The position numbers and the translations under genes were made by a program. Shown here one piece after another: positions 1 to 64,000 of a stretch of 64,000 bases of DNA. Source of the stretch: Clostridia bacterium (GTDB taxonomy: Bacteria > Bacillota > Clostridia > Oscillospirales > Acutalibacteraceae). The number at the start of each line of letters is the position of its first letter. Within the stretch, counting starts at the first letter, position 1. The notes under the pieces were generated by a model. The model was given only the letters and a program-made list of their open reading frames with translations, did not search any database and was not told where the DNA came from. The DNA lies in NCBI GenBank assembly GCA_017416765.1, contig JAFQBE010000033.1, positions 25,318 to 89,317 of the forward strand, read 5' to 3'.

Positions 1-2
1 AC

Positions 3-3000
3 GGTACGATGTTTGCAATTGACGATGCAAAATCACCTAATATCAGCGCCTACACCACCGATGCAGCAGTCGGCAGCGAGAAGGTTATGCCTTATCAGAT
101 AGCCTTCGGTCATTGGAATAATCTTGCGTCAAGCGTGTTCGATTTTATTCCCAATGAGGAGCTTGACTTTACAAACCCCTATAATATTGACTATATGACT
201 GCCGACAGTGCATACGCCCTTTATTACGATATGGGTGCTGTTGCGCAAAACGGTGAGGCAACAATAGCTACATATTACGGTGTTTTCTCTAACTCAACCG
301 TAAGCGAGGAGGAGGGTGTTGCAATTAACTTTACCTCTCTCCCCACAAATATGGAGTTTAATGGAGATAAAACGGCATATCTTCCTCAGGTAGGCGATAA
401 GAACGGCGATGTAAAGCTTCAGATGTCGATTGAAAACATCAGCGGCTCGGATCTTTCGGGCGTAAGCGTTGTTATCAAATCGCAGAACGGCGTTGTACCC
501 TACAGCAACTGGCAGCTCGACCTTTCCTACGGCAGTGAAAGCGATTATTCAACATATATTTCCGATTTTGTTGCGGGTGAAGAAGCGCTTATCGATGTTT
601 ATTACAACATTTCTCCAATTCAGGTAAGCGAATACAGGCGGTTCGAGGTTATTGTGCAAGACGGAAGCAAGGTTCTGGGCAGCCGTGAGTTTTATCTGTT
701 CTGCCCCGGTGTGCTTGGCGAGGTCGTAGCCTTCAACAGCATTGACCCGCAGGTTATTTACAGCGAGGGTACCCGTCAGCTCTTCCTTTCGGGTAATAAC
801 TTCTCTCTTATGGCAGACCCCACCGCTTACGCAACCGTTTTCAGACCCGTTGCGGGCGGAGATGATGTTATCATTCCCTCAAAGGATGTTGTTGTTGATC
901 CCGGCACAAACACAATGTATATCATTGTTGAGCAGGAAATGATTCCCGGCGCATATCAGGTTATATTTGACTGGAACGAAGCCGGTAAAGAAGATACCAC
1001 AGCCCAGCTTCTGCAGTTCCAGGTTTCAAGTAAGCCCGAGGTTATGTCACCTATATACGGTCTTGTAACTGTTGAAAAGGACGATGGTTTTACCGAGCGC
1101 AATCCGAAATACAAGGTCGGCATCTATGAAACCGAAGCTGATTACAGGGCAAAGGTAAAGGACCCCAATAATCAGGTTTATCTTGAAATAAGAGGTAATT
1201 TCGGTGTTCGTTATGATGAAAACGGAAATCCCGTTGAAATGAAGGCAACCTCTATTGCCGATATTGAAGGCAAAATTACAAACACCATCAATATCAGTAA
1301 CTGCCTTGATATTGAGGACGGATATCTTGCCGTTATTGTCAATAATCCGGGTACGGATGATCAGAGCATTGATGTTAATATAGACGGTAGAGTTTATACG
1401 ACCAACAGCAGAACAAAGGTGTGGAATGGCGTTTGCGCCATAACCTCCTTTGAAAACGGTGAGCTCAGCTCGCTCCTTCAGTATAAGTCCGACGGTTCGC
1501 AGACTACTGATGTTGAAAACAGCGTTACAAACACAAACGCTATTACGCTTCTTTGGCCGGGTGCCGCAAGTGATGCACAAACTCTTGCAGGTATTGTGTT
1601 CGAGTTCAGATATTGCCAGTTCGGTATGATGGCAACCGAGCACGGCGACGTAACGGATTCCACACCGAAGAAAAGAGTTATCTCCTTCGGTGCAGAGATG
1701 TCTCCGAGCTTCCTTCTTCCCAAGAACTACGACCACAAGAGAACGCAGACATCTCCGTTAGATGTTGTTCAGTACGCACTTGCAAAGAAGAATTACACCG
1801 CTTCTCAGCTGCGCGAGGTTCGTTCAAGCCTTGCGGCAGACCAAAGGGCTTGGGAAATTGCACAGAGAGGTACTCTTAACCTCAATGTAAGCAATATCCT
1901 CTTCGGCGGCGGCTTTATCGGCTTCAATGCATCAATCGAGGTTGGTATTCCCGAGTATTTCAGCGGAATTCCCAGCATCGGCGGTGTGCTTGACCTTAAA
2001 ATTCTTCCCGCTGCAGGCTATTGGGAGGTAGGCGTTGAGGGTCAGGCAAGCTTCCTCACCGTTATCAAGGTTGAGGCTGCACTCACCCTTATGAAGGTTG
2101 ATGGCGTTTCTCCCGGTGTTGATAAGGTTTATTTCTACTGCGAAGGCAATTATCCCGGCATCAATGTTGACGGTGTAGGTGTCTTCTGGGTCAGAGGTAT
2201 GGGCGGCGGTCTGGACGGCATGTACAAATCGCTTTATATTCAGTCGGCAGTTCCTCCCATAAGCCTTTTGTTCTCGGGTAAATTTGCAATTTTCTCCGCT
2301 TTTGAAGCAAGGGCAGACCTTACAATCGGCGCACGGGGCTTTGAAATTGAGCTTTCCGAGCTGGGAATATTGGGAATTGAACTTATTGAAAGGCTTGGAA
2401 TATCAGCTTATTGGTATCCCGAGTTCAAATTCAGAGGCTCAATCAATGTTGATATTCTCGATATTATTTTAGGCGCAGGCTATATTGTTATAGAGGAAGA
2501 CCGGAGAAATGATTCAATATTCTGGGAGGGCTTTGTAACGGCACGACTACAAACCCCCGATTTACCGCTGATAGGCAGTATAACAATAGGTCAGGCGGAC
2601 TTGGGTCTGAACACCAATAAAATATGGGGTGCTCTGCATGTTATAGGCATTGATATGGGCATTACCTATTATTGGGGCGGCGATGTGGATTTCGGCTTCG
2701 GCAAATATGATGCACCAGAGCCTACTTATCCCATTTCGCTGCAGTCGATACCTGTAAGCGTTAATGAGCAGACGGGTCAGATTCTCTATATGAGTGTGGG
2801 AACAAACGCTGTTCTTGCGGCAGAAGCAATAATTGCTCCGCAATCAGACACTCAGAAAGTTATTACCGATAAAGCTGAGGTAACAAGTACGGTTGACCGT
2901 ATGAGCCACACTGTCAAGCTCGGCGGTTTCAAGGGCAACAGTGATATGGCTCTTAGCGTAACCTTTGAGGCTCAGACTCTTGAAGAAGCACAGGCGATTG

Positions 3001-6000
3001 CTTATGGCGGCAAAAACGGCAAATCAGGCATCAGGCTGACCGCAGCAGATGACGACAGCGAATACGAGCTTAAATGGATTGACAATTCCGTAGATGCCGA
3101 CAAGCAGACCGACGCAAACGCTCTTCTTTCCTACAACGAGGAAACGAAGCAGGCTCACGCAACGATTACCTTTACTGAAAAGGAAGCCTATTCTCATAAC
3201 TGGCTTCTCTCAGCTAACGCACCCGCAGACCTTGCTCTTTACGAAATGGAGCATATGGCAGGACTTGACAGCGCAGATTACAGCTATGAAGCAGGTAATA
3301 TGACTGTTAACTGGCAGGGCAGTATGCTTGAGGATATTGACAGCCTTGCAGTTTACGCAATAGGTGAAGATGATGAAGTATATACACTTTATCAGACAGA
3401 GGATACTGCTGTTATTGCAGGTGGTATGGCAAATGCAACCAAGGGTATGGCAACCTTTGAAATTCCTGCAGATTTGCCGAGCGGCAGCTATACGGTTAAG
3501 GTTGTTGCAAGCAGCGAAGCAAACAGCATAAACGATATCGCTCAGGCTGAAGGCAAATTCGATTATGTTAACCCCAATCAGCCTGCTGACCCCGAATTCG
3601 GCGGCGTTAAGCTCGGAGGCGATTACAGCATTGATGTAAACATAGCTGCAAAAGACGATTACGAGGGCTATGTTGTAACCGTATATGAGAAGCAGACCGC
3701 AGACGGTGAAGTAAGCTGGATTGAAACCGAGCTTGGCAACCAGTGGATTGAAGCCGATGAAAACGGCACACTTCCCGAAACAATAGTTGCCGGCGGTCGA
3801 TATACAAATACGGTTTACACCGATTCTGACGGTAATGTTCTTTCCGCAGCCGAAGCAGAAAAAGCGGAGAATGTAACCGAAACAACGGAAGAAATAGGGC
3901 TTGAGGCAGGCAAAACCTACCGTGTAGGCGTTACCGCTCACAAGACTGATGCCAACGGCAATACGCTCTTCTCCGAAGAAGTATTTTCCGATGAAATTGA
4001 AATGAAGGCTCCCGTTGCTCCCAAGCTCAATATCAGAGCGCAGAAGGCAAAATACATTGAAGATATTTCAATGGTATCGGCAACGGTTGATACCGTAAAC
4101 GAAAGCAAGGTAGTTGTTGACGTTTCTTCCGATATGCCCGTCAGCGGCACATGGTCGCTTGATGACGGTGCAGAAAAAGGCGAATTTAAAGCTGAAAATT
4201 CTGCGCAGATTATTCTTGGCGGCGAAGAAGGTCTTGCAGAAGGCGAGCATACATTAACCGTTTACGGCGAAACCGAAAACGGCGATGCTTTCTCAAAGCA
4301 TTATCGCTTCAAGGTTGATATAACCGCTCCCAGACTGCAGTTCAGCTCACCGCACAATGGTGCTTTCTTTGCCGGAACTGTTACTGTTGCGGGTATAAGC
4401 GAACCGAAATCTGCCGTATATTTTTATCTTGACAATATGCTTTTTAAGAGCATTGAAGTTGACGAAAACGGTGAATTTAATGTCGGTATAGCAATGGATA
4501 CCTCAAAGCTGGAGCAGACTGTTTCGGTTTACGCCAAGGATTTGGCAGGCAACGAAACAAGAACCTACGAAATGCAGCTTACAAACTCGATTATCGGCGA
4601 GTTCGGTTCAGAGTTTGCAATCTTCCTCAACGGAACGGACTATACCAACAAAACTATTCCTGCCGGTGCAGGCGGTATGCTTGAACTGCGTGCCGTTTCG
4701 GGTGACAGAAATGTTGTCATTCCCGCAAACAGCATTATAGGCAGGCAGGCTGAGTGGTCCGTAACAACAGTTGAAGGTACTGCAAGCATCAGCAATATGC
4801 AGCTTGTAACTGATAACGATGTCAACGGCATCATTACCGTTGAACTTGATAAGCAGAGCGTTGCGGCTGTTCTTGGCGGCAATGAAGCTCTTGAAGACAG
4901 TGTTTATGAGATTGTTCTGCCCGAAAACGGTGTAGGCTATACAATAAATACGCAGGACGAAACAACCGTTAAATATGGCTCCGATTTCAGCTTTACTGTT
5001 GACCTTGCAGACGGCTACAGCAAAACCGCAAACTTTGCCGTTAAGGTAAACGGTGTAGAAATTGAACCGACAAACGGTGTTTACACAATAAGCAGCGTTA
5101 CCGCTAAAAAGACGGTTACTGTTGCAGGAGTTGCGGATATTACGGCACCCGAAGCCGAAATTCAAATCAGCGAACACAAATTCAACAGCTTCCTCAACAC
5201 AATAACATTTGAACGCTTCTTTAAGCAAACGCAGAAGGCAACCGTAGCTGCAACAGATGCCGGCAGCGGAATGGACGCAGTTTATTATATCGTTTCCGAC
5301 AAGGCGTTGACTGTTGACGAAGTCAAGGCGGCTGAATGGACAGAGTATGACGGCGCAATCAATCTCAACCCGGATTTGAAGGCGGTTATCTATATCAAGG
5401 CTGTTGATAAAGCGGGCAATGTCGGCTATATCAGCTCCGACGGACTTGTGCTTGACAGCACAGTGCCTGTAATCACCGGTATTGAAGACGGTAAAACCTA
5501 CTACGGTGAGCTTACAGCATCGGTACAGGATGATAACCTTGACAAGGTGCTTGTTGACGGTGAAGAAATTGAAACCACAGATGGCAGCTTTGCTATCGTT
5601 CCCGACAACAAAGAGCATACTGTTGAGGTAACCGACAAGGCAGGCAACAGCATCTCCTACATATTCAGCGTTTATGAAACCTATGCGGTTAAGTTTGTCG
5701 TTGATAATGAGGTTTACAAAACAGTAACCGTAAATTACGGCGATGACCTTGCAGCGAGCGAATTCCCTGTAATTCCCGAAAAGACGGGTTATACAAATAT
5801 TCCTCCGGTATGGGAACCCGACAGCCTTGAAAATATTAAGGAAGATAAGGTTGTCAGAGCTGTTTACACTCCCGATGTCTGCAAGGTGATACTTCCTGAT
5901 AACGCAATCGGCTACGAAGTGAATACCGAGCAGGAAACAGAGGTAACCTACGGTCAGCCGTTCAGCTTTACCGTTGATACAACGGAAGGCTATTCAAAGA

Positions 6001-6983
6001 CCGATAAGTTTAAGGTATATGTCAACCGGACTGAAATTTCAAGCATAAACGGTGTTTATACTATTGCTCAGGTACAGTCGGATATCGTCATCACTGTTGA
6101 AGGTGTTGCCGATATAACAGCACCCGAAATTGAAATTCAGGTTAAGGACAGCATCTGGAACAGCTTCCTCAACACAATCACTTTCAACCATTTCTTTAAA
6201 GAAACTCAGAAGGCAAAGATAACCGCAGCCGACAGCGGCAGCGGAGTAAACAAGGTTTATTATTATCTTTCCGAGAGAATGATGAGCCTTGATGATGTTA
6301 AGGCGGCTGAATGGATTGAGTATACGGATACGGTTAAGCTCGACCCCGAGCAGATCGTTGTCGTATATGTCAAGGCGGTTGATAACGCAGGCAATGCTTC
6401 GTATATCAGCTCCGACGGACTTGTGTTTGATAACACCTCACCCGTTATCACCGGTATCGAGGACGGCGGCGTTTATGAAGGCGCAGTAACCGTTACGGTT
6501 GACGATGATAATGTCAGCAAAATAACGGTAAATGACACGGTTGTTTATGATTCTCAAACAGCAGAAGACGAGTCAATGGGCAGACAGTTTACCGTGAATC
6601 CTGCTGAGGGCGAGCAGATTGTTACCGTAATCGATAAGGCAGGTAATGAAATCAGCGTAACCGTAACCGTTTATGAGGAATATGACATCAGCGATGTTGT
6701 AACAGGCATTAACGGTTTTGATAAAAACCGAGTTACAATCTTCTGGGAGGATGATATCAATTATCTTATCGCTCAGATTGATGAGCTTCTTGCAAGACCC
6801 GCTATATCAAACGAGAAAACGGAGCTTCTTGAGGCCTACAGAGCGCAGGCAGAAGAGCTTATTGAAATTATCAACAACCCCGTTGAATATTTCTCATTCC
6901 GTTTATTCTATTTCATCTGGGATTGTCTGACCTGGAAATATAACGGAATTCTTAATGCATTCGGTTTGATTTTCGGATGCTGA
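3..6983 (+). CDS. Giant multidomain surface/adhesin-like protein, 5' end outside window
   Basis: The frame is open to the left edge, so the first in-window ATG (position 9) is probably internal and the N-terminus with any signal peptide is missing. About 2,325 residues are visible. I see beta-rich Ig/IPT-like stretches (an IPT-like segment around residues 243-340), several 'TAP..' Ig-like starts, and two related units at residues ~1635-1893 and ~1959-2224 separated by an InlB/Flg_new-like segment (~1894-1958, KFVVDNEVYKTVTVNYGDDL). No LPXTG sorting signal is visible. The C-terminus is a helical, charged stretch (~2235-2290) followed by an aromatic, hydrophobic tail ending in IFGC. A role in adhesion or polymer binding is inferred from architecture only. 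A terminator follows 40 bp downstream. Confidence 0.75.
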   Translation, partial: GTMFAIDDAKSPNISAYTTDAAVGSEKVMPYQIAFGHWNNLASSVFDFIPNEELDFTNPYNIDYMTADSAYALYYDMGAVAQNGEATIATYYGVFSNSTVSEEEGVAINFTSLPTNMEFNGDKTAYLPQVGDKNGDVKLQMSIENISGSDLSGVSVVIKSQNGVVPYSNWQLDLSYGSESDYSTYISDFVAGEEALIDVYYNISPIQVSEYRRFEVIVQDGSKVLGSREFYLFCPGVLGEVVAFNSIDPQVIYSEGTRQLFLSGNNFSLMADPTAYATVFRPVAGGDDVIIPSKDVVVDPGTNTMYIIVEQEMIPGAYQVIFDWNEAGKEDTTAQLLQFQVSSKPEVMSPIYGLVTVEKDDGFTERNPKYKVGIYETEADYRAKVKDPNNQVYLEIRGNFGVRYDENGNPVEMKATSIADIEGKITNTINISNCLDIEDGYLAVIVNNPGTDDQSIDVNIDGRVYTTNSRTKVWNGVCAITSFENGELSSLLQYKSDGSQTTDVENSVTNTNAITLLWPGAASDAQTLAGIVFEFRYCQFGMMATEHGDVTDSTPKKRVISFGAEMSPSFLLPKNYDHKRTQTSPLDVVQYALAKKNYTASQLREVRSSLAADQRAWEIAQRGTLNLNVSNILFGGGFIGFNASIEVGIPEYFSGIPSIGGVLDLKILPAAGYWEVGVEGQASFLTVIKVEAALTLMKVDGVSPGVDKVYFYCEGNYPGINVDGVGVFWVRGMGGGLDGMYKSLYIQSAVPPISLLFSGKFAIFSAFEARADLTIGARGFEIELSELGILGIELIERLGISAYWYPEFKFRGSINVDILDIILGAGYIVIEEDRRNDSIFWEGFVTARLQTPDLPLIGSITIGQADLGLNTNKIWGALHVIGIDMGITYYWGGDVDFGFGKYDAPEPTYPISLQSIPVSVNEQTGQILYMSVGTNAVLAAEAIIAPQSDTQKVITDKAEVTSTVDRMSHTVKLGGFKGNSDMALSVTFEAQTLEEAQAIAYGGKNGKSGIRLTAADDDSEYELKWIDNSVDADKQTDANALLSYNEETKQAHATITFTEKEAYSHNWLLSANAPADLALYEMEHMAGLDSADYSYEAGNMTVNWQGSMLEDIDSLAVYAIGEDDEVYTLYQTEDTAVIAGGMANATKGMATFEIPADLPSGSYTVKVVASSEANSINDIAQAEGKFDYVNPNQPADPEFGGVKLGGDYSIDVNIAAKDDYEGYVVTVYEKQTADGEVSWIETELGNQWIEADENGTLPETIVAGGRYTNTVYTDSDGNVLSAAEAEKAENVTETTEEIGLEAGKTYRVGVTAHKTDANGNTLFSEEVFSDEIEMKAPVAPKLNIRAQKAKYIEDISMVSATVDTVNESKVVVDVSSDMPVSGTWSLDDGAEKGEFKAENSAQIILGGEEGLAEGEHTLTVYGETENGDAFSKHYRFKVDITAPRLQFSSPHNGAFFAGTVTVAGISEPKSAVYFYLDNMLFKSIEVDENGEFNVGIAMDTSKLEQTVSVYAKDLAGNETRTYEMQLTNSIIGEFGSEFAIFLNGTDYTNKTIPAGAGGMLELRAVSGDRNVVIPANSIIGRQAEWSVTTVEGTASISNMQLVTDNDVNGIITVELDKQSVAAVLGGNEALEDSVYEIVLPENGVGYTINTQDETTVKYGSDFSFTVDLADGYSKTANFAVKVNGVEIEPTNGVYTISSVTAKKTVTVAGVADITAPEAEIQISEHKFNSFLNTITFERFFKQTQKATVAATDAGSGMDAVYYIVSDKALTVDEVKAAEWTEYDGAINLNPDLKAVIYIKAVDKAGNVGYISSDGLVLDSTVPVITGIEDGKTYYGELTASVQDDNLDKVLVDGEEIETTDGSFAIVPDNKEHTVEVTDKAGNSISYIFSVYETYAVKFVVDNEVYKTVTVNYGDDLAASEFPVIPEKTGYTNIPPVWEPDSLENIKEDKVVRAVYTPDVCKVILPDNAIGYEVNTEQETEVTYGQPFSFTVDTTEGYSKTDKFKVYVNRTEISSINGVYTIAQVQSDIVITVEGVADITAPEIEIQVKDSIWNSFLNTITFNHFFKETQKAKITAADSGSGVNKVYYYLSERMMSLDDVKAAEWIEYTDTVKLDPEQIVVVYVKAVDNAGNASYISSDGLVFDNTSPVITGIEDGGVYEGAVTVTVDDDNVSKITVNDTVVYDSQTAEDESMGRQFTVNPAEGEQIVTVIDKAGNEISVTVTVYEEYDISDVVTGINGFDKNRVTIFWEDDINYLIAQIDELLARPAISNEKTELLEAYRAQAEELIEIINNPVEYFSFRLFYFIWDCLTWKYNGILNAFGLIFGC
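4911..6680 (+). repeat. Two ~800-bp tandem coding repeats inside the giant gene
   Basis: Unit 1 starts near 4911 (protein IVLPENGVGYTIN) and unit 2 near 5883 (VILPDNAIGYEVN). Both continue through GYSKT, a 'GVADITAPE' junction, 'NSFLNTITF', an 'AEW.EY' segment and 'YISSDGLV' to a 'DKAGN' end. About 190 bp of InlB-like sequence lies between them. The units differ at many positions, so this is an old duplication. Confidence 0.8.
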
Positions 6984-7022
6984 AAACAACGATGATTGTT
7001 AACTTATTCGTATAGCACACAT

Positions 7023-7060
7023 AACCAGCCGATGGAGTAAAACCCATCGGCTGGTTTTTG
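7023..7060 (+). terminator. Rho-independent terminator of the giant gene
   Basis: 13-bp perfect stem aaccagccgatgg / ccatcggctggtt (7023-7035 and 7044-7056), 8-nt loop, then a T run. Confidence 0.9.
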
Positions 7061-7091
7061 TTGACAAAGTAAAAACAATTCAATATATAAT
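7061..7091 (+). promoter_or_regulatory. Sigma-A-like promoter upstream of the SASP remnant
   Basis: TTGACA at 7061-7066 and TATATA at 7084-7089 with a 17-nt spacer (TATAAT at 7086 would give 19). The 190 bp from here to the next gene are very AT-rich. An intact SASP gene would be expected to use sigma-G, which I could not place with confidence. Confidence 0.4.
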
Positions 7092-7291
7092 GACGATAAC
7101 AAAAGCAAAAGTTAAAAATTGACATACAAATTGAATCAGAAAAACAATGTTAATTATTAAATAATAAATATAATTGCACACAAATATTTATTGTTAAGTT
7201 TACAAAACTTTACAATAATAAATTCAATTTGCAAATCAATAATAATAGAGCAAACGCAAACGAAAGCTTTAGCAAAGGAGTGTAATTGAAA

Positions 7292-7552
7292 ATGGCAAAG
7301 AGCAATAACAAGAGCGTAGTGCCCGAGGCAAGAGAAGCACTTGACCGCTTCAAGATGGAAGCTGCAAGCGAAGTAGGCGTTAACCTCAAGCAGGGTTACA
7401 ACGGTGACCTCACATCTAAGGAAGCCGGTTCTGTCGGCGGTCAGATGGTCAAGGACATCTTCCCCGTACGAACCTTTCATTTTTCACGCAATTACCGCTG
7501 GCTCGACGGCCATAAAAAGGAGTTTTCATACGAGGTTTCTTTGGCAGTTTAA
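7292..7552 (+). pseudogene. Alpha/beta-type small acid-soluble spore protein, 3' end replaced
   Basis: The first ~54 residues are a standard alpha/beta SASP (ARE-ALDRFK, GVNLKQGYNGDLTS, SVGGQMVK); these proteins coat and protect spore DNA. After MVK, where the family normally continues with the second DNA-binding helix (often KMIE-like), the sequence changes to an unrelated 31-residue tail (DIFPVRTFHF...) and stops. The start is ATG 7292 (RBS aaaggag at 7274, 11-nt gap); TTG 7286 with a 5-nt gap is possible. The foreign DNA from ~7455 is open in more than one frame, which suggests a junction with an inserted or interspersed sequence rather than point decay. DNA binding is probably lost. Confidence 0.75.
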
Positions 7553-7553
7553 C

Positions 7554-7648
7554 TTGTTTTGAAATGTAATATAGAAAACATAAGGCGGCAGGAAAAACTG
7601 CCGCCTTGATAGTTGTTTGCATATGAAGATTGTTTTGAAATATAATAT
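7554..7648. repeat. 19-bp direct repeat around a terminator hairpin
   Basis: ttgttttgaaatgtaatat at 7554-7572 recurs at 7630-7648 with one mismatch. The repeats bracket the hairpin at 7582-7607 and lie directly after the SASP junction, so they may mark an insertion or duplication. Confidence 0.6.
7582..7612 (+). terminator. Terminator-like hairpin
   Basis: Perfect 10-bp stem aaggcggcag / ctgccgcctt (7582-7591 and 7598-7607) with a 6-nt loop. The following T tract is weak. Confidence 0.6.
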
Positions 7649-7665
7649 GGTTCAATGTTATAAAT

Positions 7666-7740
7666 TAACTATTCATACTTGACATATTAACTGCGATTTA
7701 GTAATATAATAATGCAAATATGAATAGTTATATTTGGAGG
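7666..7740 (+). promoter_or_regulatory. Promoter and inverted-repeat operator of the HipBA-like pair
   Basis: A perfect 12-bp inverted repeat, taactattcata (7666-7677) and tatgaatagtta (7719-7730), brackets a promoter: TTGACA at 7679-7684 and TAATAT at 7702-7707 (17-nt spacer). The RBS ggagg at 7736-7740 precedes ATG 7745. HipB-type antitoxins repress their own operons from such dyads, so autoregulation is likely. Confidence 0.7.
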
Positions 7741-7744
7741 CTTT

Positions 7745-8101
7745 ATGAGGATTACGCAGTTGGAAAGCGAAAAAGCTGTTCTGAAGGAGTTTGGGAACAG
7801 AATAAAACAGTACAGAATATCGTTGAATATCACACAGCAGCAGCTTGCTGAGCGGTGCGGTGTTTCGGTCAGCACGCTTGTGCGCATAGAAAACGGCGAT
7901 GACCCTAAATGGTCAACAATAATTAAAATTTTATCTGAATTTAACTTGTTGGAAAATCTGGAAATATTAATACCTGAGCCACAGCCCGATTACAAAGCAA
8001 TGTTTGAAGAAAAGACAGCAAGGAAACGTGCACGACCCGATAAAAATAAAACGGGTGACAACTGGGTCTGGGGAGAAGACAGAGAGGATGAAGAGAATTG
8101 A
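7745..8101 (+). CDS. HipB-like XRE-family antitoxin/repressor
   Basis: 118 aa. Residues ~16-70 form an XRE/HTH_3 fold (FGNRIKQYRISLNITQQQLA, CGVSVSTLVRIENG). The C-terminus is charged and disordered-looking (RKRARPDKN, then an acidic end), suited to wrapping a toxin partner. Its stop overlaps the start of the downstream HipA-like kinase by 4 nt (TTGA), so the two are translationally coupled. By family it should neutralise the kinase and bind the dyad at 7666-7730. Confidence 0.85.
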   Translation: MRITQLESEKAVLKEFGNRIKQYRISLNITQQQLAERCGVSVSTLVRIENGDDPKWSTIIKILSEFNLLENLEILIPEPQPDYKAMFEEKTARKRARPDKNKTGDNWVWGEDREDEEN

Positions 8102-9387
8102 AAAGTGTAAACACGGTCAGTGTGAAATTGTGGGGTACAGTTGTCGGTTATCTTCATCAGGAGGATAATGGTATAGTAGGCTTTCAGTATGATGTGGATT
8201 TTTTGAAAAGCAATATTCAGATTTCACCGATTAAAATGCCCTTGTCTGCGGCAACCTATTCGTTTCCCGCTTTGCCGGAACAGACTTTTTACGGCTTGCC
8301 GGGTATGGTTGCTGACTCGCTTCCCGACAAATTCGGCAATATAGTCATAAAAAACTATCTTGAAAGTCAGGGCCGTATTGAAGACAGTTTATCGGTTATT
8401 GAAAAGCTTTGTTACACAGGCAAACGTGGTATGGGTGCGCTGGAATATGAGCCTTCAAAAGACATTGTATCAGTGAACGAAAAGGTTGACCTTGATGCTC
8501 TGACAAAACTTGCTTCAGATATTTTGTCTGAAAAAGAGCAGTTCCATCTTCAGAAAGATGATAAGCTTATGGCACAGTTAATGGAATGCGGTTCTTCTGT
8601 CGGTGGTGCAAGGGCCAAAACTCTTATTGCGTGGAATCCCGAAACAAACGATATCCGTTCGGGTCAGATTGATGCCGGAAAGGGCTATGAATATTGGCTT
8701 CTTAAGTTCGATAATATTAAGAACAACAAAGATAAAGATTCGAGACCTGATGACGGTGAATATACAAAAGTTGAATATGCTTACTATTTAATGGCACTTG
8801 ATGCAGGAATTGAGATGAGCGAGTGCAGGCTTTACAAAGAAAACGGCAGTGCTCACTTTATGACAAAGCGTTTTGACAGAAAAGGAGCAAAAGGAGAAAA
8901 ACTTCATATGCAGTCCCTTTGTGCTCTTGCACATCTGGATTTCAATTCACCGAGAGTTTATTCGTATGAAGAAGCGTTTACCGTAATGAAACAGCTTAAG
9001 CTGCCATACAGGGATTTTGTTCAGTTATTCAGGCGAATGGTGTTCAATGAATACGCCAAAAACTACGACGACCACACAAAAAATATATCCTTCCTTATGG
9101 ATAAAAAAGGTGTCTGGTCGTTGTCGCCTGCATATGATGTCACGTTTTCATACAGAAAAGATAGTATATGGGTCAGCGCTCATCAGATGCTCATTAACGG
9201 CAAATCGGACAATATTACAACAGAAGATATGCTTAAAGTTGCCGAAAAAGCAGGTGTCAAAAAATCCGATGCAGTAAAAAGTATAGAGCAGGTAAGGACT
9301 TCCGTTTCAAAATGGGCGAATTTTGCCCGACAGACAGATATGTCAGAACACAATATAAAAATGATACAATCAAATCTGAATTTATAA
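8098..9387 (+). CDS. HipA-family serine/threonine kinase toxin
   Basis: 429 aa, TTG start inside the antitoxin stop (RBS aggatgaagag). The TTG is needed because the conserved N-terminus (VSVKLWGTVVGYL) begins at once. HipA-N features include GLPGMVADSLPDKFGN (67-81). The kinase part has a Gly-rich loop SSVGGARAK (166-174), the ATP-lysine region YEYWLLKF (197-204), the catalytic loop NYDDHTKN (322-329; Asp and Asn present) and the metal-binding PAYD (344-347). All catalytic residues look intact. E. coli HipA phosphorylates GltX and induces persistence; the target here is unknown. Confidence 0.88.
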   Translation: MKSVNTVSVKLWGTVVGYLHQEDNGIVGFQYDVDFLKSNIQISPIKMPLSAATYSFPALPEQTFYGLPGMVADSLPDKFGNIVIKNYLESQGRIEDSLSVIEKLCYTGKRGMGALEYEPSKDIVSVNEKVDLDALTKLASDILSEKEQFHLQKDDKLMAQLMECGSSVGGARAKTLIAWNPETNDIRSGQIDAGKGYEYWLLKFDNIKNNKDKDSRPDDGEYTKVEYAYYLMALDAGIEMSECRLYKENGSAHFMTKRFDRKGAKGEKLHMQSLCALAHLDFNSPRVYSYEEAFTVMKQLKLPYRDFVQLFRRMVFNEYAKNYDDHTKNISFLMDKKGVWSLSPAYDVTFSYRKDSIWVSAHQMLINGKSDNITTEDMLKVAEKAGVKKSDAVKSIEQVRTSVSKWANFARQTDMSEHNIKMIQSNLNL

Positions 9388-9442
9388 TGCAAAGGTTTCT
9401 GTGAAATAAAAAACTCTGTTCTTTTATTTAAATTTGCGCTTC

Positions 9443-9470
9443 GTACGTATTTTGTACGTGATTTGTACGT
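9443..9470. repeat. Three GTACGT iterons at 11-bp spacing
   Basis: GTACGT occurs at 9443, 9454 and 9465, exactly 11 bp apart (about one helical turn), in the 140-bp gap after hipA and upstream of the next gene. The rest of the gap is plain AT-rich sequence with an RBS (gaaagga) before ATG 9529. Confidence 0.6.
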
Positions 9471-9528
9471 AATTATCCTTTACACTGTAGCTTGTCTTTT
9501 GACAATAAAGTATGAAAGGATATATTGA

Positions 9529-10044
9529 ATGGAAAAGAATCATGAAAAGCTTGCAGCCCGATTGAAAGAGGAATCTTTCAAAGCCTACAAATTACCGCCA
9601 GATATTACGGATAAGTTCCTTAACCTTACTCCGATTGCGTTCCCTTTTGCAAAAGCATTAATTAAGTCACTTGTTCCTGACGCTACGGAAGAATTCATTT
9701 CAGAGCAATTGACATTCTTTTATCTTGGTAGAATCCCCGATATTGTTCTGAACGAAAACGAATTCTTTGCCCGAGACAACAGCTTTGCCGACACCCGTAA
9801 AGGAACGGTTATCAGGTACGACCCGGATAGACTTCCTTCCGTGGGCTATGCCGTTGTTGAATTCGCAGACGAGCTTTTTGTTGCCTTTATAAGCCCTAAA
9901 TCCGATAATATGGTTAAGCTTATTTTTAACGATGAGTATGAAGCTTTGTTATTACCGGAAGAGTTAATTGCCGTGAAAGGTACACCTGTAAGTTACCGCT
10001 TGCCCGGCGAAACTGAGTATAATCCAATCAAAACTTTGGTCTGA
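9529..10044 (+). CDS. Hypothetical protein, 171 aa
   Basis: I do not recognise a family. The protein is soluble, with a helical N-terminal half (to ~75) and a beta-rich second half (GTVIRYDPDRLPSVGYAVVEF, ELFVAFISP, VKLIFNDEYEALLLPEELI). It has no signal peptide or membrane segment. It is followed within 15 nt by a small DUF6809-like gene, so the two probably form one transcript. It lies in an accessory region between a toxin pair and an integrase, and the GTACGT iterons sit in its upstream region. Confidence 0.65.
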   Translation: MEKNHEKLAARLKEESFKAYKLPPDITDKFLNLTPIAFPFAKALIKSLVPDATEEFISEQLTFFYLGRIPDIVLNENEFFARDNSFADTRKGTVIRYDPDRLPSVGYAVVEFADELFVAFISPKSDNMVKLIFNDEYEALLLPEELIAVKGTPVSYRLPGETEYNPIKTLV

Positions 10045-10056
10045 AAGGTAATGCAA

Positions 10057-10329
10057 ATGGGATTTATCGAAGATTTTTATTACGGCAACCTTGAACCGCA
10101 AATGCGTGAAATCAAGAAAGAGTCAGACTTTCAAAAGGACTTCAATAAGCTTTGTGAGATAGAAGCATTACTTAAAGAAAAACTTACAGATGTCGAAAAA
10201 AGTCTTTTTATTGAGTATGTAAACCTATGGGGAATTATATCCGGAGACATCGACTTTGACAGCTACAAGGCCGGATTTAAACACGGTGCCGGTTTTGCAT
10301 TAGATGCGTTTATCACGGATAATGATTAA
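10057..10329 (+). CDS. Small DUF6809-like protein, 90 aa
   Basis: The start is set at ATG 10057 (MGFIEDFYYGNLEPQ) because the RBS aaagg is then 8 nt away; ATG 10051 would be too close. The N-terminal F-Y-Y-G-N-L-E-P motif and the C-terminal 'F..YKAGFKHGAGFALDAF' pattern recall small DUF6809-type proteins, often found in integrative elements of Clostridia. That family name is from memory. The protein is helical and acidic, and its function is unknown. Confidence 0.65.
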   Translation: MGFIEDFYYGNLEPQMREIKKESDFQKDFNKLCEIEALLKEKLTDVEKSLFIEYVNLWGIISGDIDFDSYKAGFKHGAGFALDAFITDND

Positions 10330-10350
10330 CTCTTTTCTGAACAACAGTTT

Positions 10351-10690
10351 TTATACGGCAATCAGATAGTTGGACACACAGACATTCAGTCTCCAATGAC
10401 TGAGATGGAATATACTCGTAGCAAGAACGGCAAGTCGGTCATATTCGGTCGGCAGGCCGTTTTTTATTGCGTGCTTTTTGCTCTCTCCCCTAAGCTTGTA
10501 TGTACCGGTAAAATCAGATTTGTTTATGGGCTTTGGTTTCTTAGTTCTCTTATCCAGACAGCGCTCATTCCAATGCTTACAGATCAATTCTTCAAGTTTC
10601 TCCCGGTAGCCTTCTTCGTTGTTTATTCTGTCGAGATAATATTTGTAGGCTCGTTTCGCCTGTGCGGCACGGAGTGAATGATAAGCGTAT
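10351..10690 (-). pseudogene. Decayed second copy of the tyrosine integrase 3' end
   Basis: Reading minus, 10690 to 10351 encodes a clear homolog of the C-terminal ~110 residues of the integrase next door: AYKYYLDRINNEEGYREKL, then CKHWNERCLDKRTKKPKPI and LSHWRLNVCVSNYLIAV, against AYNYYLGRINNEPGYRKQL, KRWNEKCIDKKTKKPK and LSHWRLDVTVSNYMLAV. An in-frame stop lies just upstream (~10697) and the rest is missing. The intact copy ends 160 bp away on the same strand. Confidence 0.8.
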
Positions 10691-10850
10691 GCTTATCTTG
10701 CTTTTGACCGAGCATGATTTACTCCTTGATATTGTATTTTTCAAGGATTTATATCTGAACTCATAGTGAGTTATATTCGTGTTCATCCTGAGAATTTATA
10801 TCAAAACGGGCAGCGTCAAATCTTCCCCGTATCCTCAGTGGGTGTGGTAA

Positions 10851-11810
10851 TCATACCGCCAGCATGTAGTTTGAGACAGTTACGTCGAGTCTCCAATGAG
10901 ACAAGTGATAGATCGAAACTGCCATCAGCACCAGTCTGTCATAGACAATCGGCAGTCCTTTTTCAAGTGCAAGCTGTTTATTCTTTCCGCGCACAAAATA
11001 ATTGCCACGGATTTCGTTCTTATCAAGGTGCTTCGGTTTCTTTGTTTTCTTATCAATGCACTTTTCGTTCCAACGCTTTATAATCTCATCCTCAAGCTGC
11101 TTTCTGTATCCGGGCTCATTGTTGATTCTGCCAAGATAGTAGTTGTATGCTCTTACCGCCTGTTCGGCTCTCATATGGTGATAATCAATGCTGTTGTTCA
11201 TTTCCTGTGCAGAAAACACTTTATTTTCCGTACCGTCAAAAAACTGCTTTACTGTTCCGATATCTTCCGGCAAGATGCGCTGATAGGTTTCTTTGCCGCC
11301 CTTACCTCTGCGAACAACGATGCACAAATATCCGCATTCATCCACCTTCAGGTCACTGCCGCGAAGGTTCTTAAGTTCGTTTCTGCGGATTCCGATACAT
11401 CTCTGCAGCTCAACCGTTCTTGAATACTTGCTGTTGTTTTCATCACCGTCCGAACGGTAATGTTTGCGTTCTTTTCTGGAACGGGTGTTTTCTGCCGCAT
11501 ACCTTTTAGGCAGATTCATCACGTTAAGCGGAATCCCGTGATAGAGTCCGACGGGAGCCATATATGTATGAATTGTGCTTGCGGTATGGTCTTTTTCTTT
11601 CAGGTACTCAATGTAATCCTCAATATGCTCGGCGCATTCTTCCTTGGTTTTGCAGTCGTACTGTTCACGGCAGAACTTAACAAATTTGTCATAGTTCTTT
11701 ATGTATGCCGCTCTTGTCACATTGTTTTCATACTGCTTAAAATGCTTTGCGGCATCATTTCTGAGCTTGCCTGAAGTGCTCTGCTTGTAATGTTTCTTTT
11801 TCTTACTCAA
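10851..11810 (-). CDS. Tyrosine recombinase/site-specific integrase, 319 aa
   Basis: TTG start at 11810 with a strong RBS (aaaggag). The N-terminal half (1-115) is a SAM-like core-binding domain. The catalytic half has the Arg-I motif GIRRNELKNLRG (~139-150), a probable Lys (RRGKGGKETYQR) and a C-terminal box HLSHWRLDVTVSNYMLAV ending four residues after the presumed nucleophilic Tyr. The usual HxxR motif is not evident: its Arg may be in VYDRL, without the His, and the spacing to the last box is about 10 residues shorter than in XerD. It may therefore belong to a divergent integrase family. The 3' end is duplicated as a pseudogene downstream. Confidence 0.82.
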   Translation of the reverse strand: MSKKKKHYKQSTSGKLRNDAAKHFKQYENNVTRAAYIKNYDKFVKFCREQYDCKTKEECAEHIEDYIEYLKEKDHTASTIHTYMAPVGLYHGIPLNVMNLPKRYAAENTRSRKERKHYRSDGDENNSKYSRTVELQRCIGIRRNELKNLRGSDLKVDECGYLCIVVRRGKGGKETYQRILPEDIGTVKQFFDGTENKVFSAQEMNNSIDYHHMRAEQAVRAYNYYLGRINNEPGYRKQLEDEIIKRWNEKCIDKKTKKPKHLDKNEIRGNYFVRGKNKQLALEKGLPIVYDRLVLMAVSIYHLSHWRLDVTVSNYMLAV

Positions 11811-12737
11811 AGCTTTTTTCTCCTTTCTTTTGTATTGGGCTTCTCTGAAAAATCATCGCACAAAATCTTGCGTGCCCTTTTTCTGCCATATTGTCCCAAA
11901 ATACTCGTTAATACACAAAGTATTGCCTGCGTTTTTGAACCAATCTGACAAAAAAATAACTACGCAATCTTTGCACCCTGAGTTTTCAGAAAAACCCTAT
12001 TCGGAAAGTGTTCTGCATAGCAACGTCACTTTACCAAAACGCCCACTAAAAAAATTAGTGTTAAACTGTTCGGGGGCTTCATCCGGAAGCGATAACTTGT
12101 TGAGAACAAGCTATCCGTTAAGGTCGATGCAAACCATAACGCCAAAACGATTTTCCGTATACGAAAACCGTTCATTCGCCCTACTAACTGGTTATTCCGG
12201 TTAATAACCTGAATAACCGTTAGTAAGACCGGCTCTTTTCTTTCGAAAAGTTGCCGTGTCTGTGATGAGAACAGAGCAACAAAGCTTTTGAAAATCTTTG
12301 CTTTTACTGTTTCAACACTCTCAATCCGTACATTTTAAAACCGCACGGATTGTGCAGGATACGCGGTGGTTTTCTCATCTCATTTCGATCCGCACACCCA
12401 CACTATGGGGGTGAATATCTCAGGGGATAATGCCGCTACCGAGATTCGCCGAACTTAAAGATCAAACTACCGATGTGCCCTTGCACTGATTTTCCTCCTC
12501 AATTTAAATTCTCAAACCGCCTTCGCAATTTCTATCCCTGACAGTTGAACTAAAACGGGATTTTTGAGAATCACTTGCGCTGTGATTCTTACTCCAAACG
12601 TCTTTCATTAATCGCTTAAAGTATGTAAGAATGACTGACATTGCAAATCGCAACTTTAACTTTCCTGCCAAAAACAGGCTGATTTCAGGCATAAATTAAC
12701 CCCTGAAACGGGTGCGATTTCGTTTCAGGAGTATAAA
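11811..12737. other. 0.93-kb non-coding stretch rich in inverted repeats
   Basis: No convincing gene. The DNA holds several dyads: aacttgtt-gag-aacaagct (~12093-12111), a part palindrome centred on cgtatacg (~12157), the large palindrome at 12182-12223, and cctgaaacg/cgtttcagg (~12704-12729). It lies between the integrase promoter and the end of the export operon, so it may be the non-coding end of an integrated element with recombinase sites. A 62-codon minus-strand frame (12504-12692) has no recognisable product. Confidence 0.5.
12182..12223. repeat. ~42-bp imperfect palindrome, candidate recombination site
   Basis: The left arm actaactggttattccggtta and the complement of the right arm (actaacggttattcaggtta) match except for one bulged base and one mismatch, meeting at a TTAATAA-type centre. 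The size and symmetry fit a tyrosine-recombinase core site or a strong hairpin; the integrase gene is 370 bp away. Confidence 0.5.
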
Positions 12738-12777
12738 AGAACCACCCGACCTAAGTTTTCGCTCGGGTCGGGCGGTG
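12730..12777 (-). terminator. Terminator of the export operon
   Basis: Arms 12741-12751 and 12766-12776 pair along 11 bp. The one mismatch on the plus strand (A/C) becomes a G-U pair in minus-strand RNA, and the minus-strand hairpin is followed by tcttttata. This marks the end of the transcript carrying the transporter and the 40-aa peptide. Confidence 0.75.
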
Positions 12778-12877
12778 TGTGTTCTGCTATAAGGTTATAT
12801 GATACCGGGTAAGTTTTCGGTATTGTCATTACAGGAACTTTTCCGTTAAATCAAAATCACCCTTATAGGCAATCGAT

Positions 12878-13000
12878 TCAGCCTGTAACCAGTGAAATAA
12901 TATACTCAACTGCTTCTGTGATACCGCTGATGATTTCGGCAAAATCGAGACCGCCAAGCATTTCTGTGATGTAACTGATTACGGTTTCTAAAATTTCCAT
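12878..13000 (-). CDS. 40-aa acidic amphipathic peptide, last gene of the export operon
   Basis: The ORF is short but well supported: ggaaaggag sits 8 nt before ATG 13000, it starts 25 bp after the ABC ATPase stop on the same strand, and a terminator follows ~100 bp downstream. It begins MEILETVISYITEMLGG and ends IISLVTG. It has six acidic residues and no Lys, Arg or Cys. Hydrophobic residues recur every 3-4 positions, giving two amphipathic helices split at Gly16-Gly17. The layout recalls beta-type phenol-soluble modulins or double-glycine leader peptides, but no C39 peptidase is encoded nearby. It may be the exported substrate, a secreted amphiphile, or a small membrane subunit. I know of no named family. 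Confidence 0.75.
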   Translation of the reverse strand: MEILETVISYITEMLGGLDFAEIISGITEAVEYIISLVTG

Positions 13001-13025
13001 TTCTTTTTCTCCTTTCCTACTGATT

Positions 13026-13715
13026 TTATTGTTCGGTTATTTCACCGTCAACAATTCTGATAATCCTGCCTGCGTGTGAGGCAACTTTCAGGTCATGGGT
13101 AATCATAACGATTGTATGACCCATATCGTTGAGAGTTCTGAAAAGCTTGAGAACCTCTTCGCCCGTTTTGGTATCGAGCGCGCCTGTAGGCTCATCGGCA
13201 AGCAACAGCTTCGGGTCGCCGATGAGTGCTCTTGCAATTGCCGCCCTTTGCTGCTGACCGCCTGAAAGCTCGTTGGGCTTATGATAAATTCTGTCGCTCA
13301 TTTCGAGCATTGCCAGCTTTTCTTTTGCCTTTGCTTCGGCTTCCTTGTAGCTCTCACCTCTTGCGAGCAAGGGCATCATAACGTTCTGCAAAACGGTATA
13401 AGTGCTGACAAGGTGATATTTCTGAAAAATAAAGCCTATGAGTCGGTTTCTAATTATGGTCTGCTGTCTGTCATTGAGTTTTGCAACAGGAATTGACATA
13501 AGCTTATATTCGCCCGAATCGTAGGTATCCATACAGCCGATTATATTCATCAGCGTACTTTTACCGCTGCCTGAGGGGCCGAGAATACCGACGTATTCTC
13601 CTTGTTTAACCGTCAGCGAAACGTTCCTGAGAGCGTGAACAACGTTGTCGCCCATTACAAACTGCTTGCTGACGTCTTTTATTTCAATTACGGGGCAGGT
13701 TGAAAAATCTGCCAT
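13026..13715 (-). CDS. ABC transporter ATPase, MacB/YknY/LolD type
   Basis: 229 aa with all motifs: Walker A GPSGSGKST (46-54), Q-loop Gln98 (FQKYHL), signature LSGGQQQR (150-157), Walker B LLLADEPTGALD (170-181) and His207 (ITHD). By family it drives the FtsX/MacB-fold permease two genes upstream, converting ATP hydrolysis into movement of extracytoplasmic domains. It starts 16 nt after the lipoprotein stop (RBS agaaggtg) and is followed after 25 nt by the 40-aa peptide gene. MFP, permease and ATPase together match the YknX-YknZ-YknY set of Bacillus, which protects against the SdpC toxin. Confidence 0.93.
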   Translation of the reverse strand: MADFSTCPVIEIKDVSKQFVMGDNVVHALRNVSLTVKQGEYVGILGPSGSGKSTLMNIIGCMDTYDSGEYKLMSIPVAKLNDRQQTIIRNRLIGFIFQKYHLVSTYTVLQNVMMPLLARGESYKEAEAKAKEKLAMLEMSDRIYHKPNELSGGQQQRAAIARALIGDPKLLLADEPTGALDTKTGEEVLKLFRTLNDMGHTIVMITHDLKVASHAGRIIRIVDGEITEQ

Positions 13716-13731
13716 TTATATACACCTTCTT

Positions 13732-14367
13732 TTACTGACTGATTATCATTACGGAAGATACGGCATTGTTATCGTCAAGGCTGAGCATTATAACCATCCC
13801 CTTTGAAAGCGAGGTATAATCGCCGCTGCCTACCTTTACGCCGACGGGAATAGTATATTTTGCTGTTTCGCCCGTATATTCAAGCTCTATATCCTCCATA
13901 TTCATACCGGGCATTCTACCGCCTCCCTGCGGTCTTTCTCCATTTGCAAAGTCGGGCATAGAGAAATCACCGTCCGGCATTGAAAAATCCCCCTCGGGCA
14001 TTTTGCCTTCAAAGCCTTCCGGAGGGGTCATTCCTTCGGGCATTTCCATACCCTCGGGGAATTCCATACCTTCAGCCATTGTCATTCCTTCGGGTCTGCT
14101 GAAACCCTCAAAATCACCGTTTGGCATTTCGGGACGTGACATTTCTTCGGGCATTTCCGCTAACTCAAGAGTTATCTGGTTTCCGGCAACGCTTTTAATT
14201 TTGCCGATAACTCTTACCGAGCTTGTATCGCCTTTGCTCTCCTGACCGGAGACCTGCTGCAGTGAGGTTTCCTCCTGACCGCCGGAAATGCTCTGTGAAT
14301 CAGAGCAGCCTGCAAAAGCAATAGAGAGAACGAGAAGTAATACCGCAATTAATGAGAATGAACGCAT
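13732..14367 (-). CDS. Met/Pro/Glu-rich lipoprotein of the export operon
   Basis: 211 aa. The signal peptide ends in lipobox FAGC (Cys20), so the protein is anchored outside the membrane. Residues ~50-70 and ~160-211 look like beta strands of an OB-like fold (SVRVIGKIKSVAGNQITLEL; AKYTIPVGVKVGSGDYTSL). Between them (~72-152) is a low-complexity region of repeated MPEGM/PEGM/MPDGDF units with many Met residues. Such Met clusters can bind Cu(I)/Ag(I) or form flexible contacts; neither is shown here. The permease and the membrane-fusion protein carry related Met-Pro-rich tracts. It is encoded between permease and ATPase, so it is probably an accessory subunit. Confidence 0.8.
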   Translation of the reverse strand: MRSFSLIAVLLLVLSIAFAGCSDSQSISGGQEETSLQQVSGQESKGDTSSVRVIGKIKSVAGNQITLELAEMPEEMSRPEMPNGDFEGFSRPEGMTMAEGMEFPEGMEMPEGMTPPEGFEGKMPEGDFSMPDGDFSMPDFANGERPQGGGRMPGMNMEDIELEYTGETAKYTIPVGVKVGSGDYTSLSKGMVIMLSLDDNNAVSSVMIISQ

Positions 14368-14393
14368 AACAATTTACCACCTTTAATTATTTT

Positions 14394-15767
14394 TTAGTCG
14401 AGATTCAACGCTTCTATCGGAACGAGCCTTGATGCTTTCCACGCAGGATAAATGCCGAAAAGCGTGCCCGTTATAACCGCAAACACTATTGCCAGCACGT
14501 AGCCCCACCAGCTCGGCTCCATTCGTGTGCCCGTAAGCTCCATTAACGGAACAAGCGCAAAACTTAGGCCTATGCCCACAACTCCGCCGATAACGCTTAC
14601 GATGTTCGCCTCAAGGAGAAATTCCAGGAGAATAGTACGCTTCTGACATCCTATAGCTTTCAGAATACCGATTTCCGAAGTGCGTTCTTTTACGGAGACA
14701 AAAAGAACGTTCATAATACCAATGCCGCCAACCACAAATACGATTGACGCTACGGCAAACAGCAGAGTTGAAAACGTATCGGCGGAGCTGGTGGCAGCCT
14801 CCATTGCGCTGCCTGAATCGGTTATATCAAAGCTTGTGTTGGGGTGATTTTCCGTGAGAACGGTTTCAATATCCGCCATTACGGTTTCGACCGTGTTGAC
14901 ATCGGATGCAATAGCCGTTATCTGTGTAGTTCCCGACGTACGGAAAACGTATTTTTCGGCAGTGTTATATGGGATATATACCGCCGTGTCGGGGCTGATA
15001 CCAGAGGACACGGAGCCCATTTCCTCAAGCACACCGACTATTTCGTAATTCTTACCGTTGATTTCAATATAATCGCCGTAAGCATAAGCACCGTAAGTAA
15101 ACAGTTCTTCTGCAACGGAGTAGCCGAGTACCGCAACATATTCCTTTGTTTCATTATCGCCGGCTTCGATAAACCTGCCGTAAAGCGGGTTCAGATTTGA
15201 AACGGCATCGTAATTATCCGTTACGCCGACAACGGTTTTGGTCGTTTCCTCTTCGAGCTCACCGCCGAAAACGGTTGTTTCACCGCTGATAATCAGCGAA
15301 ACTTCTTCCAGACCGCTTACAAGCGACTTGATATCTTCAACATCCTGCATTTCGAGCGTTGATTCGTTCAGGGGTGATGACGACATTCCTCCGCCGCCTC
15401 CACCGCCGAAAGACGGCATTGAACCTCCTCTGCCGCCTGAACCGAATGACGGCATACCGCCGCCTCCGCCGCCTCCGAAGGAAGGCATTGAGCCGAAATC
15501 GGGCATATTGCCGCCGCCCATCGGGAAGCCTCCGCCAGAAAGCATTGCGTCAAGGTCTATACCGTCACCGACGGTTATATCTATTGCGCCTGCGTTAAGA
15601 TTTTTGAACTGGTCGGCAACGTCTGCCTTACCGCCCTGACCGACGGCAATAACAAGCACTATAGTTGCCGAGCCGACTATAATGCCGAGCGTTGTCAGCA
15701 TCATTTTCGCCTTGTTTTCAATGATGTTTATCCAGACAAGGCGTAGAACCTCTCTGAGTCTCATCAT
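14394..15767 (-). CDS. ABC permease, MacB/FtsX family (YknZ-like)
   Basis: 457 aa. One N-terminal TM (~22-42), a large MacB-PCD-type extracytoplasmic domain, and three C-terminal TMs (~335-360, ~385-410, ~425-447) with the FtsX core (VKERTSEIGILKAIGCQKR) and the end GIYPAWKASRLVPIEAL. Unusual is a Gly/Met/Ser/Pro tract at ~78-132 (MPSFGGGGGGG-type units) inside the external domain. The start codon overlaps the membrane-fusion stop by 4 nt (ATGA), a sign of coupling. By family it is a mechanotransmission permease rather than a classic channel. The substrate is unknown; the operon's own 40-aa peptide is a candidate. Confidence 0.92.
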   Translation of the reverse strand: MMRLREVLRLVWINIIENKAKMMLTTLGIIVGSATIVLVIAVGQGGKADVADQFKNLNAGAIDITVGDGIDLDAMLSGGGFPMGGGNMPDFGSMPSFGGGGGGGMPSFGSGGRGGSMPSFGGGGGGGMSSSPLNESTLEMQDVEDIKSLVSGLEEVSLIISGETTVFGGELEEETTKTVVGVTDNYDAVSNLNPLYGRFIEAGDNETKEYVAVLGYSVAEELFTYGAYAYGDYIEINGKNYEIVGVLEEMGSVSSGISPDTAVYIPYNTAEKYVFRTSGTTQITAIASDVNTVETVMADIETVLTENHPNTSFDITDSGSAMEAATSSADTFSTLLFAVASIVFVVGGIGIMNVLFVSVKERTSEIGILKAIGCQKRTILLEFLLEANIVSVIGGVVGIGLSFALVPLMELTGTRMEPSWWGYVLAIVFAVITGTLFGIYPAWKASRLVPIEALNLD

Positions 15768-17851
15768 CTCATCATATCTCCCGGGTTGAAGTTGCCCATA
15801 TCAGGCATATTGCTCATATCGAAATCACCCCTATCGGGCATTTCCATGCTTCCGTTGCCTTCTGCACCCGAAGAGCCGAGTGCGCTCTGAACAAGTATCG
15901 TATCGCCTTCGTTAAGGCCCGAAAGGATTTCGACATACTGTCCGTCCGTGAAGCCGATTGAAATCTCGGTTTCAACGCCGTTACCGTCCTCGCCCTTGAC
16001 AAGCACGGTTGAAACGCCATCCTTTGTGGTTACAGCCTGCTTGCTTACGTAAAGAGCATCCATAGCAGAGCCCTGAACGAGAGTAACGTCGGCACTCATA
16101 CCGTCCAGAAGCTCCAGACCGGCATCATTTGTAAACTTAACGTTGACCGTATACGAAACGCTTGCGGCACCGATTGTTGCACCCTCAACGGAAATGCTGT
16201 CAACAACCGCCTCAAAGCTTTCGTCAGGGAAGGCTGCAAGCGAAACGACAGCTTCCTGGTCAAGGTAAATATCGAGAATATCGTCTTCCGAAATTGAAAC
16301 GCTCACGTTTACCTCGCTCATATCGGTTATGGTCATAAGCGTTGCGGCACTTGACGAGCCGAAGCCCATACTGTCGCCCGAATTGCCTGCAGAAATTTCA
16401 TCACCGACCTCAACGTTCAGCGAAGAAACAATACCATTGCAGGGAGCAGTAATAATGCCGTCATTGCCGATTGTTTCCTTAATTTCCGCAAGCTGTTCAA
16501 CAAGAGTATCGTACTGCTCCTGTGCAGTTTTTACCTTCTGATTGAGCTCGGTCTTTTTAAGGTTGTATTCCTTCTGTGCCGTAGAAGCGGTAGAATCGGT
16601 TGATTCCTTTTTCTGCTCGGCACTGAGCAATGTGGATTTATAGTTTGACTGCTGCTTTTCAAGATTCAGCTTTGCTTTTTCGAGGGAAGTGAGAGCGTCC
16701 TCAAGAGAGTCGGTCATAGCTTCCTTATCCTCGATATTGCCATACTTTTCGTTGAACTCCTGCTTGAAATCGTTGTACTTTTCCTTTGCTTCGGTAAGAT
16801 CCTCCTCAGCATCGGAAAGATTGTCGGAAATTTCGTCCGCATCGTAATTATCAAGCTTCTTTTCCAATGTTTCCTGCTCATCAAACAAATCCTCAAGCTC
16901 ATCCATTGAAGCTTCGAGCGTTTCGTATTTTTCCTGAGCCTTGAGCAGGTCGCTGTATTTTGTTATTAAATTCTCATCATTGTTATATTCTTCGGAAAGC
17001 TTGTCATAGTTTTCCTTGAGCTCTGCAAGCATAGCCTCCGCCTGCTCCATGTTTGAAGCATCAACTATACCTCTTATTTCGCTCTGAACCTGATTCAGTT
17101 CGGAGTTAATGCTGTTGTATTCGTTTTTCTTTTCCGAATAGTAATCCACGGAGCTTTGCAAGGAATCAACCCTGTTTTCATAGTAGGTAAGCATAGTTTT
17201 ATCAACGGTGAAACTTTTGCTTTTTTCAACAAGGTCGTCGTACTTTTCCTGTGCTTCTTCAAGGGATTTCTGTGCCGACTCAAGGTCAAGCTCTGCCTGT
17301 GCAACACTTACGGAATAGTCCGAACCGGAAAGCTCGCCGTTGAGAAGGTTAGTTTCAAGAGTCTGTGCGGCTTTGAGCAGCTCGCTGTCCCTTGAAATTT
17401 TTGCGCTCTCTAAATCTGCATAGGCAGACTGAATTTCTTCTTCATATTCGTCTAAAGCTTCGGAAATATCGTCCATGCTGAGCTTTGCAAGCGCATCGCC
17501 CTGCTTAACCTGAGAGCCCGATTTTACGTAAAGCTCGAGCACCTCTGCGCCGACGGAAAACGTAACGTTTTCTTTGTTGAGCGTAATAACCGAGCTTTCG
17601 GTAAGACCTACGATAATATCGCCCCTTGTTACCTTATACTCACGGTAAACGGGTGTGCTGGCGGAAGTCTGCTTTGAACGTACGCCCAGAACAATACCCA
17701 TGGCAATAGCCGCAACTACAACGAGCGCAACAACGGCAATAATTATCTTCTTTGTCTTACTGAGTTTTCCTTTCTTCTTTTTGCCGCCGATTTCACCGAG
17801 TAATGCGGTAAGCTCATCGGAAGCGTTGTTGGTCTGAGCCTTTTTGCTCAT
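15764..17851 (-). CDS. Membrane-fusion (HlyD/YknX-like) protein with a long coiled coil
   Basis: 695 aa from ATG 17851, chosen because GGAG is then 8 nt away (GTG 17860 and ATG 17857 lie on top of it). A Lys-rich cytoplasmic start precedes one TM (~35-58). Next come a split biotinyl-lipoyl-like barrel (before ~130 and ~465-560), a very long helical hairpin rich in Glu/Lys/Gln (~130-455), a beta-barrel domain and a YknX-like end (TILVQSALG). The last ~35 residues are Met/Asp/Gly-rich (MPDRGDFDMSNMPDMGNF). Gram-positive MFPs of this type gate or extend MacB-like permeases. It is the first gene of the operon, 75 bp after the kinase terminator. Confidence 0.88.
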   Translation of the reverse strand: MSKKAQTNNASDELTALLGEIGGKKKKGKLSKTKKIIIAVVALVVVAAIAMGIVLGVRSKQTSASTPVYREYKVTRGDIIVGLTESSVITLNKENVTFSVGAEVLELYVKSGSQVKQGDALAKLSMDDISEALDEYEEEIQSAYADLESAKISRDSELLKAAQTLETNLLNGELSGSDYSVSVAQAELDLESAQKSLEEAQEKYDDLVEKSKSFTVDKTMLTYYENRVDSLQSSVDYYSEKKNEYNSINSELNQVQSEIRGIVDASNMEQAEAMLAELKENYDKLSEEYNNDENLITKYSDLLKAQEKYETLEASMDELEDLFDEQETLEKKLDNYDADEISDNLSDAEEDLTEAKEKYNDFKQEFNEKYGNIEDKEAMTDSLEDALTSLEKAKLNLEKQQSNYKSTLLSAEQKKESTDSTASTAQKEYNLKKTELNQKVKTAQEQYDTLVEQLAEIKETIGNDGIITAPCNGIVSSLNVEVGDEISAGNSGDSMGFGSSSAATLMTITDMSEVNVSVSISEDDILDIYLDQEAVVSLAAFPDESFEAVVDSISVEGATIGAASVSYTVNVKFTNDAGLELLDGMSADVTLVQGSAMDALYVSKQAVTTKDGVSTVLVKGEDGNGVETEISIGFTDGQYVEILSGLNEGDTILVQSALGSSGAEGNGSMEMPDRGDFDMSNMPDMGNFNPGDMMR

Positions 17852-17883
17852 TTTCATCACTCCAATATCTTTGATGGTACTAA

Positions 17884-17929
17884 CAATAAAAAATGAAAGT
17901 GATGTTTCTGTGAGAAAAACACCACTTTC
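17884..17929 (-). terminator. Terminator/attenuator between the two-component genes and the transporter operon
   Basis: Arms 17895-17907 and 17917-17929 (13 bp, one G-U in minus RNA) are followed on the minus strand by attttttattg. The transporter start is only ~35 nt further on and I see no good promoter between, so partial read-through from the histidine kinase gene is likely. Confidence 0.75.
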
Positions 17930-17935
17930 AAAAAT

Positions 17936-19447
17936 TTATGCTAAGGGTATTACAAATGTAAACTTCACACCGTTATCCGTATTTTCTGCCGTACAGTTTC
18001 CACCGTGCTTTCCAACTACGGATTTGACTATTGAAAGCCCGAGACCTGCGTGAAGAGCTTCGGTTCTTACTCTTGCTTCATCCGTTCTGTAGAATCTGTC
18101 CCATATAAAGGGCAGCTTCTGCGGGTCGATAACAGCACCCTCATTAAATACGGTAAATACTGCACAGGAATCTTCTTCACAAAGCTTAATTTCTATCTTT
18201 CCGCCCGCTTTGGTATGTGTAGCGGCATTTGACAGATAATTCTTGATTGCCTGTTCGAGATATTTTTCATCGCCGTTGACGAAAAGATTTTCGGTAATAT
18301 CAATTTCACACTCGGCGTGTTGCAACACAATATCCATTTTGTTTACTGTATATCTGCAAAGCTCGGAAAAATTCAGTTTTTCTTTTTTAATGCTGTGCAG
18401 TTCATTTTCAATCGACGATATTTCAAGCATCGTCTTAACCATATCGTTAAGGCGCTCTGTTTCGTCTATAATTGTCTGACAGTAGTATTCCTTGTCTATA
18501 CCCTCAACGTCGTTTTTCAGGTTTTCGCCGTACATCTGCAGCAGACAAAGCGGCGTTTTCATTTCGTGAGAAACGTTTGCAATGAAATCACGCTGCGTTT
18601 TCTCGGTACGCTTACGCGCATCAATATCGGCAGAGAGCTTTTCGTTGGCGGTTTTCAGTTCTTCAATAGCAGTTGAAAGCCTGTAAGACATAGTATTTAT
18701 GCTTGAGGCAAGACTGCTCAGCTCCGGCGTATTGACGGTTTCGTCAGCCGTCTGCTCAAAATCCAGCTTTGAAATCTTCTGCGAAACAGCTTCAATATTT
18801 TTAATAGGCTTATTTATGCTTTTTGCTACAAAATAAGCGCACACAAGACCCGCCAGAAGTATAACGGCAGAGATATAGAAATTGACCTTTGTGAACATAG
18901 CAACACTGCTGTCAATGGATTCAACGGAAGAGGAAAGAAAAATATACCTTTCTTCGTTGCCGAACACAATTTTCCCCTGTAAAACAAGGTTGCTGTTTTC
19001 TGCTCCGATATGGCGCACTTCAGGATTTACCGAAAACTCAGAAAAGTCAATCCGGGGTACTTTTTTAATCGGATTATCGCCCACAGGACTACCACCGGGA
19101 GGAATATCGTTAGGTGAAGGCGGATTATTGCCGAACAGCAATGGCTGACCGAAAAACTCAAAACCGCCCATAGATACCCTTGTTGAATAAACAACTTCGG
19201 AATTATCGAAAACCGTTATTTTGATGTTGTGGGTATTCTCGCTTTTTTCAGTAAGGCTGCTGAGCTGCAAGGTGTTGTCCGTGTAGTTGCTTTGCAGGGT
19301 TTCAAAAAGCTCCAGCATCTGCTTTTCTCTCTCGTGAACGAAGAAGGTTTTTGAAAGGAAAACTCCGAAAAGCAGCTGTAACACAACCGCAACCGACAGC
19401 AGCGCCGCCGAAAAAATCATAATTTTAGCTCTGATTGATGTCTTCAT
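17936..19447 (-). CDS. Sensor histidine kinase
   Basis: 503 aa from ATG 19447 (MKTSIRAKI), which lies 16 nt after the regulator stop with ggtga upstream; the longer frame would run back into the regulator gene. Two TMs (~10-30 and ~190-210) enclose a ~155-residue external sensor domain containing a Pro/Gly/Asn-rich segment (~107-127). Then come HAMP (~212-265), HisKA with His294 (FIANVSHEMKTPL), the N box (NYLSNAAT, Asn407) and a G box (HAGLGLSIVKSVV). It should phosphorylate the OmpR-type regulator encoded just upstream. Its position before the export operon suggests it controls export in response to an external, perhaps peptide, signal. Confidence 0.93.
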   Translation of the reverse strand: MKTSIRAKIMIFSAALLSVAVVLQLLFGVFLSKTFFVHEREKQMLELFETLQSNYTDNTLQLSSLTEKSENTHNIKITVFDNSEVVYSTRVSMGGFEFFGQPLLFGNNPPSPNDIPPGGSPVGDNPIKKVPRIDFSEFSVNPEVRHIGAENSNLVLQGKIVFGNEERYIFLSSSVESIDSSVAMFTKVNFYISAVILLAGLVCAYFVAKSINKPIKNIEAVSQKISKLDFEQTADETVNTPELSSLASSINTMSYRLSTAIEELKTANEKLSADIDARKRTEKTQRDFIANVSHEMKTPLCLLQMYGENLKNDVEGIDKEYYCQTIIDETERLNDMVKTMLEISSIENELHSIKKEKLNFSELCRYTVNKMDIVLQHAECEIDITENLFVNGDEKYLEQAIKNYLSNAATHTKAGGKIEIKLCEEDSCAVFTVFNEGAVIDPQKLPFIWDRFYRTDEARVRTEALHAGLGLSIVKSVVGKHGGNCTAENTDNGVKFTFVIPLA

Positions 19448-19463
19448 ATTTTCACCGCACAGT

Positions 19464-20141
19464 CTATTCAAATTTATAGCCGACTTTGTAAACGGTTTTG
19501 ATTCTTTCACCTGACTCAAGCTTTGCACGAAGCTGCTTTATATGCGTATCAACCGTTCTCGTGTCCCCCTCGTAATCGTAGCCCCATACGTAATCAAGAA
19601 TACGATCGCGGGGAAGTGTAATTTTACTGTTCTGCATCAGATAACACAGCAAATCAAATTCCTTTTTTGTCAGGTCAATAAGCTTTCCGCAATCCGTAAC
19701 CGATCGGTTGGATTGGCTGAGAGTAATATCGCCCGATACAATATCGTTTGCGTGCACCTTGCCTGCACGCCTTAAAACGGCTTCCGTGCGGGCAAGCAAA
19801 AGCGTAGGCGAAATCGGCTTGGAAATATAGTCATCCGCACCGAAGGTAAGCCCTTTTATCTGGTCGTATTCCTCACTCTTTGCCGTGAGCATAATAATCG
19901 GCACAAGCTGACCGTTTTCCCGCAATTCTTTCAAAACGTCAAACCCGTTGAGCTTCGGCATCATAACGTCGAGAATTATAATGTCAACCGAATTGAAGTT
20001 TTCGTAATAGATATTGACAGCTTCTTCACCGTCATATGCCGATATAACTTCAAAACGGTTAGCCTTGAAATAATCCCCCAGTGCACGGACAATTTTTGCT
20101 TCATCATCAACAATAAGAATACAAGGTTTATCATTAAGCAT
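19464..20141 (-). CDS. OmpR-family response regulator
   Basis: 225 aa. The receiver domain has the acidic pair Asp12-Asp13, phospho-acceptor Asp58 (IIILDVMMPKLNG), the T/K switch residues (MLTAK; Lys108 in ISKPI) and a C-terminal winged helix (~128-224) with the usual recognition segment GDTRTVDTHIKQLR. RBS gggagaag. It forms an operon with the histidine kinase downstream and most likely acts on the transporter operon that follows, as in other linked TCS-ABC sets; that target is inferred. Confidence 0.94.
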   Translation of the reverse strand: MLNDKPCILIVDDEAKIVRALGDYFKANRFEVISAYDGEEAVNIYYENFNSVDIIILDVMMPKLNGFDVLKELRENGQLVPIIMLTAKSEEYDQIKGLTFGADDYISKPISPTLLLARTEAVLRRAGKVHANDIVSGDITLSQSNRSVTDCGKLIDLTKKEFDLLCYLMQNSKITLPRDRILDYVWGYDYEGDTRTVDTHIKQLRAKLESGERIKTVYKVGYKFE

Positions 20142-20204
20142 AAAAAATCTTCTCCCATCTTAATAAAAATAATAAACGGGAATTGTGATAAACTTGTGAA
20201 GTGA

Positions 20205-20233
20205 CTATAAAAACCGCCGCCAAGATTTTGTAA
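20205..20233 (-). promoter_or_regulatory. Possible promoter of the two-component operon
   Basis: On the minus strand TTACAA (20233-20228) and TTATAG (20210-20205) are 17 nt apart and ~64 nt before the regulator start. Both boxes are imperfect. Confidence 0.4.
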
Positions 20234-20648
20234 CATTTTATTATTTAAGATCCAAACAAAAAATTTAATAGATTAAAAATGTGCCTTAACTCATTCTGCG
20301 GTATACTTGCAATAACTGTCATTATCTCTTGGTGTATTAGTTTCTCTATAAACAAACAATCAACACTGTCAAGAACCGTATAGAATCAACACCCGGATTT
20401 GAAAAGGTCAAAGACGGTTATGTAACGTATTCGCCTAAAGAATAGGTTGTGCATTAATCTGATCTAAAAGAACTTAAAAGCTACCTTGCAAAAAGTGAGG
20501 TAGCTTTTAAGGAATCGAACGCAAACTTAGGGAATCTGCTTTTATAAAAAAGTTGATTTTCGTTGTTCAGAAAAATGTTTTGGTTTTTTAATCTTACATA
20601 CTTTATGTGTAAAATAAAATTTAGACTATTTAACAGGAGTGATTAACT
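20234..20648. other. AT-rich intergenic stretch with a hairpin and a coding remnant
   Basis: Plus-strand 20345-20445 holds a ~33-codon open fragment ending in TPGFEKVKDGYVTYSPKE and a stop; it has no start or RBS and looks like a gene end left by rearrangement. A terminator hairpin follows at 20474-20510. An RBS (ggagtg) precedes ATG 20649. Confidence 0.4.
20474..20510 (+). terminator. Terminator-like hairpin
   Basis: Perfect 13-bp stem ttaaaagctacct / aggtagcttttaa (20474-20486, 20498-20510), able to work in either direction. Confidence 0.65.
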
Positions 20649-20906
20649 ATGCCAAAGGGTAGCATCGGTACACCAACAAGTACTATCATTAAACTTCCTA
20701 TTCCTACACAAATACCTTGCGATTGCAGAAGGTGCAAGCATTTAAGAAACAGTGCAGGTACAACACACTGTACGCATTATGATATAATCGCACCTTCAAA
20801 AAAGACCTGTGCAAGATATGATTGTGTAAGGTCAGCACCAAAAGAGAAAAACAGCCAAAAGAAAGGTCACAAGAAAAGGAGGGTAAACAAGAAAAAGAAG
20901 AAATAA
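20649..20906 (+). CDS. Small Cys-rich, Lys-tailed protein, 85 aa
   Basis: RBS ggagtg, ATG 20649. The centre has six Cys (24, 26, 29, 41, 53, 58) in an arrangement like CDCRRCKH...HCTHYD...TCARYDC, which suggests one or two zinc sites. The last 20 residues are nearly all Lys/Arg (KKRRVNKKKKK), so nucleic-acid binding is plausible. I do not recognise a named family. It is the first gene of a three-gene set with the large serine recombinase, so it is probably cargo or an accessory factor of that element. Confidence 0.65.
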   Translation: MPKGSIGTPTSTIIKLPIPTQIPCDCRRCKHLRNSAGTTHCTHYDIIAPSKKTCARYDCVRSAPKEKNSQKKGHKKRRVNKKKKK

Positions 20907-21104
20907 TAACAAAACATTTACTGATGTAAAAGCAAGTTGTATCAGTGGCTTTTGGCAAGTGATATAAACATTAAAATCTGCTTGCCGAAAAACTGCGGCG
21001 AAGGTAACGGTTTTGATGGCTGTTACCGCAGGAGGAAAACGAATCAGGCAGACATTACAAATATTTTACCCGCACCAAAATATATTAAAAGGTTCGTTTT
21101 CAAA

Positions 21105-21317
21105 ATGAGTAAAACAGAAAACTCTGCAAAAAATAGCCTTGAACTAAATCCGGAAAGAGGTTGTGCTTTGGACGATACCGGCAAAAAGGCTGTTTCAGAA
21201 GAGCTCTGGTTTAACTACTTTACAGAAACCCTTTATGAAAAAGGGTATATTGAGGCTGAATTGAAAGCTAAAATGATGAACGCTATAGAAACCAAATTCG
21301 GTAACGGTTTGTTTTGA
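21105..21317 (+). CDS. Small accessory protein of the recombinase element, 70 aa
   Basis: The frame is open from 20937, but the likely start is ATG 21105 (MSKTENSAKNS) because the N-terminal extension looks unlike protein and lacks an RBS; aaagg is ~16 nt away, so the start is uncertain. The conserved-looking part is the end, LWFNYFTETLYEKGYIEAEL, followed by a helix. This resembles the short 'LWFNYFN..L...G.I...EY' proteins often found beside serine recombinases in clostridial elements (from memory). Function unknown. Confidence 0.55.
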   Translation: MSKTENSAKNSLELNPERGCALDDTGKKAVSEELWFNYFTETLYEKGYIEAELKAKMMNAIETKFGNGLF

Positions 21318-21328
21318 AGCCACAAGCG

Positions 21329-21364
21329 AATAAGCACAGGATAGTCGTCCTGTGCTTATTCCCA
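21329..21364 (+). terminator. Terminator hairpin before the recombinase gene
   Basis: Perfect 13-bp stem aataagcacagga / tcctgtgcttatt (21329-21341, 21348-21360). It separates the accessory genes from the recombinase. Confidence 0.7.
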
Positions 21365-21437
21365 ACATTTACATATCGCAATTGAAAGGCATTGCAATTA
21401 TAATTTTAAGTGTAAGAATACTTAAGGATGTGATAAT

Positions 21438-23171
21438 TTGAACATTTATGAAAGAAACAGACTTCTACGCTCCGGGAAAAGCATTTATGAAATACCTCTG
21501 CGAGTGACATTTTACGCCCGTGTTTCAAGTGAAAAGGATGAACAGCTTAATTCGCTGGATAATCAGATTTCGTATTACAGAAACCTGATTACAGAAAATC
21601 CTAATTGGGAGTATGTTGAAGGGTACATTGATGAAGGCCTTTCCGGCAAAAGCACAAAGAAAAGAAAAAGCTTTAACAGAATGATAGCAGACGGCAAAAA
21701 AGGTCTGTTTGATTTCATTATTACAAAAGAAATATCCCGTTTTGCCCGTAATACTGTTGACAGTCTCAGTTACACTCGTGAGCTTCTGGATTACGGTGTT
21801 GGTGTACTGTTTCAGAGTGATAACATTAATACCTTTGATAAGGATTCAGAACTTAGGCTCGGTATTATGTCAACTATCGCACAGGATGAGCTGAGGAAGC
21901 TGTCCGAAAGAGTTAAATTCGGTCACAGACAGGCTATAGAAAACGGTGTAGTTCTCGGCAACAGCAGGATTTTTGGCTATGACAAGATGAAAAAACGCCT
22001 TGTTATTAACGAAAATGAAGCACCTATGGTTGTCGAGATTTTTGAACTGTATGCTTCAGGCGATTACAGTCTTAAACAGATTGAAAGTATTCTCTGGAAT
22101 AAGGGATATCGCAACAGGAACGGTAACAAGATTGCACATAACACTCTTTCAAGCATCATTTCAAACCCTAAATATAAGGGGTATTATGTAGGCGGCAAAG
22201 TCAGAAATCTTGACCTGTTCAGCGAAAAGAGAGAATTCTTACCGCCGGAGGAATGGACGATATATAAAGACGAAAGCGGTGAAATTGTACCGCCGATAGT
22301 TTCTGAGGAGCTGTGGGAAACAGCTAACAAGGTTTTAGCTAAACGCAGCGCTGATGTTAAGTACCGTCAAGGTATATGCAATCATCCCAATCTTCTTACC
22401 GGTAAGATAGTATGCAAAAACTGTGGTTCACCTTATTATAGGAAAGACTGTAAAAACAGAGACGGTTCAAAAAATTCAAAATGGATCTGCAGCGGTAAAA
22501 TTAACAACGGCAAAAACTATTGCGATTCGTTTGCAATATATGAAAGCGAAATAAAAAGAATACTGTACGAAACCCTCAGATGTACTCGTGAAGATATTGG
22601 AAAAATCATTGAAGAGTACGCTCAGATGCTTTGGGATATTATGAAAGACGATGGTCTTGAAACTGAACTGGAAAGAGCAGAGACTCAAAGAAAGAAGTTT
22701 TATGAAAAGGAAGAAAAGCTTTTCAGCCTTTATGCTGACGGTAAGTGTTCAGAAACGGAATATATTAGACTCAAAAAGGGTGTAGCAAAAGAAATTGAAA
22801 GCATTGAGAAAACTGTTGAAGAATTAAAACAACAGCTCGCTTCCGATGAAGGGCTCAGAAAGAGTATTGATGAAATTAAATCTGCTCTTATGGAGGCTTC
22901 AAAGGTTTCTTCCGAAGAACTGATTACCAAAAAGTTTGTTGACAAATACATTGATAAAATCTTTGTAACTGCTAAGGACGGTTTTTGTGCCAAAATTGAG
23001 ATTAAGCTCGTTACCGGCGAAATAACTGAAAAATATCTGTTCAAAATGAAGGACGCACGAGGAGCTGAAACCGTTGATTCTGCTGGGGTTTCGGGCTCTG
23101 ACGATAGAAAAAGTCGTGTGGGGCTGATGTCTAAGAAGATGATCCAGTCCTACGAGCAGAATATGAAATAA
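21438..23171 (+). CDS. Large serine recombinase, 577 aa
   Basis: RBS aaggatg before TTG 21438. The resolvase-type catalytic domain (~21-165) has the nucleophilic Ser30 in YARVSSEKDEQ and the DFIITKEISRFARN segment. Next come a recombinase domain (~185-300), a Cys4 zinc ribbon (CKNCG...C...YC, ~324-365) and a long coiled coil (~410-480). This is the plan of phage-type and Tn4451 TnpX-type integrases that cut attP/attB and join via a 2-bp core. The protein looks intact. It sits between the two-component promoter and a MerR gene, so the ~2.7-kb set may be a small integrated element. No att sites were identified. Confidence 0.93.
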   Translation: MNIYERNRLLRSGKSIYEIPLRVTFYARVSSEKDEQLNSLDNQISYYRNLITENPNWEYVEGYIDEGLSGKSTKKRKSFNRMIADGKKGLFDFIITKEISRFARNTVDSLSYTRELLDYGVGVLFQSDNINTFDKDSELRLGIMSTIAQDELRKLSERVKFGHRQAIENGVVLGNSRIFGYDKMKKRLVINENEAPMVVEIFELYASGDYSLKQIESILWNKGYRNRNGNKIAHNTLSSIISNPKYKGYYVGGKVRNLDLFSEKREFLPPEEWTIYKDESGEIVPPIVSEELWETANKVLAKRSADVKYRQGICNHPNLLTGKIVCKNCGSPYYRKDCKNRDGSKNSKWICSGKINNGKNYCDSFAIYESEIKRILYETLRCTREDIGKIIEEYAQMLWDIMKDDGLETELERAETQRKKFYEKEEKLFSLYADGKCSETEYIRLKKGVAKEIESIEKTVEELKQQLASDEGLRKSIDEIKSALMEASKVSSEELITKKFVDKYIDKIFVTAKDGFCAKIEIKLVTGEITEKYLFKMKDARGAETVDSAGVSGSDDRKSRVGLMSKKMIQSYEQNMK

Positions 23172-23252
23172 CACGGCTATAATAATTAGCCGTGCAGCGT
23201 ATTAAGGCTGCAAAAAAACAGCAAGGGAAAGTAACTTCTCTTGCTGTTTTTG
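23172..23252 (+). terminator. Two hairpins after the serine recombinase
   Basis: The first stem cacggct/agccgtg (23172-23194) starts one base after the stop. The second, aaacagcaag/cttgctgttt (23216-23225, 23240-23249), is followed by T-rich sequence and is the likelier terminator. Confidence 0.75.
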
Positions 23253-23304
23253 TTCATTAAAAGCGAAAAATTAAGGATTAAGTAAATTATTTTTCAAAAA
23301 ATGC

Positions 23305-23335
23305 TTGACTGTAAACCTTATTTATACTTTATAAT
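23305..23335 (+). promoter_or_regulatory. MerR-type promoter with 19-bp spacer
   Basis: TTGACT (23305-23310) and TATAAT (23330-23335) are 19 bp apart, the overlong spacing typical of promoters untwisted by MerR activators. The spacer holds a dyad, gtaaaccttatttatac (23311-23327; GTA-A...T-TAC). The regulator gene starts 31 bp downstream, so autoregulation is likely. A second inverted pair (ttgactgt at 23305, acagtcaa at 23346) surrounds it. Confidence 0.7.
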
Positions 23336-23366
23336 TCACTTGAAAACAGTCAAAGGAGTGATAAAC

Positions 23367-24071
23367 ATGAATGTTCAGGATGTAGAAAAAGAATTGAATA
23401 TTACACGCGCCAACATTCGCTTTTATGAACGGGAAGGTTTGCTTGCACCGGTCAGGAAAGAAAACGGATATCGCGATTACACAAATGAAGATATTGCACG
23501 TCTGAAAAAAATTATTATATTTCGCAAGCTCGGATTTTCTGTTGCTGATATAAGAGAGATATTAGACGGCACTTTATCGTTGCAGGACGCAGTTAAAACT
23601 AACATAGGAAATTTAGAAAAAAACATAGATGATTTAAGTGACGAAATTGATTTGTGTAATGAAATCATAGATAAAAATATCGACCTTCAGGATTTTTCAG
23701 AAGATTATTTCTGGAATCTGATAAGTAAAAAAGAAAATGAAAGAAAAAGTTTTAAAGAGGTTCTGAATAGTTATTTGAATAAACACTATAAAACAAATAT
23801 TGCTTTATTATTTATTGTTTGCATTGCACCGTTTCTTAATATTCTTTTTGATTATTTTCTTTTGAATAAAGCACCGGAAATAAAATCTATTGTGCTTGCA
23901 ATTGTTTGTTTTTTAGCAAGACAGCTCTTTCGTCTTTTATTAAGCCTGCGGTGTGATTGTGATACACATTTCACACCTTTTTTTTATATCTGTGGCGAAA
24001 AAGTATGTGTTTTCAAGGGGAATCCATTCATTAAAAAAGCGTTCAGCCAGCTGCGGCGAATTGCGTTTTGA
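23367..24071 (+). CDS. MerR-family regulator with membrane segments, C-terminus probably truncated
   Basis: Start ATG 23367 (MNVQDVEKELNITRANIRFYE), RBS caaaggag. Residues 1-70 are a MerR winged helix (IRFYEREGLLAP, ENGYRDYTNEDI, KLGFSVADI). A short coiled coil (~80-130) and two TMs (~148-165, ~175-195) follow. From about residue 192 (~23940) the frame runs 130 bp into the antisense of the convergent kinase gene, giving an odd Cys-rich tail. That overlap points to loss of the original 3' end and fusion to the neighbour. Related proteins are membrane-bound transcription factors; the signal is unknown. Confidence 0.7.
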   Translation: MNVQDVEKELNITRANIRFYEREGLLAPVRKENGYRDYTNEDIARLKKIIIFRKLGFSVADIREILDGTLSLQDAVKTNIGNLEKNIDDLSDEIDLCNEIIDKNIDLQDFSEDYFWNLISKKENERKSFKEVLNSYLNKHYKTNIALLFIVCIAPFLNILFDYFLLNKAPEIKSIVLAIVCFLARQLFRLLLSLRCDCDTHFTPFFYICGEKVCVFKGNPFIKKAFSQLRRIAF

Positions 24072-25022
24072 TATGCGTTCTTTTTGAAATTGCGGAGAAA
24101 TGTCAAGAAACACTGAAAAATTGTAATACCCTTCAAATTCGGGATGCATAGAATATGAGCCTTCGATTACAGTCAGCTTTTCGGGTTTAATTCTTGTCGG
24201 AGCTTGAAGCTGCATTTCGGAGCAATCAAATCTGCGGTAATTGATCGTTTCGTCTTTACTCAGCGGAATAAGCACCTCATCAATAAAGCGTTCGCGGTCA
24301 ATGTTGCCGCCGATTTCGGCATATCTTTCAGGTGTTCTCTGCTCCGGACGCAGGAAAAAATCATCCGTATGAAAAACAGTACAGCCGTAAATTTCCTTGA
24401 GCATTTTTCCGAGCGTTGTTTTTCCGCTTGCGCTTTTTCCTTCAATTGCTATTCTTAATGTACCTTCTGAAAGCCGCTTATCAATTTCTGCAAAAAGCGG
24501 CAAAAACGCAATATATCTGTTCGCAATTACTCTATATGACGGTGCATATTTTTCTTTGTACTCGGCTGAATGGTGAACGGCCGGATATCCGAGAGCTTTC
24601 CATTGCTCAGCTTGCTTTTCAAAATCCGCTTCGGCAAAAGGAAGCAGCTTTTCTGACATGAGCTCTTTTGCAGTATTGAGCTTGTTTTTTAACTCGTTTT
24701 CTCCGTACGGTTCTTTTTTTGCGGAAAGAAAGAATAGTCTGCCGAGAGTCTGAACACTTAATCCGGAATTAAGATAAGAAAGATTGACACGGCTGTAATC
24801 ACCGTCTAACGGTTCGATATACGGACAGCTGTTTTTAACACCGCGGTTGAGTTCTTCGATGATATAATCCGTAACCATTTCGCTTGAAGAAATCATATGC
24901 TCACAGCCGAAGGAGCTTTGATAAATAAACTTAAAAAGGTCCTGAGGCTGCAATTCCGGATGTGTCTGACAATGCAGCATAAGCAATTCGCGGCTTTTTT
25001 TGATTTGATTTATATTTTTCAT
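23940..25022 (-). CDS. Two-domain protein with uridine-kinase-like C-terminal P-loop domain
   Basis: 360 aa. Residues 1-175 are an unrecognised helical domain (QSSFGCEHMIS, GDYSRVNLSYLN). Residues ~188-360 form a P-loop kinase of the uridine kinase/phosphoribulokinase group: Walker A GKSASGKTT (195-203), HTDDFFL (218-224), a catalytic-looking Asp/Arg segment (GGNIDRERF) and VIEGSYSMHP. It starts 1 nt after the stop of an ECF transporter S-component gene. Transport and phosphorylation of the same small molecule (nucleoside, vitamin or precursor) is therefore the natural hypothesis. The substrate cannot be told from the sequence. Confidence 0.75.
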   Translation of the reverse strand: MKNINQIKKSRELLMLHCQTHPELQPQDLFKFIYQSSFGCEHMISSSEMVTDYIIEELNRGVKNSCPYIEPLDGDYSRVNLSYLNSGLSVQTLGRLFFLSAKKEPYGENELKNKLNTAKELMSEKLLPFAEADFEKQAEQWKALGYPAVHHSAEYKEKYAPSYRVIANRYIAFLPLFAEIDKRLSEGTLRIAIEGKSASGKTTLGKMLKEIYGCTVFHTDDFFLRPEQRTPERYAEIGGNIDRERFIDEVLIPLSKDETINYRRFDCSEMQLQAPTRIKPEKLTVIEGSYSMHPEFEGYYNFSVFLDISPQFQKERISKRNSPQLAERFFNEWIPLENTYFFATDIKKRCEMCITITPQA

Positions 25023-25023
25023 T

Positions 25024-25563
25024 TTAATCTCTCATCTTCGCAAATTTCTTATTATCAATAAGCATTACAATAATCGGAATCAGCACAATTTGCACGGCAA
25101 TACCGGGCAGAGCATTTGCAACGGCACCTGCCCAGAAAGCAGAAAGTCCGAACCTTGTGGTATCCAAGCCCATGAAGCAGAACTGTACAATGCCCCATAC
25201 AAGTCTGCCTGCAACCATGGACATCACCAGCGAAACATAAATATTAATTTTTTTCTTTGGAAGTACGCGGTATAAAAAGCCTGACATAAAGCCGTAAACA
25301 GCAAGCTCAAACGACATTGCAAAGGCGGTAGGAAACAGCGGGGGCATACCCAGCGTAAACGAGCGCAGCAACGGAGCTATAAAGCCAACGGCAAGTCCCC
25401 AGGGAGCGGAGCAGATGTAGCCGCAAAGAATTACAGGTATATGCATCGGACACAGCATTGAACCAATCTGAGGAACCTGACCTGTTAAAAACGGCATCAC
25501 AAAGGTAAGCGCAAGAAACATTGCTGCTAATGCAAGGTTAATTGTTGTGTTTTGCTTTTTCAT
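25024..25563 (-). CDS. ECF transporter S component, substrate unknown
   Basis: 179 aa from ATG 25563 (RBS gagagg); a TTG further upstream (25587) is not needed. It has five to six hydrophobic segments typical of ECF S components (NLALAAMFLALTFVMPF, MHIPVILCGYICSAPWGLAVGF, FELAVYGFMSGFLYR, AVQIVLIPIIVML) and the Ala-rich first helix that contacts EcfT. No EcfA/T genes are nearby, so it must use a shared (group II) energising module. Coupling to the kinase gene downstream suggests vitamin or nucleoside salvage. It is preceded by a promoter and a leader hairpin. Confidence 0.85.
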   Translation of the reverse strand: MKKQNTTINLALAAMFLALTFVMPFLTGQVPQIGSMLCPMHIPVILCGYICSAPWGLAVGFIAPLLRSFTLGMPPLFPTAFAMSFELAVYGFMSGFLYRVLPKKKINIYVSLVMSMVAGRLVWGIVQFCFMGLDTTRFGLSAFWAGAVANALPGIAVQIVLIPIIVMLIDNKKFAKMRD

Positions 25564-25589
25564 AAGAAGTCCTCTCTTTTTTTGCAATT

Positions 25590-25638
25590 GAAAAACAAGA
25601 AGGTGCAGTTATCCCTTCTGAGAAAACAACACCTTCAT
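25590..25638 (-). promoter_or_regulatory. Leader hairpin/attenuator with mini-ORF ahead of the ECF gene
   Basis: In minus RNA a 7-bp stem gaaggtg/caccttc (25636-25630, 25605-25599) is followed by ttgtttttc, like a terminator, 35 nt before the ECF start. The left arm overlaps a possible 9-codon ORF (25638-25609, MKVLFSQKG) with no clear RBS. A ligand- or translation-controlled switch is possible; no known riboswitch class was recognised. Confidence 0.45.
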
Positions 25639-25713
25639 AGTATCGCAAAATAAAAAATATTGTAGAAAAAAGAACTTCTGTTCCGAATGTTAATCTTCTG
25701 AATAACAAAAAAC

Positions 25714-25742
25714 ATTATATCATCCGAAAAGCATTATTTCAA
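25714..25742 (-). promoter_or_regulatory. Promoter of the ECF/kinase operon
   Basis: On the minus strand TTGAAA (25742-25737), 17 nt, TATAAT (25719-25714). The -35 box overlaps the 3' end of the DUF3842 gene. The implied leader is ~145 nt long. Confidence 0.7.
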
Positions 25743-26153
25743 GCGGTTATTTAAAATTTCTTCAAGCTTTATCAGTGCATCCTCAATCAGTGCGGAAAGT
25801 GTCAGCTTGTTAACACCTGCAACAAGATTGCTGCATTTGTTTATCGGGATAAGAATGCGCACCGCATTGCTTTGACCGACAGCCTTTGCTGCCTCGGGTG
25901 TGACCTCGCCGAGCAGAGCATCTGCAATTACAATTCCGATAGGTCCTATAATAACATCTGCTTTCCTGCTGGCAACGATTATGGGGTTTTCGCCTGTTGC
26001 CGCTTGCTTAGCACCTGATTTTACCATTGCGGTTGTTGCGGTTGCGTTAGTACCTATTGCGGTTAAATCTGCATCGGGATAACGCCCGGTTATTGCTTTT
26101 ATAAGCTGACTTCCGAGCTGGCCGCCCTGACCGTCGATTATAAGTATTTTCAT
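25734..26153 (-). CDS. DUF3842 family protein
   Basis: 139 aa. Strong match in memory to DUF3842: N-terminal MKILIIDGQGGQLGSQLI (a Rossmann-like Gly-rich loop), IGTNATATTAMVKSGA, TGENPIIV, ADVIIGPIGIVIADALLGE and ILIPINKC. Function is not established; the fold suggests a nucleotide- or dinucleotide-binding protein. It lies 32 bp downstream of a lipoprotein gene, at the end of the hydrogenase-like gene row. Its 3' end carries the -35 box of the next operon. Confidence 0.88.
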   Translation of the reverse strand: MKILIIDGQGGQLGSQLIKAITGRYPDADLTAIGTNATATTAMVKSGAKQAATGENPIIVASRKADVIIGPIGIVIADALLGEVTPEAAKAVGQSNAVRILIPINKCSNLVAGVNKLTLSALIEDALIKLEEILNNRLK

Positions 26154-26185
26154 ATTTTGCCTCTTGAATTCGGGATTTGTTTTTA

Positions 26186-27145
26186 TCAGCCTACTACATT
26201 ATAGGAATACATTATAGCTTCTGCGTTTGTGCGGATTGTGTAGTAAATTTTAAGTGCGCTGCGGTAGCTGTTCTGGAAATCCTCATATGCGGCGTAGAAT
26301 GATTTCGGGTATTCGTCTTCATCTTTAATTTCGTTGTAAATGTTGAGGAAGATTGTGTATTTATCTTCAACCTCCTGCATATAGCTCAACCAAAGGTTGA
26401 GGTTCTCGTTGCCGACATATTGGTAGAGAGTTTTGTCAGCTTTGATTTGTGCAATTGCGTTTTCAACATTTCCCATATAAACGGGCAGCTCTTTTGCTGC
26501 TTTGTTATAATCGGGAACACAGAGTGCCTGGTCAAAGGTGTTTTTAAAGTTGAGAATGTTATAGAGCTTTTCTGCATCGGCTTTAGAAATTTCCGTTCCG
26601 AATTCACCGGTCTGGTCTTCGGGAATATCAGGTGCCATTGTCACCTTTTCGGTGGGCTTTGCCGCCTGGTCTTTTGTTGTTACAACTTCAATATCTTCTC
26701 CGGATACAAAGGAAGAATTACTGTCAGCGCTTGTAGCGGGGTCTTTTTTTTCTGTGGTTGTTTCGCCGGGCTTAGTCTGAACGGGTGCTGTTGTGCCGTT
26801 GGCAGGTGTGTCGGGGTCATTAAGGTCGATATCTTCCCTTTCGACAACTGCTGTCTGTGCCGTTGTGGCAGACTGCTTTATTGTACTGCCCTCCGGATCG
26901 GTTACAAGGTAGCCGCCTTTTTCGGTTACGGGCGGGTCGTAGGGGATAACCTCGTTTTCGCCGTTTTCTTTTGTAACCTTTTCGCCCTGAGCATCGGTTA
27001 CAACTTCATAAACGGCTGTTTCGCCGTCAGCAAAGGTGATAACTTCCGTCGGCGGTTCAACATAGGGTTCACCCTTGTTTTTGCTGCATGCGGCAAATGC
27101 GAAAAGCATTACAGCAGTCAGCAGGATGCAAATGGTCTTTTTCAT
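26186..27145 (-). CDS. Lipoprotein with Thr/Pro-rich linker, 319 aa
   Basis: The signal peptide has lipobox FAAC (Cys20). Residues ~22-180 are low-complexity, rich in Thr, Pro, Glu and Asp, as in surface-exposed linkers. The folded part (~185-319) is helical and rich in Tyr/Asn (ADAEKLYNILNFKNTF, YPKSFYAAYEDFQNSYRS). No known domain was recognised. RBS aaggaaaaa. It sits between the PHP-domain gene and DUF3842, but its role in that row is unclear. Confidence 0.75.
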   Translation of the reverse strand: MKKTICILLTAVMLFAFAACSKNKGEPYVEPPTEVITFADGETAVYEVVTDAQGEKVTKENGENEVIPYDPPVTEKGGYLVTDPEGSTIKQSATTAQTAVVEREDIDLNDPDTPANGTTAPVQTKPGETTTEKKDPATSADSNSSFVSGEDIEVVTTKDQAAKPTEKVTMAPDIPEDQTGEFGTEISKADAEKLYNILNFKNTFDQALCVPDYNKAAKELPVYMGNVENAIAQIKADKTLYQYVGNENLNLWLSYMQEVEDKYTIFLNIYNEIKDEDEYPKSFYAAYEDFQNSYRSALKIYYTIRTNAEAIMYSYNVVG

Positions 27146-27166
27146 TTTCTTTTTTTCCTTTCTTTA

Positions 27167-27877
27167 TTATCTGTTTTTTAAATGGTTGATTATGCTTTTG
27201 ATTGTGTTATCCGTGTGCAGGCAAAGCTCTGCAGGGCGCATTGAATCGAGCCTGTGTGCATCGGACGAAGTGAGAATTTTCATGCTTTCGAGTATAGGAA
27301 ATTTTGCTTTGAGCGCGTCAACATCGCCGGTTGGTGAAACCTCGGCAATTTCAAAGCCCATTTCCTTCGTTATCATGCCGAGGTTTGAAATTACGCTGTA
27401 GCTGCTTCGGTCTATATGAGCAGGATAGCACACTCCGCCGTAGCCGTCAATTATTTTTTCAACATCGTCAATTGAGATGCTGCTTGCGGTTGTAAGCAGC
27501 AAATCCTGCGAACCGAGTATTTTATCCTCATGGTCCATTATTAACTGCGTGCCGAAAATTTCGGGGCGGTTTTTTATAGGCGGAATACCTGAAAGTACAA
27601 AGCTTGAAAATTCTTCTGCTGCCTTTAGTTCTTCAAAAAGGCAGACTACATGAACTTCTTCGCAGGTGCAAAGCTCCATGCCCGGTATTACGGTTATTCC
27701 CGCCTGTTCGCCCGCCCGCATTGCAGCGGCGCAGTTCTGGCACGAATTATGGTCAGTCAGTGCTATGGCAACGTGACCCATGATAGCGGCGAGATTTACA
27801 AGGTTGAAAGGTGTCATTTCCTCTTCCGCGCATGGGGAAAGGCAGGAATGAATATGAAAATCGTAAAAAATGCTCAT
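27167..27877 (-). CDS. PHP-domain metal-dependent phosphoesterase
   Basis: 236 aa. PHP metal-binding motifs are in order: HIHS (8-11), LTDHN (~40-44), PGMELCTCEEVHVV, CYPAHIDRSSY and SSDAHRLDSM. Such proteins hydrolyse phosphoesters with a three-metal centre; the substrate is unknown. Its start overlaps the stop of the DRTGG gene by 4 nt. In Clostridia this protein type commonly accompanies DRTGG and hydrogenase-like genes, so it probably acts in the same signalling row. Confidence 0.88.
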   Translation of the reverse strand: MSIFYDFHIHSCLSPCAEEEMTPFNLVNLAAIMGHVAIALTDHNSCQNCAAAMRAGEQAGITVIPGMELCTCEEVHVVCLFEELKAAEEFSSFVLSGIPPIKNRPEIFGTQLIMDHEDKILGSQDLLLTTASSISIDDVEKIIDGYGGVCYPAHIDRSSYSVISNLGMITKEMGFEIAEVSPTGDVDALKAKFPILESMKILTSSDAHRLDSMRPAELCLHTDNTIKSIINHLKNR

Positions 27878-28206
27878 AACAAATCAGCAAGCTTTCCTGC
27901 AAGCTCGAATGCGTTTTTATCGCTGCGCAGAACTATTACATTGTTTTGCTCTGCCCTGCGCAACGCATCGTCATCGAATGCGGAATTTTCCGTCAGCAGT
28001 ATGCAGGCAACATCGGCAAGCACAGCTACGCCTACTGAATTGACATTTCCCATAACCGTAAGCCAGCAGTCGCCTTCCTTTGCGCGGGACATAACCCAGC
28101 TTAAAAGGTCGCCGCAGTAGCCGCCCGTAACCTGCTTTTCTTCTGCAAGCTCGCCGTGGCATATAACTTCAAGCGAAAATTCGTCTATCAGATTTTTTAC
28201 TGTCAT
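27874..28206 (-). CDS. DRTGG-domain protein (copy 1)
   Basis: 110 aa, a single DRTGG-type domain: N-terminal KNLIDEFSLEVICHGE, then the hallmark VTGGYCGDLLSWVMSRA, ending in a small alpha/beta part (VIVLRSDKNAFELAGKL). DRTGG domains occur with CBS and hydrogenase-type sensors and are thought to bind small ligands. It lies 6 nt after the hydrogenase-like gene and overlaps the PHP gene. A second copy occurs at 30078-30434. Confidence 0.88.
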   Translation of the reverse strand: MTVKNLIDEFSLEVICHGELAEEKQVTGGYCGDLLSWVMSRAKEGDCWLTVMGNVNSVGVAVLADVACILLTENSAFDDDALRRAEQNNVIVLRSDKNAFELAGKLADLL

Positions 28207-28212
28207 GTGTTT

Positions 28213-29508
28213 TTACTCCTTTTCTTTGGCTCTGTACGGTGCGGGAATAAGCTCGCGGTCTATGCCGCTGAGCTGGTCACGCAGCATGAAAACACAGTCC
28301 TTTTCTGATGCAAAGCCGCGGACAATATCGTCTGCAAGTGCAGCGCATGAAGGCGCACCGCAGGTGCCGCAGTCAAGCCCGGGCAGCTTTTCGAGTATTT
28401 CGCGCTTTGCCGCCATTTTGCGCATTGCTTCGGGTACTGTATCTGCAAGCTTCATTACATCGGTAGCAACAAGTGCTTTGTGCCAGAACATACTGTCGGG
28501 TACATCAACCGTGTCAAGGCGGTTGCAAGAAACGGGCAGGTATTTACGCAGTCGCTTTATTCTTGCCTTTGCAACGTACGGATTTTCGTAGGTCAGTGAG
28601 CCGCCGACGCAGCCGCCCGTGCAGGCATTGAGTTCAATAAATTCAATGTCGGGCAGTTTTTCATCTTCAAGCTCGTTGAGAATGTTGATAACATTGTCTA
28701 TTCCGTCTGCGGCAAGGCAGTTATCTTTAAGCAGTGAATTTGCTTCGCCGCCGCCTGTAGCCCAGCCAACACCGATTACACCCGAATCCTTTATGCCTTC
28801 GGTTTCGGTAAGGTGGTTCATTTTCTGCACAAGCGCAGGGTAAATATCTTTAATTGCAAATGCGCCGTTTATTGCGGATTTTTCAAGGCAGACAGGGGAT
28901 TTTATAGCGGTAATTTTGGCAGGGCAGGGGGTGATGAAGAATACACCTATATCTTCATCGTCCAGACCTGAATCAGCTCTTGCTTTTTCGCGGGCAATGC
29001 CGGCGGCAACCTCCATGGGGGAGGTGAGCGGCACAACATGGTCAATAAGGTTAGGGAAATTAACCCGTATAAGCCTGACAACAGCAGGGCAGGCGGAAGA
29101 AATAACAGGCTTTTTGAGTATGCCTTGCTCAAAAAGCTTTCTTGTGGCATCGCTTACAAGCTCTGCCGCTTTTGCAACCTCAACCACATCGTCAAAGCCG
29201 AGTGCTTTCAGCGCGGTCAGCACATAGTCCACATCGTCAAGGTTGTTGAACTGACCGTAAAGCGACGGTGCAGGTATTGCAACATTGTATTTGAAATTAT
29301 GTATCTGTTCAAGTGAATCGTGTTCGGCAAATTTTGCGTGGTAAGGGCAGACTCGTATACATTCGCCGCAGTCAATGCAGCGCTCTTTGATTATATGCGC
29401 CTTGCCTTCACGCACACGGATTGCGCCTGTGGGACAACGCTTTATGCAGTTTGTACAGCCACGGCATTTTTCCGAGTCCAACCGAACGGAATGGTAGAAA
29501 TCTGACAT
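28213..29508 (-). CDS. Sensory-type [FeFe]-hydrogenase-like protein
   Basis: 431 aa. The N-terminus carries two [4Fe-4S] ferredoxin motifs (Cys15/18/21/25 and Cys44/47/50/54). The H-cluster domain keeps its four ligand Cys: Cys140 (SSACPA), Cys195 (FITPCPAK), Cys296 and Cys300 (ACTGGCVGG). Residue 139, the proton-relay Cys in catalytic hydrogenases (TSCCP), is Ala, as in group C/D sensory enzymes. The C-terminus (~373-400, LPGLDCGTCGAPSCAALADD) is another Fe-S domain. No PAS domain is present. It sits among DRTGG, PHP and HATPase genes, so a role in H2 or redox sensing is inferred. Confidence 0.87.
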   Translation of the reverse strand: MSDFYHSVRLDSEKCRGCTNCIKRCPTGAIRVREGKAHIIKERCIDCGECIRVCPYHAKFAEHDSLEQIHNFKYNVAIPAPSLYGQFNNLDDVDYVLTALKALGFDDVVEVAKAAELVSDATRKLFEQGILKKPVISSACPAVVRLIRVNFPNLIDHVVPLTSPMEVAAGIAREKARADSGLDDEDIGVFFITPCPAKITAIKSPVCLEKSAINGAFAIKDIYPALVQKMNHLTETEGIKDSGVIGVGWATGGGEANSLLKDNCLAADGIDNVINILNELEDEKLPDIEFIELNACTGGCVGGSLTYENPYVAKARIKRLRKYLPVSCNRLDTVDVPDSMFWHKALVATDVMKLADTVPEAMRKMAAKREILEKLPGLDCGTCGAPSCAALADDIVRGFASEKDCVFMLRDQLSGIDRELIPAPYRAKEKE

Positions 29509-29526
29509 GTAAAACCTCCGACCTCA

Positions 29527-29625
29527 AAAGTAATAGGTAATAAGTAATAGTGAAGAAGTGCGGGTGGATTTAAAGCCTGCGCCCAAGGGCAGTACTTATT
29601 ACCTGTTCACTATTACTTCTTACCT
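29527..29625. repeat. MITE-like palindromic repeat
   Basis: ggtaataagtaatagtgaag near 29536 recurs inverted near 29604-29624 (complement ggtaagaagtaatagtgaac, two mismatches), and gtacttattacct near 29591 is a further inverted echo. The ~100-bp unit has a GC-rich centre and no coding potential, filling the gap between two genes of one operon. Confidence 0.65.
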
Positions 29626-29662
29626 GACACTGAAAATTTATTTAACATAAATTTTCAGTGTC
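29626..29662 (-). repeat. 15-bp perfect hairpin over the HATPase stop codon
   Basis: gacactgaaaattta (29626-29640) and taaattttcagtgtc (29648-29662) pair perfectly around a 7-nt loop; the stop codon is inside the stem. No T run follows, so it may stabilise RNA 3' ends or reflect the neighbouring insertion. Confidence 0.7.
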
Positions 29663-30063
29663 ATAACCGTTCCTTCACCGAGGACGGTATCAATTTTCAT
29701 TTCATCGGTATATTTTTTTATGTTGGGCAGACCCATACCTGCGCCAAAGCCCAGGGCACGCACCTGATCGGGTGCGGTTGAATAGCCTTCCTGCATTGCA
29801 AGCTCAACATTTTCAATGCCGGGTCCGTGGTCAGTCAGCACAACATGGACATATTCGGGTGCAATTTCAACATCAATTTCGCCGCCGCCTGCGTGAATAA
29901 CAAGGTTTATTTCAGCCTCATAAACAGCAATTGCGGTGTTGCGTATAATTTCGGGCGGATAGCCTATATCTTTAAGTGTCTTCTTGATTTTGCCGGAGGC
30001 TTCACCTGCACGGGTGAAGTCTTTACCGTCAACATCGTAGTGTAACTTTATTGCTTCACTCAT
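29638..30063 (-). CDS. HATPase_c anti-sigma-factor-like protein
   Basis: 141 aa. This is a stand-alone GHKL ATPase domain of the SpoIIAB/RsbW type: N box AIAVYEAEINLVIHAGGGEI, G1 box DHGPGI and G2 box GFGAGMGLPNIKKY. RsbW-like proteins phosphorylate partners or sequester sigma factors, but no sigma factor or anti-anti-sigma gene is present here. Its fixed place between DRTGG and hydrogenase-like genes suggests a phospho-relay for the sensory hydrogenase. RBS ggagg. Confidence 0.88.
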   Translation of the reverse strand: MSEAIKLHYDVDGKDFTRAGEASGKIKKTLKDIGYPPEIIRNTAIAVYEAEINLVIHAGGGEIDVEIAPEYVHVVLTDHGPGIENVELAMQEGYSTAPDQVRALGFGAGMGLPNIKKYTDEMKIDTVLGEGTVMTLKIYVK

Positions 30064-30077
30064 ACTGCTGTTCCTCC

Positions 30078-30434
30078 TTATTCGGGGCGGTGTGCGCCGC
30101 CGCGCAGACCGTTTTCGTAAAGAATGCCGCAGGAGGTAAACATTTCACGCTTTGTTTTGAGCAGGGGTATTCCGTTTTCCTCCGCAAGCTCAATCATGCC
30201 AAGGTCAGGGCTTTTGCCGCGTACAAAAACAATGCACTTCATGTCCATCATTTCGGCTGTGCGTACAACCTGCGGATTTACAAGACCCGTAAGCAGTACA
30301 GCCTGCTCTTTAACATATGCAAGCACATCGCTCATCATGTCGCTGCCGCAGGCGGACTGAACTTCTCTGTCAAGAAATTCTTCGCCGTAAACAAGCTCAG
30401 CATCAAGCACTTTCATAATTTCGGAAACTTTCAT
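30078..30434 (-). CDS. DRTGG-domain protein (copy 2)
   Basis: 118 aa from ATG 30434 (MKVSEIMKVLDAELVYG), RBS aaaggaa; the longer frame upstream overlaps the permease gene and has no RBS. The domain follows copy 1 in outline (CGSDMMSDVLAYVKEQAVLLTGL, CIVFVRGKSPD). Related proteins end in this alpha/beta part without CBS domains. It lies 14 nt upstream of the HATPase gene and 31 nt after the permease stop. Confidence 0.85.
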   Translation of the reverse strand: MKVSEIMKVLDAELVYGEEFLDREVQSACGSDMMSDVLAYVKEQAVLLTGLVNPQVVRTAEMMDMKCIVFVRGKSPDLGMIELAEENGIPLLKTKREMFTSCGILYENGLRGGAHRPE

Positions 30435-30465
30435 ATTTTTCGTTCCTTTCGTGTGGGTTATTGTT

Positions 30466-31311
30466 TTAACAGCAATTCTTTTTGGACAATCTCTGCTTAA
30501 TCTTTCCTGCAATGCTGAACAGCACAAAGAAAATTGCATTTACGGCAACTACGCTTGCGCCAGTCGGCAAATCAAAGCGGTATGCTGCAACAAAGCCGAG
30601 AAAAAATCCGAGCGCTGAAACGGCGGCGGAGCAGATAACAACGCCGCGGAAGCTTCGGAAAAATCTCATCGCGGTAAGCGACGGAAAAATAAGCAGGGAA
30701 GAAATAAGTATTGCGCCCATTAGCCTCATGCCGACAACAATTGTAACGGCGGTGAGTATGGCGACAACCGTATTGTAAAACGAAACCTTTGTGCCGGTTG
30801 CCTTTGCAAAGCTTTCGTCAAATGTCACGCTGAAAATTCCGTTATGCATAATCACATAAAGCAGCAGCACAACCGCCGACAAAACAATACTGATTATAAC
30901 ATCGGACTTGTTTACCGCAACAATACTGCCGAACATATAGCTGCCCACATCAATGTTTACATTGCCTGCAAGCTTCACCGTCAGCACGCCTATTGCTATT
31001 GCCGTGCCTGAAATAAGGGCAATTGCGCTGTCGCCGTTTATCCGGCTGTTGCGGCTGATTCGCAGCAGAAAGAACGCTGCAACTATAACAACGGGTATGG
31101 CTATTTTAAGCGGCGCAATTCCCGCAGCAGCGGCAACGCAGAGCGCACCGTAGCCCACATGGGAAAGCCCGTCGCCAATCATTGAAAAGCGTTTGAGCAC
31201 AAGCACCGAGCCGAGCAACGCCGCACAAAGCGACACAAGTATGCCCACAAGCAGCGGTGTGCGCAAAAAAGAGTATGAAAATATTTCTGTTATTGCTGTG
31301 AAAAATGACAT
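30466..31311 (-). CDS. ABC-3 family metal (Zn/Mn) permease, ZnuB-like, orphan
   Basis: 281 aa with about eight hydrophobic helices and ABC-3 signatures (LGSVLVLKRFSMIGDGLSHV; GMRLMGAILISSLLIFPSLTA). The family imports Zn, Mn or Fe with a ZnuC-type ATPase and a ZnuA-type binding protein. Neither gene is in this window; upstream lies a repeat/DUF559 module instead. The partners may have been displaced by that insertion or be encoded elsewhere. The end (RLSKKNCC) carries two Cys. Confidence 0.87.
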   Translation of the reverse strand: MSFFTAITEIFSYSFLRTPLLVGILVSLCAALLGSVLVLKRFSMIGDGLSHVGYGALCVAAAAGIAPLKIAIPVVIVAAFFLLRISRNSRINGDSAIALISGTAIAIGVLTVKLAGNVNIDVGSYMFGSIVAVNKSDVIISIVLSAVVLLLYVIMHNGIFSVTFDESFAKATGTKVSFYNTVVAILTAVTIVVGMRLMGAILISSLLIFPSLTAMRFFRSFRGVVICSAAVSALGFFLGFVAAYRFDLPTGASVVAVNAIFFVLFSIAGKIKQRLSKKNCC

Positions 31312-31340
31312 CTTTTTGCCTCGGATATTTTTATTTTTTT

Positions 31341-31527
31341 AACCTCTCCGTCACGGCTTGTGCCGTGACACCTCTCCTTTCAGGAGAGGCTTGATTCTTA
31401 ACAGCAGAATTCATCTCAAAACTAAGGCTTTGAGGTTATTACACAAGCTTGCGGATTTTAATGTTGGTTGTTGTTTCGCCCCTGCCTCTCCTGAAAGGAG
31501 AGGTGTCGCCGCGGCGACGGAGAGGTT
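31341..31527. mobile_element. Palindromic repeat element, copy A
   Basis: Perfect 12-bp terminal inverted repeats aacctctccgtc (31341-31352) and gacggagaggtt (31516-31527). Inside are further hairpins: gtcacgg/ccgtgac, cctctcct/aggagagg near both ends, and gtcgccgcggcgac. There is no coding. It abuts the 3' end of a DUF559 gene, as does copy B at 32956-33127. Confidence 0.8.
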
Positions 31528-31541
31528 ATAACAAATCACAC

Positions 31542-31940
31542 TCAAAAAACCTGTAGCGGAATGTTGAACTTTTCGCTGATTCTTTTATCAATTGACAAAC
31601 AAACGCCTTCAAAATTTTCGTTTACATCGCTGTTAGAAAAGCGCAGTACTTCAATTCCGAGTTGATTCAGAACAGCAGTTCTTTGTGCGTCTGACGAAAT
31701 GCCGTTTTCGAAATAATGTTGGCTTCCGTCAAGCTCTATAACAAGCTTTGCTTTTGAACAGTAAAAATCAACTATATAATTATCAATCGGTCGTTGTTTA
31801 TAGAATTTAATGGGATATTTTTGAAGAAAATCGTACCAAAGGTGCTTTTCTTGCCTTGTCATTGCATTTCGCAGAGCTTTTGCAATATTGATGTTGTCGC
31901 TGTTGTAGGAGGTGAAGTTGTAGTCTTTTTCTTTGCTCAT
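31542..31940 (-). CDS. DUF559 (PD-(D/E)XK-like) nuclease
   Basis: 132 aa, full-length DUF559: TRQEKHLWYDFL, IKFYKQRPIDNYIVDFYCSKAKLVIELDG and a C-terminal LRFSNSDV segment. The D...(I/V)ELDG pattern is that of a Vsr-like/PD-(D/E)XK endonuclease core; activity is inferred. The stop lies 14 bp from repeat copy A. The start (ATG 31940) has no strong RBS. A deleted homolog lies at 33140-33204 beside repeat copy B, so nuclease gene and repeat appear to form one module. Confidence 0.85.
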   Translation of the reverse strand: MSKEKDYNFTSYNSDNINIAKALRNAMTRQEKHLWYDFLQKYPIKFYKQRPIDNYIVDFYCSKAKLVIELDGSQHYFENGISSDAQRTAVLNQLGIEVLRFSNSDVNENFEGVCLSIDKRISEKFNIPLQVF

Positions 31941-31971
31941 AAAAATTCTTTTATTATAAATGTTCCGGCGA

Positions 31972-32919
31972 TTAAAATTTTACTCGAAAAATAAGCATAC
32001 TGGTATTTTCTTTTACAGCCTGATGTTCCATGGAGGAACTGCCCTTTGCACCTATCTTATTCATTGTACAGTCAATTGCATAAGCAGTTTTTTGTGCCAT
32101 TGTTGCGGAAGTTGAACCCGAAAGCTCCAAGGTTTCCGACTGAATTGAATTGCCTTTGGTACATCTCATTTCAATGAGATTTTTAATATTTTCATCGTTG
32201 GCAAACCACTTCAGTTCGGGACGCTCAGGTGTATCATTGCCTTCAAATTTTGCGGTTATTTTTCCGCTGCGTTTATTGATATCTTGAGAAGAAAAGTTTT
32301 GTTCAGCTTTTCCTGATGCTTTAAGCTGACCGTTAACAGGGAGCTTTGCTGATAAATCGGCTTTCTTTTTGTCGGTTACCGTTTCATAAACAGTTTCGGT
32401 TATTTCAATAGAGCAAGCTTTTGCACCCAGCATATAAGCAATGTTTTTGAGTTCAGCTAAACGTTCTTCGTGAGATTTCTGAAAAATATAATCGGTTCTT
32501 ATAAAGCAGTTTCTATCAAAGCTGTCAACATAATATACAGCATCGCAGACAGGTGCAGGCAAAAATTTAATACCGCTCATTTCAACAGCTTCATCATAAA
32601 GACACAAAACTTCAATTTCACTATCGTTATTAAGCCAGCCTATAGCACCTTCACAAACATCAATGCCTTTTCTTTCGGCATCATCGCGAATCATAATCAT
32701 GTTGGGAATGTTAAAATTTTTGTCGATATACTGTTCAGGAAACAAAGGGTTATATTTTTTCATCCGACGAATATAGCTGTCGTTTTTTGCCTTTTCGGAT
32801 AAGTTCTTTGCACCTTTCTGAACATCTTCTACAGCTTTTTTACCTGCGTCGGTAGCTTTGCTGAATAAGTCTTTAGCTGTTTCTGCAGTTTTCTTTGTAT
32901 CAAAACTAATCTTTTTCAT
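31972..32919 (-). CDS. Hypothetical protein with amphipathic N-terminal helix, 315 aa
   Basis: No family recognised. Residues 1-50 form a Lys/Ala-rich amphipathic helix (TAKDLFSKATDAGKKAVEDV), of the kind that lies on membranes. A globular part (~60-190) is followed by a Lys/Ser-rich hinge (~190-230) and a C-terminal beta-type domain. There is no signal peptide or TM. It lies between two repeat/DUF559 modules with an ordinary clostridial-looking composition, and may be cargo or a bystander. Confidence 0.65.
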   Translation of the reverse strand: MKKISFDTKKTAETAKDLFSKATDAGKKAVEDVQKGAKNLSEKAKNDSYIRRMKKYNPLFPEQYIDKNFNIPNMIMIRDDAERKGIDVCEGAIGWLNNDSEIEVLCLYDEAVEMSGIKFLPAPVCDAVYYVDSFDRNCFIRTDYIFQKSHEERLAELKNIAYMLGAKACSIEITETVYETVTDKKKADLSAKLPVNGQLKASGKAEQNFSSQDINKRSGKITAKFEGNDTPERPELKWFANDENIKNLIEMRCTKGNSIQSETLELSGSTSATMAQKTAYAIDCTMNKIGAKGSSSMEHQAVKENTSMLIFRVKF

Positions 32920-32955
32920 TTCAACATCCCTCGAATGATTAATTTTTATTTCTTG

Positions 32956-33127
32956 ACCTCTCCGTCACGGCTTACGCCGTGCCACCTCTCCTTTCAGGAG
33001 AGGCTTAACGAGAAGTAAAGTTTCAGGATTTCAGATTGCGGTACAGCCTTTCGTTTTTTATATCGGTTGCAGTTACATCCCCTGCCTCTCCTGAAAGGAG
33101 AGGTGTCGCCGCAGCGACGAAGAGGTT
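32956..33127. mobile_element. Palindromic repeat element, copy B
   Basis: Starts acctctccgtcacggctt and ends gcgacgaagaggtt; the terminal repeats match copy A with one or two changes. The inner cctctcctttcaggagaggc and its inverse are kept, while the centre differs in sequence. As in copy A, the right end is followed by ataaca and a DUF559 3' end. Confidence 0.78.
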
Positions 33128-33139
33128 ATAACAATATAA

Positions 33140-33204
33140 CGCTTAAAAAAACTGTAGCTGCCGCTGTTGTAGGAAGTGTATTTGTAATCTTTTTCTTTAC
33201 TCAT
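33140..33204 (-). pseudogene. DUF559 gene remnant with internal deletion
   Basis: Minus-strand ATG 33204 begins MSKEKDYKYTSYNSG, matching the start of the intact DUF559 protein (MSKEKDYNFTSYNSD). It then jumps to a DNA stretch matching that gene's last codons (ctgtagc...ttttttaag). Nearly the whole coding region is missing between. The remnant starts 5 bp past the UDG stop. Confidence 0.8.
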
Positions 33205-33209
33205 AACAG

Positions 33210-33788
33210 TTAAAGTTCATACGTCTCCGGACAAACTTCCATAATCTTTTCTCTCAACTTAACAAAGTCCTCCAGTGCGGCGGGCTTTTGTGTGGGGTTG
33301 CGCAGAAGTGCTGCGGGGTGGAAGGTGCCCATCATAAGCGTACCGTTTTTATCTATAAATTCGCCGTGCTGTTTTGTTACTTTAAAATCGGGGGAAATCA
33401 ATCTTGTTGCGGAAATTCTGCCGAGGCAGACTATAATTTTCGGTTTGAGAAGCCTTGTCTGTTCGCGCAGCCAGCCGATGCACTCGTTCTGCTCCTCGGG
33501 CAGGGGGTCACGGTTTTGCGGCGGACGGCATTTGACCATATTGGCTATATAGATATTCTTTTTTCTGTCAAGGTCAACTGCGGCTAAAAATTTATCAAGC
33601 AGCTGACCGCCTCTGCCTACAAAAGGCTCGCCCTGCAAATCTTCATTTGCGCCCGGACCTTCGCCGATGAACAGTACCTTTGCGTTTTCGTTGCCGACGC
33701 CAAACACAAGCTTTGTGCGTGTTGCGGCAAGGCCGCATTTTGTGCAGCCCATACAGTCGTTTTTAAGCTGTTCCCAATTTTCGTACAT
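33210..33788 (-). CDS. Family 4/5-type uracil-DNA glycosylase with [4Fe-4S] cluster
   Basis: 192 aa. Cys12, Cys15 and Cys18 lie at the N-terminus (DCMGCTKCG), with further Cys in MVKCRPP and IIVCLGR, fitting the Fe-S ligands of family 4 UDGs. Motif A is GEGPGANED (42-50), [10 protein letters not shown] follows, and the C-terminal motif is HPAALLRNP. The enzyme removes uracil from DNA to start base-excision repair. It is 5 bp downstream of recF on the same strand, so the two repair genes are probably co-transcribed. Confidence 0.92.
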
Positions 33789-33793
33789 ATCAT

Positions 33794-34891
33794 TTACTCC
33801 GTTGTTATTTGTTCAAGTCTTTCTACTTTTACATCAAGCCCTTGCATATGGACAAGGTTTTCTTCATCACAGCAGGTTATGAAAACCTGCCTGTTTTGCA
33901 GACGGCTTACAACATATTTTTGCCGTTGCGGGTCAAGCTCGCTGAAAACATCGTCAAGCAGTATTACAGGTTCCTCACCGGTAACCTTTGCTATTAAATC
34001 TGCTTCGGCAAGTTTTAATGAAAGTGCGGCACTGCGTTGCTGACCCTGTGAGCCGAATTTGCGCGCACTTTTTCCCGAAAGCTCAATGGAAAATTCTTCT
34101 CTGTGCGCACCGATGCTTGTTGTACAGTGGTCAACATCGCTTTCACGCTTTTCCTTCAACGCATTTATAAGGCTTTGATATATTTCTTCTCTGCCCTCTG
34201 CTTTTTCGCGGGCATATTCCTTGTAGCGCAGAGTCAGCTTTTCCTTGCCCGAGGATATTTCATCATAGGCAGGGTAAGCATATTCTTTTAAATTTTCAAG
34301 GCAGCGCATACGGTTATCAATTATAACCGCGCCTTTTTTTGCAAGCTCCTCATCCCATATATCCAGCATTGCAAGGTAAGCAGAGTTATCCCTTGCGGCA
34401 CGCAGGGTTGCATTGCGCTGTGACAGAATCCTGTTGTATTCAAGCAAAGCTTTTGCGTAGTTCGGCTTTAGCTGGCTTAAAGCAATATCAAGAAATTTGC
34501 GCCGTTCCTCCGGCCCGTCCTTTACTATTGAAAGGTGGAGCGGAGTAAACACAACGCAGGTGAATTCGCCCATCATCTTTCTGCCGGATGCGAGTGAGAT
34601 ACCGTTGAGTTCGGCATGGCGCTTTTCGTCAATAATCAGCTTTGCCGTTTTGCTGCGGCTGCCCGAAAAAAATTCCATTTCAAGCTCTGCCTGAGGCTGG
34701 TTGAACATAACAACATCCTTATCCCGAACGCTTCTGAAGCTGCGGCAGCCCGTAAAAAGCCAGATGCTCTCTATTAAGTTTGTTTTTCCAAGACCGTTTT
34801 CTCCGCAGATTATGTTGACACCCTCGCCGGGGGTATATTCCAGCCCGGCAAGGTTGCGGTAGCTTTTAGCTTTCAGGTTAAGAACTTTCAT
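33794..34891 (-). CDS. recF: RecF recombination mediator
   Basis: 365 aa, the usual length. Walker A GENGLGKT (30-37), the family segment [20 protein letters not shown], the signature SQGQQRS and Walker [12 protein letters not shown] (~315-325) are all present. RecF binds gapped DNA and, with RecO/R, loads RecA. It normally lies with dnaA/dnaN at the origin, but here it is paired with a UDG gene and next to accessory repeats, away from dnaN (not in the window). Confidence 0.95.
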
Positions 34892-34908
34892 TTATTCTCC
34901 GAATGGTT

Positions 34909-35832
34909 TTATCTAACAATATGGTCCTTATCAAACAGAATTACGCCGAAGCCGTGACCTGTTTTGCCGCCTGCTTCAACAAAGTCGGCAAAAGCGCGGC
35001 GCAGGGAATTGTCACGCGGCCACTGTTCAACGGGCAGGTCTGAAAAGCGTTCAAAAATTCTCCAGCCGTCGTTGAATTCTTCCTTTTTCTCCTGCTCAAG
35101 CAGCTCGAAATCGCGAATGAATTTTGCTGTGTTGCTCTTTTCGGGCAGGAAGGTGAGGTACTTATCGTAAAGCAGCCATGAGCCGCAGCCGAAAAGTACA
35201 GGACCGCCATTGAATTCATCCTTGAAGAATTCGTATGCCTGACGGTAGGCATCAAAACGCACTTCATCAGTCAGCGGAACACCTGATGACGGAATGTGGA
35301 AGTTGACATATTTATCGCCTGTGTGAAGAACATGACCGCTTGAAAGAACCTTGCCGTCATGCTTTTCATCAAGCTCACGCAGCTCAAACTGGAATCTGCC
35401 GAGGGCAAAACGGTCAACCTCATACTGACCGTGGAACCAGCCGCCGACAAATGTACCCCAGCAGTTTTCGCAGTCGCGGCACTCGATAAGCTTATATTTG
35501 AGGTCGCACATCTGGTCGTAATACATTTTATCGGGCAGACCCTTTTCACGGTAGCGCTTGAGCAGCTCTTCGCTGCAGCAAAGCAGGAATACCATGTGCA
35601 TTGTCTGCTCGGGCTTGTTCATTTTCTTTGCAAGCTCGGTTACTCTATCAAGCTTCTGACCAAGTTCGTTTGCCCACGGGAACATATAGTCCTCATAGAT
35701 TTTATCAAATTCATCGCCCCATTCCTTGTTTTCATCAAGGAGCTGAAACATTTTTGTAAAGCAGACCTGTGCTTCCTGAGGAAAGCCGATTTTTTCCATA
35801 ATTTCTCTGTTGAATTGAGTGTTGTGAAGCAT
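34909..35832 (-). CDS. Acyltransferase-like protein (DUF5596/GNAT-like), 307 aa
   Basis: The N-terminal half is helical (FPQEAQVCFTKMFQLLDEN); the centre has CRDCENCWGTFVGGWF and FALGRFQFELREL; the end is beta-rich (VNFHIPSSGVPLT). This layout matches proteins annotated as acyltransferase domain-containing in gut Clostridia (from memory), with an N-terminal helical and a C-terminal GNAT-like part. Substrate unknown. It lies 31 bp after the GH127 gene on the same strand, suggesting a role with plant-glycan breakdown products. Confidence 0.6.
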   Translation of the reverse strand: MLHNTQFNREIMEKIGFPQEAQVCFTKMFQLLDENKEWGDEFDKIYEDYMFPWANELGQKLDRVTELAKKMNKPEQTMHMVFLLCCSEELLKRYREKGLPDKMYYDQMCDLKYKLIECRDCENCWGTFVGGWFHGQYEVDRFALGRFQFELRELDEKHDGKVLSSGHVLHTGDKYVNFHIPSSGVPLTDEVRFDAYRQAYEFFKDEFNGGPVLFGCGSWLLYDKYLTFLPEKSNTAKFIRDFELLEQEKKEEFNDGWRIFERFSDLPVEQWPRDNSLRRAFADFVEAGGKTGHGFGVILFDKDHIVR

Positions 35833-35863
35833 GATTTTTTATCCTTTCGGTATGTTAATTTTA

Positions 35864-37672
35864 TTATTCTCTTGTCAGCCAGATAAGCATATCCGTTTCG
35901 CCTCTGTTTGCATAAGCATAATAAGGAATAAGCTTTATTTTCTGTTCGACATAGTTTTCATCGTAATCGTAGTAGAGCTCGTCAGAATCGGGCTTTATAA
36001 AGCCGTCAAGCTCTATTCCGTAAAAGCTGAATTCATCGTTTTTAATAAGTTTTCCTTCGGCTTTTGTATCAACATAAAGGTTTTTGAGCGGCAGGGGATT
36101 ATCCACACCTTCTGCGCAGTAAACAAGCGGACCGCGCTGAACGGCAATTCTGCCGCAGCACTGACGCACCTTCGGGTTTGCCTGAACAAAGCGCACGGGC
36201 ATATCAAGCGAATATTCTATAACATCGCCGTCGGCAACATCAACATAAATAAAGCCATCGTCTGCAAGCGCTGCGTTTTTACCGCCGTTCAATGTATAGC
36301 TTCTGCACCATGCGGGCAAACGCAGTGCAAGTCTGAAATTGCCGGAGCAGGTGATTCTGATTTTACCGTTTTCGGGGTAAAGTGTTTCAACGGTGGTTTT
36401 TTTGCCGTCGGCTTCAAAGTCGCCGCCAATGAAGTGGTGAACCCACAGTGTATCATCGCTTGCCGAGCAGGCGATTTCGCCCAGGCTTGCAATAAGCCTT
36501 GTAACATTGGGCGGACAGCAGGAGCAGTCAAAAACTTCCAAACGCTGTGTAATCGGGTAGAAGGGTCTGTGTCTGTTATCCTTGGGATTGCTGATGCCGA
36601 TAAGGTCAACTTCAATTGAATTATCGTAGAAGAAGCCCTTGCCGTCAAGCGATAAGCCGCAAAGAAAACCGTTGTAAAGTGCAAGCTCAGCCGCATCGTC
36701 ATATTTTCTGTGCGGCTTTATTGCACTCATACGGCTTGCAAAAAGAATATAGCCTATATCTGCACAGGTTTCACAGTAGGACGATGTTTCGGGTAAATCG
36801 TATTCGGGCAGGAAGGCTTCGCCCACGCAGGTCTGACCTAAACCGCCTGTAACATACATCTTTTTCTTTGCCATGTTGTCAAAAAGCTTGTCAGCGGCAG
36901 TGAACAATGAATCATCATCGCACTCTGCAGCTAAATCAGCCATTGCGCAATAAAGGTAAACGGCACGAACGCTGTGACCTACTGCTTCTTCCTGCTCTCT
37001 TACGGGCATATGTGCCTGGGAATAGGCATCATTTTCGGTTTTGCCGCGCTCGTCAACAAAGTGCTTGCTTAAATTGAGGTATCGCTTTTCGCCTGTTGCT
37101 CTGTAAAGCTTAACCAGCGCAAGCTCAATTTCTTCGTGACCGGGACTGTCAAACTCTGCCCACTTTTCGGTGACAAATGCCTTTTCAATCATATCGGCAT
37201 AGTCGCACATGATTTTAAGGAATTTGTCCTTACCCGTTGCATTATAGTAAGTAACAGCCGCTTCCATCAGGTGACCTGCACAGTAAAGCTCGTGATTGTG
37301 CCTTGCGGTAAAACGGTCATCAGGCTCAAAAAGAGTATAGCAGATGTTGAAATATCCATCATCCCAACGGTTTTTATCTATCAGGTCTACAACTTCGTCA
37401 ATTATGCTTTCAAGCTCTGCATCGGGTGTTTTGGCAATTATGTAAGCGGCACTTTCAAGCCACTTTGCAATATCCGAATCCCAGAAGATGTGCGGGCGGT
37501 TAGGCTCGCCCTTTTTCCAGTCGAGTTTAAATGCATCAAAGCGCCCCGTTTCCTTGAAACGGTCGTACACGCTGTGAATTGTCACCTCGCGGTTGAGCTT
37601 TTGCCTGTCAGCCCAGAAGCCGTTGGTGATGTTGGTATCGTTAAAGGGGAGGTTTTTACTTGTCGGTTTCAT
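35864..37672 (-). CDS. GH127-type beta-L-arabinofuranosidase (DUF1680)
   Basis: 602 aa from ATG 37672 (MKPTSKNLPFNDTNI; RBS gaggag); a longer start would sit inside the upstream gene. The (alpha/alpha)6 barrel motifs include GFWADRQKL, HNHELYCAGHL, TGGLG, SYCETCADIG (~297-306) and the CCPPN motif (~383). In HypBA1-type enzymes a Cys of CCPP is the nucleophile, and Cys and Glu of this and the CETC segment hold a Zn ion; all are present. No signal peptide, so it acts inside the cell on imported oligosaccharides. Its start overlaps the 3' end of the glycosyltransferase gene. Confidence 0.9.
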   Translation of the reverse strand: MKPTSKNLPFNDTNITNGFWADRQKLNREVTIHSVYDRFKETGRFDAFKLDWKKGEPNRPHIFWDSDIAKWLESAAYIIAKTPDAELESIIDEVVDLIDKNRWDDGYFNICYTLFEPDDRFTARHNHELYCAGHLMEAAVTYYNATGKDKFLKIMCDYADMIEKAFVTEKWAEFDSPGHEEIELALVKLYRATGEKRYLNLSKHFVDERGKTENDAYSQAHMPVREQEEAVGHSVRAVYLYCAMADLAAECDDDSLFTAADKLFDNMAKKKMYVTGGLGQTCVGEAFLPEYDLPETSSYCETCADIGYILFASRMSAIKPHRKYDDAAELALYNGFLCGLSLDGKGFFYDNSIEVDLIGISNPKDNRHRPFYPITQRLEVFDCSCCPPNVTRLIASLGEIACSASDDTLWVHHFIGGDFEADGKKTTVETLYPENGKIRITCSGNFRLALRLPAWCRSYTLNGGKNAALADDGFIYVDVADGDVIEYSLDMPVRFVQANPKVRQCCGRIAVQRGPLVYCAEGVDNPLPLKNLYVDTKAEGKLIKNDEFSFYGIELDGFIKPDSDELYYDYDENYVEQKIKLIPYYAYANRGETDMLIWLTRE

Positions 37673-38621
37673 GTGGTTTCTCCTCTTTTTTCTTATTCGT
37701 TTCACGGATTATATATATAGGTCTGTTTTTGACTTCCATATAGGTTTTAGCAAGGTACTGACCCATGATGCCGGTGCAAAAAAGCTGAATTCCGCCGATG
37801 AAGCAGATGAAGCATACGGTTGAAGCCCAGCCCTGTACGGGGTCGTCGAAAAACAGCCTGCGGACGAAAACAACTACAACGCCCACAAAGGACATGATTG
37901 TGAAGAATATGCCTATCCACGAAGCAATATTGAGCGGAGTTTGCGAAAAGCTGATTATTCCTTCAAGCGAATATTTGAACAGCTTCCAGAAGCTCCATTT
38001 TGTTTCGCCTGCGGCACGTTCAACATTTTCAAACGGCAGCCAGTAGGTTTTAAAGCCTATCCAGCCGAAAATGCCCTTTGAAAAACGGTTGTATTCGCAC
38101 ATTCTGACAATGGCGTCTACCATATCGCGTTTCATAAGGCGGAAATCACGCGCACCATCAACAATATCGGCATCGGAAATTTTATTGATTAATTTGTAGA
38201 ACATACGGGCAAACATTGAGCGGATTTTCGGTTCGCCTGCGCGGGTTACCCTGCGCGTGGCAACGCTGTCATAGCCCTGATTTTTGATAATGCTCATCAT
38301 TTCGGGCAGGAGTGAAGGCGGGTCCTGCAAATCGGCATCCATTACGGCAACATAGTCGCCTTCGGCTTCGCAGAAGCCTGCATACATTGCGGCTTCCTTG
38401 CCGAAGTTGCGTGAAAATGAAAGGTATCTTACCCTTTCATCGTTTTGAGAAAGCTGTTTTAAAATTTTGAGAGTGGAATCCTTTGACCCGTCATCAACAA
38501 AAAGAAATTCAAAGCCGTAATCGGGCATAAGTGCCGTAACCCGGCTGACTTCTTCGTAAAACAACGGCAACACCTCCTGCTCATTGTAACAGGGGACAAT
38601 AAGAGTGATTAATTCTTTCAT
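37656..38621 (-). CDS. Family 2 glycosyltransferase, GtrB/DPM1-like with two C-terminal TMs
   Basis: 321 aa. The GT-A domain starts ITLIVPCYNEQEVLPLFYEE, with FLFVDDGSKDST, SFSRNFGKEAA and the metal motif VMDADLQDP. Two TMs follow (~233-255 and ~268-292) with a GIMGQYLAKTYMEVKNRP tail. This is the structure of enzymes that make polyprenyl-phosphate-linked glucose or related sugars at the membrane. It is the first gene of the operon with GH127 and the acyltransferase, and shares an intergenic region with the divergent GH106-like gene. Confidence 0.9.
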   Translation of the reverse strand: MKELITLIVPCYNEQEVLPLFYEEVSRVTALMPDYGFEFLFVDDGSKDSTLKILKQLSQNDERVRYLSFSRNFGKEAAMYAGFCEAEGDYVAVMDADLQDPPSLLPEMMSIIKNQGYDSVATRRVTRAGEPKIRSMFARMFYKLINKISDADIVDGARDFRLMKRDMVDAIVRMCEYNRFSKGIFGWIGFKTYWLPFENVERAAGETKWSFWKLFKYSLEGIISFSQTPLNIASWIGIFFTIMSFVGVVVVFVRRLFFDDPVQGWASTVCFICFIGGIQLFCTGIMGQYLAKTYMEVKNRPIYIIRETNKKKEEKPHETDK

Positions 38622-38660
38622 TGTTTCACTTCCTTATGGTAAATGTTAACAAAATCAGCA

Positions 38661-38711
38661 TTGACTTTTGTGCGGTAATACTCTAATATAACTATATACT
38701 TTTAAAGTATA
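38661..38711 (+). promoter_or_regulatory. Promoter and 17-bp palindrome upstream of the GH106-like gene
   Basis: TTGACT (38661-38666), 17 nt, TAATAT (38684-38689). Right after it lies a palindrome, tatactttTaaagtata (38695-38711), where a repressor could sit near the transcription start. RBS aggaggc precedes ATG 38778. Confidence 0.6.
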
Positions 38712-38777
38712 AAATAATATGTTTGTTTTGTCAATAAATATTATTTTCAATCTAATGTTTTTCAGGAGGCTTGATTT

Positions 38778-41700
38778 ATGCTTTACAAAAAGAATTCTGC
38801 TCCTTTGACGAAAGAGCTTTTTGCAAACCCCACAAGCGAATACCGCGCTACACCCTTCTGGGCGTGGAACTGTGAGCTTAACCAGGATTTGCTTAACCGC
38901 GAAATCGGCTATATGCAGGATATGGGCTTTGGCGGATTCCATATGCATGTGCGTGTAGGTATGTCAACTCAATATCTTTCTGATGACTTTATGAAGCTTA
39001 TAAAGGGCAGCGTTGAAACTGCCAAGGATAAAAAGATGCTTGCGTGGCTTTACGATGAGGATAAATGGCCCTCCGGCTTTGCAGGCGGACTTGTGACAAA
39101 GAAAAAGGAAAACAGAGAAAAATATCTGCTCTTCACTCGCACAGGCTACGGCGCAGGTGCTGATGAATCCAACGACAGCTCTGCCAATGCCGTTCGTGAG
39201 GAAAACGGTGAGCTTCTTGCAAGGTATGAGGTAACGCTTGATAAAAACGGTTGCCTTGAAAGCTATCGCAGACTTGGCGAAAATGAAGAGTGCGAAAACT
39301 GCTGGTATGCCTATTGCGAAACACAGGGTGAAAGCGATTGGTTTAACTTGCAGACCTATGTTGATACGCTTTCTCCCGCAGCAATGAACGAGTTTATAAA
39401 TATCACACATGAGCGCTATAAAGAGTGTATCGGCGATGAATTCGGCGAAGCTGTTCCGGCAATTTTTACCGACGAGCCGCAGGTTGCGCGCAAAAAAATG
39501 TTTGGCAAGGCAGAGGGCGATACAGATGCGTTTTTGCCCTACACAACCGACTTTGCAGATACATACAGAACAATGTACGGCGAAGAGCTTTTTGATAAAT
39601 TGCCCGAGCTTTTCTGGGAGCTGCCCGACGGCAAGGTGTCCGTAACACGCTACCGTTACCATGACCATGTTGCGGAGCGTTTTGCAGTTGCTTTTGCGGA
39701 TAATATCGGCTGTTGGTGCGAGAAAAACGGTATCATGCTTACAGGTCATATGATGGAAGAACCTTCGCTTGAAAGCCAGAACGCTGCTGTTGGTGATTGT
39801 ATGCGCTCCTACCGCGGTTTTCAGCTTCCCGGTATAGATTTGCTGTGTGACAGCCGCGAATTCACTACCGCAAAGCAGTGTCAGTCCGCTGTCCATCAGT
39901 ACGGCAGGGAAGGTATGTTAAGCGAGCTTTACGGCGTAACGGGCTGGGATTTCACCTTCCGCGGTCACAAATTGCAGGGCGACTGGCAGGCAGCACTCGG
40001 TGTTTCTGTGCGTGTGCCGCATCTGTACTGGGTTTCAATGAAGGGTGAAGCAAAGCGCGATTATCCCGCCTGTATCGGACATCAGTCACCGTGGTATAAA
40101 GAATATCCGTATATTGAAAACCACTTTGCAAGAGTAAATGCCGCCATGACAAGAGGTAAGCCTGTTGTGCGCGTAGGCGTTATTCACCCGATTGAAAGCT
40201 ATTGGCTGCGCTACGGTCCGCGTGAGCAGACCGCTGACATACGCGAGGAAATGAACGAGCAATTTATGCAGCTTGCAAACTGGCTGCTGTACAGCCTTGT
40301 TGATTATAACTACATCTGCGAAGCCAACCTGCCCGCTCAGGCAGACGGAACAAAGGTCGGTCAGATGCAGTACGATACCATTATTGTTCCCAACCTTCTT
40401 ACAATCCGTTCAACAACGCTTGATTTCCTTAAAAATTTCAAGGCAAACGGAGGCAAGGTTATATTTGCAGGCAGCCTGCCCGAGTATGTTGATGCGCTTG
40501 AAAACGGCGAAGCGAAGGCATTTGCCGCTGAAGCTGAAACAGTAGGCTGGTCGAGAATACAGCTTATAAATGCGCTTGAGGCAAACCGCGAAATTGACCT
40601 GCGCGATGATAGGGGAGAGCGCACCGACAACCACATGTATCAGCTGCGTGATGATGGCGATTGCCGCTGGCTGTTTATTGCTCCGGTAAACCATGATAAT
40701 TCACATTATGCCTGCTGGAGTCAAGACTATACCCTGCGCATAAAAGGCGAATATGCACCTGAGCTGTGGAATACCATGAATGGCTCTGCAGAGCCGATTG
40801 CGGCTTCTTATAAGCATGGTGATACCTTTATTGATTTTGAGCTTTATCCGCAGGACAGCGTGCTGCTCAAGCTCGTTTGCGGCAGGTCGGCTGTTGAGCC
40901 TGAAAAGCGTAAGGAACGCGTGGAAGTCGGACTGATTCCTGCAAAGAATAAGGTCGAGCTTGCTGAACCGAATGTTGCCGTGCTTGATATGCCCGAATAC
41001 AGACTTAACGGCGGCGAATGGCGCGCAAACGAAGAAATTCTGTGTATTACCGATATACTCAAAGCCGAACTTAAAATGGAAAATGCCATTGCGGGCGGCG
41101 CACAGCCGTGGCTGTTCGGCGTTGAAAAGGAAACCGAAACCGTTGAGCTTAAATATACCGTATATTCCGAGGTTGAGGTTGACTGTGTAAGCCTTGCGCT
41201 TGAGGACCTCGATAAATCAACAGTAACCTTTAACGGTAAGGCTATTGATACCGTAAGCACAGGCAAATATGTTGACGATTCTATTGATATAATTGCCCTC
41301 GGTAAGCTCGAAAAGGGTGAAAATATTATTGTTGTTTCCCGTGCCTTTGGCAAGGTTTCAACGCTTGAAGCCATGTATCTTTTAGGCGATTTCGGCGTTG
41401 ATTTAAAGGGCAGAACATATACAATAACCGCACCCGTGCGCGAGCTTGAATTCGGCGATTGGACGCGCCAGGGCTTGCCCTTCTACGGTGGTAATGTTAC
41501 ATATAAGTTTACTGTTCAGGGCGGTAAAGACGAACTTCATGTTATGGTTCCGCACTTTGAACAACCCGTATGCACACTTACCGTTGACGGTAAACGAATG
41601 GGTACAATAGCTCTTTCACCCTATACTGCACCGCTTGGTAAGCTGTCTGAAGGTGAACACAGCGTAGAGCTTACAGCCTACGGCAACCGCTACAATACCT

Positions 41701-41843
41701 TTGCCGCACTTCATATGGCTGACCCTGCCTGCCGTTGGTACGGACCCGATGCATGGCGCAGAAGGGGCACACGCAAAGCATACGAATACCAGATTAAAAA
41801 AGCGGGCATTACCGCAACACCTATGCTGGTGAAATACGAATAA
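38778..41843 (+). CDS. GH106-like glycoside hydrolase (putative alpha-L-rhamnosidase)
   Basis: 1,021 aa, no signal peptide. The N-terminal catalytic region has the marks of the GH106 superfamily: RATPFWAWN (23-31), GFGGFHMHVRVG (50-61), LYDEDKWPSG (91-100) and a TDEPQ motif (~231-235) likely to hold an acidic catalytic residue. A GATase-like segment (~540-600) and C-terminal jelly-roll domains (~780-1000) follow. GH106 enzymes remove terminal alpha-L-rhamnose from pectic glycans using calcium; the exact activity is not certain. It is divergent from the GT2/GH127 operon, consistent with plant cell-wall sugar use. Confidence 0.8.
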   Translation: MLYKKNSAPLTKELFANPTSEYRATPFWAWNCELNQDLLNREIGYMQDMGFGGFHMHVRVGMSTQYLSDDFMKLIKGSVETAKDKKMLAWLYDEDKWPSGFAGGLVTKKKENREKYLLFTRTGYGAGADESNDSSANAVREENGELLARYEVTLDKNGCLESYRRLGENEECENCWYAYCETQGESDWFNLQTYVDTLSPAAMNEFINITHERYKECIGDEFGEAVPAIFTDEPQVARKKMFGKAEGDTDAFLPYTTDFADTYRTMYGEELFDKLPELFWELPDGKVSVTRYRYHDHVAERFAVAFADNIGCWCEKNGIMLTGHMMEEPSLESQNAAVGDCMRSYRGFQLPGIDLLCDSREFTTAKQCQSAVHQYGREGMLSELYGVTGWDFTFRGHKLQGDWQAALGVSVRVPHLYWVSMKGEAKRDYPACIGHQSPWYKEYPYIENHFARVNAAMTRGKPVVRVGVIHPIESYWLRYGPREQTADIREEMNEQFMQLANWLLYSLVDYNYICEANLPAQADGTKVGQMQYDTIIVPNLLTIRSTTLDFLKNFKANGGKVIFAGSLPEYVDALENGEAKAFAAEAETVGWSRIQLINALEANREIDLRDDRGERTDNHMYQLRDDGDCRWLFIAPVNHDNSHYACWSQDYTLRIKGEYAPELWNTMNGSAEPIAASYKHGDTFIDFELYPQDSVLLKLVCGRSAVEPEKRKERVEVGLIPAKNKVELAEPNVAVLDMPEYRLNGGEWRANEEILCITDILKAELKMENAIAGGAQPWLFGVEKETETVELKYTVYSEVEVDCVSLALEDLDKSTVTFNGKAIDTVSTGKYVDDSIDIIALGKLEKGENIIVVSRAFGKVSTLEAMYLLGDFGVDLKGRTYTITAPVRELEFGDWTRQGLPFYGGNVTYKFTVQGGKDELHVMVPHFEQPVCTLTVDGKRMGTIALSPYTAPLGKLSEGEHSVELTAYGNRYNTFAALHMADPACRWYGPDAWRRRGTRKAYEYQIKKAGITATPMLVKYE

Positions 41844-41849
41844 AAATCA

Positions 41850-41892
41850 GGAGCTGACCTGCTTTGATTTGCGGGTCAGCTCCGTCTTTTTT
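41850..41892 (+). terminator. Bidirectional terminator between the GH106-like and BlaR1-like genes
   Basis: ggagctgacctgc / gcgggtcagctcc (41850-41862, 41871-41883), 13 bp with one G-U pair on the plus strand, followed by tttttt. The minus-strand side is also followed by a T-rich run (gattttta). Confidence 0.85.
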
Positions 41893-44201
41893 TAAGTTAC
41901 TGCTTTGTATACTGCGTAAGCATCAATCTGCAAAGGGTAGGTTTCCATAACTCTGCCGTCATAAACAACGCTGATATAGTCGCCCTTTTTAAGGTTGAGC
42001 GAATCAATATCGGGTGCATAGGAAAGTACGGTGTCAAGCCGCACATAAACAGGTGTACCTTCCTTTATACCGTCTTGTGCGTAGGTTACTTCCATAAGTA
42101 TAAGATTATCTTTAATCTCTTTAATTCTGCCTGAAAGATTCGGTTCAGCTTCGGGACTTATATCTGCCGTAACGCCGTTTATATCCGTCGGATTTTCGGT
42201 AGGCTTGTTGTTTGGCGTTGTATGGTTATCGGGCTGATTGACACCTTCCATAAAGCTGTTTACCTGGTTGAGTGTCATGTCGGCAGGTCCGATAAACACA
42301 TCTTTGTTGCCGTCAATGGTATTCTTTTTAATTACTGCATAGCCGCCTGTTTTTATTTCCGTTGAGCCGCCGTCATCGTAACTGATTACGGTTGAGCCGC
42401 CGTCCTTGTACATCTGCGAAACTGCTTTGCCGTTTTTTGCATCTGCTGCGGCTTTTGAAACGATTGCTTCCGCCGTTACCTTGCCGCTGTTGAGCGCATC
42501 ACCGAGCGGATAGCGCACACCGCCGACAAAAACATAACATTCATCAAGGCAGTACAGATAAACATGATAGCCGTATTTTTTGCCGAAGGCTTCATTTGTA
42601 AGCCATGTCATACCGCTTGACTTGCTTTCAACAATGTCGAGAAGATAATCATCAACAGGCTGATTTATACCGCCGGGTGAGTTGGTTGGGATTTCGTTGG
42701 TATTTGTTTTATCTTCGTTAGTTGCAATGACTGCGGTTGTTGAATATTCTTCGGTTGTATCAATGGGTTTAAGCTCTGCGAGAAAATGCTCGCGTGCTTT
42801 CTGGTCACATTCCGTTCGCAGGCGGTCAACATAGTTCTGCGTATCGGTGTCAAGACCTTTCGGGAATTTGTGCTTTATGCTGTTTGAATATTCGCTTCCC
42901 ATATCCGGCTGCCAGTATTCAAGTACGGTATAATTATCGTTTTCACCAATCCCGAAGGTTATCGCAATCGGCTCAAGACTGCCGCCTGTTTCAACGATAT
43001 ATCCGTTTTCATCAAGGCTGTAGCGGGAATAAAGCGCCATTGTGTAAACTGTTACTGTGTGAATTTTATCGTCTTTGCTGCCGCTGCCCTCTACGGTCAG
43101 CACATGGTTTGCCTGACAGGCAAAATCGCCGTAAAATGATTTGCTGTTTTTATCAAGAATTGCCTTTTCGACAGCTGATTCAAGCACTTCGTCCATTATT
43201 ACAGCGTAAGAATAATTGCCATTTTCTCTGGGGTTTGTCAGGAAGCAGACTGCGGCAATAATACAAACCGCAACCGCCGCAATAATAACCCAGAAGGCAG
43301 GCTTTTTATAATTCATAACTCCTTTTATCCTTTCTTTTACACCCACCTCGCCGAATGCAAGCGGACACGCGGCGATTGATTTACGGCTGATGCTTGCATT
43401 AAGTAAAGCGAGTGAATAGCTGCGGCGCGCATCTTCGCCAAGGTTTTTGATTACCTTTTCATCGCAGGCTGCTTCAATATCTCTGCAAAGCAGTATATAA
43501 GCAACCCACAGCAGGGGGTTGAACCAATGCACGCTCAACAGCAGAAAGCCCAGCGGCTTGATAAGGTAATCAAGGCGGCTGATGTGTGCCTTTTCGTGTG
43601 CGGTAACAAGCGCAATATCGTCCTCATTTATTTCGTAGGGCAGGTAGATTTTAGGTTTGATAAGCCCTAAAACAAAGGGCGATTTTACGCGCTCGCTCTG
43701 ATATATGTTTCCTTCCTTTTTTGTAGCTGTGCGTAAGCTGAACTTTAATTTCGCCCAGCTTGCAATTGCGTAAATTAACATGAGTGCCATACCTGTAAGC
43801 CAGATGAATGTCAGAATCTGCGTAATGTTCAGCTGGAATTCCTGCGGTACGGTAACGCCTTCGTAAAAGTTGCCGCCCATGTAATCGTTTACGGGTGTGT
43901 CTATGACGGAGATTCCCGAATTCAGTTCAAATTGATTGCCGTAAATTGTTTTCGGGTCAATGGTCTGCGTGCTTGGTATAAGGCTGAATGCGCTCTGAAT
44001 ATCAAAAGGAAAGCAAAGCCTTAAACCGACAATGCCCCACAGCAGACAGTTGAGCCATTTCGGGGCTTTTTTGAAAAGCAGACGAAGAATTATAACGGCT
44101 ATAACAATCCAACCTGCTGTAATGCTGATGTTTACAAGCTCTAAAAACGTTTCGGGCAGAATGTCATAAAGGTACTTAATAATATTAATTAAACTATCCA
44201 T
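41892..44201 (-). CDS. BlaR1/MecR1-type M56 metallopeptidase sensor with a non-PBP external domain
   Basis: 769 aa from ATG 44201 (agggag 6 nt before); ATG 44216 overlaps the BlaI stop but has no spacing for an RBS. Four TMs surround a cytoplasmic M56 zinc protease: HEKAH (202-206) and a downstream Glu in DIEAACDE. After a TM (~303-325) comes a ~440-residue extracytoplasmic region unlike the penicillin-binding sensor of BlaR1: a Tyr/Asp-rich domain, a Thr/Asn linker, a segment with repeated DGGST, and a C-terminal beta domain (~690-765). The signal is therefore probably not a beta-lactam. It should cleave the partner repressor. Confidence 0.87.
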   Translation of the reverse strand: MDSLINIIKYLYDILPETFLELVNISITAGWIVIAVIILRLLFKKAPKWLNCLLWGIVGLRLCFPFDIQSAFSLIPSTQTIDPKTIYGNQFELNSGISVIDTPVNDYMGGNFYEGVTVPQEFQLNITQILTFIWLTGMALMLIYAIASWAKLKFSLRTATKKEGNIYQSERVKSPFVLGLIKPKIYLPYEINEDDIALVTAHEKAHISRLDYLIKPLGFLLLSVHWFNPLLWVAYILLCRDIEAACDEKVIKNLGEDARRSYSLALLNASISRKSIAACPLAFGEVGVKERIKGVMNYKKPAFWVIIAAVAVCIIAAVCFLTNPRENGNYSYAVIMDEVLESAVEKAILDKNSKSFYGDFACQANHVLTVEGSGSKDDKIHTVTVYTMALYSRYSLDENGYIVETGGSLEPIAITFGIGENDNYTVLEYWQPDMGSEYSNSIKHKFPKGLDTDTQNYVDRLRTECDQKAREHFLAELKPIDTTEEYSTTAVIATNEDKTNTNEIPTNSPGGINQPVDDYLLDIVESKSSGMTWLTNEAFGKKYGYHVYLYCLDECYVFVGGVRYPLGDALNSGKVTAEAIVSKAAADAKNGKAVSQMYKDGGSTVISYDDGGSTEIKTGGYAVIKKNTIDGNKDVFIGPADMTLNQVNSFMEGVNQPDNHTTPNNKPTENPTDINGVTADISPEAEPNLSGRIKEIKDNLILMEVTYAQDGIKEGTPVYVRLDTVLSYAPDIDSLNLKKGDYISVVYDGRVMETYPLQIDAYAVYKAVT

Positions 44202-44212
44202 TATATTCTCCC

Positions 44213-44563
44213 TCACTTTTCGATGATGCGGCGGATTTCTTCAAGCTCCTTATCGCTCAAATTTTTGTGCTTGGCGAAGGCTGCTATGAATGCGGGCAGT
44301 GAGCCTTCAAACTTCTTTTCAACAAGCTCGTCAATTTCAGCCGCCTGCACTTCTTCCTTTGATACAAGCGAGGTTACCACAGTGTTTTCATTTTTCAGCA
44401 CACCTCGGTCAGACAGCCTTTTGATTACCGTATATGTAGTTGTTTTGGACCAGCCGAGCTTTTCCTTGCAAAGCAGAGAAAGCTCGCGTGAGCTTATCGG
44501 CTCGTGCTCCCAGAGTATAAGACAGAAACGGTATTCGCTTTCAAAAACTTTAGGTGCGGACAT
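44213..44563 (-). CDS. BlaI/MecI/CopY-family repressor
   Basis: 116 aa. A winged helix (ISSRELSLLCKEKLGWSKTTTYTVIKRLSDRGVL, residues ~23-56) is followed by a dimerisation tail with the region where M56 proteases cut (TVVTSLVSKEEVQ). It has a strong RBS (aaaggag). Two dyads matching the family's operators lie directly upstream, so it represses its own operon; release would follow cleavage by the M56 partner. Confidence 0.92.
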   Translation of the reverse strand: MSAPKVFESEYRFCLILWEHEPISSRELSLLCKEKLGWSKTTTYTVIKRLSDRGVLKNENTVVTSLVSKEEVQAAEIDELVEKKFEGSLPAFIAAFAKHKNLSDKELEEIRRIIEK

Positions 44564-44587
44564 AAAATTACTCCTTTCATGCTTATT

Positions 44588-44637
44588 CTAATGCATTAGT
44601 ACAATATCATTCTAACGCATTAGAATAGATTTGTCAA
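44588..44637 (-). promoter_or_regulatory. BlaI-type promoter with two operators
   Basis: On the minus strand TTGACA (44637-44632), 17 nt, TAGAAT (44614-44609). Operator 1 is attctaacgcattagaat (44609-44626), covering the -10 box; operator 2 is the perfect dyad ctaatgcattag (44588-44599) just downstream. Confidence 0.82.
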
Positions 44638-44784
44638 CGGATTTCGTACAAATAAATTTCGGCACTTATAATAAATAATTATATATCCTTTTGTATATGT
44701 TGCCGAAAGAAAAGGGGTCAGAAATACCCCCATATATGTGTATATAATAAATATTTAATTTTTAAAAATTTTTTTGAAAAATGC

Positions 44785-44813
44785 TTGCAATTTGTTGCAT
44801 CTTGTGTTATCAT
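44785..44813 (+). promoter_or_regulatory. Promoter of the S10-spc-alpha operon
   Basis: TTGCAA (44785-44790), 17 nt, TATCAT (44808-44813). It is the best sigma-A match upstream of rpsJ and sets a ~280-nt leader. Confidence 0.65.
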
Positions 44814-44819
44814 ACATGA

Positions 44820-45098
44820 GCATGCTATTTAGGATAGTGTGCAGATATGCGTAGAAACGGAAGGTGGCTGCTCACCGAAGCAGGGAATTTCCGTGGAGCA
44901 TGTCCGATCATCGAACCGGGCGACTAGTAATAGTTCTCATCCTCGATGCGTCTTCTCACGGACGAACAAGGGGTGAAATTGCGCTTATGGCCACCGGAAA
45001 GTAGTTTCAGATACTTTTCGGATTTTGAATGGCTCGGTTGGAAACACCCGGGTGCGTGTGCTGAAAGCGCGGCCCGCCAAAATTTAGGAGGCGTACAC
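44820..45098 (+). promoter_or_regulatory. Structured S10 operon leader
   Basis: The ~280-nt leader can fold: acggaa/ttccgt (44857-44862, 44889-44894) encloses ggtg/cacc (44863-44866, 44873-44876). It ends in an aggagg RBS. In E. coli protein L4 represses the operon via its leader; whether L4 binds this unrelated-looking leader is an open inference. Confidence 0.45.
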
Positions 45099-45410
45099 AT
45101 GGCAGTCAAAAACAAAATCAGAATCAGACTCAAGAGCTACGATCACAACCTCGTAGACAAAGCAGCAGAAAAAATCGTTGAAACCGCAAGACGAACAAAC
45201 GCTCAGGTTTCCGGTCCCGTTCCGCTGCCGACCGAAAAAGAGGTCGTCACAATTCTCCGCGCTGTTCACAAGTATAAGGATTCCCGCGAACAGTTTGAGC
45301 AGAGAACACACAAAAGGCTTATCGACATCATCAGACCGTCAAACAAGACAGTTGAAGCTCTCACAGCACTTGAGCTTCCCGCTGGTGTAGAAATCGAAAT
45401 CAAGCTGTAA
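45099..45410 (+). CDS. rpsJ: Small-subunit ribosomal protein S10
   Basis: 103 aa from ATG 45099 (RBS taggagg). The 51-codon upstream extension of the frame lies in the leader and is not coding. Standard S10 sequence: [16 protein letters not shown], then [11 protein letters not shown] and [13 protein letters not shown]10 (NusE) joins the 30S head and also takes part in antitermination with NusB. First gene of the operon. Confidence 0.97.
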
Positions 45411-45508
45411 GAAAACCTGTTCCCTATATTATATACATTATAGTATAGTTCGCTTCACAGGTCATGTTGGCTGAATTGCCAACCAATAACCGAAAGGAGA
45501 AAAACAAA

Positions 45509-46144
45509 ATGCAAAAAGGTATCATCGGCAAGAAGATCGGTATGACACAGATCTTCGACGCGAACGGTAAGGTTGTTCCGGTTACTGTTGTTGAAGCAGG
45601 TCCCTGCCCCGTAACACAGAAAAAGACAATCGAGAACGACGGTTACGAATCCGTTCAGCTCGGCTTCCAGGACGTTAAGGTCGAGCGCCTTTCAAAGCCC
45701 CTCAAGGGTCACTTTGCTAAGGCAGACGTCGCTCCCAAGAAGGTTCTCAAGGAGTTCAGACTCTCTGACATCTCTTCTGTAAACGTTGGCGACGTAATCA
45801 AGGCTGACATCTTTGCAGTCGGTGACATGGTTGATGTCACAGGCACAAGCAAGGGTAAAGGCACAGCAGGCGCAATCAAGAGATGGAACTTCTCCCGCCT
45901 GAAGGAAACCCACGGTACAGGCCCTGTTGCAAGACACGCAGGTTCCCTGGGCGCATGTAGCGATCCTTCCCGTGTTTACAAGGGAAAGAAGCTTGCAGGT
46001 CACCTCGGCCACGAGAAGGTCACAGTTCAGAATCTCAGCATTGTCAAGATCGACGCAGAGAACAATCTCATTGCTATCAAGGGTGCCATCCCCGGACCCA
46101 AGGGCAGCTTCGTCGTAATCAAAGACACATGCAAGAAAGCTTAA
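45509..46144 (+). CDS. rplC: Large-subunit ribosomal protein L3
   Basis: 211 aa from ATG 45509 (MQKGIIGKKIGMTQIF; RBS gaaaggag); the frame's earlier start has no RBS. Conserved GTGPVARHAGSLGACSDPSRV and KKLAGHLGHEKVT loops reach toward the peptidyl-transferase centre. The 98-bp gap after rpsJ is AT-rich (tatattatatacattatagtat) and might hold an internal promoter. Confidence 0.97.
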   Translation: MQKGIIGKKIGMTQIFDANGKVVPVTVVEAGPCPVTQKKTIENDGYESVQLGFQDVKVERLSKPLKGHFAKADVAPKKVLKEFRLSDISSVNVGDVIKADIFAVGDMVDVTGTSKGKGTAGAIKRWNFSRLKETHGTGPVARHAGSLGACSDPSRVYKGKKLAGHLGHEKVTVQNLSIVKIDAENNLIAIKGAIPGPKGSFVVIKDTCKKA

Positions 46145-46162
46145 GAAGGGAGTGTGCTATAA

Positions 46163-46786
46163 ATGTCTACAGTATCAGTTTTTGATGTAACCGGAAAGAA
46201 AGTTTCCGATATCGAGCTTGCAGACAGCATTTTCGCTATCGAGCCGAACATGTATGCAATGCATCTCGTAGTAGTCAATTATTTGGCTAACCAGCGTCAG
46301 GGTACACAGTCAACCCGCACACGCTCAGAAGTAAGCGGCGGCGGCAAGAAGCCCTGGAGACAGAAGGGTACAGGCCGCGCACGTCAGGGCTCAACAAGAG
46401 CTCCCCAGTGGTACCACGGCGGTATCGCCCACGGTCCCAAGCCCCGCACATACGGCGGCGACATCAACAAGAAGGTCAGAAGACTTGCTATGAAGTCTGC
46501 TCTCTCTTCTAAGGTTGCAGGCGACGAGCTCGTAGTTCTCGACTCCTTCAAGCTTGATGCAATCAAGACTAAGGAAGTTGCAAAGGTTCTCGGCGCACTC
46601 AACACAGGCAAGAAGACACTCATCGTTCTCCCCGAGAAGGATGACGTTATCTACAGAAGCGCACGCAACATCGCAGGCGTCAAGGTTTCACTTGTAAACA
46701 CTTTGAACGTATACGACATTCTTAATTGCGACACAATGCTCGTTCTCAAGGATGCTGTTGCAAAGATCGAGGAGGTTTACGCATGA
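46163..46786 (+). CDS. rplD: Large-subunit ribosomal protein L4
   Basis: 207 aa, the usual length. The extended loop that lines the exit tunnel is present ([20 protein letters not shown]). In many bacteria L4 is the feedback regulator of this operon. Its stop overlaps the rplW start (ATGA at 46783). Confidence 0.97.
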
Positions 46787-47082
46787 GCAAGATAGCACAG
46801 GATATCATCATCCGTCCTCTTATCACAGAAGAATCCATGGCAGGTACAGCAGAAATGAAGTACACCTTCGTTGTTGCTAAGGATGCCAACAAAATTGAAA
46901 TCGCTCAGGCAGTTGAAAAGCTGTTCGAAGGTACAAAGGTAGCAAAGGTTAACACAGTTAACTGCTCCGGTAAGCTTCGCCGCTTCGGCCGCTACGAGGG
47001 TATGACAGCTTCCTGGAAGAAGGCTATCGTAACACTCGCTGAAGATTCCAAGACCATCGAGTTCTTCGACGGTATGATGTAA
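46783..47082 (+). CDS. rplW: Large-subunit ribosomal protein L23
   Basis: 99 aa from ATG 46783 ([18 protein letters not shown]), overlapping the rplD stop by 4 nt; the frame's longer start lies within rplD. It binds 23S domain III at the tunnel exit and is the docking site for trigger factor and SRP. A 105-bp gap with no visible feature follows. Confidence 0.96.
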
Positions 47083-47187
47083 GAATCATATTTATTATAG
47101 TAATAAATATTTAAAACAATTATTATCCGGCGGTAAGGTATGGAGCAAGACATACTCCGCGAAGCCGCTTTAAGGAGAGTGAAACTT

Positions 47188-48021
47188 ATGTCTATTAAAG
47201 TCTATAACGCGACTACAAACGCAAGACGTAATATGTCGGTTACAGATTACTCAGGACTTTCAAAGGTAGCACCTCACAAGAGCCTTCTCGCTCCGATGAA
47301 TAAAAAGTCCGGTCGTAACAGCTACGGCAGAATCACAGTCCGCCACAGAGGCGGCGGCAACCGTACAAAGTACCGTATTATCGATTTCAAGAGAGATAAG
47401 GGCGGTATGGATGCTACAGTAATGAGCATTGAGTACGATCCCAACCGTTCAGCTCACATCGCACTCCTCAAGTATGAGGACGGCGAATTCAGATACATCC
47501 TCGCTCCCGAGGGTCTGAAGGTTGGCGCAACAGTAAGAAGCGGTGCAGACGCTGACATCATTGCAGGTAACGCACTTCAGCTTACAGATATCCCTGTTGG
47601 TACATTCGTTCACAACGTTGAGCTTTACCCCGGCAGAGGCGGTCAGCTTGCAAGAGCAGCTGGTAACAGCGCTCAGCTCATGGCTAAGGAAGGCGTTTAC
47701 GCTCTTCTCCGTCTCCCCTCCGGCGAACTGAGAAACGTTCCCGTAACCTGCATGGCTACAGTCGGTGTTGTCGGCAACGGCACACACGAGAACGTTAAAA
47801 TCGGTAAAGCAGGTCGTAAGCGTCACATGGGTTGGAGACCTACAGTCCGCGGTTCAGTCATGAACCCCTGCGATCACCCCCACGGTGGTGGTGAAGGTAA
47901 GTCCCCCATCGGTCGTCCCGGTCCTGTTACACCTTGGGGCAAGCCCGCTCTCGGTCTCAAGACAAGAGCTCACAAGAAGCCTTCCGACAAGCTTATCGTA
48001 AAGCGTCGTAACGGCAAGTAA
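47188..48021 (+). CDS. rplB: Large-subunit ribosomal protein L2
   Basis: 277 aa from ATG 47188 ([19 protein letters not shown] aaggagag). The peptidyl-transferase-associated segment [16 protein letters not shown], with the conserved His, and the [20 protein letters not shown]-binding stretch are intact. It is essential for subunit joining. Confidence 0.97.
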
Positions 48022-48044
48022 GTTGATGAAAGGAGCTAAAACTA

Positions 48045-48320
48045 ATGGGTAGAAGTGTTAAAAAAGGACCTTTCGTGCAACCCAAGCTGCTCGAGAGAGT
48101 TGTGGAAATGAACAAGAAGGGCGAAAAGACTGTTCTCAAGACTTGGAGCCGCAGTTCAACAATCTTCCCCGACTTTGTCGGTCACACCTTCGCTGTTCAC
48201 GACGGACGTAAGCACGTTCCGGTTTATGTAACGGAGGACATGGTCGGTCATAAGCTCGGTGAGTTTGCTCCGACGAGAACCTTCAAGGGTCACGCCGGTT
48301 CAAAAACATCAAACAGATAA
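48045..48320 (+). CDS. rpsS: Small-subunit ribosomal protein S19
   Basis: 91 aa; [39 protein letters not shown] and [12 protein letters not shown] are the family core. RBS aaaggag. It forms the S13-S19 pair in the 30S head that contacts bridge elements and the A-site tRNA. Confidence 0.96.
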
Positions 48321-48343
48321 AGGTCGAAAGGAGTGTAATTTAA

Positions 48344-48679
48344 ATGCAAGCAACAGCAAAAGCAACCTTCGTGCGCATCGCACCCCGCAAGGTTCAGATA
48401 GTGCTTGACTTAATCCGCAATCAGCCTGTTGACAAGGCTCTTGCAATTCTCAAATACACGCCCAAGGCCGCGTGTGAACCCGTTGGCAAGCTGCTCAAGT
48501 CAGCAATCGCCAACGCTGAGAATAACAACGATATGGATGTTTCCAAGCTTTATGTTGCAGCCTGCAACGTAGGCCCCGGTCCCATCCTCAAGAGAATCAG
48601 ACCCAGAGCACAGGGTCGTGCGAACAGAATCAACAAGAGAACTTCGCACATCACAATCACAGTAGCAGAGAAAGAATAA
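48344..48679 (+). CDS. rplV: Large-subunit ribosomal protein L22
   Basis: 111 aa; the tunnel hairpin is seen in the segment [17 protein letters not shown] near the C-terminus. RBS aaaggag. With L4 it narrows the nascent-chain tunnel; macrolide-resistance changes fall in this hairpin in other species, and no insertion is visible here. Confidence 0.96.
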
Positions 48680-48698
48680 GAAAGGAGGAGGTTAAATA

Positions 48699-49370
48699 AT
48701 GGGACAGAAAATTAATCCGACCGGTCTTAGAATCGGCGTTATCAAAGATTGGGAATCCCGCTGGTATGCAGACCCCAACACATTCGGCGATACACTCGTT
48801 GAAGACTACAAACTTCGTGAATACCTCCTCAAGACACTTGCTCCCGCAGGTGTTCCGAAGGTAGAGATTGAGCGTGACGCAAAGCGCGTTCGCATCAACA
48901 TCCACTGCGCAAAGCCGGGTATGGTAATCGGCAGAGGCGGCAGCGAAATCGAGAAGCTCAAGAAAATCTGCGAGAAGAAGCTCTCCGGCGATAAGGAAGT
49001 TTTCATCAACATCGTAGAAGTTAAGCAGCCCGATCTCAACGCACAGCTCGTTGCAGAAAACATTGCTGCACAGCTCGAAAAGCGTGTATCCTTCCGCCGC
49101 GCTCTCAAGCAGTCCATCTCCCGCACAATGAAGCTTGGCGCAAAGGGTATCAAAACTCAGGTTTCCGGCCGTATCGGCGGCGCAGAAATCGCACGTACAG
49201 AACAGTACCACGAAGGTACAATTCCGCTGCAGACAATCCGTGCAGATATTGATTACGGTTTTGCTGAAGCACACACAACCTACGGCCTTATCGGCGTAAA
49301 GGTTTGGATTTACAAGGGCGAGGTTCTTCACGACGCACGTAAGCCTCGCAGGGAAGGAGGAGCAAAATAA
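48699..49370 (+). CDS. rpsC: Small-subunit ribosomal protein S3
   Basis: 223 aa. The KH-type domain has the GxxG-like loop in [14 protein letters not shown] (~71-84); the C-terminal half carries [16 protein letters not shown]. The stop overlaps the rplP start by one base. With S4 and S5 it forms the mRNA entry helicase site. Confidence 0.97.
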
Positions 49371-49795
49371 TGCTGTTACCTAAGCGCGTAAAATACCGCA
49401 GACAACAGAGAGGTCGCCTCAAGGGCGCTGCTCATCGTGGTAACAAAGTTACTTACGGTCAGTTCGGCCTGGTTGCTCTCGAACCCGCATGGATTACTTC
49501 CAACCAGATTGAAGCAGCCCGTATTGCTATGACACGTTACACAAAGCGTGGCGGTCAGGTTTGGATCAAGATTTTCCCCGACAAGCCGATTACAGAGAAG
49601 CCCGCTGAAACCCGAATGGGTTCCGGTAAAGGTTCTCCGGAATATTGGGTAGCCGTTGTTAAGCCCGGCAGAGTTATGTTCGAAGTAGCCGGTGTTGACG
49701 AGGCTGTCGCTCGTGAGGCTATGCGCCTTGCAGCAAACAAACTGCCTATCAAGTGCAAGTTTGTAACTAAGGAAGAAACGGATGGTGAGCAATAA
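49370..49795 (+). CDS. rplP: Large-subunit ribosomal protein L16
   Basis: 141 aa; [19 protein letters not shown] start, [19 protein letters not shown] and PETRMG-like loops ([15 protein letters not shown]) near the A-site tRNA. RBS ggaaggagg lies in the end of rpsC. Its stop overlaps the rpmC start. Confidence 0.97.
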
Positions 49796-49998
49796 TGAAA
49801 GCCAGTGAAATCAGAAAGCTTTCCGCTAAAGAGCTGGATGCTAAGCTGCTTGAGCTGAAGGACGAGCTGTTCAAACTGCGCTTCCAGCAAGCCGTTAATC
49901 AGCTCGACAATCCGATGCGCATCAGTGCTGTTAAGAAGGATATTGCAAGAATCAAAACTGTTCAGCGTGATATCGAACTTCACGGCACAGACGCTTAA
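49795..49998 (+). CDS. rpmC: Large-subunit ribosomal protein L29
   Basis: 67 aa, two long helices: [18 protein letters not shown], then [16 protein letters not shown]. It sits beside L23 at the tunnel exit. The ATG shares a base with the rplP stop (taATG). Confidence 0.96.
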
Positions 49999-50015
49999 AG
50001 AGGAGGTCAGGTTCA

Positions 50016-50273
50016 ATGAGCGAAAGAAACCTTAGAAAGACAAGAGTTGGTATCGTAACAAGCGACAAGATGGATAAAACAGTTGTCGTATCCGTTAAGG
50101 ACAGAGTTCCGCACCCGCTCTACAAGAAAATCATTAACAACACAATCAAGCTGAAGGCACACGACGAAAAGAATGAGTGTGGTATCGGCGACCGCGTACT
50201 CGTTATGGAAACTCGCCCCATGTCCAAGGATAAGAGATGGCGCGTAGTTGAAATCATCGAGAAGGCTAAATAA
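50016..50273 (+). CDS. rpsQ: Small-subunit ribosomal protein S17
   Basis: 85 aa OB-fold protein; [19 protein letters not shown] and [14 protein letters not shown] are typical. RBS gaggagg. It is a primary binder of 16S helix 11. Confidence 0.96.
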
Positions 50274-50303
50274 TTTTGACGCAAGTGTAAGGAGGCAAAC
50301 ACT

Positions 50304-50672
50304 GTGATACAGCAACAGACTTACCTGAAGGTTGCCGACAACACAGGCGCAAAAGAAATTATGTGCATTCGTGTTCTCGGTGGTACCAGGAAAAGATACG
50401 CTCACGTAGGCGACGTCATTGTTGCTTCTGTCAAGAAAGCAACACCCGGCGGAGTTGTCAAGAAGGGTGATGTTGTTAAGGCTGTCGTAGTTCGTACAGC
50501 GTTCAGCATCCGCCGTGATGACGGCACATACATTCGTTTCGACGAAAATGCAGCCGTTATCATCAAGGACGACAAGAATCCCAGGGGCACACGTATTTTC
50601 GGACCAGTAGCAAGAGAACTTCGTGAGAAGGATTATCTCAAGATTCTCTCCCTTGCTCCCGAAGTGCTTTGA
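50304..50672 (+). CDS. rplN: Large-subunit ribosomal protein L14
   Basis: 122 aa, GTG start (50304) set by RBS aaggagg and by homology ([19 protein letters not shown]). It forms bridges B5/B8 to the 30S subunit and pairs with L19. The [18 protein letters not shown]-type end is intact. Confidence 0.96.
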
Positions 50673-50688
50673 TGGAGGTACTGTAACA

Positions 50689-51006
50689 ATGAATAAAGTT
50701 CATGTAAAGAAGGGCGACGAAGTCGTCGTCATCAACGGTAAATACCGCGGCGCACGCGGCAAGGTTATGGAAGTTTCCCCTGCAGAAGGCAAGGTTATTG
50801 TCGAAGGCGTAAACATCGTAACCAAGCATGTAAAGCCCCGCAGAATGGGTGAGCCCGGCGGCCTTGTAAAGGCTGAAAGCGCACTCTATGCTGACAAGGT
50901 TCAGCTTGTCTGCCCCAAGTGCGGCAGACCCACAAGAACCGGCAGCAAAGTAAATGCTAAAGGTCAGAAAGTTCGCACCTGCAAGAAGTGCGAAGCAGAA
51001 TTTTAA
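50689..51006 (+). CDS. rplX: Large-subunit ribosomal protein L24, zinc-ribbon form
   Basis: 105 aa from ATG 50689 ([18 protein letters not shown] tggagg); the longer frame overlaps rplN. A KOW motif (~5-32) is followed by a Cys4 ribbon at the C-terminus: CPKCG (~72) and CKKC (~99). It initiates 50S assembly. Confidence 0.95.
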
Positions 51007-51024
51007 GGGAGGGACATGACTGAA

Positions 51025-51564
51025 ATGGCACAGCTCAGAGAACAGTACAAGAACGAGATCGCGCCTGCTCTTATGAAGAAATTCGGCTACAAGAGCGTCA
51101 TGCAGATCCCGAAGCTTGACAAAGTTATCATCAACGTCGGTGCAGGCGAAGCAAGAGACAACCCGAAGGTTATCGACGCTATCGCATCCGACCTTTCACA
51201 GATCACCGGTCAGAAGCCCATCGTTTGTAAGGCAAAGAAGTCCGTTGCAAACTTCAAGCTTCGTGAGGGCATGCCCATCGGTGTAAAAGTCACACTTCGC
51301 GGTGAAAGAATGTACGAGTTTGTTGAAAGACTTTTCAACCTCGCTCTTCCCCGTGTACGTGACTTCAGAGGTATCAATGCAAACTCTTTCGACGGCAGAG
51401 GCAACTACTCCTTCGGTCTGAAGGAACAGCTTGTTTTCCCCGAAATCGACTACGATAAGATCGATAAGGTAAGAGGCATGGATATCTGCTTCGTAACCAC
51501 AGCAAATACAGACGAAGAAGCTCGCGAGCTGCTCACTCTTATGGGCGCTCCGTTTGCAAAGTAA
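51025..51564 (+). CDS. rplE: Large-subunit ribosomal protein L5
   Basis: 179 aa from ATG 51025 ([17 protein letters not shown]), which gives the normal family length; ATG 51016 is also possible (RBS gggaggg 2 nt before it, against 11 nt for 51025). [18 protein letters not shown] and the 5S-contacting loops are present. With L18 it binds 5S rRNA. Confidence 0.95.
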
Positions 51565-51576
51565 GGAGGGAATTCC

Positions 51577-51762
51577 GTGGCTAAGACATCAATGAAGGTT
51601 AAGCAGGCAAGACCCGCTAAGTATTCAACAAGACAGTACAACAGATGCAAAATCTGCGGAAGACCGCACGCCTATCTTCGTAAATACGGAGTATGCCGCA
51701 TCTGCTTCAGGGAACTCGCACATGATGGCCAGATTCCCGGCGTAAGAAAAGCAAGCTGGTAA
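51577..51762 (+). CDS. rpsZ: Small-subunit ribosomal protein S14, zinc type
   Basis: 61 aa, GTG start (51577; RBS aaggagg). This is the short zinc-binding form with [20 protein letters not shown] (Cys24/27/40/43), as in Firmicutes. S14 places the 16S head near S3 and S10. Confidence 0.96.
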
Positions 51763-51787
51763 GAGCAATTGCAAAGGAGGTAACGGT

Positions 51788-52186
51788 ATGCAAATCACTG
51801 ATTCCATCGCTGATATGCTTACGAGAATCCGTAACGCAAATTCCGCTAAGCATGATACAGTGAAGGTTCCCGCATCCAACATGAAGAAGGCAATTGCTCA
51901 GATTCTTGTTGATGAGGGCTATATTAAAAGCTTTAAGGTTGAGGACGACGGCAAGCAGGGCATGATTGAAATTACCCTCAAGTACGGTCCCAACAAGTCC
52001 CAGGTTATCACTGGACTGCGCAGAGTTTCCAAGCCCGGTCTGCGTATGTACACAAATTGTGAGGATATGCCCAAGGTTATGAAAGGCCTCGGTATTGCAA
52101 TCCTCTCAACATCAAAGGGTATTATGACTGATAAGGATGCACGCAAGGCCAACGTTGGCGGCGAAATCCTTGCATTCGTTTGGTAA
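51788..52186 (+). CDS. rpsH: Small-subunit ribosomal protein S8
   Basis: 132 aa; [20 protein letters not shown] and the C-terminal [20 protein letters not shown] segment that binds 16S helix 21. RBS aaggaggt. In E. coli S8 represses the spc operon through rplE mRNA; no comparable site was looked for in detail here. Confidence 0.97.
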
Positions 52187-52200
52187 GGAGGTGCTGCACA

Positions 52201-52743
52201 ATGTCAAGAATAGGCAGAATGCCCATCGCGGTTCCCGCAGGTGTTGACGTAACAATCGACGGCAGCACTATCACTGTTAAGGGTCCCAAGGGTACTCTTA
52301 CAAGAACAGTTCATTCAAACATGGTCGTTGAAATGGATGGCGCAGTTATTACTGTTTCCCGCCCCAACGATTCAAAAGAAAACAGATCACTTCACGGTCT
52401 TACACGTACACTTATTGCTAACATGGTTACAGGTGTTAACGAGTCCTACAAGAAGGAACTTGATGTTAACGGCGTTGGTTACCGTGTAGAAGTAAAGGGT
52501 AAGGATCTTGTTATGAAGCTCGGCTTCTCACACGATGTTATTATGCCTGCTCCTGAAGGCATCACCGTTGAGTGCCCCACACCCAACAAGATTGTTATTT
52601 CCGGTGCTGATAAGCAGAAGGTTGGCCAGTTTGCAGCAGAAGTTCGTGAAAAGCGTCCCCCCGAGCCGTATAAGGGCAAAGGTATCAAGTACGTTGACGA
52701 ACACATCCGCCGCAAAGAAGGTAAAGCCGGTAAGGGTAAATAA
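52201..52743 (+). CDS. rplF: Large-subunit ribosomal protein L6
   Basis: 180 aa from ATG 52201 (MSRIGRMPIAVPAGVDV), RBS aaggaggtg; the frame's earlier GTG overlaps rpsH. Two tandem domains end in the conserved KRPPEPYKGKGIKY box, with Pro-Pro here. It supports factor binding near the sarcin-ricin loop. Confidence 0.96.
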   Translation: MSRIGRMPIAVPAGVDVTIDGSTITVKGPKGTLTRTVHSNMVVEMDGAVITVSRPNDSKENRSLHGLTRTLIANMVTGVNESYKKELDVNGVGYRVEVKGKDLVMKLGFSHDVIMPAPEGITVECPTPNKIVISGADKQKVGQFAAEVREKRPPEPYKGKGIKYVDEHIRRKEGKAGKGK

Positions 52744-52764
52744 GATTGAAGGAGTTGAAACGAA

Positions 52765-53124
52765 ATGGTTAATAAGCCTGAAACAAGAAAGGCAAGAGAC
52801 GCACGTCACGCAAGAGTGCGTAAAAAAATCTCCGGTACACCGGAGCGCCCCCGTCTCAGCGTATTCCGCTCCCTTCAGCATATCTATGCTCAGCTCATCG
52901 ATGATGTTAACGGCGTAACAATCGCTGCTGCTTCATCTGTTGAGAAGGATTTCGCAGAGTACGGCGGAAACAAAACCGCTGCCCGTAAGGTTGGCGAACT
53001 GCTCGCAAAGCGCGCTGTTGAAAAAGGCGTTGAAAACGTCGTATTCGACAGAGGCGGTTATATCTACCACGGCCGTGTGCAAGAACTGGCCGAAGGCGCC
53101 CGTGAGGGCGGCCTGAAGTTCTGA
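52765..53124 (+). CDS. rplR: Large-subunit ribosomal protein L18
   Basis: 119 aa; an Arg/Lys-rich N-terminus ([20 protein letters not shown]), then [17 protein letters not shown] and [20 protein letters not shown]. It binds 5S rRNA next to L5. Confidence 0.96.
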
Positions 53125-53141
53125 GTAAGGAGGGTAAAACT

Positions 53142-53642
53142 TTGGCTAAAATCGACGCAACGGCATTAGAACTCCAGGAACGCGTTGTTACTATCAACCG
53201 TGTTTCTAAAACAGTTAAGGGCGGCCGTATCTTTAAGTTTGCTGCTCTCGTAGTTGTCGGCGACGGCAACGGTCTCGTAGGCTTCGGCCTCGGTAAGTCC
53301 GGCGAAGTTCCGGATGCAATTCGTAAGGGCATTGAGGATGCAAAGAAGAACCTGTTCAGAGTTGCTCTGAAGGGCACAACAATTCCTCATGAGGTTATCG
53401 GTAAGTTCGGCGCAGGCGTAGTTCTGCTCAAGCCCGCAGCTCCCGGTACCGGCGTTATCGCCGGCGGCCCTGTCCGTGCAGTTGTTGAAACAGTAGGTAT
53501 CAAGGACATCCGTTCCAAGGCACTTCGTTCCAACAATCCCTGCAATGTAGTCAGAGCTACTATCGACGGTCTCAAGCAGCTTCGCAATGTTGAAGAGGTT
53601 GCTGCTATCCGCGGTAAGTCAGCAGAAGAAATTCTTGGTTAA
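53142..53642 (+). CDS. rpsE: Small-subunit ribosomal protein S5
   Basis: 166 aa. TTG start at 53142 with RBS aaggaggg 7 nt upstream; homology supports it ([20 protein letters not shown]). The double-stranded RNA-binding-like segment and [19 protein letters not shown] loop are present. Works in decoding fidelity with S4. Confidence 0.95.
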
Positions 53643-53656
53643 GGAGGGTGGAACAA

Positions 53657-53836
53657 ATGGCAGATATTAAGGTCAAGCTCGTCAAAAGTCTGATCGGTTC
53701 CAACAAGAGCCAGATTGCCACCGCTCACGCACTCGGTCTTAAAAAGATCGGCGACGAAAAGGTTCAGCCCGATAATGCAGCTACACAGGGCAAGGTTAAG
53801 AAGATTGTTCACCTTGTTCAGGTTAGCGAAGCGTAA
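53657..53836 (+). CDS. rpmD: Large-subunit ribosomal protein L30
   Basis: 59 aa from ATG 53657 (MADIKVKLVKSLIG; RBS aaggagg); the upstream ATG at 53648 sits on the RBS. The KSLIGSNKSQIATAHALGL core is standard. L30 is absent in some bacteria but present here. Confidence 0.95.
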   Translation: MADIKVKLVKSLIGSNKSQIATAHALGLKKIGDEKVQPDNAATQGKVKKIVHLVQVSEA

Positions 53837-53855
53837 GCAAGGAGGTGCTTGAGAA

Positions 53856-54299
53856 ATGAAATTACACGAACTTTCACCGGCACCCGGTTCCACATCGGAG
53901 CGTAAGCGTATCGGTAGAGGTCCTGCTTCCGGTCAGGGTAAGACCGCAGGTAAGGGTCACAAAGGTCAGAAGGCTCGTGCCGGCAGAGGCATGAGAGCCG
54001 GTTTCGAAGGCGGTCAGATGCCCCTTCAGAGACGAATCCCCAAGAGAGGTTTCGTTAACATTTTCGCAAAAGAGATTGCTATTGTTAATCTTTCCGCAAT
54101 TGATGAGAAGTTTGAAGACGGCGCAGTAGTTGACGTTGAAGCACTCATCGCAGCAGGTCTTGTAAAGAAGGCTCTCGACGGCGTTAAGGTTCTTGGCAAC
54201 GGCGAAATCAGCAAGAAGCTCACCGTTAAGGCAAATGCTTTCTCTGAATCCGCTAAAGCTAAGATTGAAGCCGCAGGCGGAAAGGCAGAGGTGATCTGA
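53856..54299 (+). CDS. rplO: Large-subunit ribosomal protein L15
   Basis: 147 aa; Gly/Arg-rich extended N-terminus ([40 protein letters not shown]) that threads through 23S rRNA, then a globular domain. RBS aaggaggt. Confidence 0.96.
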
Positions 54300-54300
54300 G

Positions 54301-55647
54301 GTGCTGCAGACAATAATCAACGCGTGGAAGATTGCCGACCTGCGTAAAAAGATACTGTTTACAGCTCTCATCATCTTTATATTCAGACTCGGTGCAGCAA
54401 TTCCCGTTCCTTTCACAAACATCGCTGAAGGCGGTATCCTTGGTGATGCAGCTGAAGGCACGTTCATGAGCTACCTGAGCATGATGACTGGCGACGCGTT
54501 CGCTTACGGTACAATTTTCGCTATGTCAATTACACCGTACATCAACGCTTCAATTATCATGCAGCTTCTGGCTGTTGCAATTCCTCCCCTGGAAAGACTT
54601 TCCAAGGAAGGCGAAGAAGGCCGCAAGAAGATTGCAGCTATCACTCGTTTTGTTACAGTCGGTCTTGGTCTCATGCAGTCCACCGCATACTACTTCTATC
54701 TGAGAAACCAGAACTACCTTATGACAGATGCTGACGGTGCTAAGTTCACCGGCTTCTTCGCAGTACTTCAGGCAATTACAATTATTGCTTGCCTTACTGC
54801 AGGTACAGCGTTCATCATGTGGCTCGGTGAACAGATAAACAATAAGGGTATCGGCAACGGTATTTCTATGATTCTTTTTGCCGGTATCGTATCCCGTATC
54901 CCCGCAATGGTTATGCAGGTTGTTTCCTACTTCCAGCTCGGCGGTCCCTACTATGTACTTGCTCCCATCGTTGGTGTTATTGCACTTCTGATGATTGCAT
55001 TCATCGTATGGATGGATAACGCAGAAAGACGCATTCCCGTTCAGTATGCAAAGCGAGTTGTCGGTAGAAAAATGTACGGCGGCCAGAGCACACACATTCC
55101 GATGAAAGTAAATATGTCCGGCGTTATGCCCGTCATCTTCGCTTCATCAATTCTTTCACTTCCCCCCACAATTCAGATGTTTGTCGATGTTGAAGAGGGA
55201 AGCCCCTGGGAAACATTCTTCGGAATCTTCCAGGCAACACATCCGGTTTATGTTGTTCTCTACTTCGTAATGATTATCTTCTTTGCATACTTCTATGCAC
55301 AGATTCAGTACAATCCCATCGAAATGGCAAACAACATCCGTAAGAACAGCGGTGCTATCCCGGGTATTCGTCCCGGTAAGCCCACATCCGATTATATTGC
55401 TAAGATTCTGTCAAGACTTACTCTTATGGGCGCACTCCTGCTGAGCGTTGTGGCTTTGTTCCCGACAGTATTCAGCCAGGTTGCAACCTTCTGCCTCGAC
55501 AAGTTCTCCGACGGTTACTACAGCCAGGGTATGAACATCTCCCTGGGCGGTACATCTATCATCATTATGGTTGGTGTAGCTCTTGAAACCGTTAAGCAGC
55601 TTGAGAGCCAGATGATGATGCGTCACTACAAGGGCTTCCTTGATTAA
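54301..55647 (+). CDS. secY: SecY protein translocase channel
   Basis: 448 aa, GTG start (54301) one base after the rplO stop; the RBS (gaggtg) lies in the end of rplO. Ten TMs, with plug and pore-ring regions, the N-terminal ADLRKKILFT, YAKRVVGRKMYGGQSTHIP and IPGIRPGKPT cytosolic loops that bind SecA and ribosomes. It is the core of the SecYEG channel. Confidence 0.97.
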   Translation: MLQTIINAWKIADLRKKILFTALIIFIFRLGAAIPVPFTNIAEGGILGDAAEGTFMSYLSMMTGDAFAYGTIFAMSITPYINASIIMQLLAVAIPPLERLSKEGEEGRKKIAAITRFVTVGLGLMQSTAYYFYLRNQNYLMTDADGAKFTGFFAVLQAITIIACLTAGTAFIMWLGEQINNKGIGNGISMILFAGIVSRIPAMVMQVVSYFQLGGPYYVLAPIVGVIALLMIAFIVWMDNAERRIPVQYAKRVVGRKMYGGQSTHIPMKVNMSGVMPVIFASSILSLPPTIQMFVDVEEGSPWETFFGIFQATHPVYVVLYFVMIIFFAYFYAQIQYNPIEMANNIRKNSGAIPGIRPGKPTSDYIAKILSRLTLMGALLLSVVALFPTVFSQVATFCLDKFSDGYYSQGMNISLGGTSIIIMVGVALETVKQLESQMMMRHYKGFLD

Positions 55648-55674
55648 GGCATAAGCCGGAAAGGAAAAATAGTT

Positions 55675-56307
55675 ATGAAACTTATTCTTCTCGGCGCACC
55701 CGGTGCAGGTAAGGGCACACAGGCTGAGGTCATCAGCGCAAAGCTCGAAGTACCGGCAATATCTACAGGCAATATCATTCGTGAAGCCCTTGCCAACGGC
55801 ACAGAAATGGGCCTGAAGGCAAAATCGTTTATCGATGCAGGACAGCTTGTTCCCGATGATGTCGTTATCGGCATCATCAAGGAGCGTCTTGCAAAGGATG
55901 ACTGTGCAAACGGTTTCATCCTTGACGGCTTCCCGAGAACCATACCCCAGGCTGAGGCACTTGATGCAATGGGCGTAACCATTGACCGAGTAATCAGCAT
56001 CGAGGTTGCTGATGAGAACATCGTACGCAGAATGTCCGGCAGACGCGTCTGCAAAGCCTGCGGTTCTTCTTATCACCTCGAATACAAGAAACCTGCTAAA
56101 GACGGTGTATGCAACGCATGCGGCGGCGAGCTGGTTCAGAGAAAAGACGATCATCCCGACACGGTTCTTGACAGACTTCATGTTTATCATGAACAGACCG
56201 AACCGCTCAAGGATTACTATGAGAAGAAGGGCATCCTTCGCATAGTTGTAGGTCAGGAGGAAGTTGCTGATACAACAGCGCTCACCCTCAAGGCTTTGGA
56301 GGATTAA
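55675..56307 (+). CDS. adk: Adenylate kinase with zinc lid
   Basis: 210 aa. P-loop GAPGAGKGT (7-15), AMP-site segment STGNIIREAL (Asn in place of the more usual Asp/Met of STGDMLR), DGFPRT and a lid with Cys126/129/146/149 that should bind zinc, as in many Gram-positive enzymes. It interconverts ATP, ADP and AMP. RBS ggaaagg. Confidence 0.96.
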   Translation: MKLILLGAPGAGKGTQAEVISAKLEVPAISTGNIIREALANGTEMGLKAKSFIDAGQLVPDDVVIGIIKERLAKDDCANGFILDGFPRTIPQAEALDAMGVTIDRVISIEVADENIVRRMSGRRVCKACGSSYHLEYKKPAKDGVCNACGGELVQRKDDHPDTVLDRLHVYHEQTEPLKDYYEKKGILRIVVGQEEVADTTALTLKALED

Positions 56308-56309
56308 GC

Positions 56310-57059
56310 ATGATAGTGCTGAAAACCAATCGGGAGCTGGCCCTCATGCGTGAGGCATGCCGGATTTCGGCTGGGGCATTAAGAGTGGCAGGCGAAGCGG
56401 TACAGCCCGGTGTAACAACCGAGGAAATTGACCGCATAGCTTACGAATATATTATCAAGCAGGGCGCAAAGCCGAACTTCTTGAATTATAACGGCTTTCC
56501 TGCCACCGCATGCATTTCCATAAACGACGAGGTCATTCACGGCATTCCGAGCAAAAAGCGCGTTATCAAGGAAGGCGACATAGTCAGCATTGACCTGGGC
56601 GCATCCATCAACGGCTACAATGGCGACAACGCCGCCACTTTCGCAGCGGGCAAAATCAGCCCGGAAGCGGAGCGGCTGATCAACACCACCAAAGAAAGCC
56701 TCTACGAGGGCATTAAGGCGGCTGTTGCAGGCGGCAGAATCGGCGATATTTCAAATGCCGTTCAGCGCTACTGCGAGGAAAGAGGCTTTTCAGTTGTTCG
56801 TGATTTCGTAGGTCACGGTATCGGCACAAAGCTTCACGAAGACCCCAGCGTACCCAATTACGGCACACCCGGCAGAGGTGTGCGCCTGTTACCGGGCATG
56901 ACTTTGGCCATTGAGCCCATGATAAATATGGGCGGCTACGAGGTCAGACAGCTTTCAGACGGCTGGACTATTAAAACAAAAGACGCAAGTCTGTCTGCAC
57001 ATTTTGAGCACACCGTTGCAATAACAACGGACGGTCCGAAAATTCTCACCGTTGAATAA
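56310..57059 (+). CDS. map: Methionine aminopeptidase, type I
   Basis: 249 aa, 2 nt after adk. The pita-bread metal ligands are present: two Asp in SIDLGASINGYNGDNAAT, His in GHGIGTKLHEDPSVPNYG, Glu in AIEPMINMG and Glu in FEHTVAIT. It trims initiator Met from nascent proteins. Confidence 0.96.
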   Translation: MIVLKTNRELALMREACRISAGALRVAGEAVQPGVTTEEIDRIAYEYIIKQGAKPNFLNYNGFPATACISINDEVIHGIPSKKRVIKEGDIVSIDLGASINGYNGDNAATFAAGKISPEAERLINTTKESLYEGIKAAVAGGRIGDISNAVQRYCEERGFSVVRDFVGHGIGTKLHEDPSVPNYGTPGRGVRLLPGMTLAIEPMINMGGYEVRQLSDGWTIKTKDASLSAHFEHTVAITTDGPKILTVE

Positions 57060-57073
57060 GGGAGATGACGGAT

Positions 57074-57322
57074 ATGGAGCTTAAAAAAGGAAGCGTTGTC
57101 CGCTCCAAGGCGGGACGCGATAAAGGCAAACTTATGGCTGTTGTAGCAACGGAAAACAGAGCGGTGCTGCTCTGTGACGGCAAGGAGCGCAGGTTAGAGC
57201 AACCAAAGCGCAAGAATCTGCTTCACATAGCGCCGACTAAAACCGTGCTGGAGGACAGCAGGTTGTCAACCAATCACAGTTTAAAAAAAGCACTCGCTGA
57301 AATTGAAAAAGAGTGCATCTGA
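57074..57322 (+). CDS. KOW-domain RNA-binding protein (L14e-like)
   Basis: 82 aa from ATG 57074 (MELKKGSVVRSKAGRDKGKL), because gggag is 9 nt away; ATG 57065 touches it. An N-terminal KOW-type SH3 barrel (~1-50) resembles archaeal/eukaryal L14e. Genes of this sort sit between map and infA in many Firmicutes. It may be a ribosome-associated RNA binder; its role is not established. Confidence 0.88.
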   Translation: MELKKGSVVRSKAGRDKGKLMAVVATENRAVLLCDGKERRLEQPKRKNLLHIAPTKTVLEDSRLSTNHSLKKALAEIEKECI

Positions 57323-57340
57323 ACGATGGGAGGTTAGGTT

Positions 57341-57559
57341 ATGTCAAAACAGGATATGATCGAAGTTGAAGGTACAGTAATCGAAGCGCTGCCCAATGCA
57401 ACCTTTCAGGTTGAGCTTGAAAACGGCCACAGGCTGTTAGCTCATATCTCCGGTAAACTCAGGATGAACTACATCCGCATTCTTCCCGGCGATAAGGTTA
57501 CGGTAGAAATGTCACCGTACGACCTGACAAAGGGTCGCATCACGTGGCGCACAAAATAA
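57341..57559 (+). CDS. infA: Translation initiation factor IF-1
   Basis: 72 aa OB-fold protein: [58 protein letters not shown] ggaggtt. IF-1 blocks the 30S A site during initiation. Confidence 0.97.
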
Positions 57560-57590
57560 GCACAAGCGTATTATCAAGGAGGTATTCCAA

Positions 57591-57704
57591 ATGAAAGTCA
57601 GACCTTCTGTAAAGAAAATTTGCGAGAAGTGCAAAGTCATTAAGCGCAAGGGTAAGATCATGGTTATCTGTGAAAACCCGAAGCACAAGCAGCGTCAGGG
57701 CTAA
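57591..57704 (+). CDS. rpmJ: Large-subunit ribosomal protein L36, zinc form
   Basis: 37 aa, ATG 57591 with RBS aaggaggt. [20 protein letters not shown], then [12 protein letters not shown]: zinc ligands Cys11, Cys14, Cys27 and His32 are all present. It is the smallest gene of the operon. Confidence 0.97.
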
Positions 57705-57739
57705 TTGACGCAAACCATTAACGGAGGTGCAACTGAAAA

Positions 57740-58108
57740 ATGGCGCGTATATCAGGTGTTGACCTGCCCAGAGATAAGCGAGTAGAAGTTGGTCTCACTT
57801 ATATCTACGGTATAGGTCCCAAAACAGCTAACGACATTATCGCCGCTACAGGGATTAATCCCGACACACGAGTAAAGGACCTCACAGAAGACGAGGTTTC
57901 CAAGCTCCGTGAGTATATCGACCACAACGTTAAGGTCGAAGGTGATCTCAGAAGAGAAACAGCATTCGACATTAAGAGACTTGTAGAAATCGGCTGCTAC
58001 CGTGGCTTACGCCACCGCAAGGGTCTTCCCGTAAGAGGTCAGCGTTCAAAGACAAACGCTCGTACTCGTAAGGGTCCCAAGAAGACGATTGCTAACAAGA
58101 AGAAATAA
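57740..58108 (+). CDS. rpsM: Small-subunit ribosomal protein S13
   Basis: 122 aa; [20 protein letters not shown], the helix-two-turns-helix region and the basic [17 protein letters not shown] tail that reaches the P-site tRNA. RBS ggaggt. Confidence 0.97.
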
Positions 58109-58126
58109 GTGAAGGAGGAATAAAAA

Positions 58127-58531
58127 ATGGCTAAAGCTAATGTTAAAAAAGCCGGTGCAACTCGCAGACGCCGTGAGCGCAAGAATATCGAGCGCGGTGC
58201 TGCACACATCCAGTCCACCTTCAACAACACGATTGTCACTATCACAGATACACAGGGCAATGCAGTTTCATGGGCAAGCGCAGGCGAAATGGGCTTCAGA
58301 GGTTCAAGAAAGTCCACTCCCTTCGCAGCACAGACTGCAGCAGAAACAGCTGCTAAGGCAGCTATGGAGCACGGCATGAAGTATGTTGAAGTTTATGTCA
58401 AGGGTCCCGGTGCAGGTCGTGAAGCAGCTATCAGAGCTCTTCAGACAGCAGGCCTTGAAGTCAGCATGATCAAAGACGTAACTCCCATCCCGCACAACGG
58501 TTGCCGCCCGCCCAAGAGAAGACGCGTGTAA
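58127..58531 (+). CDS. rpsK: Small-subunit ribosomal protein S11
   Basis: 134 aa; [33 protein letters not shown] and the conserved [16 protein letters not shown] end. RBS aaggagg. It lies at the 30S platform near the E-site mRNA. Confidence 0.97.
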
Positions 58532-58558
58532 CCTATTATTCAGGAGGTGTAATTACAA

Positions 58559-59185
58559 ATGGCAAGATATACAGGTGCGGTCTGTAAGCTTTGCCGCCGT
58601 GAGGGCAAAAAGCTTTTCCTCAAGGGCGCAAGATGCTATACAGGCAAGTGCTCAATCGAGCGTCGTTCCTATGCTCCCGGCCAGCACGGCCAGAGCCGCA
58701 AAAAGACTTCAGAATACGGTATGCAGCTTCGCGCAAAGCAGCAGGCTAAGCGTTACTACGGTATTCAGGAGAGCCAGTTCCACAAGTATTTCCTTATGGC
58801 AGAACGCCGTCAGGGTGTAACAGGTGAAAACCTTCTCAGAATCTGCGAAAGCCGTCTTGATAACATTGTTTATCTTCTCGGTTGGGCAAATTCCCGTGCA
58901 GAAGCAAGACAGCTTGTAACACACGGCCATTTCACAGTAAACGGCAAGAAGGTTGATATCCCGTCCTACCTTACAAAGGCAGGCGACGAGGTTGCTATCA
59001 GATCTGCAAGCAAGGACAGCGCAAAGTTCAAGGCAGTTCTTGAAACAAACGCAGCTCGTCCCGTTCCCCAGTGGCTCGACCTCAATGCAGATGCAGCAAC
59101 AGCTAAGGTAGTAGCCCTTCCCGCACGCGATCAGATCGCAACACCGGTTGAAGAGCATCTTATCGTCGAGTTCTACTCGAAGTAA
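58559..59185 (+). CDS. rpsD: Small-subunit ribosomal protein S4, zinc form
   Basis: 208 aa. The N-terminus keeps a zinc knuckle (Cys9, Cys12, Cys26, Cys31). The S4 RNA-binding domain is at ~98-160 ([37 protein letters not shown]). It nucleates 16S 5'-domain assembly. Placement between rpsK and rpoA is the ancestral order. Confidence 0.97.
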
Positions 59186-59240
59186 TAATGTTATTGAGTT
59201 TCTGCGTTTATTACTCAAATTAACAAGGAGGGTTTTTTGA

Positions 59241-60191
59241 ATGATAGGAATTGAGAAGCCCAAAATCGAAACTGCCGAATTCAGCGCAAGCGGAGATTAC
59301 GGAAGATTCGTTCTGGAACCGTTGGAGCGTGGCTACGGTACAACACTCGGCAACAGCCTGAGAAGAGTACTTCTTTCCTCACTCCCCGGTTATGCTATCA
59401 CATCCGTTAAGATTGACGGCGTATTCCACGAGTTTTCAACAATCAAGGGCGTCAAAGAAGACGTTACTGAAATTGTTCTTAACCTCAAGAGCGTAATTCT
59501 CAAGATTCACGGCGACGGTCCCAAGACAATGTACATCGACGCTTCAGGCGCAGGCGTTGTCACAGCAGGCGATATCAGCACCGACAGCGAGGTTGAAATC
59601 ATCAACCCCGAGCTTCCCATAGCTACACTTGATGCTGATGCTCACCTTAGCATGGAGCTTACATGTGATAAGGGCCGCGGCTATGTTTCTGCAGAGCGCA
59701 ATAAGGCTATTATGCAGCCTATTATCGGCGTTATTGCAATTGACTCTATTTATACACCTGTTTTAAAGGTGAACTACACAGTCGAGAACACACGTGTTGG
59801 TCAGATTACTGACTATGACAAGCTCACGCTTGAAGTGTGGACAGACGGCACCATCAATGCGAAGGAAGCCGTTTCTCTTGGCGCCAAGATCCTCAACGAG
59901 CATCTCAGTCTCTTCGGAGATCTGTCGGATGAGGCTTTCGACACAGAGGTAATGGTCGTCAAAGACGACAACAATACAGAAAAAGTTCTGGAGATGACCA
60001 TTGAGGAACTTGACCTGTCTGTGCGCTCCTTCAACTGCTTGAAGAGAGCCGGTATCAACAAGGTTGAAGACCTTATCAACAAGTCAGAAGAGGATATGAT
60101 GAAGGTGCGCAACCTCGGCAAGAAGTCTCTTGACGAAGTTGTTGCAAAGCTCAGAAGCCTCGGTTTTGACCTTCGTAAGGAAGAGGAATAA
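59241..60191 (+). CDS. rpoA: RNA polymerase alpha subunit
   Basis: 316 aa. Alpha-NTD (~1-230; [20 protein letters not shown]) dimerises and binds beta/beta-prime. A short linker leads to alpha-CTD (~248-310; [29 protein letters not shown]) that binds UP elements and activators. RBS aaggagg. Confidence 0.98.
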
Positions 60192-60235
60192 TTCTTCAAC
60201 CCAAACACACATTTATCTGTAAAGGAGTGTTTTAA

Positions 60236-60631
60236 ATGCCCGGAACCAGAAAACTCGGCAGAGCCAGCGACCACCGTATGGCTATGCTTCGTGCAATGGT
60301 GACATATCTTTTAGAGAACGGCAAAATTGAAACCACCGTTACAAGAGCTAAGGAAGTCCGTTCACTGACAGAGAAAATGATCACTGTCGCTAAGGACAAC
60401 AGCCTTAACGCAAAGCGTCAGGCTCTTGCTTTCGTCACAAAGGAAGATGTTGTTAAAAAGCTCTTCGACGAAATCGCTCCCAAGTATAAGGACGTTAACG
60501 GCGGCTATTGCCGTATCATAAAGACAGGCCCCCGCCGCGGTGACGCAGCGGAAATGTGCATCATCGAACTTGTTGGTGATGACAAGGCAGCTGTCGAAGA
60601 AACCAAGAAGGCTAAGAAGGCTTCCAAATAA
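60236..60631 (+). CDS. rplQ: Large-subunit ribosomal protein L17
   Basis: 131 aa; [19 protein letters not shown] and [14 protein letters not shown] are the family core; the end is Lys/Ala-rich. RBS aaaggag. Last gene of the operon, with a terminator 36 bp beyond. Confidence 0.97.
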
Positions 60632-60666
60632 GCCACAAGCCATTAAGGTTTAATATTTAATAACAA

Positions 60667-60706
60667 CCCCTGCGTTGGTGTAAAAACCAATGCAGGGGCT
60701 TTTCTT
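60667..60706 (+). terminator. Terminator of the ribosomal operon
   Basis: cccctgcgttggt / accaatgcagggg (60667-60679, 60686-60698), 13 bp with one mismatch, followed by cttttcttg. Confidence 0.9.
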
Positions 60707-60929
60707 GTGTGAAATAAATGTGTAATTTTCATTTTGTCGAGATAATATCAATGTTATAATCATTGTTATTTAACATCAAAATTCTATTAAATTATTGTTT
60801 AAACAAAATAATATGCGGTATTGTGCGCAGCGCTACGATGCTGCAACCTCAGGTTGCGGAAATTCAAGCATAAAATGGTGGCGTGCAACCGGGATTTTTG
60901 CTATAATCGGGGTGAAAGGAGCGGTGAAT
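60707..60929. other. Upstream region of the XRE gene
   Basis: AT-rich. It contains a 7-bp dyad gcaacct-c-aggttgc (60843-60857), a possible operator, and TATAAT at ~60902 with no clear -35 box. The RBS gaaaggag lies 9 nt before ATG 60930. Confidence 0.45.
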
Positions 60930-61643
60930 ATGGAATTACACGAAAACTTATCTGCTCTGCGCAAGGCAAAAGGACTGTCGCAGGAGGATATGGCGGAAAA
61001 ATTGGGCGTTTCGCGCCAAGCGATATCCAAATGGGAAAACGGCCTGACCTCTCCCGAAATGGCAAATATCGCAAAGCTGTGCGAAATTTTAGAGGTTACA
61101 CCCAATAAGCTGCTCGGTTACGAGGAAGATGAAAAAACAAATCAACCTAAAATCCAACATTCAAAACCGCAGCGCCCATGGTGGCAATATATGCTTATCG
61201 TTGCCGGTGGAATTATGCTTGCACACCTGATTGCGTTTATCGTTGCAACAGCTCTTTTTGGTACAACTGTTTTTATCAGAAAATCACAGCCTGTAACTGA
61301 GCAACACGCAGAAATAATTGAGTTTGAACAGCCGGTAGTCAATAACTTCGATTTTTCAGTAAAAGAGAAAAAAGGCAGCTCAATGCTGATAAAAACAGAT
61401 TTTGTTCCCGTTATAAATAACGACGATTATTTTTATTTTGTTTCGGTTACGGAAGATGACGGCAAAACCAAGGATTATAAAGCGATAAAACAGGGCGGAG
61501 TATATACGGCGGATATTCAGCTTGATATAAGCTCGATACATCGCGCTAAGGTTGTGGTGTTGATTGAAATAAACGGTCAGACCTATTCACAGTACCTTGC
61601 GACAATAAGAGAAGTCACCGAAAATTCAGTTGCGTGGGAATGA
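60930..61643 (+). CDS. XRE-family regulator with a TM segment and external domain
   Basis: 237 aa from ATG 60930 (MELHENLSALRKAKGLSQED). HTH_3 domain at 1-62 (KLGVSRQAISKWENGLTSPE), a short linker, one TM (~90-113), and a ~120-residue beta-rich external domain. Such one-protein membrane regulators can sense outside signals; none is known for this one. It is not part of the ribosomal operon. Confidence 0.85.
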   Translation: MELHENLSALRKAKGLSQEDMAEKLGVSRQAISKWENGLTSPEMANIAKLCEILEVTPNKLLGYEEDEKTNQPKIQHSKPQRPWWQYMLIVAGGIMLAHLIAFIVATALFGTTVFIRKSQPVTEQHAEIIEFEQPVVNNFDFSVKEKKGSSMLIKTDFVPVINNDDYFYFVSVTEDDGKTKDYKAIKQGGVYTADIQLDISSIHRAKVVVLIEINGQTYSQYLATIREVTENSVAWE

Positions 61644-61728
61644 ATATTCGTTAACTTTCGGGGCAATAATTTAAGGCATCGGCAGTAAATAACTGTCGGT
61701 GCCAGATTATTTTATAGGAGTATTAATT

Positions 61729-62331
61729 ATGAAGAAGGATTTTTTTATTTCTCTTGCCCTTGCGGCGATAATTCTGACCGCGTGTATATTGAACATAGTT
61801 TCCTTTGCGCAAGCGTGCGATAGTGTTCGCCGCGATGTTTTACGCCTTCATGTAGTAGCTGATTCAAATAGCGAAACCGACCAGAAACTGAAGCTTTTGG
61901 TGCGCGATGCGGTTCTTGAAAAAGGCGGCGAGCTTTTTGAAGGAACGGTTACAGTCAATACCGCAAAAGCCGAAATTCTGCCGAGAATTGACGAGCTTGA
62001 AACAGCAGCAACAAAAGTTTTGCGCGAAAACGGCTGCAAAAACAGCGTTGAAATAACCGTAACAGAAGAATATTTCAATACGCGGTGCTATGAGGATTTT
62101 ACCATGCCTGCAGGTGTTTATACTGCCGTGAGGGTGAATATCGGTTCAGCGCAGGGACAAAACTGGTGGTGTGTTATGTTTCCGCCGCTGTGTTTGCCCG
62201 CAGCCTCAACCGATGCGGACGCGTTCTTTACCGATGCCGAAATGAAGGTCGTTTCATCATCACCTGAATATGAACCGCGGTTTAAAATAGTTGAAATAAT
62301 TGAGTCAATTAAAGCAAAATTGAAAGAATAA
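61729..62331 (+). CDS. spoIIR: Stage II sporulation protein R
   Basis: 200 aa from ATG 61729 (MKKDFFISLALAAIILTA; RBS ataggag). An N-terminal TM/signal (~4-24) is followed by the family core RRDVLRLHVVADSNSETDQKLKL, quoted here only in part by its landmarks RLHVVADSNSE and VRDAVLEKGG, and by WWCVMFPPLCLP. SpoIIR is made in the forespore under sigma-F and triggers SpoIIGA to process pro-sigma-E in the mother cell. It supports a sporulating organism. Confidence 0.93.
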   Translation: MKKDFFISLALAAIILTACILNIVSFAQACDSVRRDVLRLHVVADSNSETDQKLKLLVRDAVLEKGGELFEGTVTVNTAKAEILPRIDELETAATKVLRENGCKNSVEITVTEEYFNTRCYEDFTMPAGVYTAVRVNIGSAQGQNWWCVMFPPLCLPAASTDADAFFTDAEMKVVSSSPEYEPRFKIVEIIESIKAKLKE

Positions 62332-62417
62332 TTGCAGTTTGTCGAGATGAATTCAGAATGCAGAACGCAGAGGGCAGAACGAAGGGTCGCTTCGCTCCGA
62401 TTTTATAAAATGTCATT

Positions 62418-62456
62418 CTGAACGCAGTGAAGAATCTTAAAAGATCCTTCGCTTAA
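62418..62456. repeat. Interspersed-repeat-like sequence in the convergent gap
   Basis: gtcattctgaacgcagtgaa is followed by gaatcttaaaagatccttcg, an imperfect palindrome. This type of sequence is scattered in many genomes; here it fills the 137-bp gap between convergent spoIIR and the radical SAM gene together with a Cag/Gag-rich stretch (62350-62385). Confidence 0.5.
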
Positions 62457-62468
62457 TCTGCGGCTCAT

Positions 62469-63350
62469 TTAATTTAATTCTCTCAATCTTCTGTTTATCT
62501 CATTTAACACTCGTTTTTTGTCTCCGCTCCATAGCGGTGCAATAAGGTCGCGTTTTGCGCCGTCGCCTGTAAGGCGGTGAATTATCATATCGGGTGGCAA
62601 TATTTTTAGACAGTCAATCAATATATCTATATATTCGTTCATATCCAGCGTTTTAAATTTACCTGCGCGGTATTCGTCTGCAAGGTCAGTGCCTTCAAGC
62701 ACATGCAACAGCTGCAGTTTAATTCCTTTTGCGCCGCTGTTTGCTACATATCGTACAGTATCAAGCATCATTTCCTTTGTTTCACCCGGCAAGCCGAGTA
62801 TAACATGAACAACAACTTCAATATTGTTATTTAACAAATCAACAACTGCTTTATCAAAAATGGGCAAATCATACCCCCGGCGGATATATATTGCCGTCTG
62901 CGGGTGAATAGTCTGCAAACCCAGTTCAACAAATACAGGTTTTATTATGTTAAGCTCCGATAAAAGCTTTATTACATCGTCAGGTAGACAATCCGGGCGT
63001 GTGCCGATTGAAAGCGCAACTATGTCTTCTTGCTCAATCGCTTCAAAAAACAGCTTGCGCAAGTATTCAACAGATGCATATGTGTTGGTGTAATCCTGAA
63101 AATAGGCAATATATTTTGCGCCTTTAGCTTTTTTACTGACAAGCGCTTTGGCTTTTTCAATCTGAGCGGCGATACTTTCGCACCTGCCAACGGCAAAGTC
63201 GCCCGACCCGTGCGCAGAGCAGAATATACAACCGCGTGTGCCTAATGTGCCGTCACGCGTGGGGCAGGTCATGCCACCGCTTAACGCAAGCTTATATATT
63301 TTGCAGCCGAATCTGCTTTTCATTTCTTCATTGAACGAACGGTAAACCAT
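62469..63350 (-). CDS. Radical SAM protein, TIGR01212/YhcC family
   Basis: 293 aa from ATG 63350 (MVYRSFNEEMKSRFGCKIYK); the frame's longer start runs into AT-rich promoter DNA. The cluster motif is the family's wide form, Cys29-x11-Cys41-x2-Cys44 (CPTRDGTLGTRGCIFC). The HxxxGLPGET motif (HVILGLPGETKEM) is present. Substrate unknown; the family is widespread in anaerobes. Confidence 0.92.
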   Translation of the reverse strand: MVYRSFNEEMKSRFGCKIYKLALSGGMTCPTRDGTLGTRGCIFCSAHGSGDFAVGRCESIAAQIEKAKALVSKKAKGAKYIAYFQDYTNTYASVEYLRKLFFEAIEQEDIVALSIGTRPDCLPDDVIKLLSELNIIKPVFVELGLQTIHPQTAIYIRRGYDLPIFDKAVVDLLNNNIEVVVHVILGLPGETKEMMLDTVRYVANSGAKGIKLQLLHVLEGTDLADEYRAGKFKTLDMNEYIDILIDCLKILPPDMIIHRLTGDGAKRDLIAPLWSGDKKRVLNEINRRLRELN

Positions 63351-63446
63351 ATAATTACCACCGAAATTGAATTTGTTATATGTTATTTTATCATATATAA
63401 TATGCCGCCACAATAGCATAAACTCAATTAATACGCTAGAATACAC

Positions 63447-63528
63447 TATATAATGTATATAATATTATAATATTGTCAAGAAACGCGAGGTGCGGTGTAG
63501 AACAAGATAAAAAAGTTAAAAAAAGGTG
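63447..63528. other. Divergent intergenic start
   Basis: AT-rich, with TATA-like stretches (tatataatatgccgcc, tatataatgtatataatatt) that could hold the promoter of the radical SAM gene on the minus strand. No gene. Confidence 0.4.
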
Positions 63529-63557
63529 TTGACATTTGTCACTTTGTTTGTTATTAT
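63529..63557 (+). promoter_or_regulatory. rRNA operon promoter P1
   Basis: TTGACA (63529-63534), 17 nt, TATTAT (63552-63557). Confidence 0.85.
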
Positions 63558-63621
63558 ATGCAAGCTGTCTGCGAGAGAACAGCACTCACAAAAAACTTTT
63601 TCAAAAAGTTTGAAAAAAGTG

Positions 63622-63650
63622 TTGACAAGCGCAAGAAGATATGGTAATAT
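63622..63650 (+). promoter_or_regulatory. rRNA operon promoter P2
   Basis: TTGACA (63622-63627), 17 nt, TAATAT (63645-63650). Preceded by aaaagtttgaaaaaagtg, an A/T-rich UP-like stretch shared with P3. Confidence 0.88.
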
Positions 63651-63729
63651 ATTCAAGCGCCTCAATCAGAGGACAAGCCAAACTGAATAAGAGCTTGAAA
63701 AAAGTTTCAAAAAAGTTTGAAAAAGGTGT

Positions 63730-63758
63730 TGACAAGCGTGAGCGGATGTGATATAATT
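63730..63758 (+). promoter_or_regulatory. rRNA operon promoter P3
   Basis: TTGACA (63730-63735), 17 nt, TATAAT (63753-63758), a perfect consensus. The upstream block repeats that of P2 (aaaagtttgaaaaaggtg), so one arose by duplication. Confidence 0.9.
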
Positions 63759-63764
63759 CATAAA

Positions 63765-63968
63765 CGTCGCCGCGAAAAAGGTTGACACAAAACGCACCTT
63801 GAAAATTAAACAACGATTGAAAAGAAAAACCCTTGAAGATTCTTTTAGAAGTAAGTACTTCAAACAGTAATTCGTGAGATAACGAATTAAAAGACAGATA
63901 CGCTAGAGTATCGAATGAGCGATTAAGCTCTAAGAAATGATTTGTACTCGAAAGAGTAGAGATACAAT
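63765..63968 (+). promoter_or_regulatory. 16S rRNA leader with four small hairpins
   Basis: After P3, accttgaaaattaaacaacg is the usual clostridial pre-16S block (boxA-like region). Four hairpins then follow in a row: 63868-63889 (taattcgt/acgaatta), 63897-63912 (gatac/gtatc), 63917-63930 (gagc/gctc) and 63945-63958 (tactc-gaaa-gagta). They may shape processing or antitermination of the precursor. Confidence 0.6.
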
Positions 63969-64000
63969 TTTTTAGAGAGTTTGATCCTGGCTCAGGACGA
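63969..64000 (+). rRNA. 16S rRNA, first ~32 nt (cut by window end)
   Basis: agagtttgatcctggctcag at 63976-63995 is the universal 16S 5' segment (primer 27F site), which puts base 1 near 63969. Confidence 0.97.

Follow-up and report, generated by a model that had tools for sequence, protein, structure and literature searches.

The phenol-soluble modulins (PSMs) alpha (PF17063) and beta (PF05480) and the LspU/LspD peptides of Staphylococcus are leaderless, small and amphipathic, occur in several copies, and are easily missed. Excerpts of PMC12607899 describe LspD as a PSM-like peptide of Staphylococcus that is encoded 27 nt downstream of a lipase gene, and report that the PSM transporters export LspU; according to an excerpt of PMC5354552, export of PSMs by Pmt also confers immunity on the producer. 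In Bacillus, YknWXYZ, which is linked to efflux of SDP, brings together an adaptor, a separate ATPase and a MacB-type permease in one operon. SDP is the 42-residue product of sdpC and contains a disulfide, and YknWXYZ has been implicated in expelling it from the cytosol (PMC4887032, in part). The portion of PMC5985334 that deals with MacB states that this protein, instead of moving substrates through the membrane that harbors it, works outside that membrane; the two partial sources thus differ on the mechanism of such pumps. The same source lists YknZ and AS-48H in the MacB family, both with a question mark. The system AS-48EFGH and the leaderless and circular bacteriocins likewise combine a small, probably helical peptide with a MacB-type transporter nearby. 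Leaderless and circular bacteriocins are typically cationic. Finally, double-glycine leader peptides carry a Gly-Gly at which a leader is removed.

We analyzed a 64,000-nucleotide stretch of a genome contig from the family Acutalibacteraceae (hereafter, the window), in which a gene for a 40-residue acidic peptide lies directly behind the ATPase gene of a MacB/YknXYZ-type operon. Its position 25 nt behind the ATPase gene resembles that of LspD, 27 nt behind an enzyme gene (PMC12607899, in part). The peptide very probably belongs to a set of sequences that differ from the PSMs in having a D-[FWY]-x2-[ILV] core, in their clostridial lineage and in scoring below the cut-off of each PSM model that they matched; its net charge of -7 is a further difference from the PSMs. 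The window operon shares adaptor, separate ATPase and MacB-type permease with YknWXYZ; however, its fourth gene encodes a Met-rich putative lipoprotein of 211 aa without a Pfam or NCBIfam family, and not a YknW of the Yip1 family. Unlike SDP, the window peptide has no Cys, and its charge sets it apart from the typically cationic leaderless bacteriocins, with which it shares small size, a probable helical fold and the vicinity of a MacB-type transporter. It shares a mid-sequence Gly-Gly with the double-glycine leader peptides, but this Gly-Gly is not conserved and the ATPase lacks a C39 peptidase.

The peptide gene and its operon

Table 1. Features of the peptide gene and the adjoining operon, numbered from the first nucleotide of the window.
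Feature	Position	Strand	Details
Intrinsic terminator 3' of the peptide gene	12741..12776	-	
Probable remnant of a second tandem peptide copy	12840..12861	-	22 nt, matching the central part of the G004 gene at 21 of 22 positions
Peptide gene	12878..13000	-	40 aa, leaderless, acidic, amphipathic; from ORF and RBS, G004 ortholog and family profiles
Gap from ATPase stop to peptide ATG	13001..13025	-	25 nt; contains the RBS AAAGGAG; no terminator listed
ABC ATPase, MacB/LolD-type, 229 aa	13026..13715	-	Pfam ABC_tran 3.2e-33
Putative lipoprotein, 211 aa	13732..14367	-	Met/Pro/Glu/Gly-rich repeats; lipobox AFAGC by eye
MacB/YknZ-type permease, 457 aa	14394..15767	-	MacB_PCD 9.4e-35, FtsX 2.4e-19
Membrane fusion (adaptor) protein, 698 aa	15764..17860	-	HlyD_D23 2.7e-12; RND_mfp above cut-off
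Terminator-like hairpin between two-component system and export operon	17894..17930	-	16 pairs and a T-run
Histidine kinase	17936..19528	-	
Response regulator	19464..20141	-	

An adaptor, a separate ATPase and a permease with MacB_PCD and FtsX domains share one operon in the window (Table 1), which bears out the MacB/YknXYZ-type assignment made in an earlier, sequence-only reading of this DNA. For the ATPase, ABC_tran was the sole Pfam family above cut-off, the best NCBIfam model was MacB (4.1e-72, below the model cut-off), and the Pfam scan found no C39-type peptidase domain. The putative lipoprotein matched no family in Pfam or NCBIfam; homologues were present in four loci (L033, L034, L035 and L037) when five operons were compared.

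The peptide ORF starts with ATG and comprises 40 codons and a stop, its RBS (AAAGGAG) lies 8 nt upstream of the ATG, and the ATPase stop at 13026 leaves the 25-nt spacing that the sequence-only reading had given, along with the ORF and the RBS themselves. The proposed minus-strand terminator also held: it consists of an 11-pair outer and a 3-pair inner stem with the tail TCTTTT, folds at -24.3 kcal/mol (z -4.65; no equally stable fold in 200 shuffles), and contains one G-U pair on the minus strand, at the place where the plus-strand fold is broken. The peptide has seven acidic residues (1 Asp and 6 Glu) rather than the six first counted, and the absence of Lys, Arg and His stood. Gly-Gly occupies residues 16-17. 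Helical moments are 0.52 for residues 2-15 and 0.52 for residues 20-38, and none of 5000 residue shuffles matched the amphipathicity of both helices, in agreement with the hydrophobic periodicity noted before. From this pattern we would expect both helices to form, and the fold may be read as a helix, a turn at Gly-Gly and a second helix capped by Asp.

Within the whole window, six intergenic ATG ORFs of 25-70 aa are preceded by a Shine-Dalgarno (SD) sequence, the peptide ORF included, and two of the six resemble ribosomal protein genes by eye. Because such small ORFs are not rare in the window, it is the conservation of the peptide ORF that counts. We searched a genus sample of 11 genomes, including that of the window (G000). 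An ATPase match at E ≤ 1e-60 occurred in 8 of the 11; the window's kind of ATPase was found only in G000 and G004 (88% to each other, 45-48% for the others). In G004, a peptide with 57% identity over 35 residues is encoded behind the same ATPase and has an RBS; the peptide thus stands behind the ATPase in both of the operon-bearing genomes among the 11 searched. The two genes differ over 35 codons by 13.8 synonymous and 20.2 nonsynonymous changes (pS 0.66, pN 0.24, pN/pS 0.36), and when equally many changes were placed at random, 4 of 2000 runs gave as large a synonymous share, in a simulation that has no transition bias and is therefore somewhat generous. The G004 frame has no stop: in place of the final five residues it reads on for another 45 residues. 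Its operon is decayed or badly assembled, with the regulator and the kinase split over frames and the adaptor fused to the lipoprotein; we found no permease match on the 15 kb fetched around it, and the peptide gene is still there. No such peptide ORF accompanies the closest operon from beyond the genus (79%, G347/UBA1730).

A stretch of 22 nt behind the window ORF matches the G004 peptide gene (BLASTN E 8e-6), and the best 23-mer match behind the ORF has 21 matching positions against a maximum of 18 in 300 mononucleotide shuffles. This suggests a second tandem copy that has probably been lost.

The ORF could be a chance reading frame in a 3' untranslated region, as might be argued from the missing stop and the missing last five residues in G004, the absence of the ORF from the nearest operon outside the genus, and the number of SD-preceded small ORFs in the window; however, the codon constraint, the amphipathicity and the family profiles with their pattern-preserving controls (see below) make this highly improbable. 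Given the conservation in G004 with its synonymous excess, the amphipathicity and the profiles, the ORF is very likely a genuine gene under selection. Both the homolog search, in which ORF and RBS were kept in the one relative with the operon, and the codon-level comparison therefore agree with the sequence-only reading on this point, albeit with a replaced C-terminus and a decayed operon in that relative.

The sequence-only reading had further described a sensed and exported peptide system with a central Gly-Gly. A two-component system does lie on the same strand and Gly-Gly is present in the window peptide, which would fit a pheromone or bacteriocin with a double-glycine leader that is cut after Gly-Gly and sensed by the neighboring kinase and regulator. 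Yet Gly-Gly is replaced by Gly-Asp in the G004 ortholog and is variable across the family, the ATPase has no peptidase domain, and a terminator-like hairpin separates the two-component system from the operon. We rejected the double-glycine leader on the Gly-Asp of G004; this explanation is largely refuted, leaving it a very slight probability, and the earlier description as a sensed and exported system was not supported.

A multi-copy family of acidic peptides

Our first leads to further members came from weak matches to small tandem genes: three ORFs of 43 residues in genome G230 and, at another place in the window's own genome, two of 45 residues. Compared pairwise with members that are not its orthologs, the window peptide shows weak similarity (per-genome E 0.06 and 0.18). 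We assessed membership of the window peptide with profiles and shuffles, using two profiles that did not contain it, one of six peptides from genus g133 and one of eight B2 peptides from genus g1 (one of these from the window's own genome). Of the 1409 frames in the window, the peptide scored best with both profiles (E 0.0038 and 0.0083 when scaled to the genome); among reversed frames, the reversed window peptide reached E 2.9 with one profile, and the other profile reported nothing. Residue shuffles of the window peptide never reached the profile scores (0 of 5000 with each profile), and shuffles that kept its hydrophobic pattern did so in 1 of 5000 and 0 of 5000 cases. Since the pattern-preserving shuffles so rarely reached these scores, the match exceeds shared amphipathicity, and the window peptide very probably belongs to this multi-copy family.

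The family consists of leaderless, acidic, RBS-preceded genes for peptides of 35-63 residues, often in tandem, with the core D-[FWY]-x2-[ILV]; its host bacterial family is probably Acutalibacteraceae. Locus L018 (from G034, a genome of the same family as that of the window) and locus L039 of Caproiciproducens faecalis, a species assigned to Acutalibacteraceae by NCBI, agree in ATPase identity and in the protein that comes next, which makes this placement probable for the window as well. Free peptides occur in genus g133 (one each in G142, G294 and G384, three in G230), in genus g63 (two in G363, one in G185, two in G072, three in G260) and in G298, G013 and G754. Tandem copies are thus seen as triplets in G230 and G260 and as pairs in G363 and G072. 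A pair of peptides, B1 and B2, was detected in 8 of the 11 genomes of the window's genus; the three genomes without a detected pair are 77-83% complete. In all 13 comparisons of B1/B2 from the window's own genome with other copies in the genus, only 0-3 of 2000 random placements reached the observed synonymous share, and six closer B1/B2 pairs, with few changes and weaker support, gave 6, 11, 45, 104, 127 and 536 of 2000.

A search across the bacterial family yielded a match at E ≤ 0.001 in 21 of 368 genomes and 7 of 135 genera, a count that takes in long frames. The order-wide search matched 5 of 394 genomes in all and added one new free peptide, in G754. Several matches were left out of the counts: G238 and G132, whose frames are long or lack the family layout; G358, where a frame of 380 aa has a Sec-type start; G191 (390-aa frame, not inspected); a frame without family layout in G010 (C24); G326 (a frame of 3419 aa) and G140 (a frame containing a stop), neither of which has a family ORF; a 337-aa frame in G005 (C13, not inspected); four surface proteins (L148-L151); G714 (603-aa frame); and G043 (944-aa tape-measure-like frame). 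Plasmids gave no match.

No model in Pfam, NCBIfam or PHROGs matched the window peptide above its cut-off, and nine further family sequences reached no cut-off in Pfam or NCBIfam. Against the PSM model NF033427 the window peptide scored 17.3 bits (cut-off 33), and it had no Pfam match; other members scored 17.7 with PSMalpha (cut-off 23), 13.8 with PSMbeta (25) and 23.6 with NF033425 (30). PSM models were the sole NCBIfam matches of the scanned peptides and two of their Pfam matches, all below cut-off, and the sub-threshold Pfam matches to PSMs stand beside unrelated sub-threshold families. These matches could reflect shared physics. Among solved structures there was none for the window peptide, and the profile gave chance-level matches (best E 0.15). 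Keyword searches of the literature, where a search at sequence level was not possible, returned no paper joining phenol-soluble modulins with clostridial small amphipathic proteins and none on phenol-soluble modulin-like peptides in a gut context.

In the alignments, one Asp is invariant, mostly followed by Phe, Trp or Tyr and then by hydrophobic residues; the partner peptides B1 lack the core, and in several members the unit repeats at a spacing of 16-17 residues, judged by eye. The core also forms the C-terminal part of four proteins with Cys/His repeats and, by eye, Sec-type N-termini (in G007, G154, G347 and G025). A C2H2 finger is above the Pfam cut-off in the G007 fusion, and zf-met is just below it in the G154 fusion. 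These fusions suggest a location of the core outside the cell. Two other proteins (G202 and G330) have the core ahead of a likely membrane span, and there it may lie inside the cell.

In seven genomes of the genus other than the window's own, B1/B2 are followed by a membrane protein of ~240 aa, with five spans by hydropathy in one such protein, and in five of these seven we noted, at the same locus, a small protein whose N-terminus is of Sec type. Four of the ~240-aa membrane proteins and three of the small Sec-type proteins were scanned, and none was above a Pfam or NCBIfam cut-off. In three of the four g63 genomes, the peptides lie ~100-120 nt behind a gene resembling purple acid phosphatase; in the fourth, a peptide lies ~100 nt before another metallophosphoesterase gene, and its upstream side ends with the contig.

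These neighborhoods and fusions bear on the idea that the peptide is never exported and acts as a membrane-surface protein within the cell, either by serving the pump as a small regulator or subunit or by binding to curved membranes or droplets. The absence of a signal peptide, amphipathic helices suited to peripheral membrane binding, the possible inner location of the core in G202 and G330, and the proximity of members to unrelated enzymes such as phosphatases are all consistent with this idea, but the four fusions with Sec-type N-termini point outside, and pump subunits are not usually encoded in tandem arrays. We regard an intracellular role as unlikely.

Relation to the transporter

If the peptide were tied to this class of transporter, as the sequence-only reading proposed, the two might be expected together elsewhere. 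Our sample comprised 92 further ATPase loci, of which 12 belong to the bacterial family and 80 come from a collection of genome contigs; some operons are counted twice, and 90 of the 92 have at least 300 bp downstream. No family match was present within 600 bp behind the ATPase in any of them, and a limit of E 1 yielded a single frame (E 0.81). By manual count, the next gene encodes a secreted-looking protein of ~210 aa in 13 of the 92. Conversely, TBLASTN found no window-like ATPase at 1e-5 near 19 free-peptide loci other than those of the window and G004; these loci are 6-14 kb long, with flanks of ~5 kb as a rule and shorter ones at contig ends. Up to E 1 there was nothing convincing, with one 20-residue match at 0.99. 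One of the loci (L137, from G013) opens with a cut gene for a methionine-type ABC ATPase, of which the NIL-domain end is present, and with its permease, 5.5 kb from the peptide; the TBLASTN test missed this cut gene of an importer. The family is thus mostly not adjacent to such a transporter, the link to the transporter is weak, and the proposed functional tie was not borne out.

A promoter-like site (13051-13023, minus strand; 10 of 12 matches) overlaps the start of the gap between the ATPase and peptide genes. The scan returned 19 sites of this kind where 12.2 (sd 4.0) were expected, so it is weak evidence that the peptide could be transcribed alone.

These results weigh on a reading in which the peptide is the dedicated substrate of this transporter, as has been proposed for the bacteriocin AS-48 with AS-48EFGH or for SDP with YknXYZ, and is removed by the pump as export or immunity. 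The peptide gene is the last of the operon, close behind the ATPase and followed by a terminator; it keeps this position in both operon-bearing genomes of the genus; and excerpts of the literature connect MacB-family pumps with peptides (YknZ and AS-48H, both question-marked, in PMC5985334; YknWXYZ and SDP in PMC4887032). Against this, the peptide was absent from all 92 other ATPase loci, the fetched flanks of the 19 free-peptide loci held no window-like ATPase, G004 has kept the peptide gene while the 15 kb fetched from it showed no permease, and the promoter-like site could make expression of the peptide independent of the operon. A dedicated partnership therefore appears doubtful to us, with a modest share of the probability. 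Should the pump act on the peptide at all, extraction from the membrane and self-protection would be likelier than export from the cytoplasm.

A possible modulin-like role for the peptide

The explanation we favor, at roughly an even chance of being right, is that the gene encodes a membrane-active peptide resembling the modulins and lies behind a MacB/YknXYZ-type pump. Its product would be leaderless, strongly acidic and amphipathic, with two helices, a Gly-Gly turn and an Asp capping the second helix. Like the PSMs, it would be made without a signal peptide and would leave the cell by some route, and at the cell surface its hydrophobic face would attach to membranes or to other proteins. There it may act as a surfactant, a matrix component or an antagonistic peptide, often with tandem sister peptides. 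In the window's lineage, one copy stands behind a MacB/YknXYZ-type operon, which would permit co-transcription with the pump, and the pump could pull the peptide out of the membrane for self-protection or release.

A broader proposal, which we put forward tentatively and with less assurance, is that anionic, Asp-capped helical-hairpin peptides form a system of Acutalibacteraceae-type bacteria that is the clostridial counterpart of the modulins. Such a system would comprise free tandem peptides and the tails of secreted zinc-finger proteins, would build or modulate the surface or matrix or antagonize neighbors, and in one lineage would have linked one of its copies with a MacB-type pump as a means of self-protection; neither of the two libraries scanned has a model for it.

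Modulins have shaped the understanding of staphylococcal surfaces. If the clostridial peptides are indeed a modulin-like family of their own, outside the Pfam and NCBIfam models scanned, they would represent an overlooked class of surface-active molecules, and the core motif, the tandem genes and the fusions with Sec-type N-termini offer handles for testing this. The window itself is a natural case of a copy that shares an operon with a MacB-type pump, of which the Gram-positive relatives are listed with uncertain substrates in the part of PMC5985334 that covers them.

Neighbours of the free peptides

The conserved genus locus encodes two leaderless amphipathic peptides (L131, L140, L142–L145 and L152; the copy in the window's own genome is G000:C34, L130). 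In seven genomes (L131, L140, L142–L145 and L152), the peptide pair is followed by a gene for a membrane protein of ~240 aa, and in five of these seven a small protein whose N-terminus is of the Sec type was also seen after the pair. None of those membrane proteins and small proteins that were scanned reached the cut-off in Pfam or NCBIfam. The window's own genome differs here: the ORF behind its peptide pair carries a bacterial Ig-like domain instead.

Within g63, another genus of the same bacterial family, the peptide genes lie ~100–120 nt from metallophosphoesterase genes (L178, L180, L181 and L179), behind them in three genomes and before them in one. Three of these adjoining metallophosphoesterases are purple-acid-phosphatase-like, and inspection by eye identified no signal peptide in these three proteins.

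Surface-type proteins with a weakly peptide-like unit

Surface-type proteins in G010, G006, G002 and G005 (L148–L151) have an acidic, Thr/Glu-rich stalk and a helix unit that weakly resembles the family peptides (E 0.04–0.06). By eye, they end in a TPDTG sortase-like tail; Pfam identified no anchor family in the one protein of this set that was scanned.

Other features of the window

The first pair of genes listed below is of the HipBA type, and the second is possibly the remains of a mobile element; its longer ORF weakly matches a phage-integrase SAM domain, and the domain search returned no match for the shorter ORF. The hairpin may be the end of the two-component unit or a 5′ element of the export operon.

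Features of the window outside the peptide gene
Feature	Position	Strand	Observation
HTH protein and overlapping HipA-like protein	7745-9387		HipA_C 1.3e-51, Couple_hipA 2.6e-18
Two adjacent ORFs	10351-11810	minus	C-termini alike by eye
Hairpin and T-run	17894-17930		directly upstream of adaptor gene

Within the transporter (window 13732-17860), stretches rich in Met, Gly and Pro occur in the lipoprotein, in an insert of the permease and in the tail of the adaptor; some metal-handling proteins have such stretches too.
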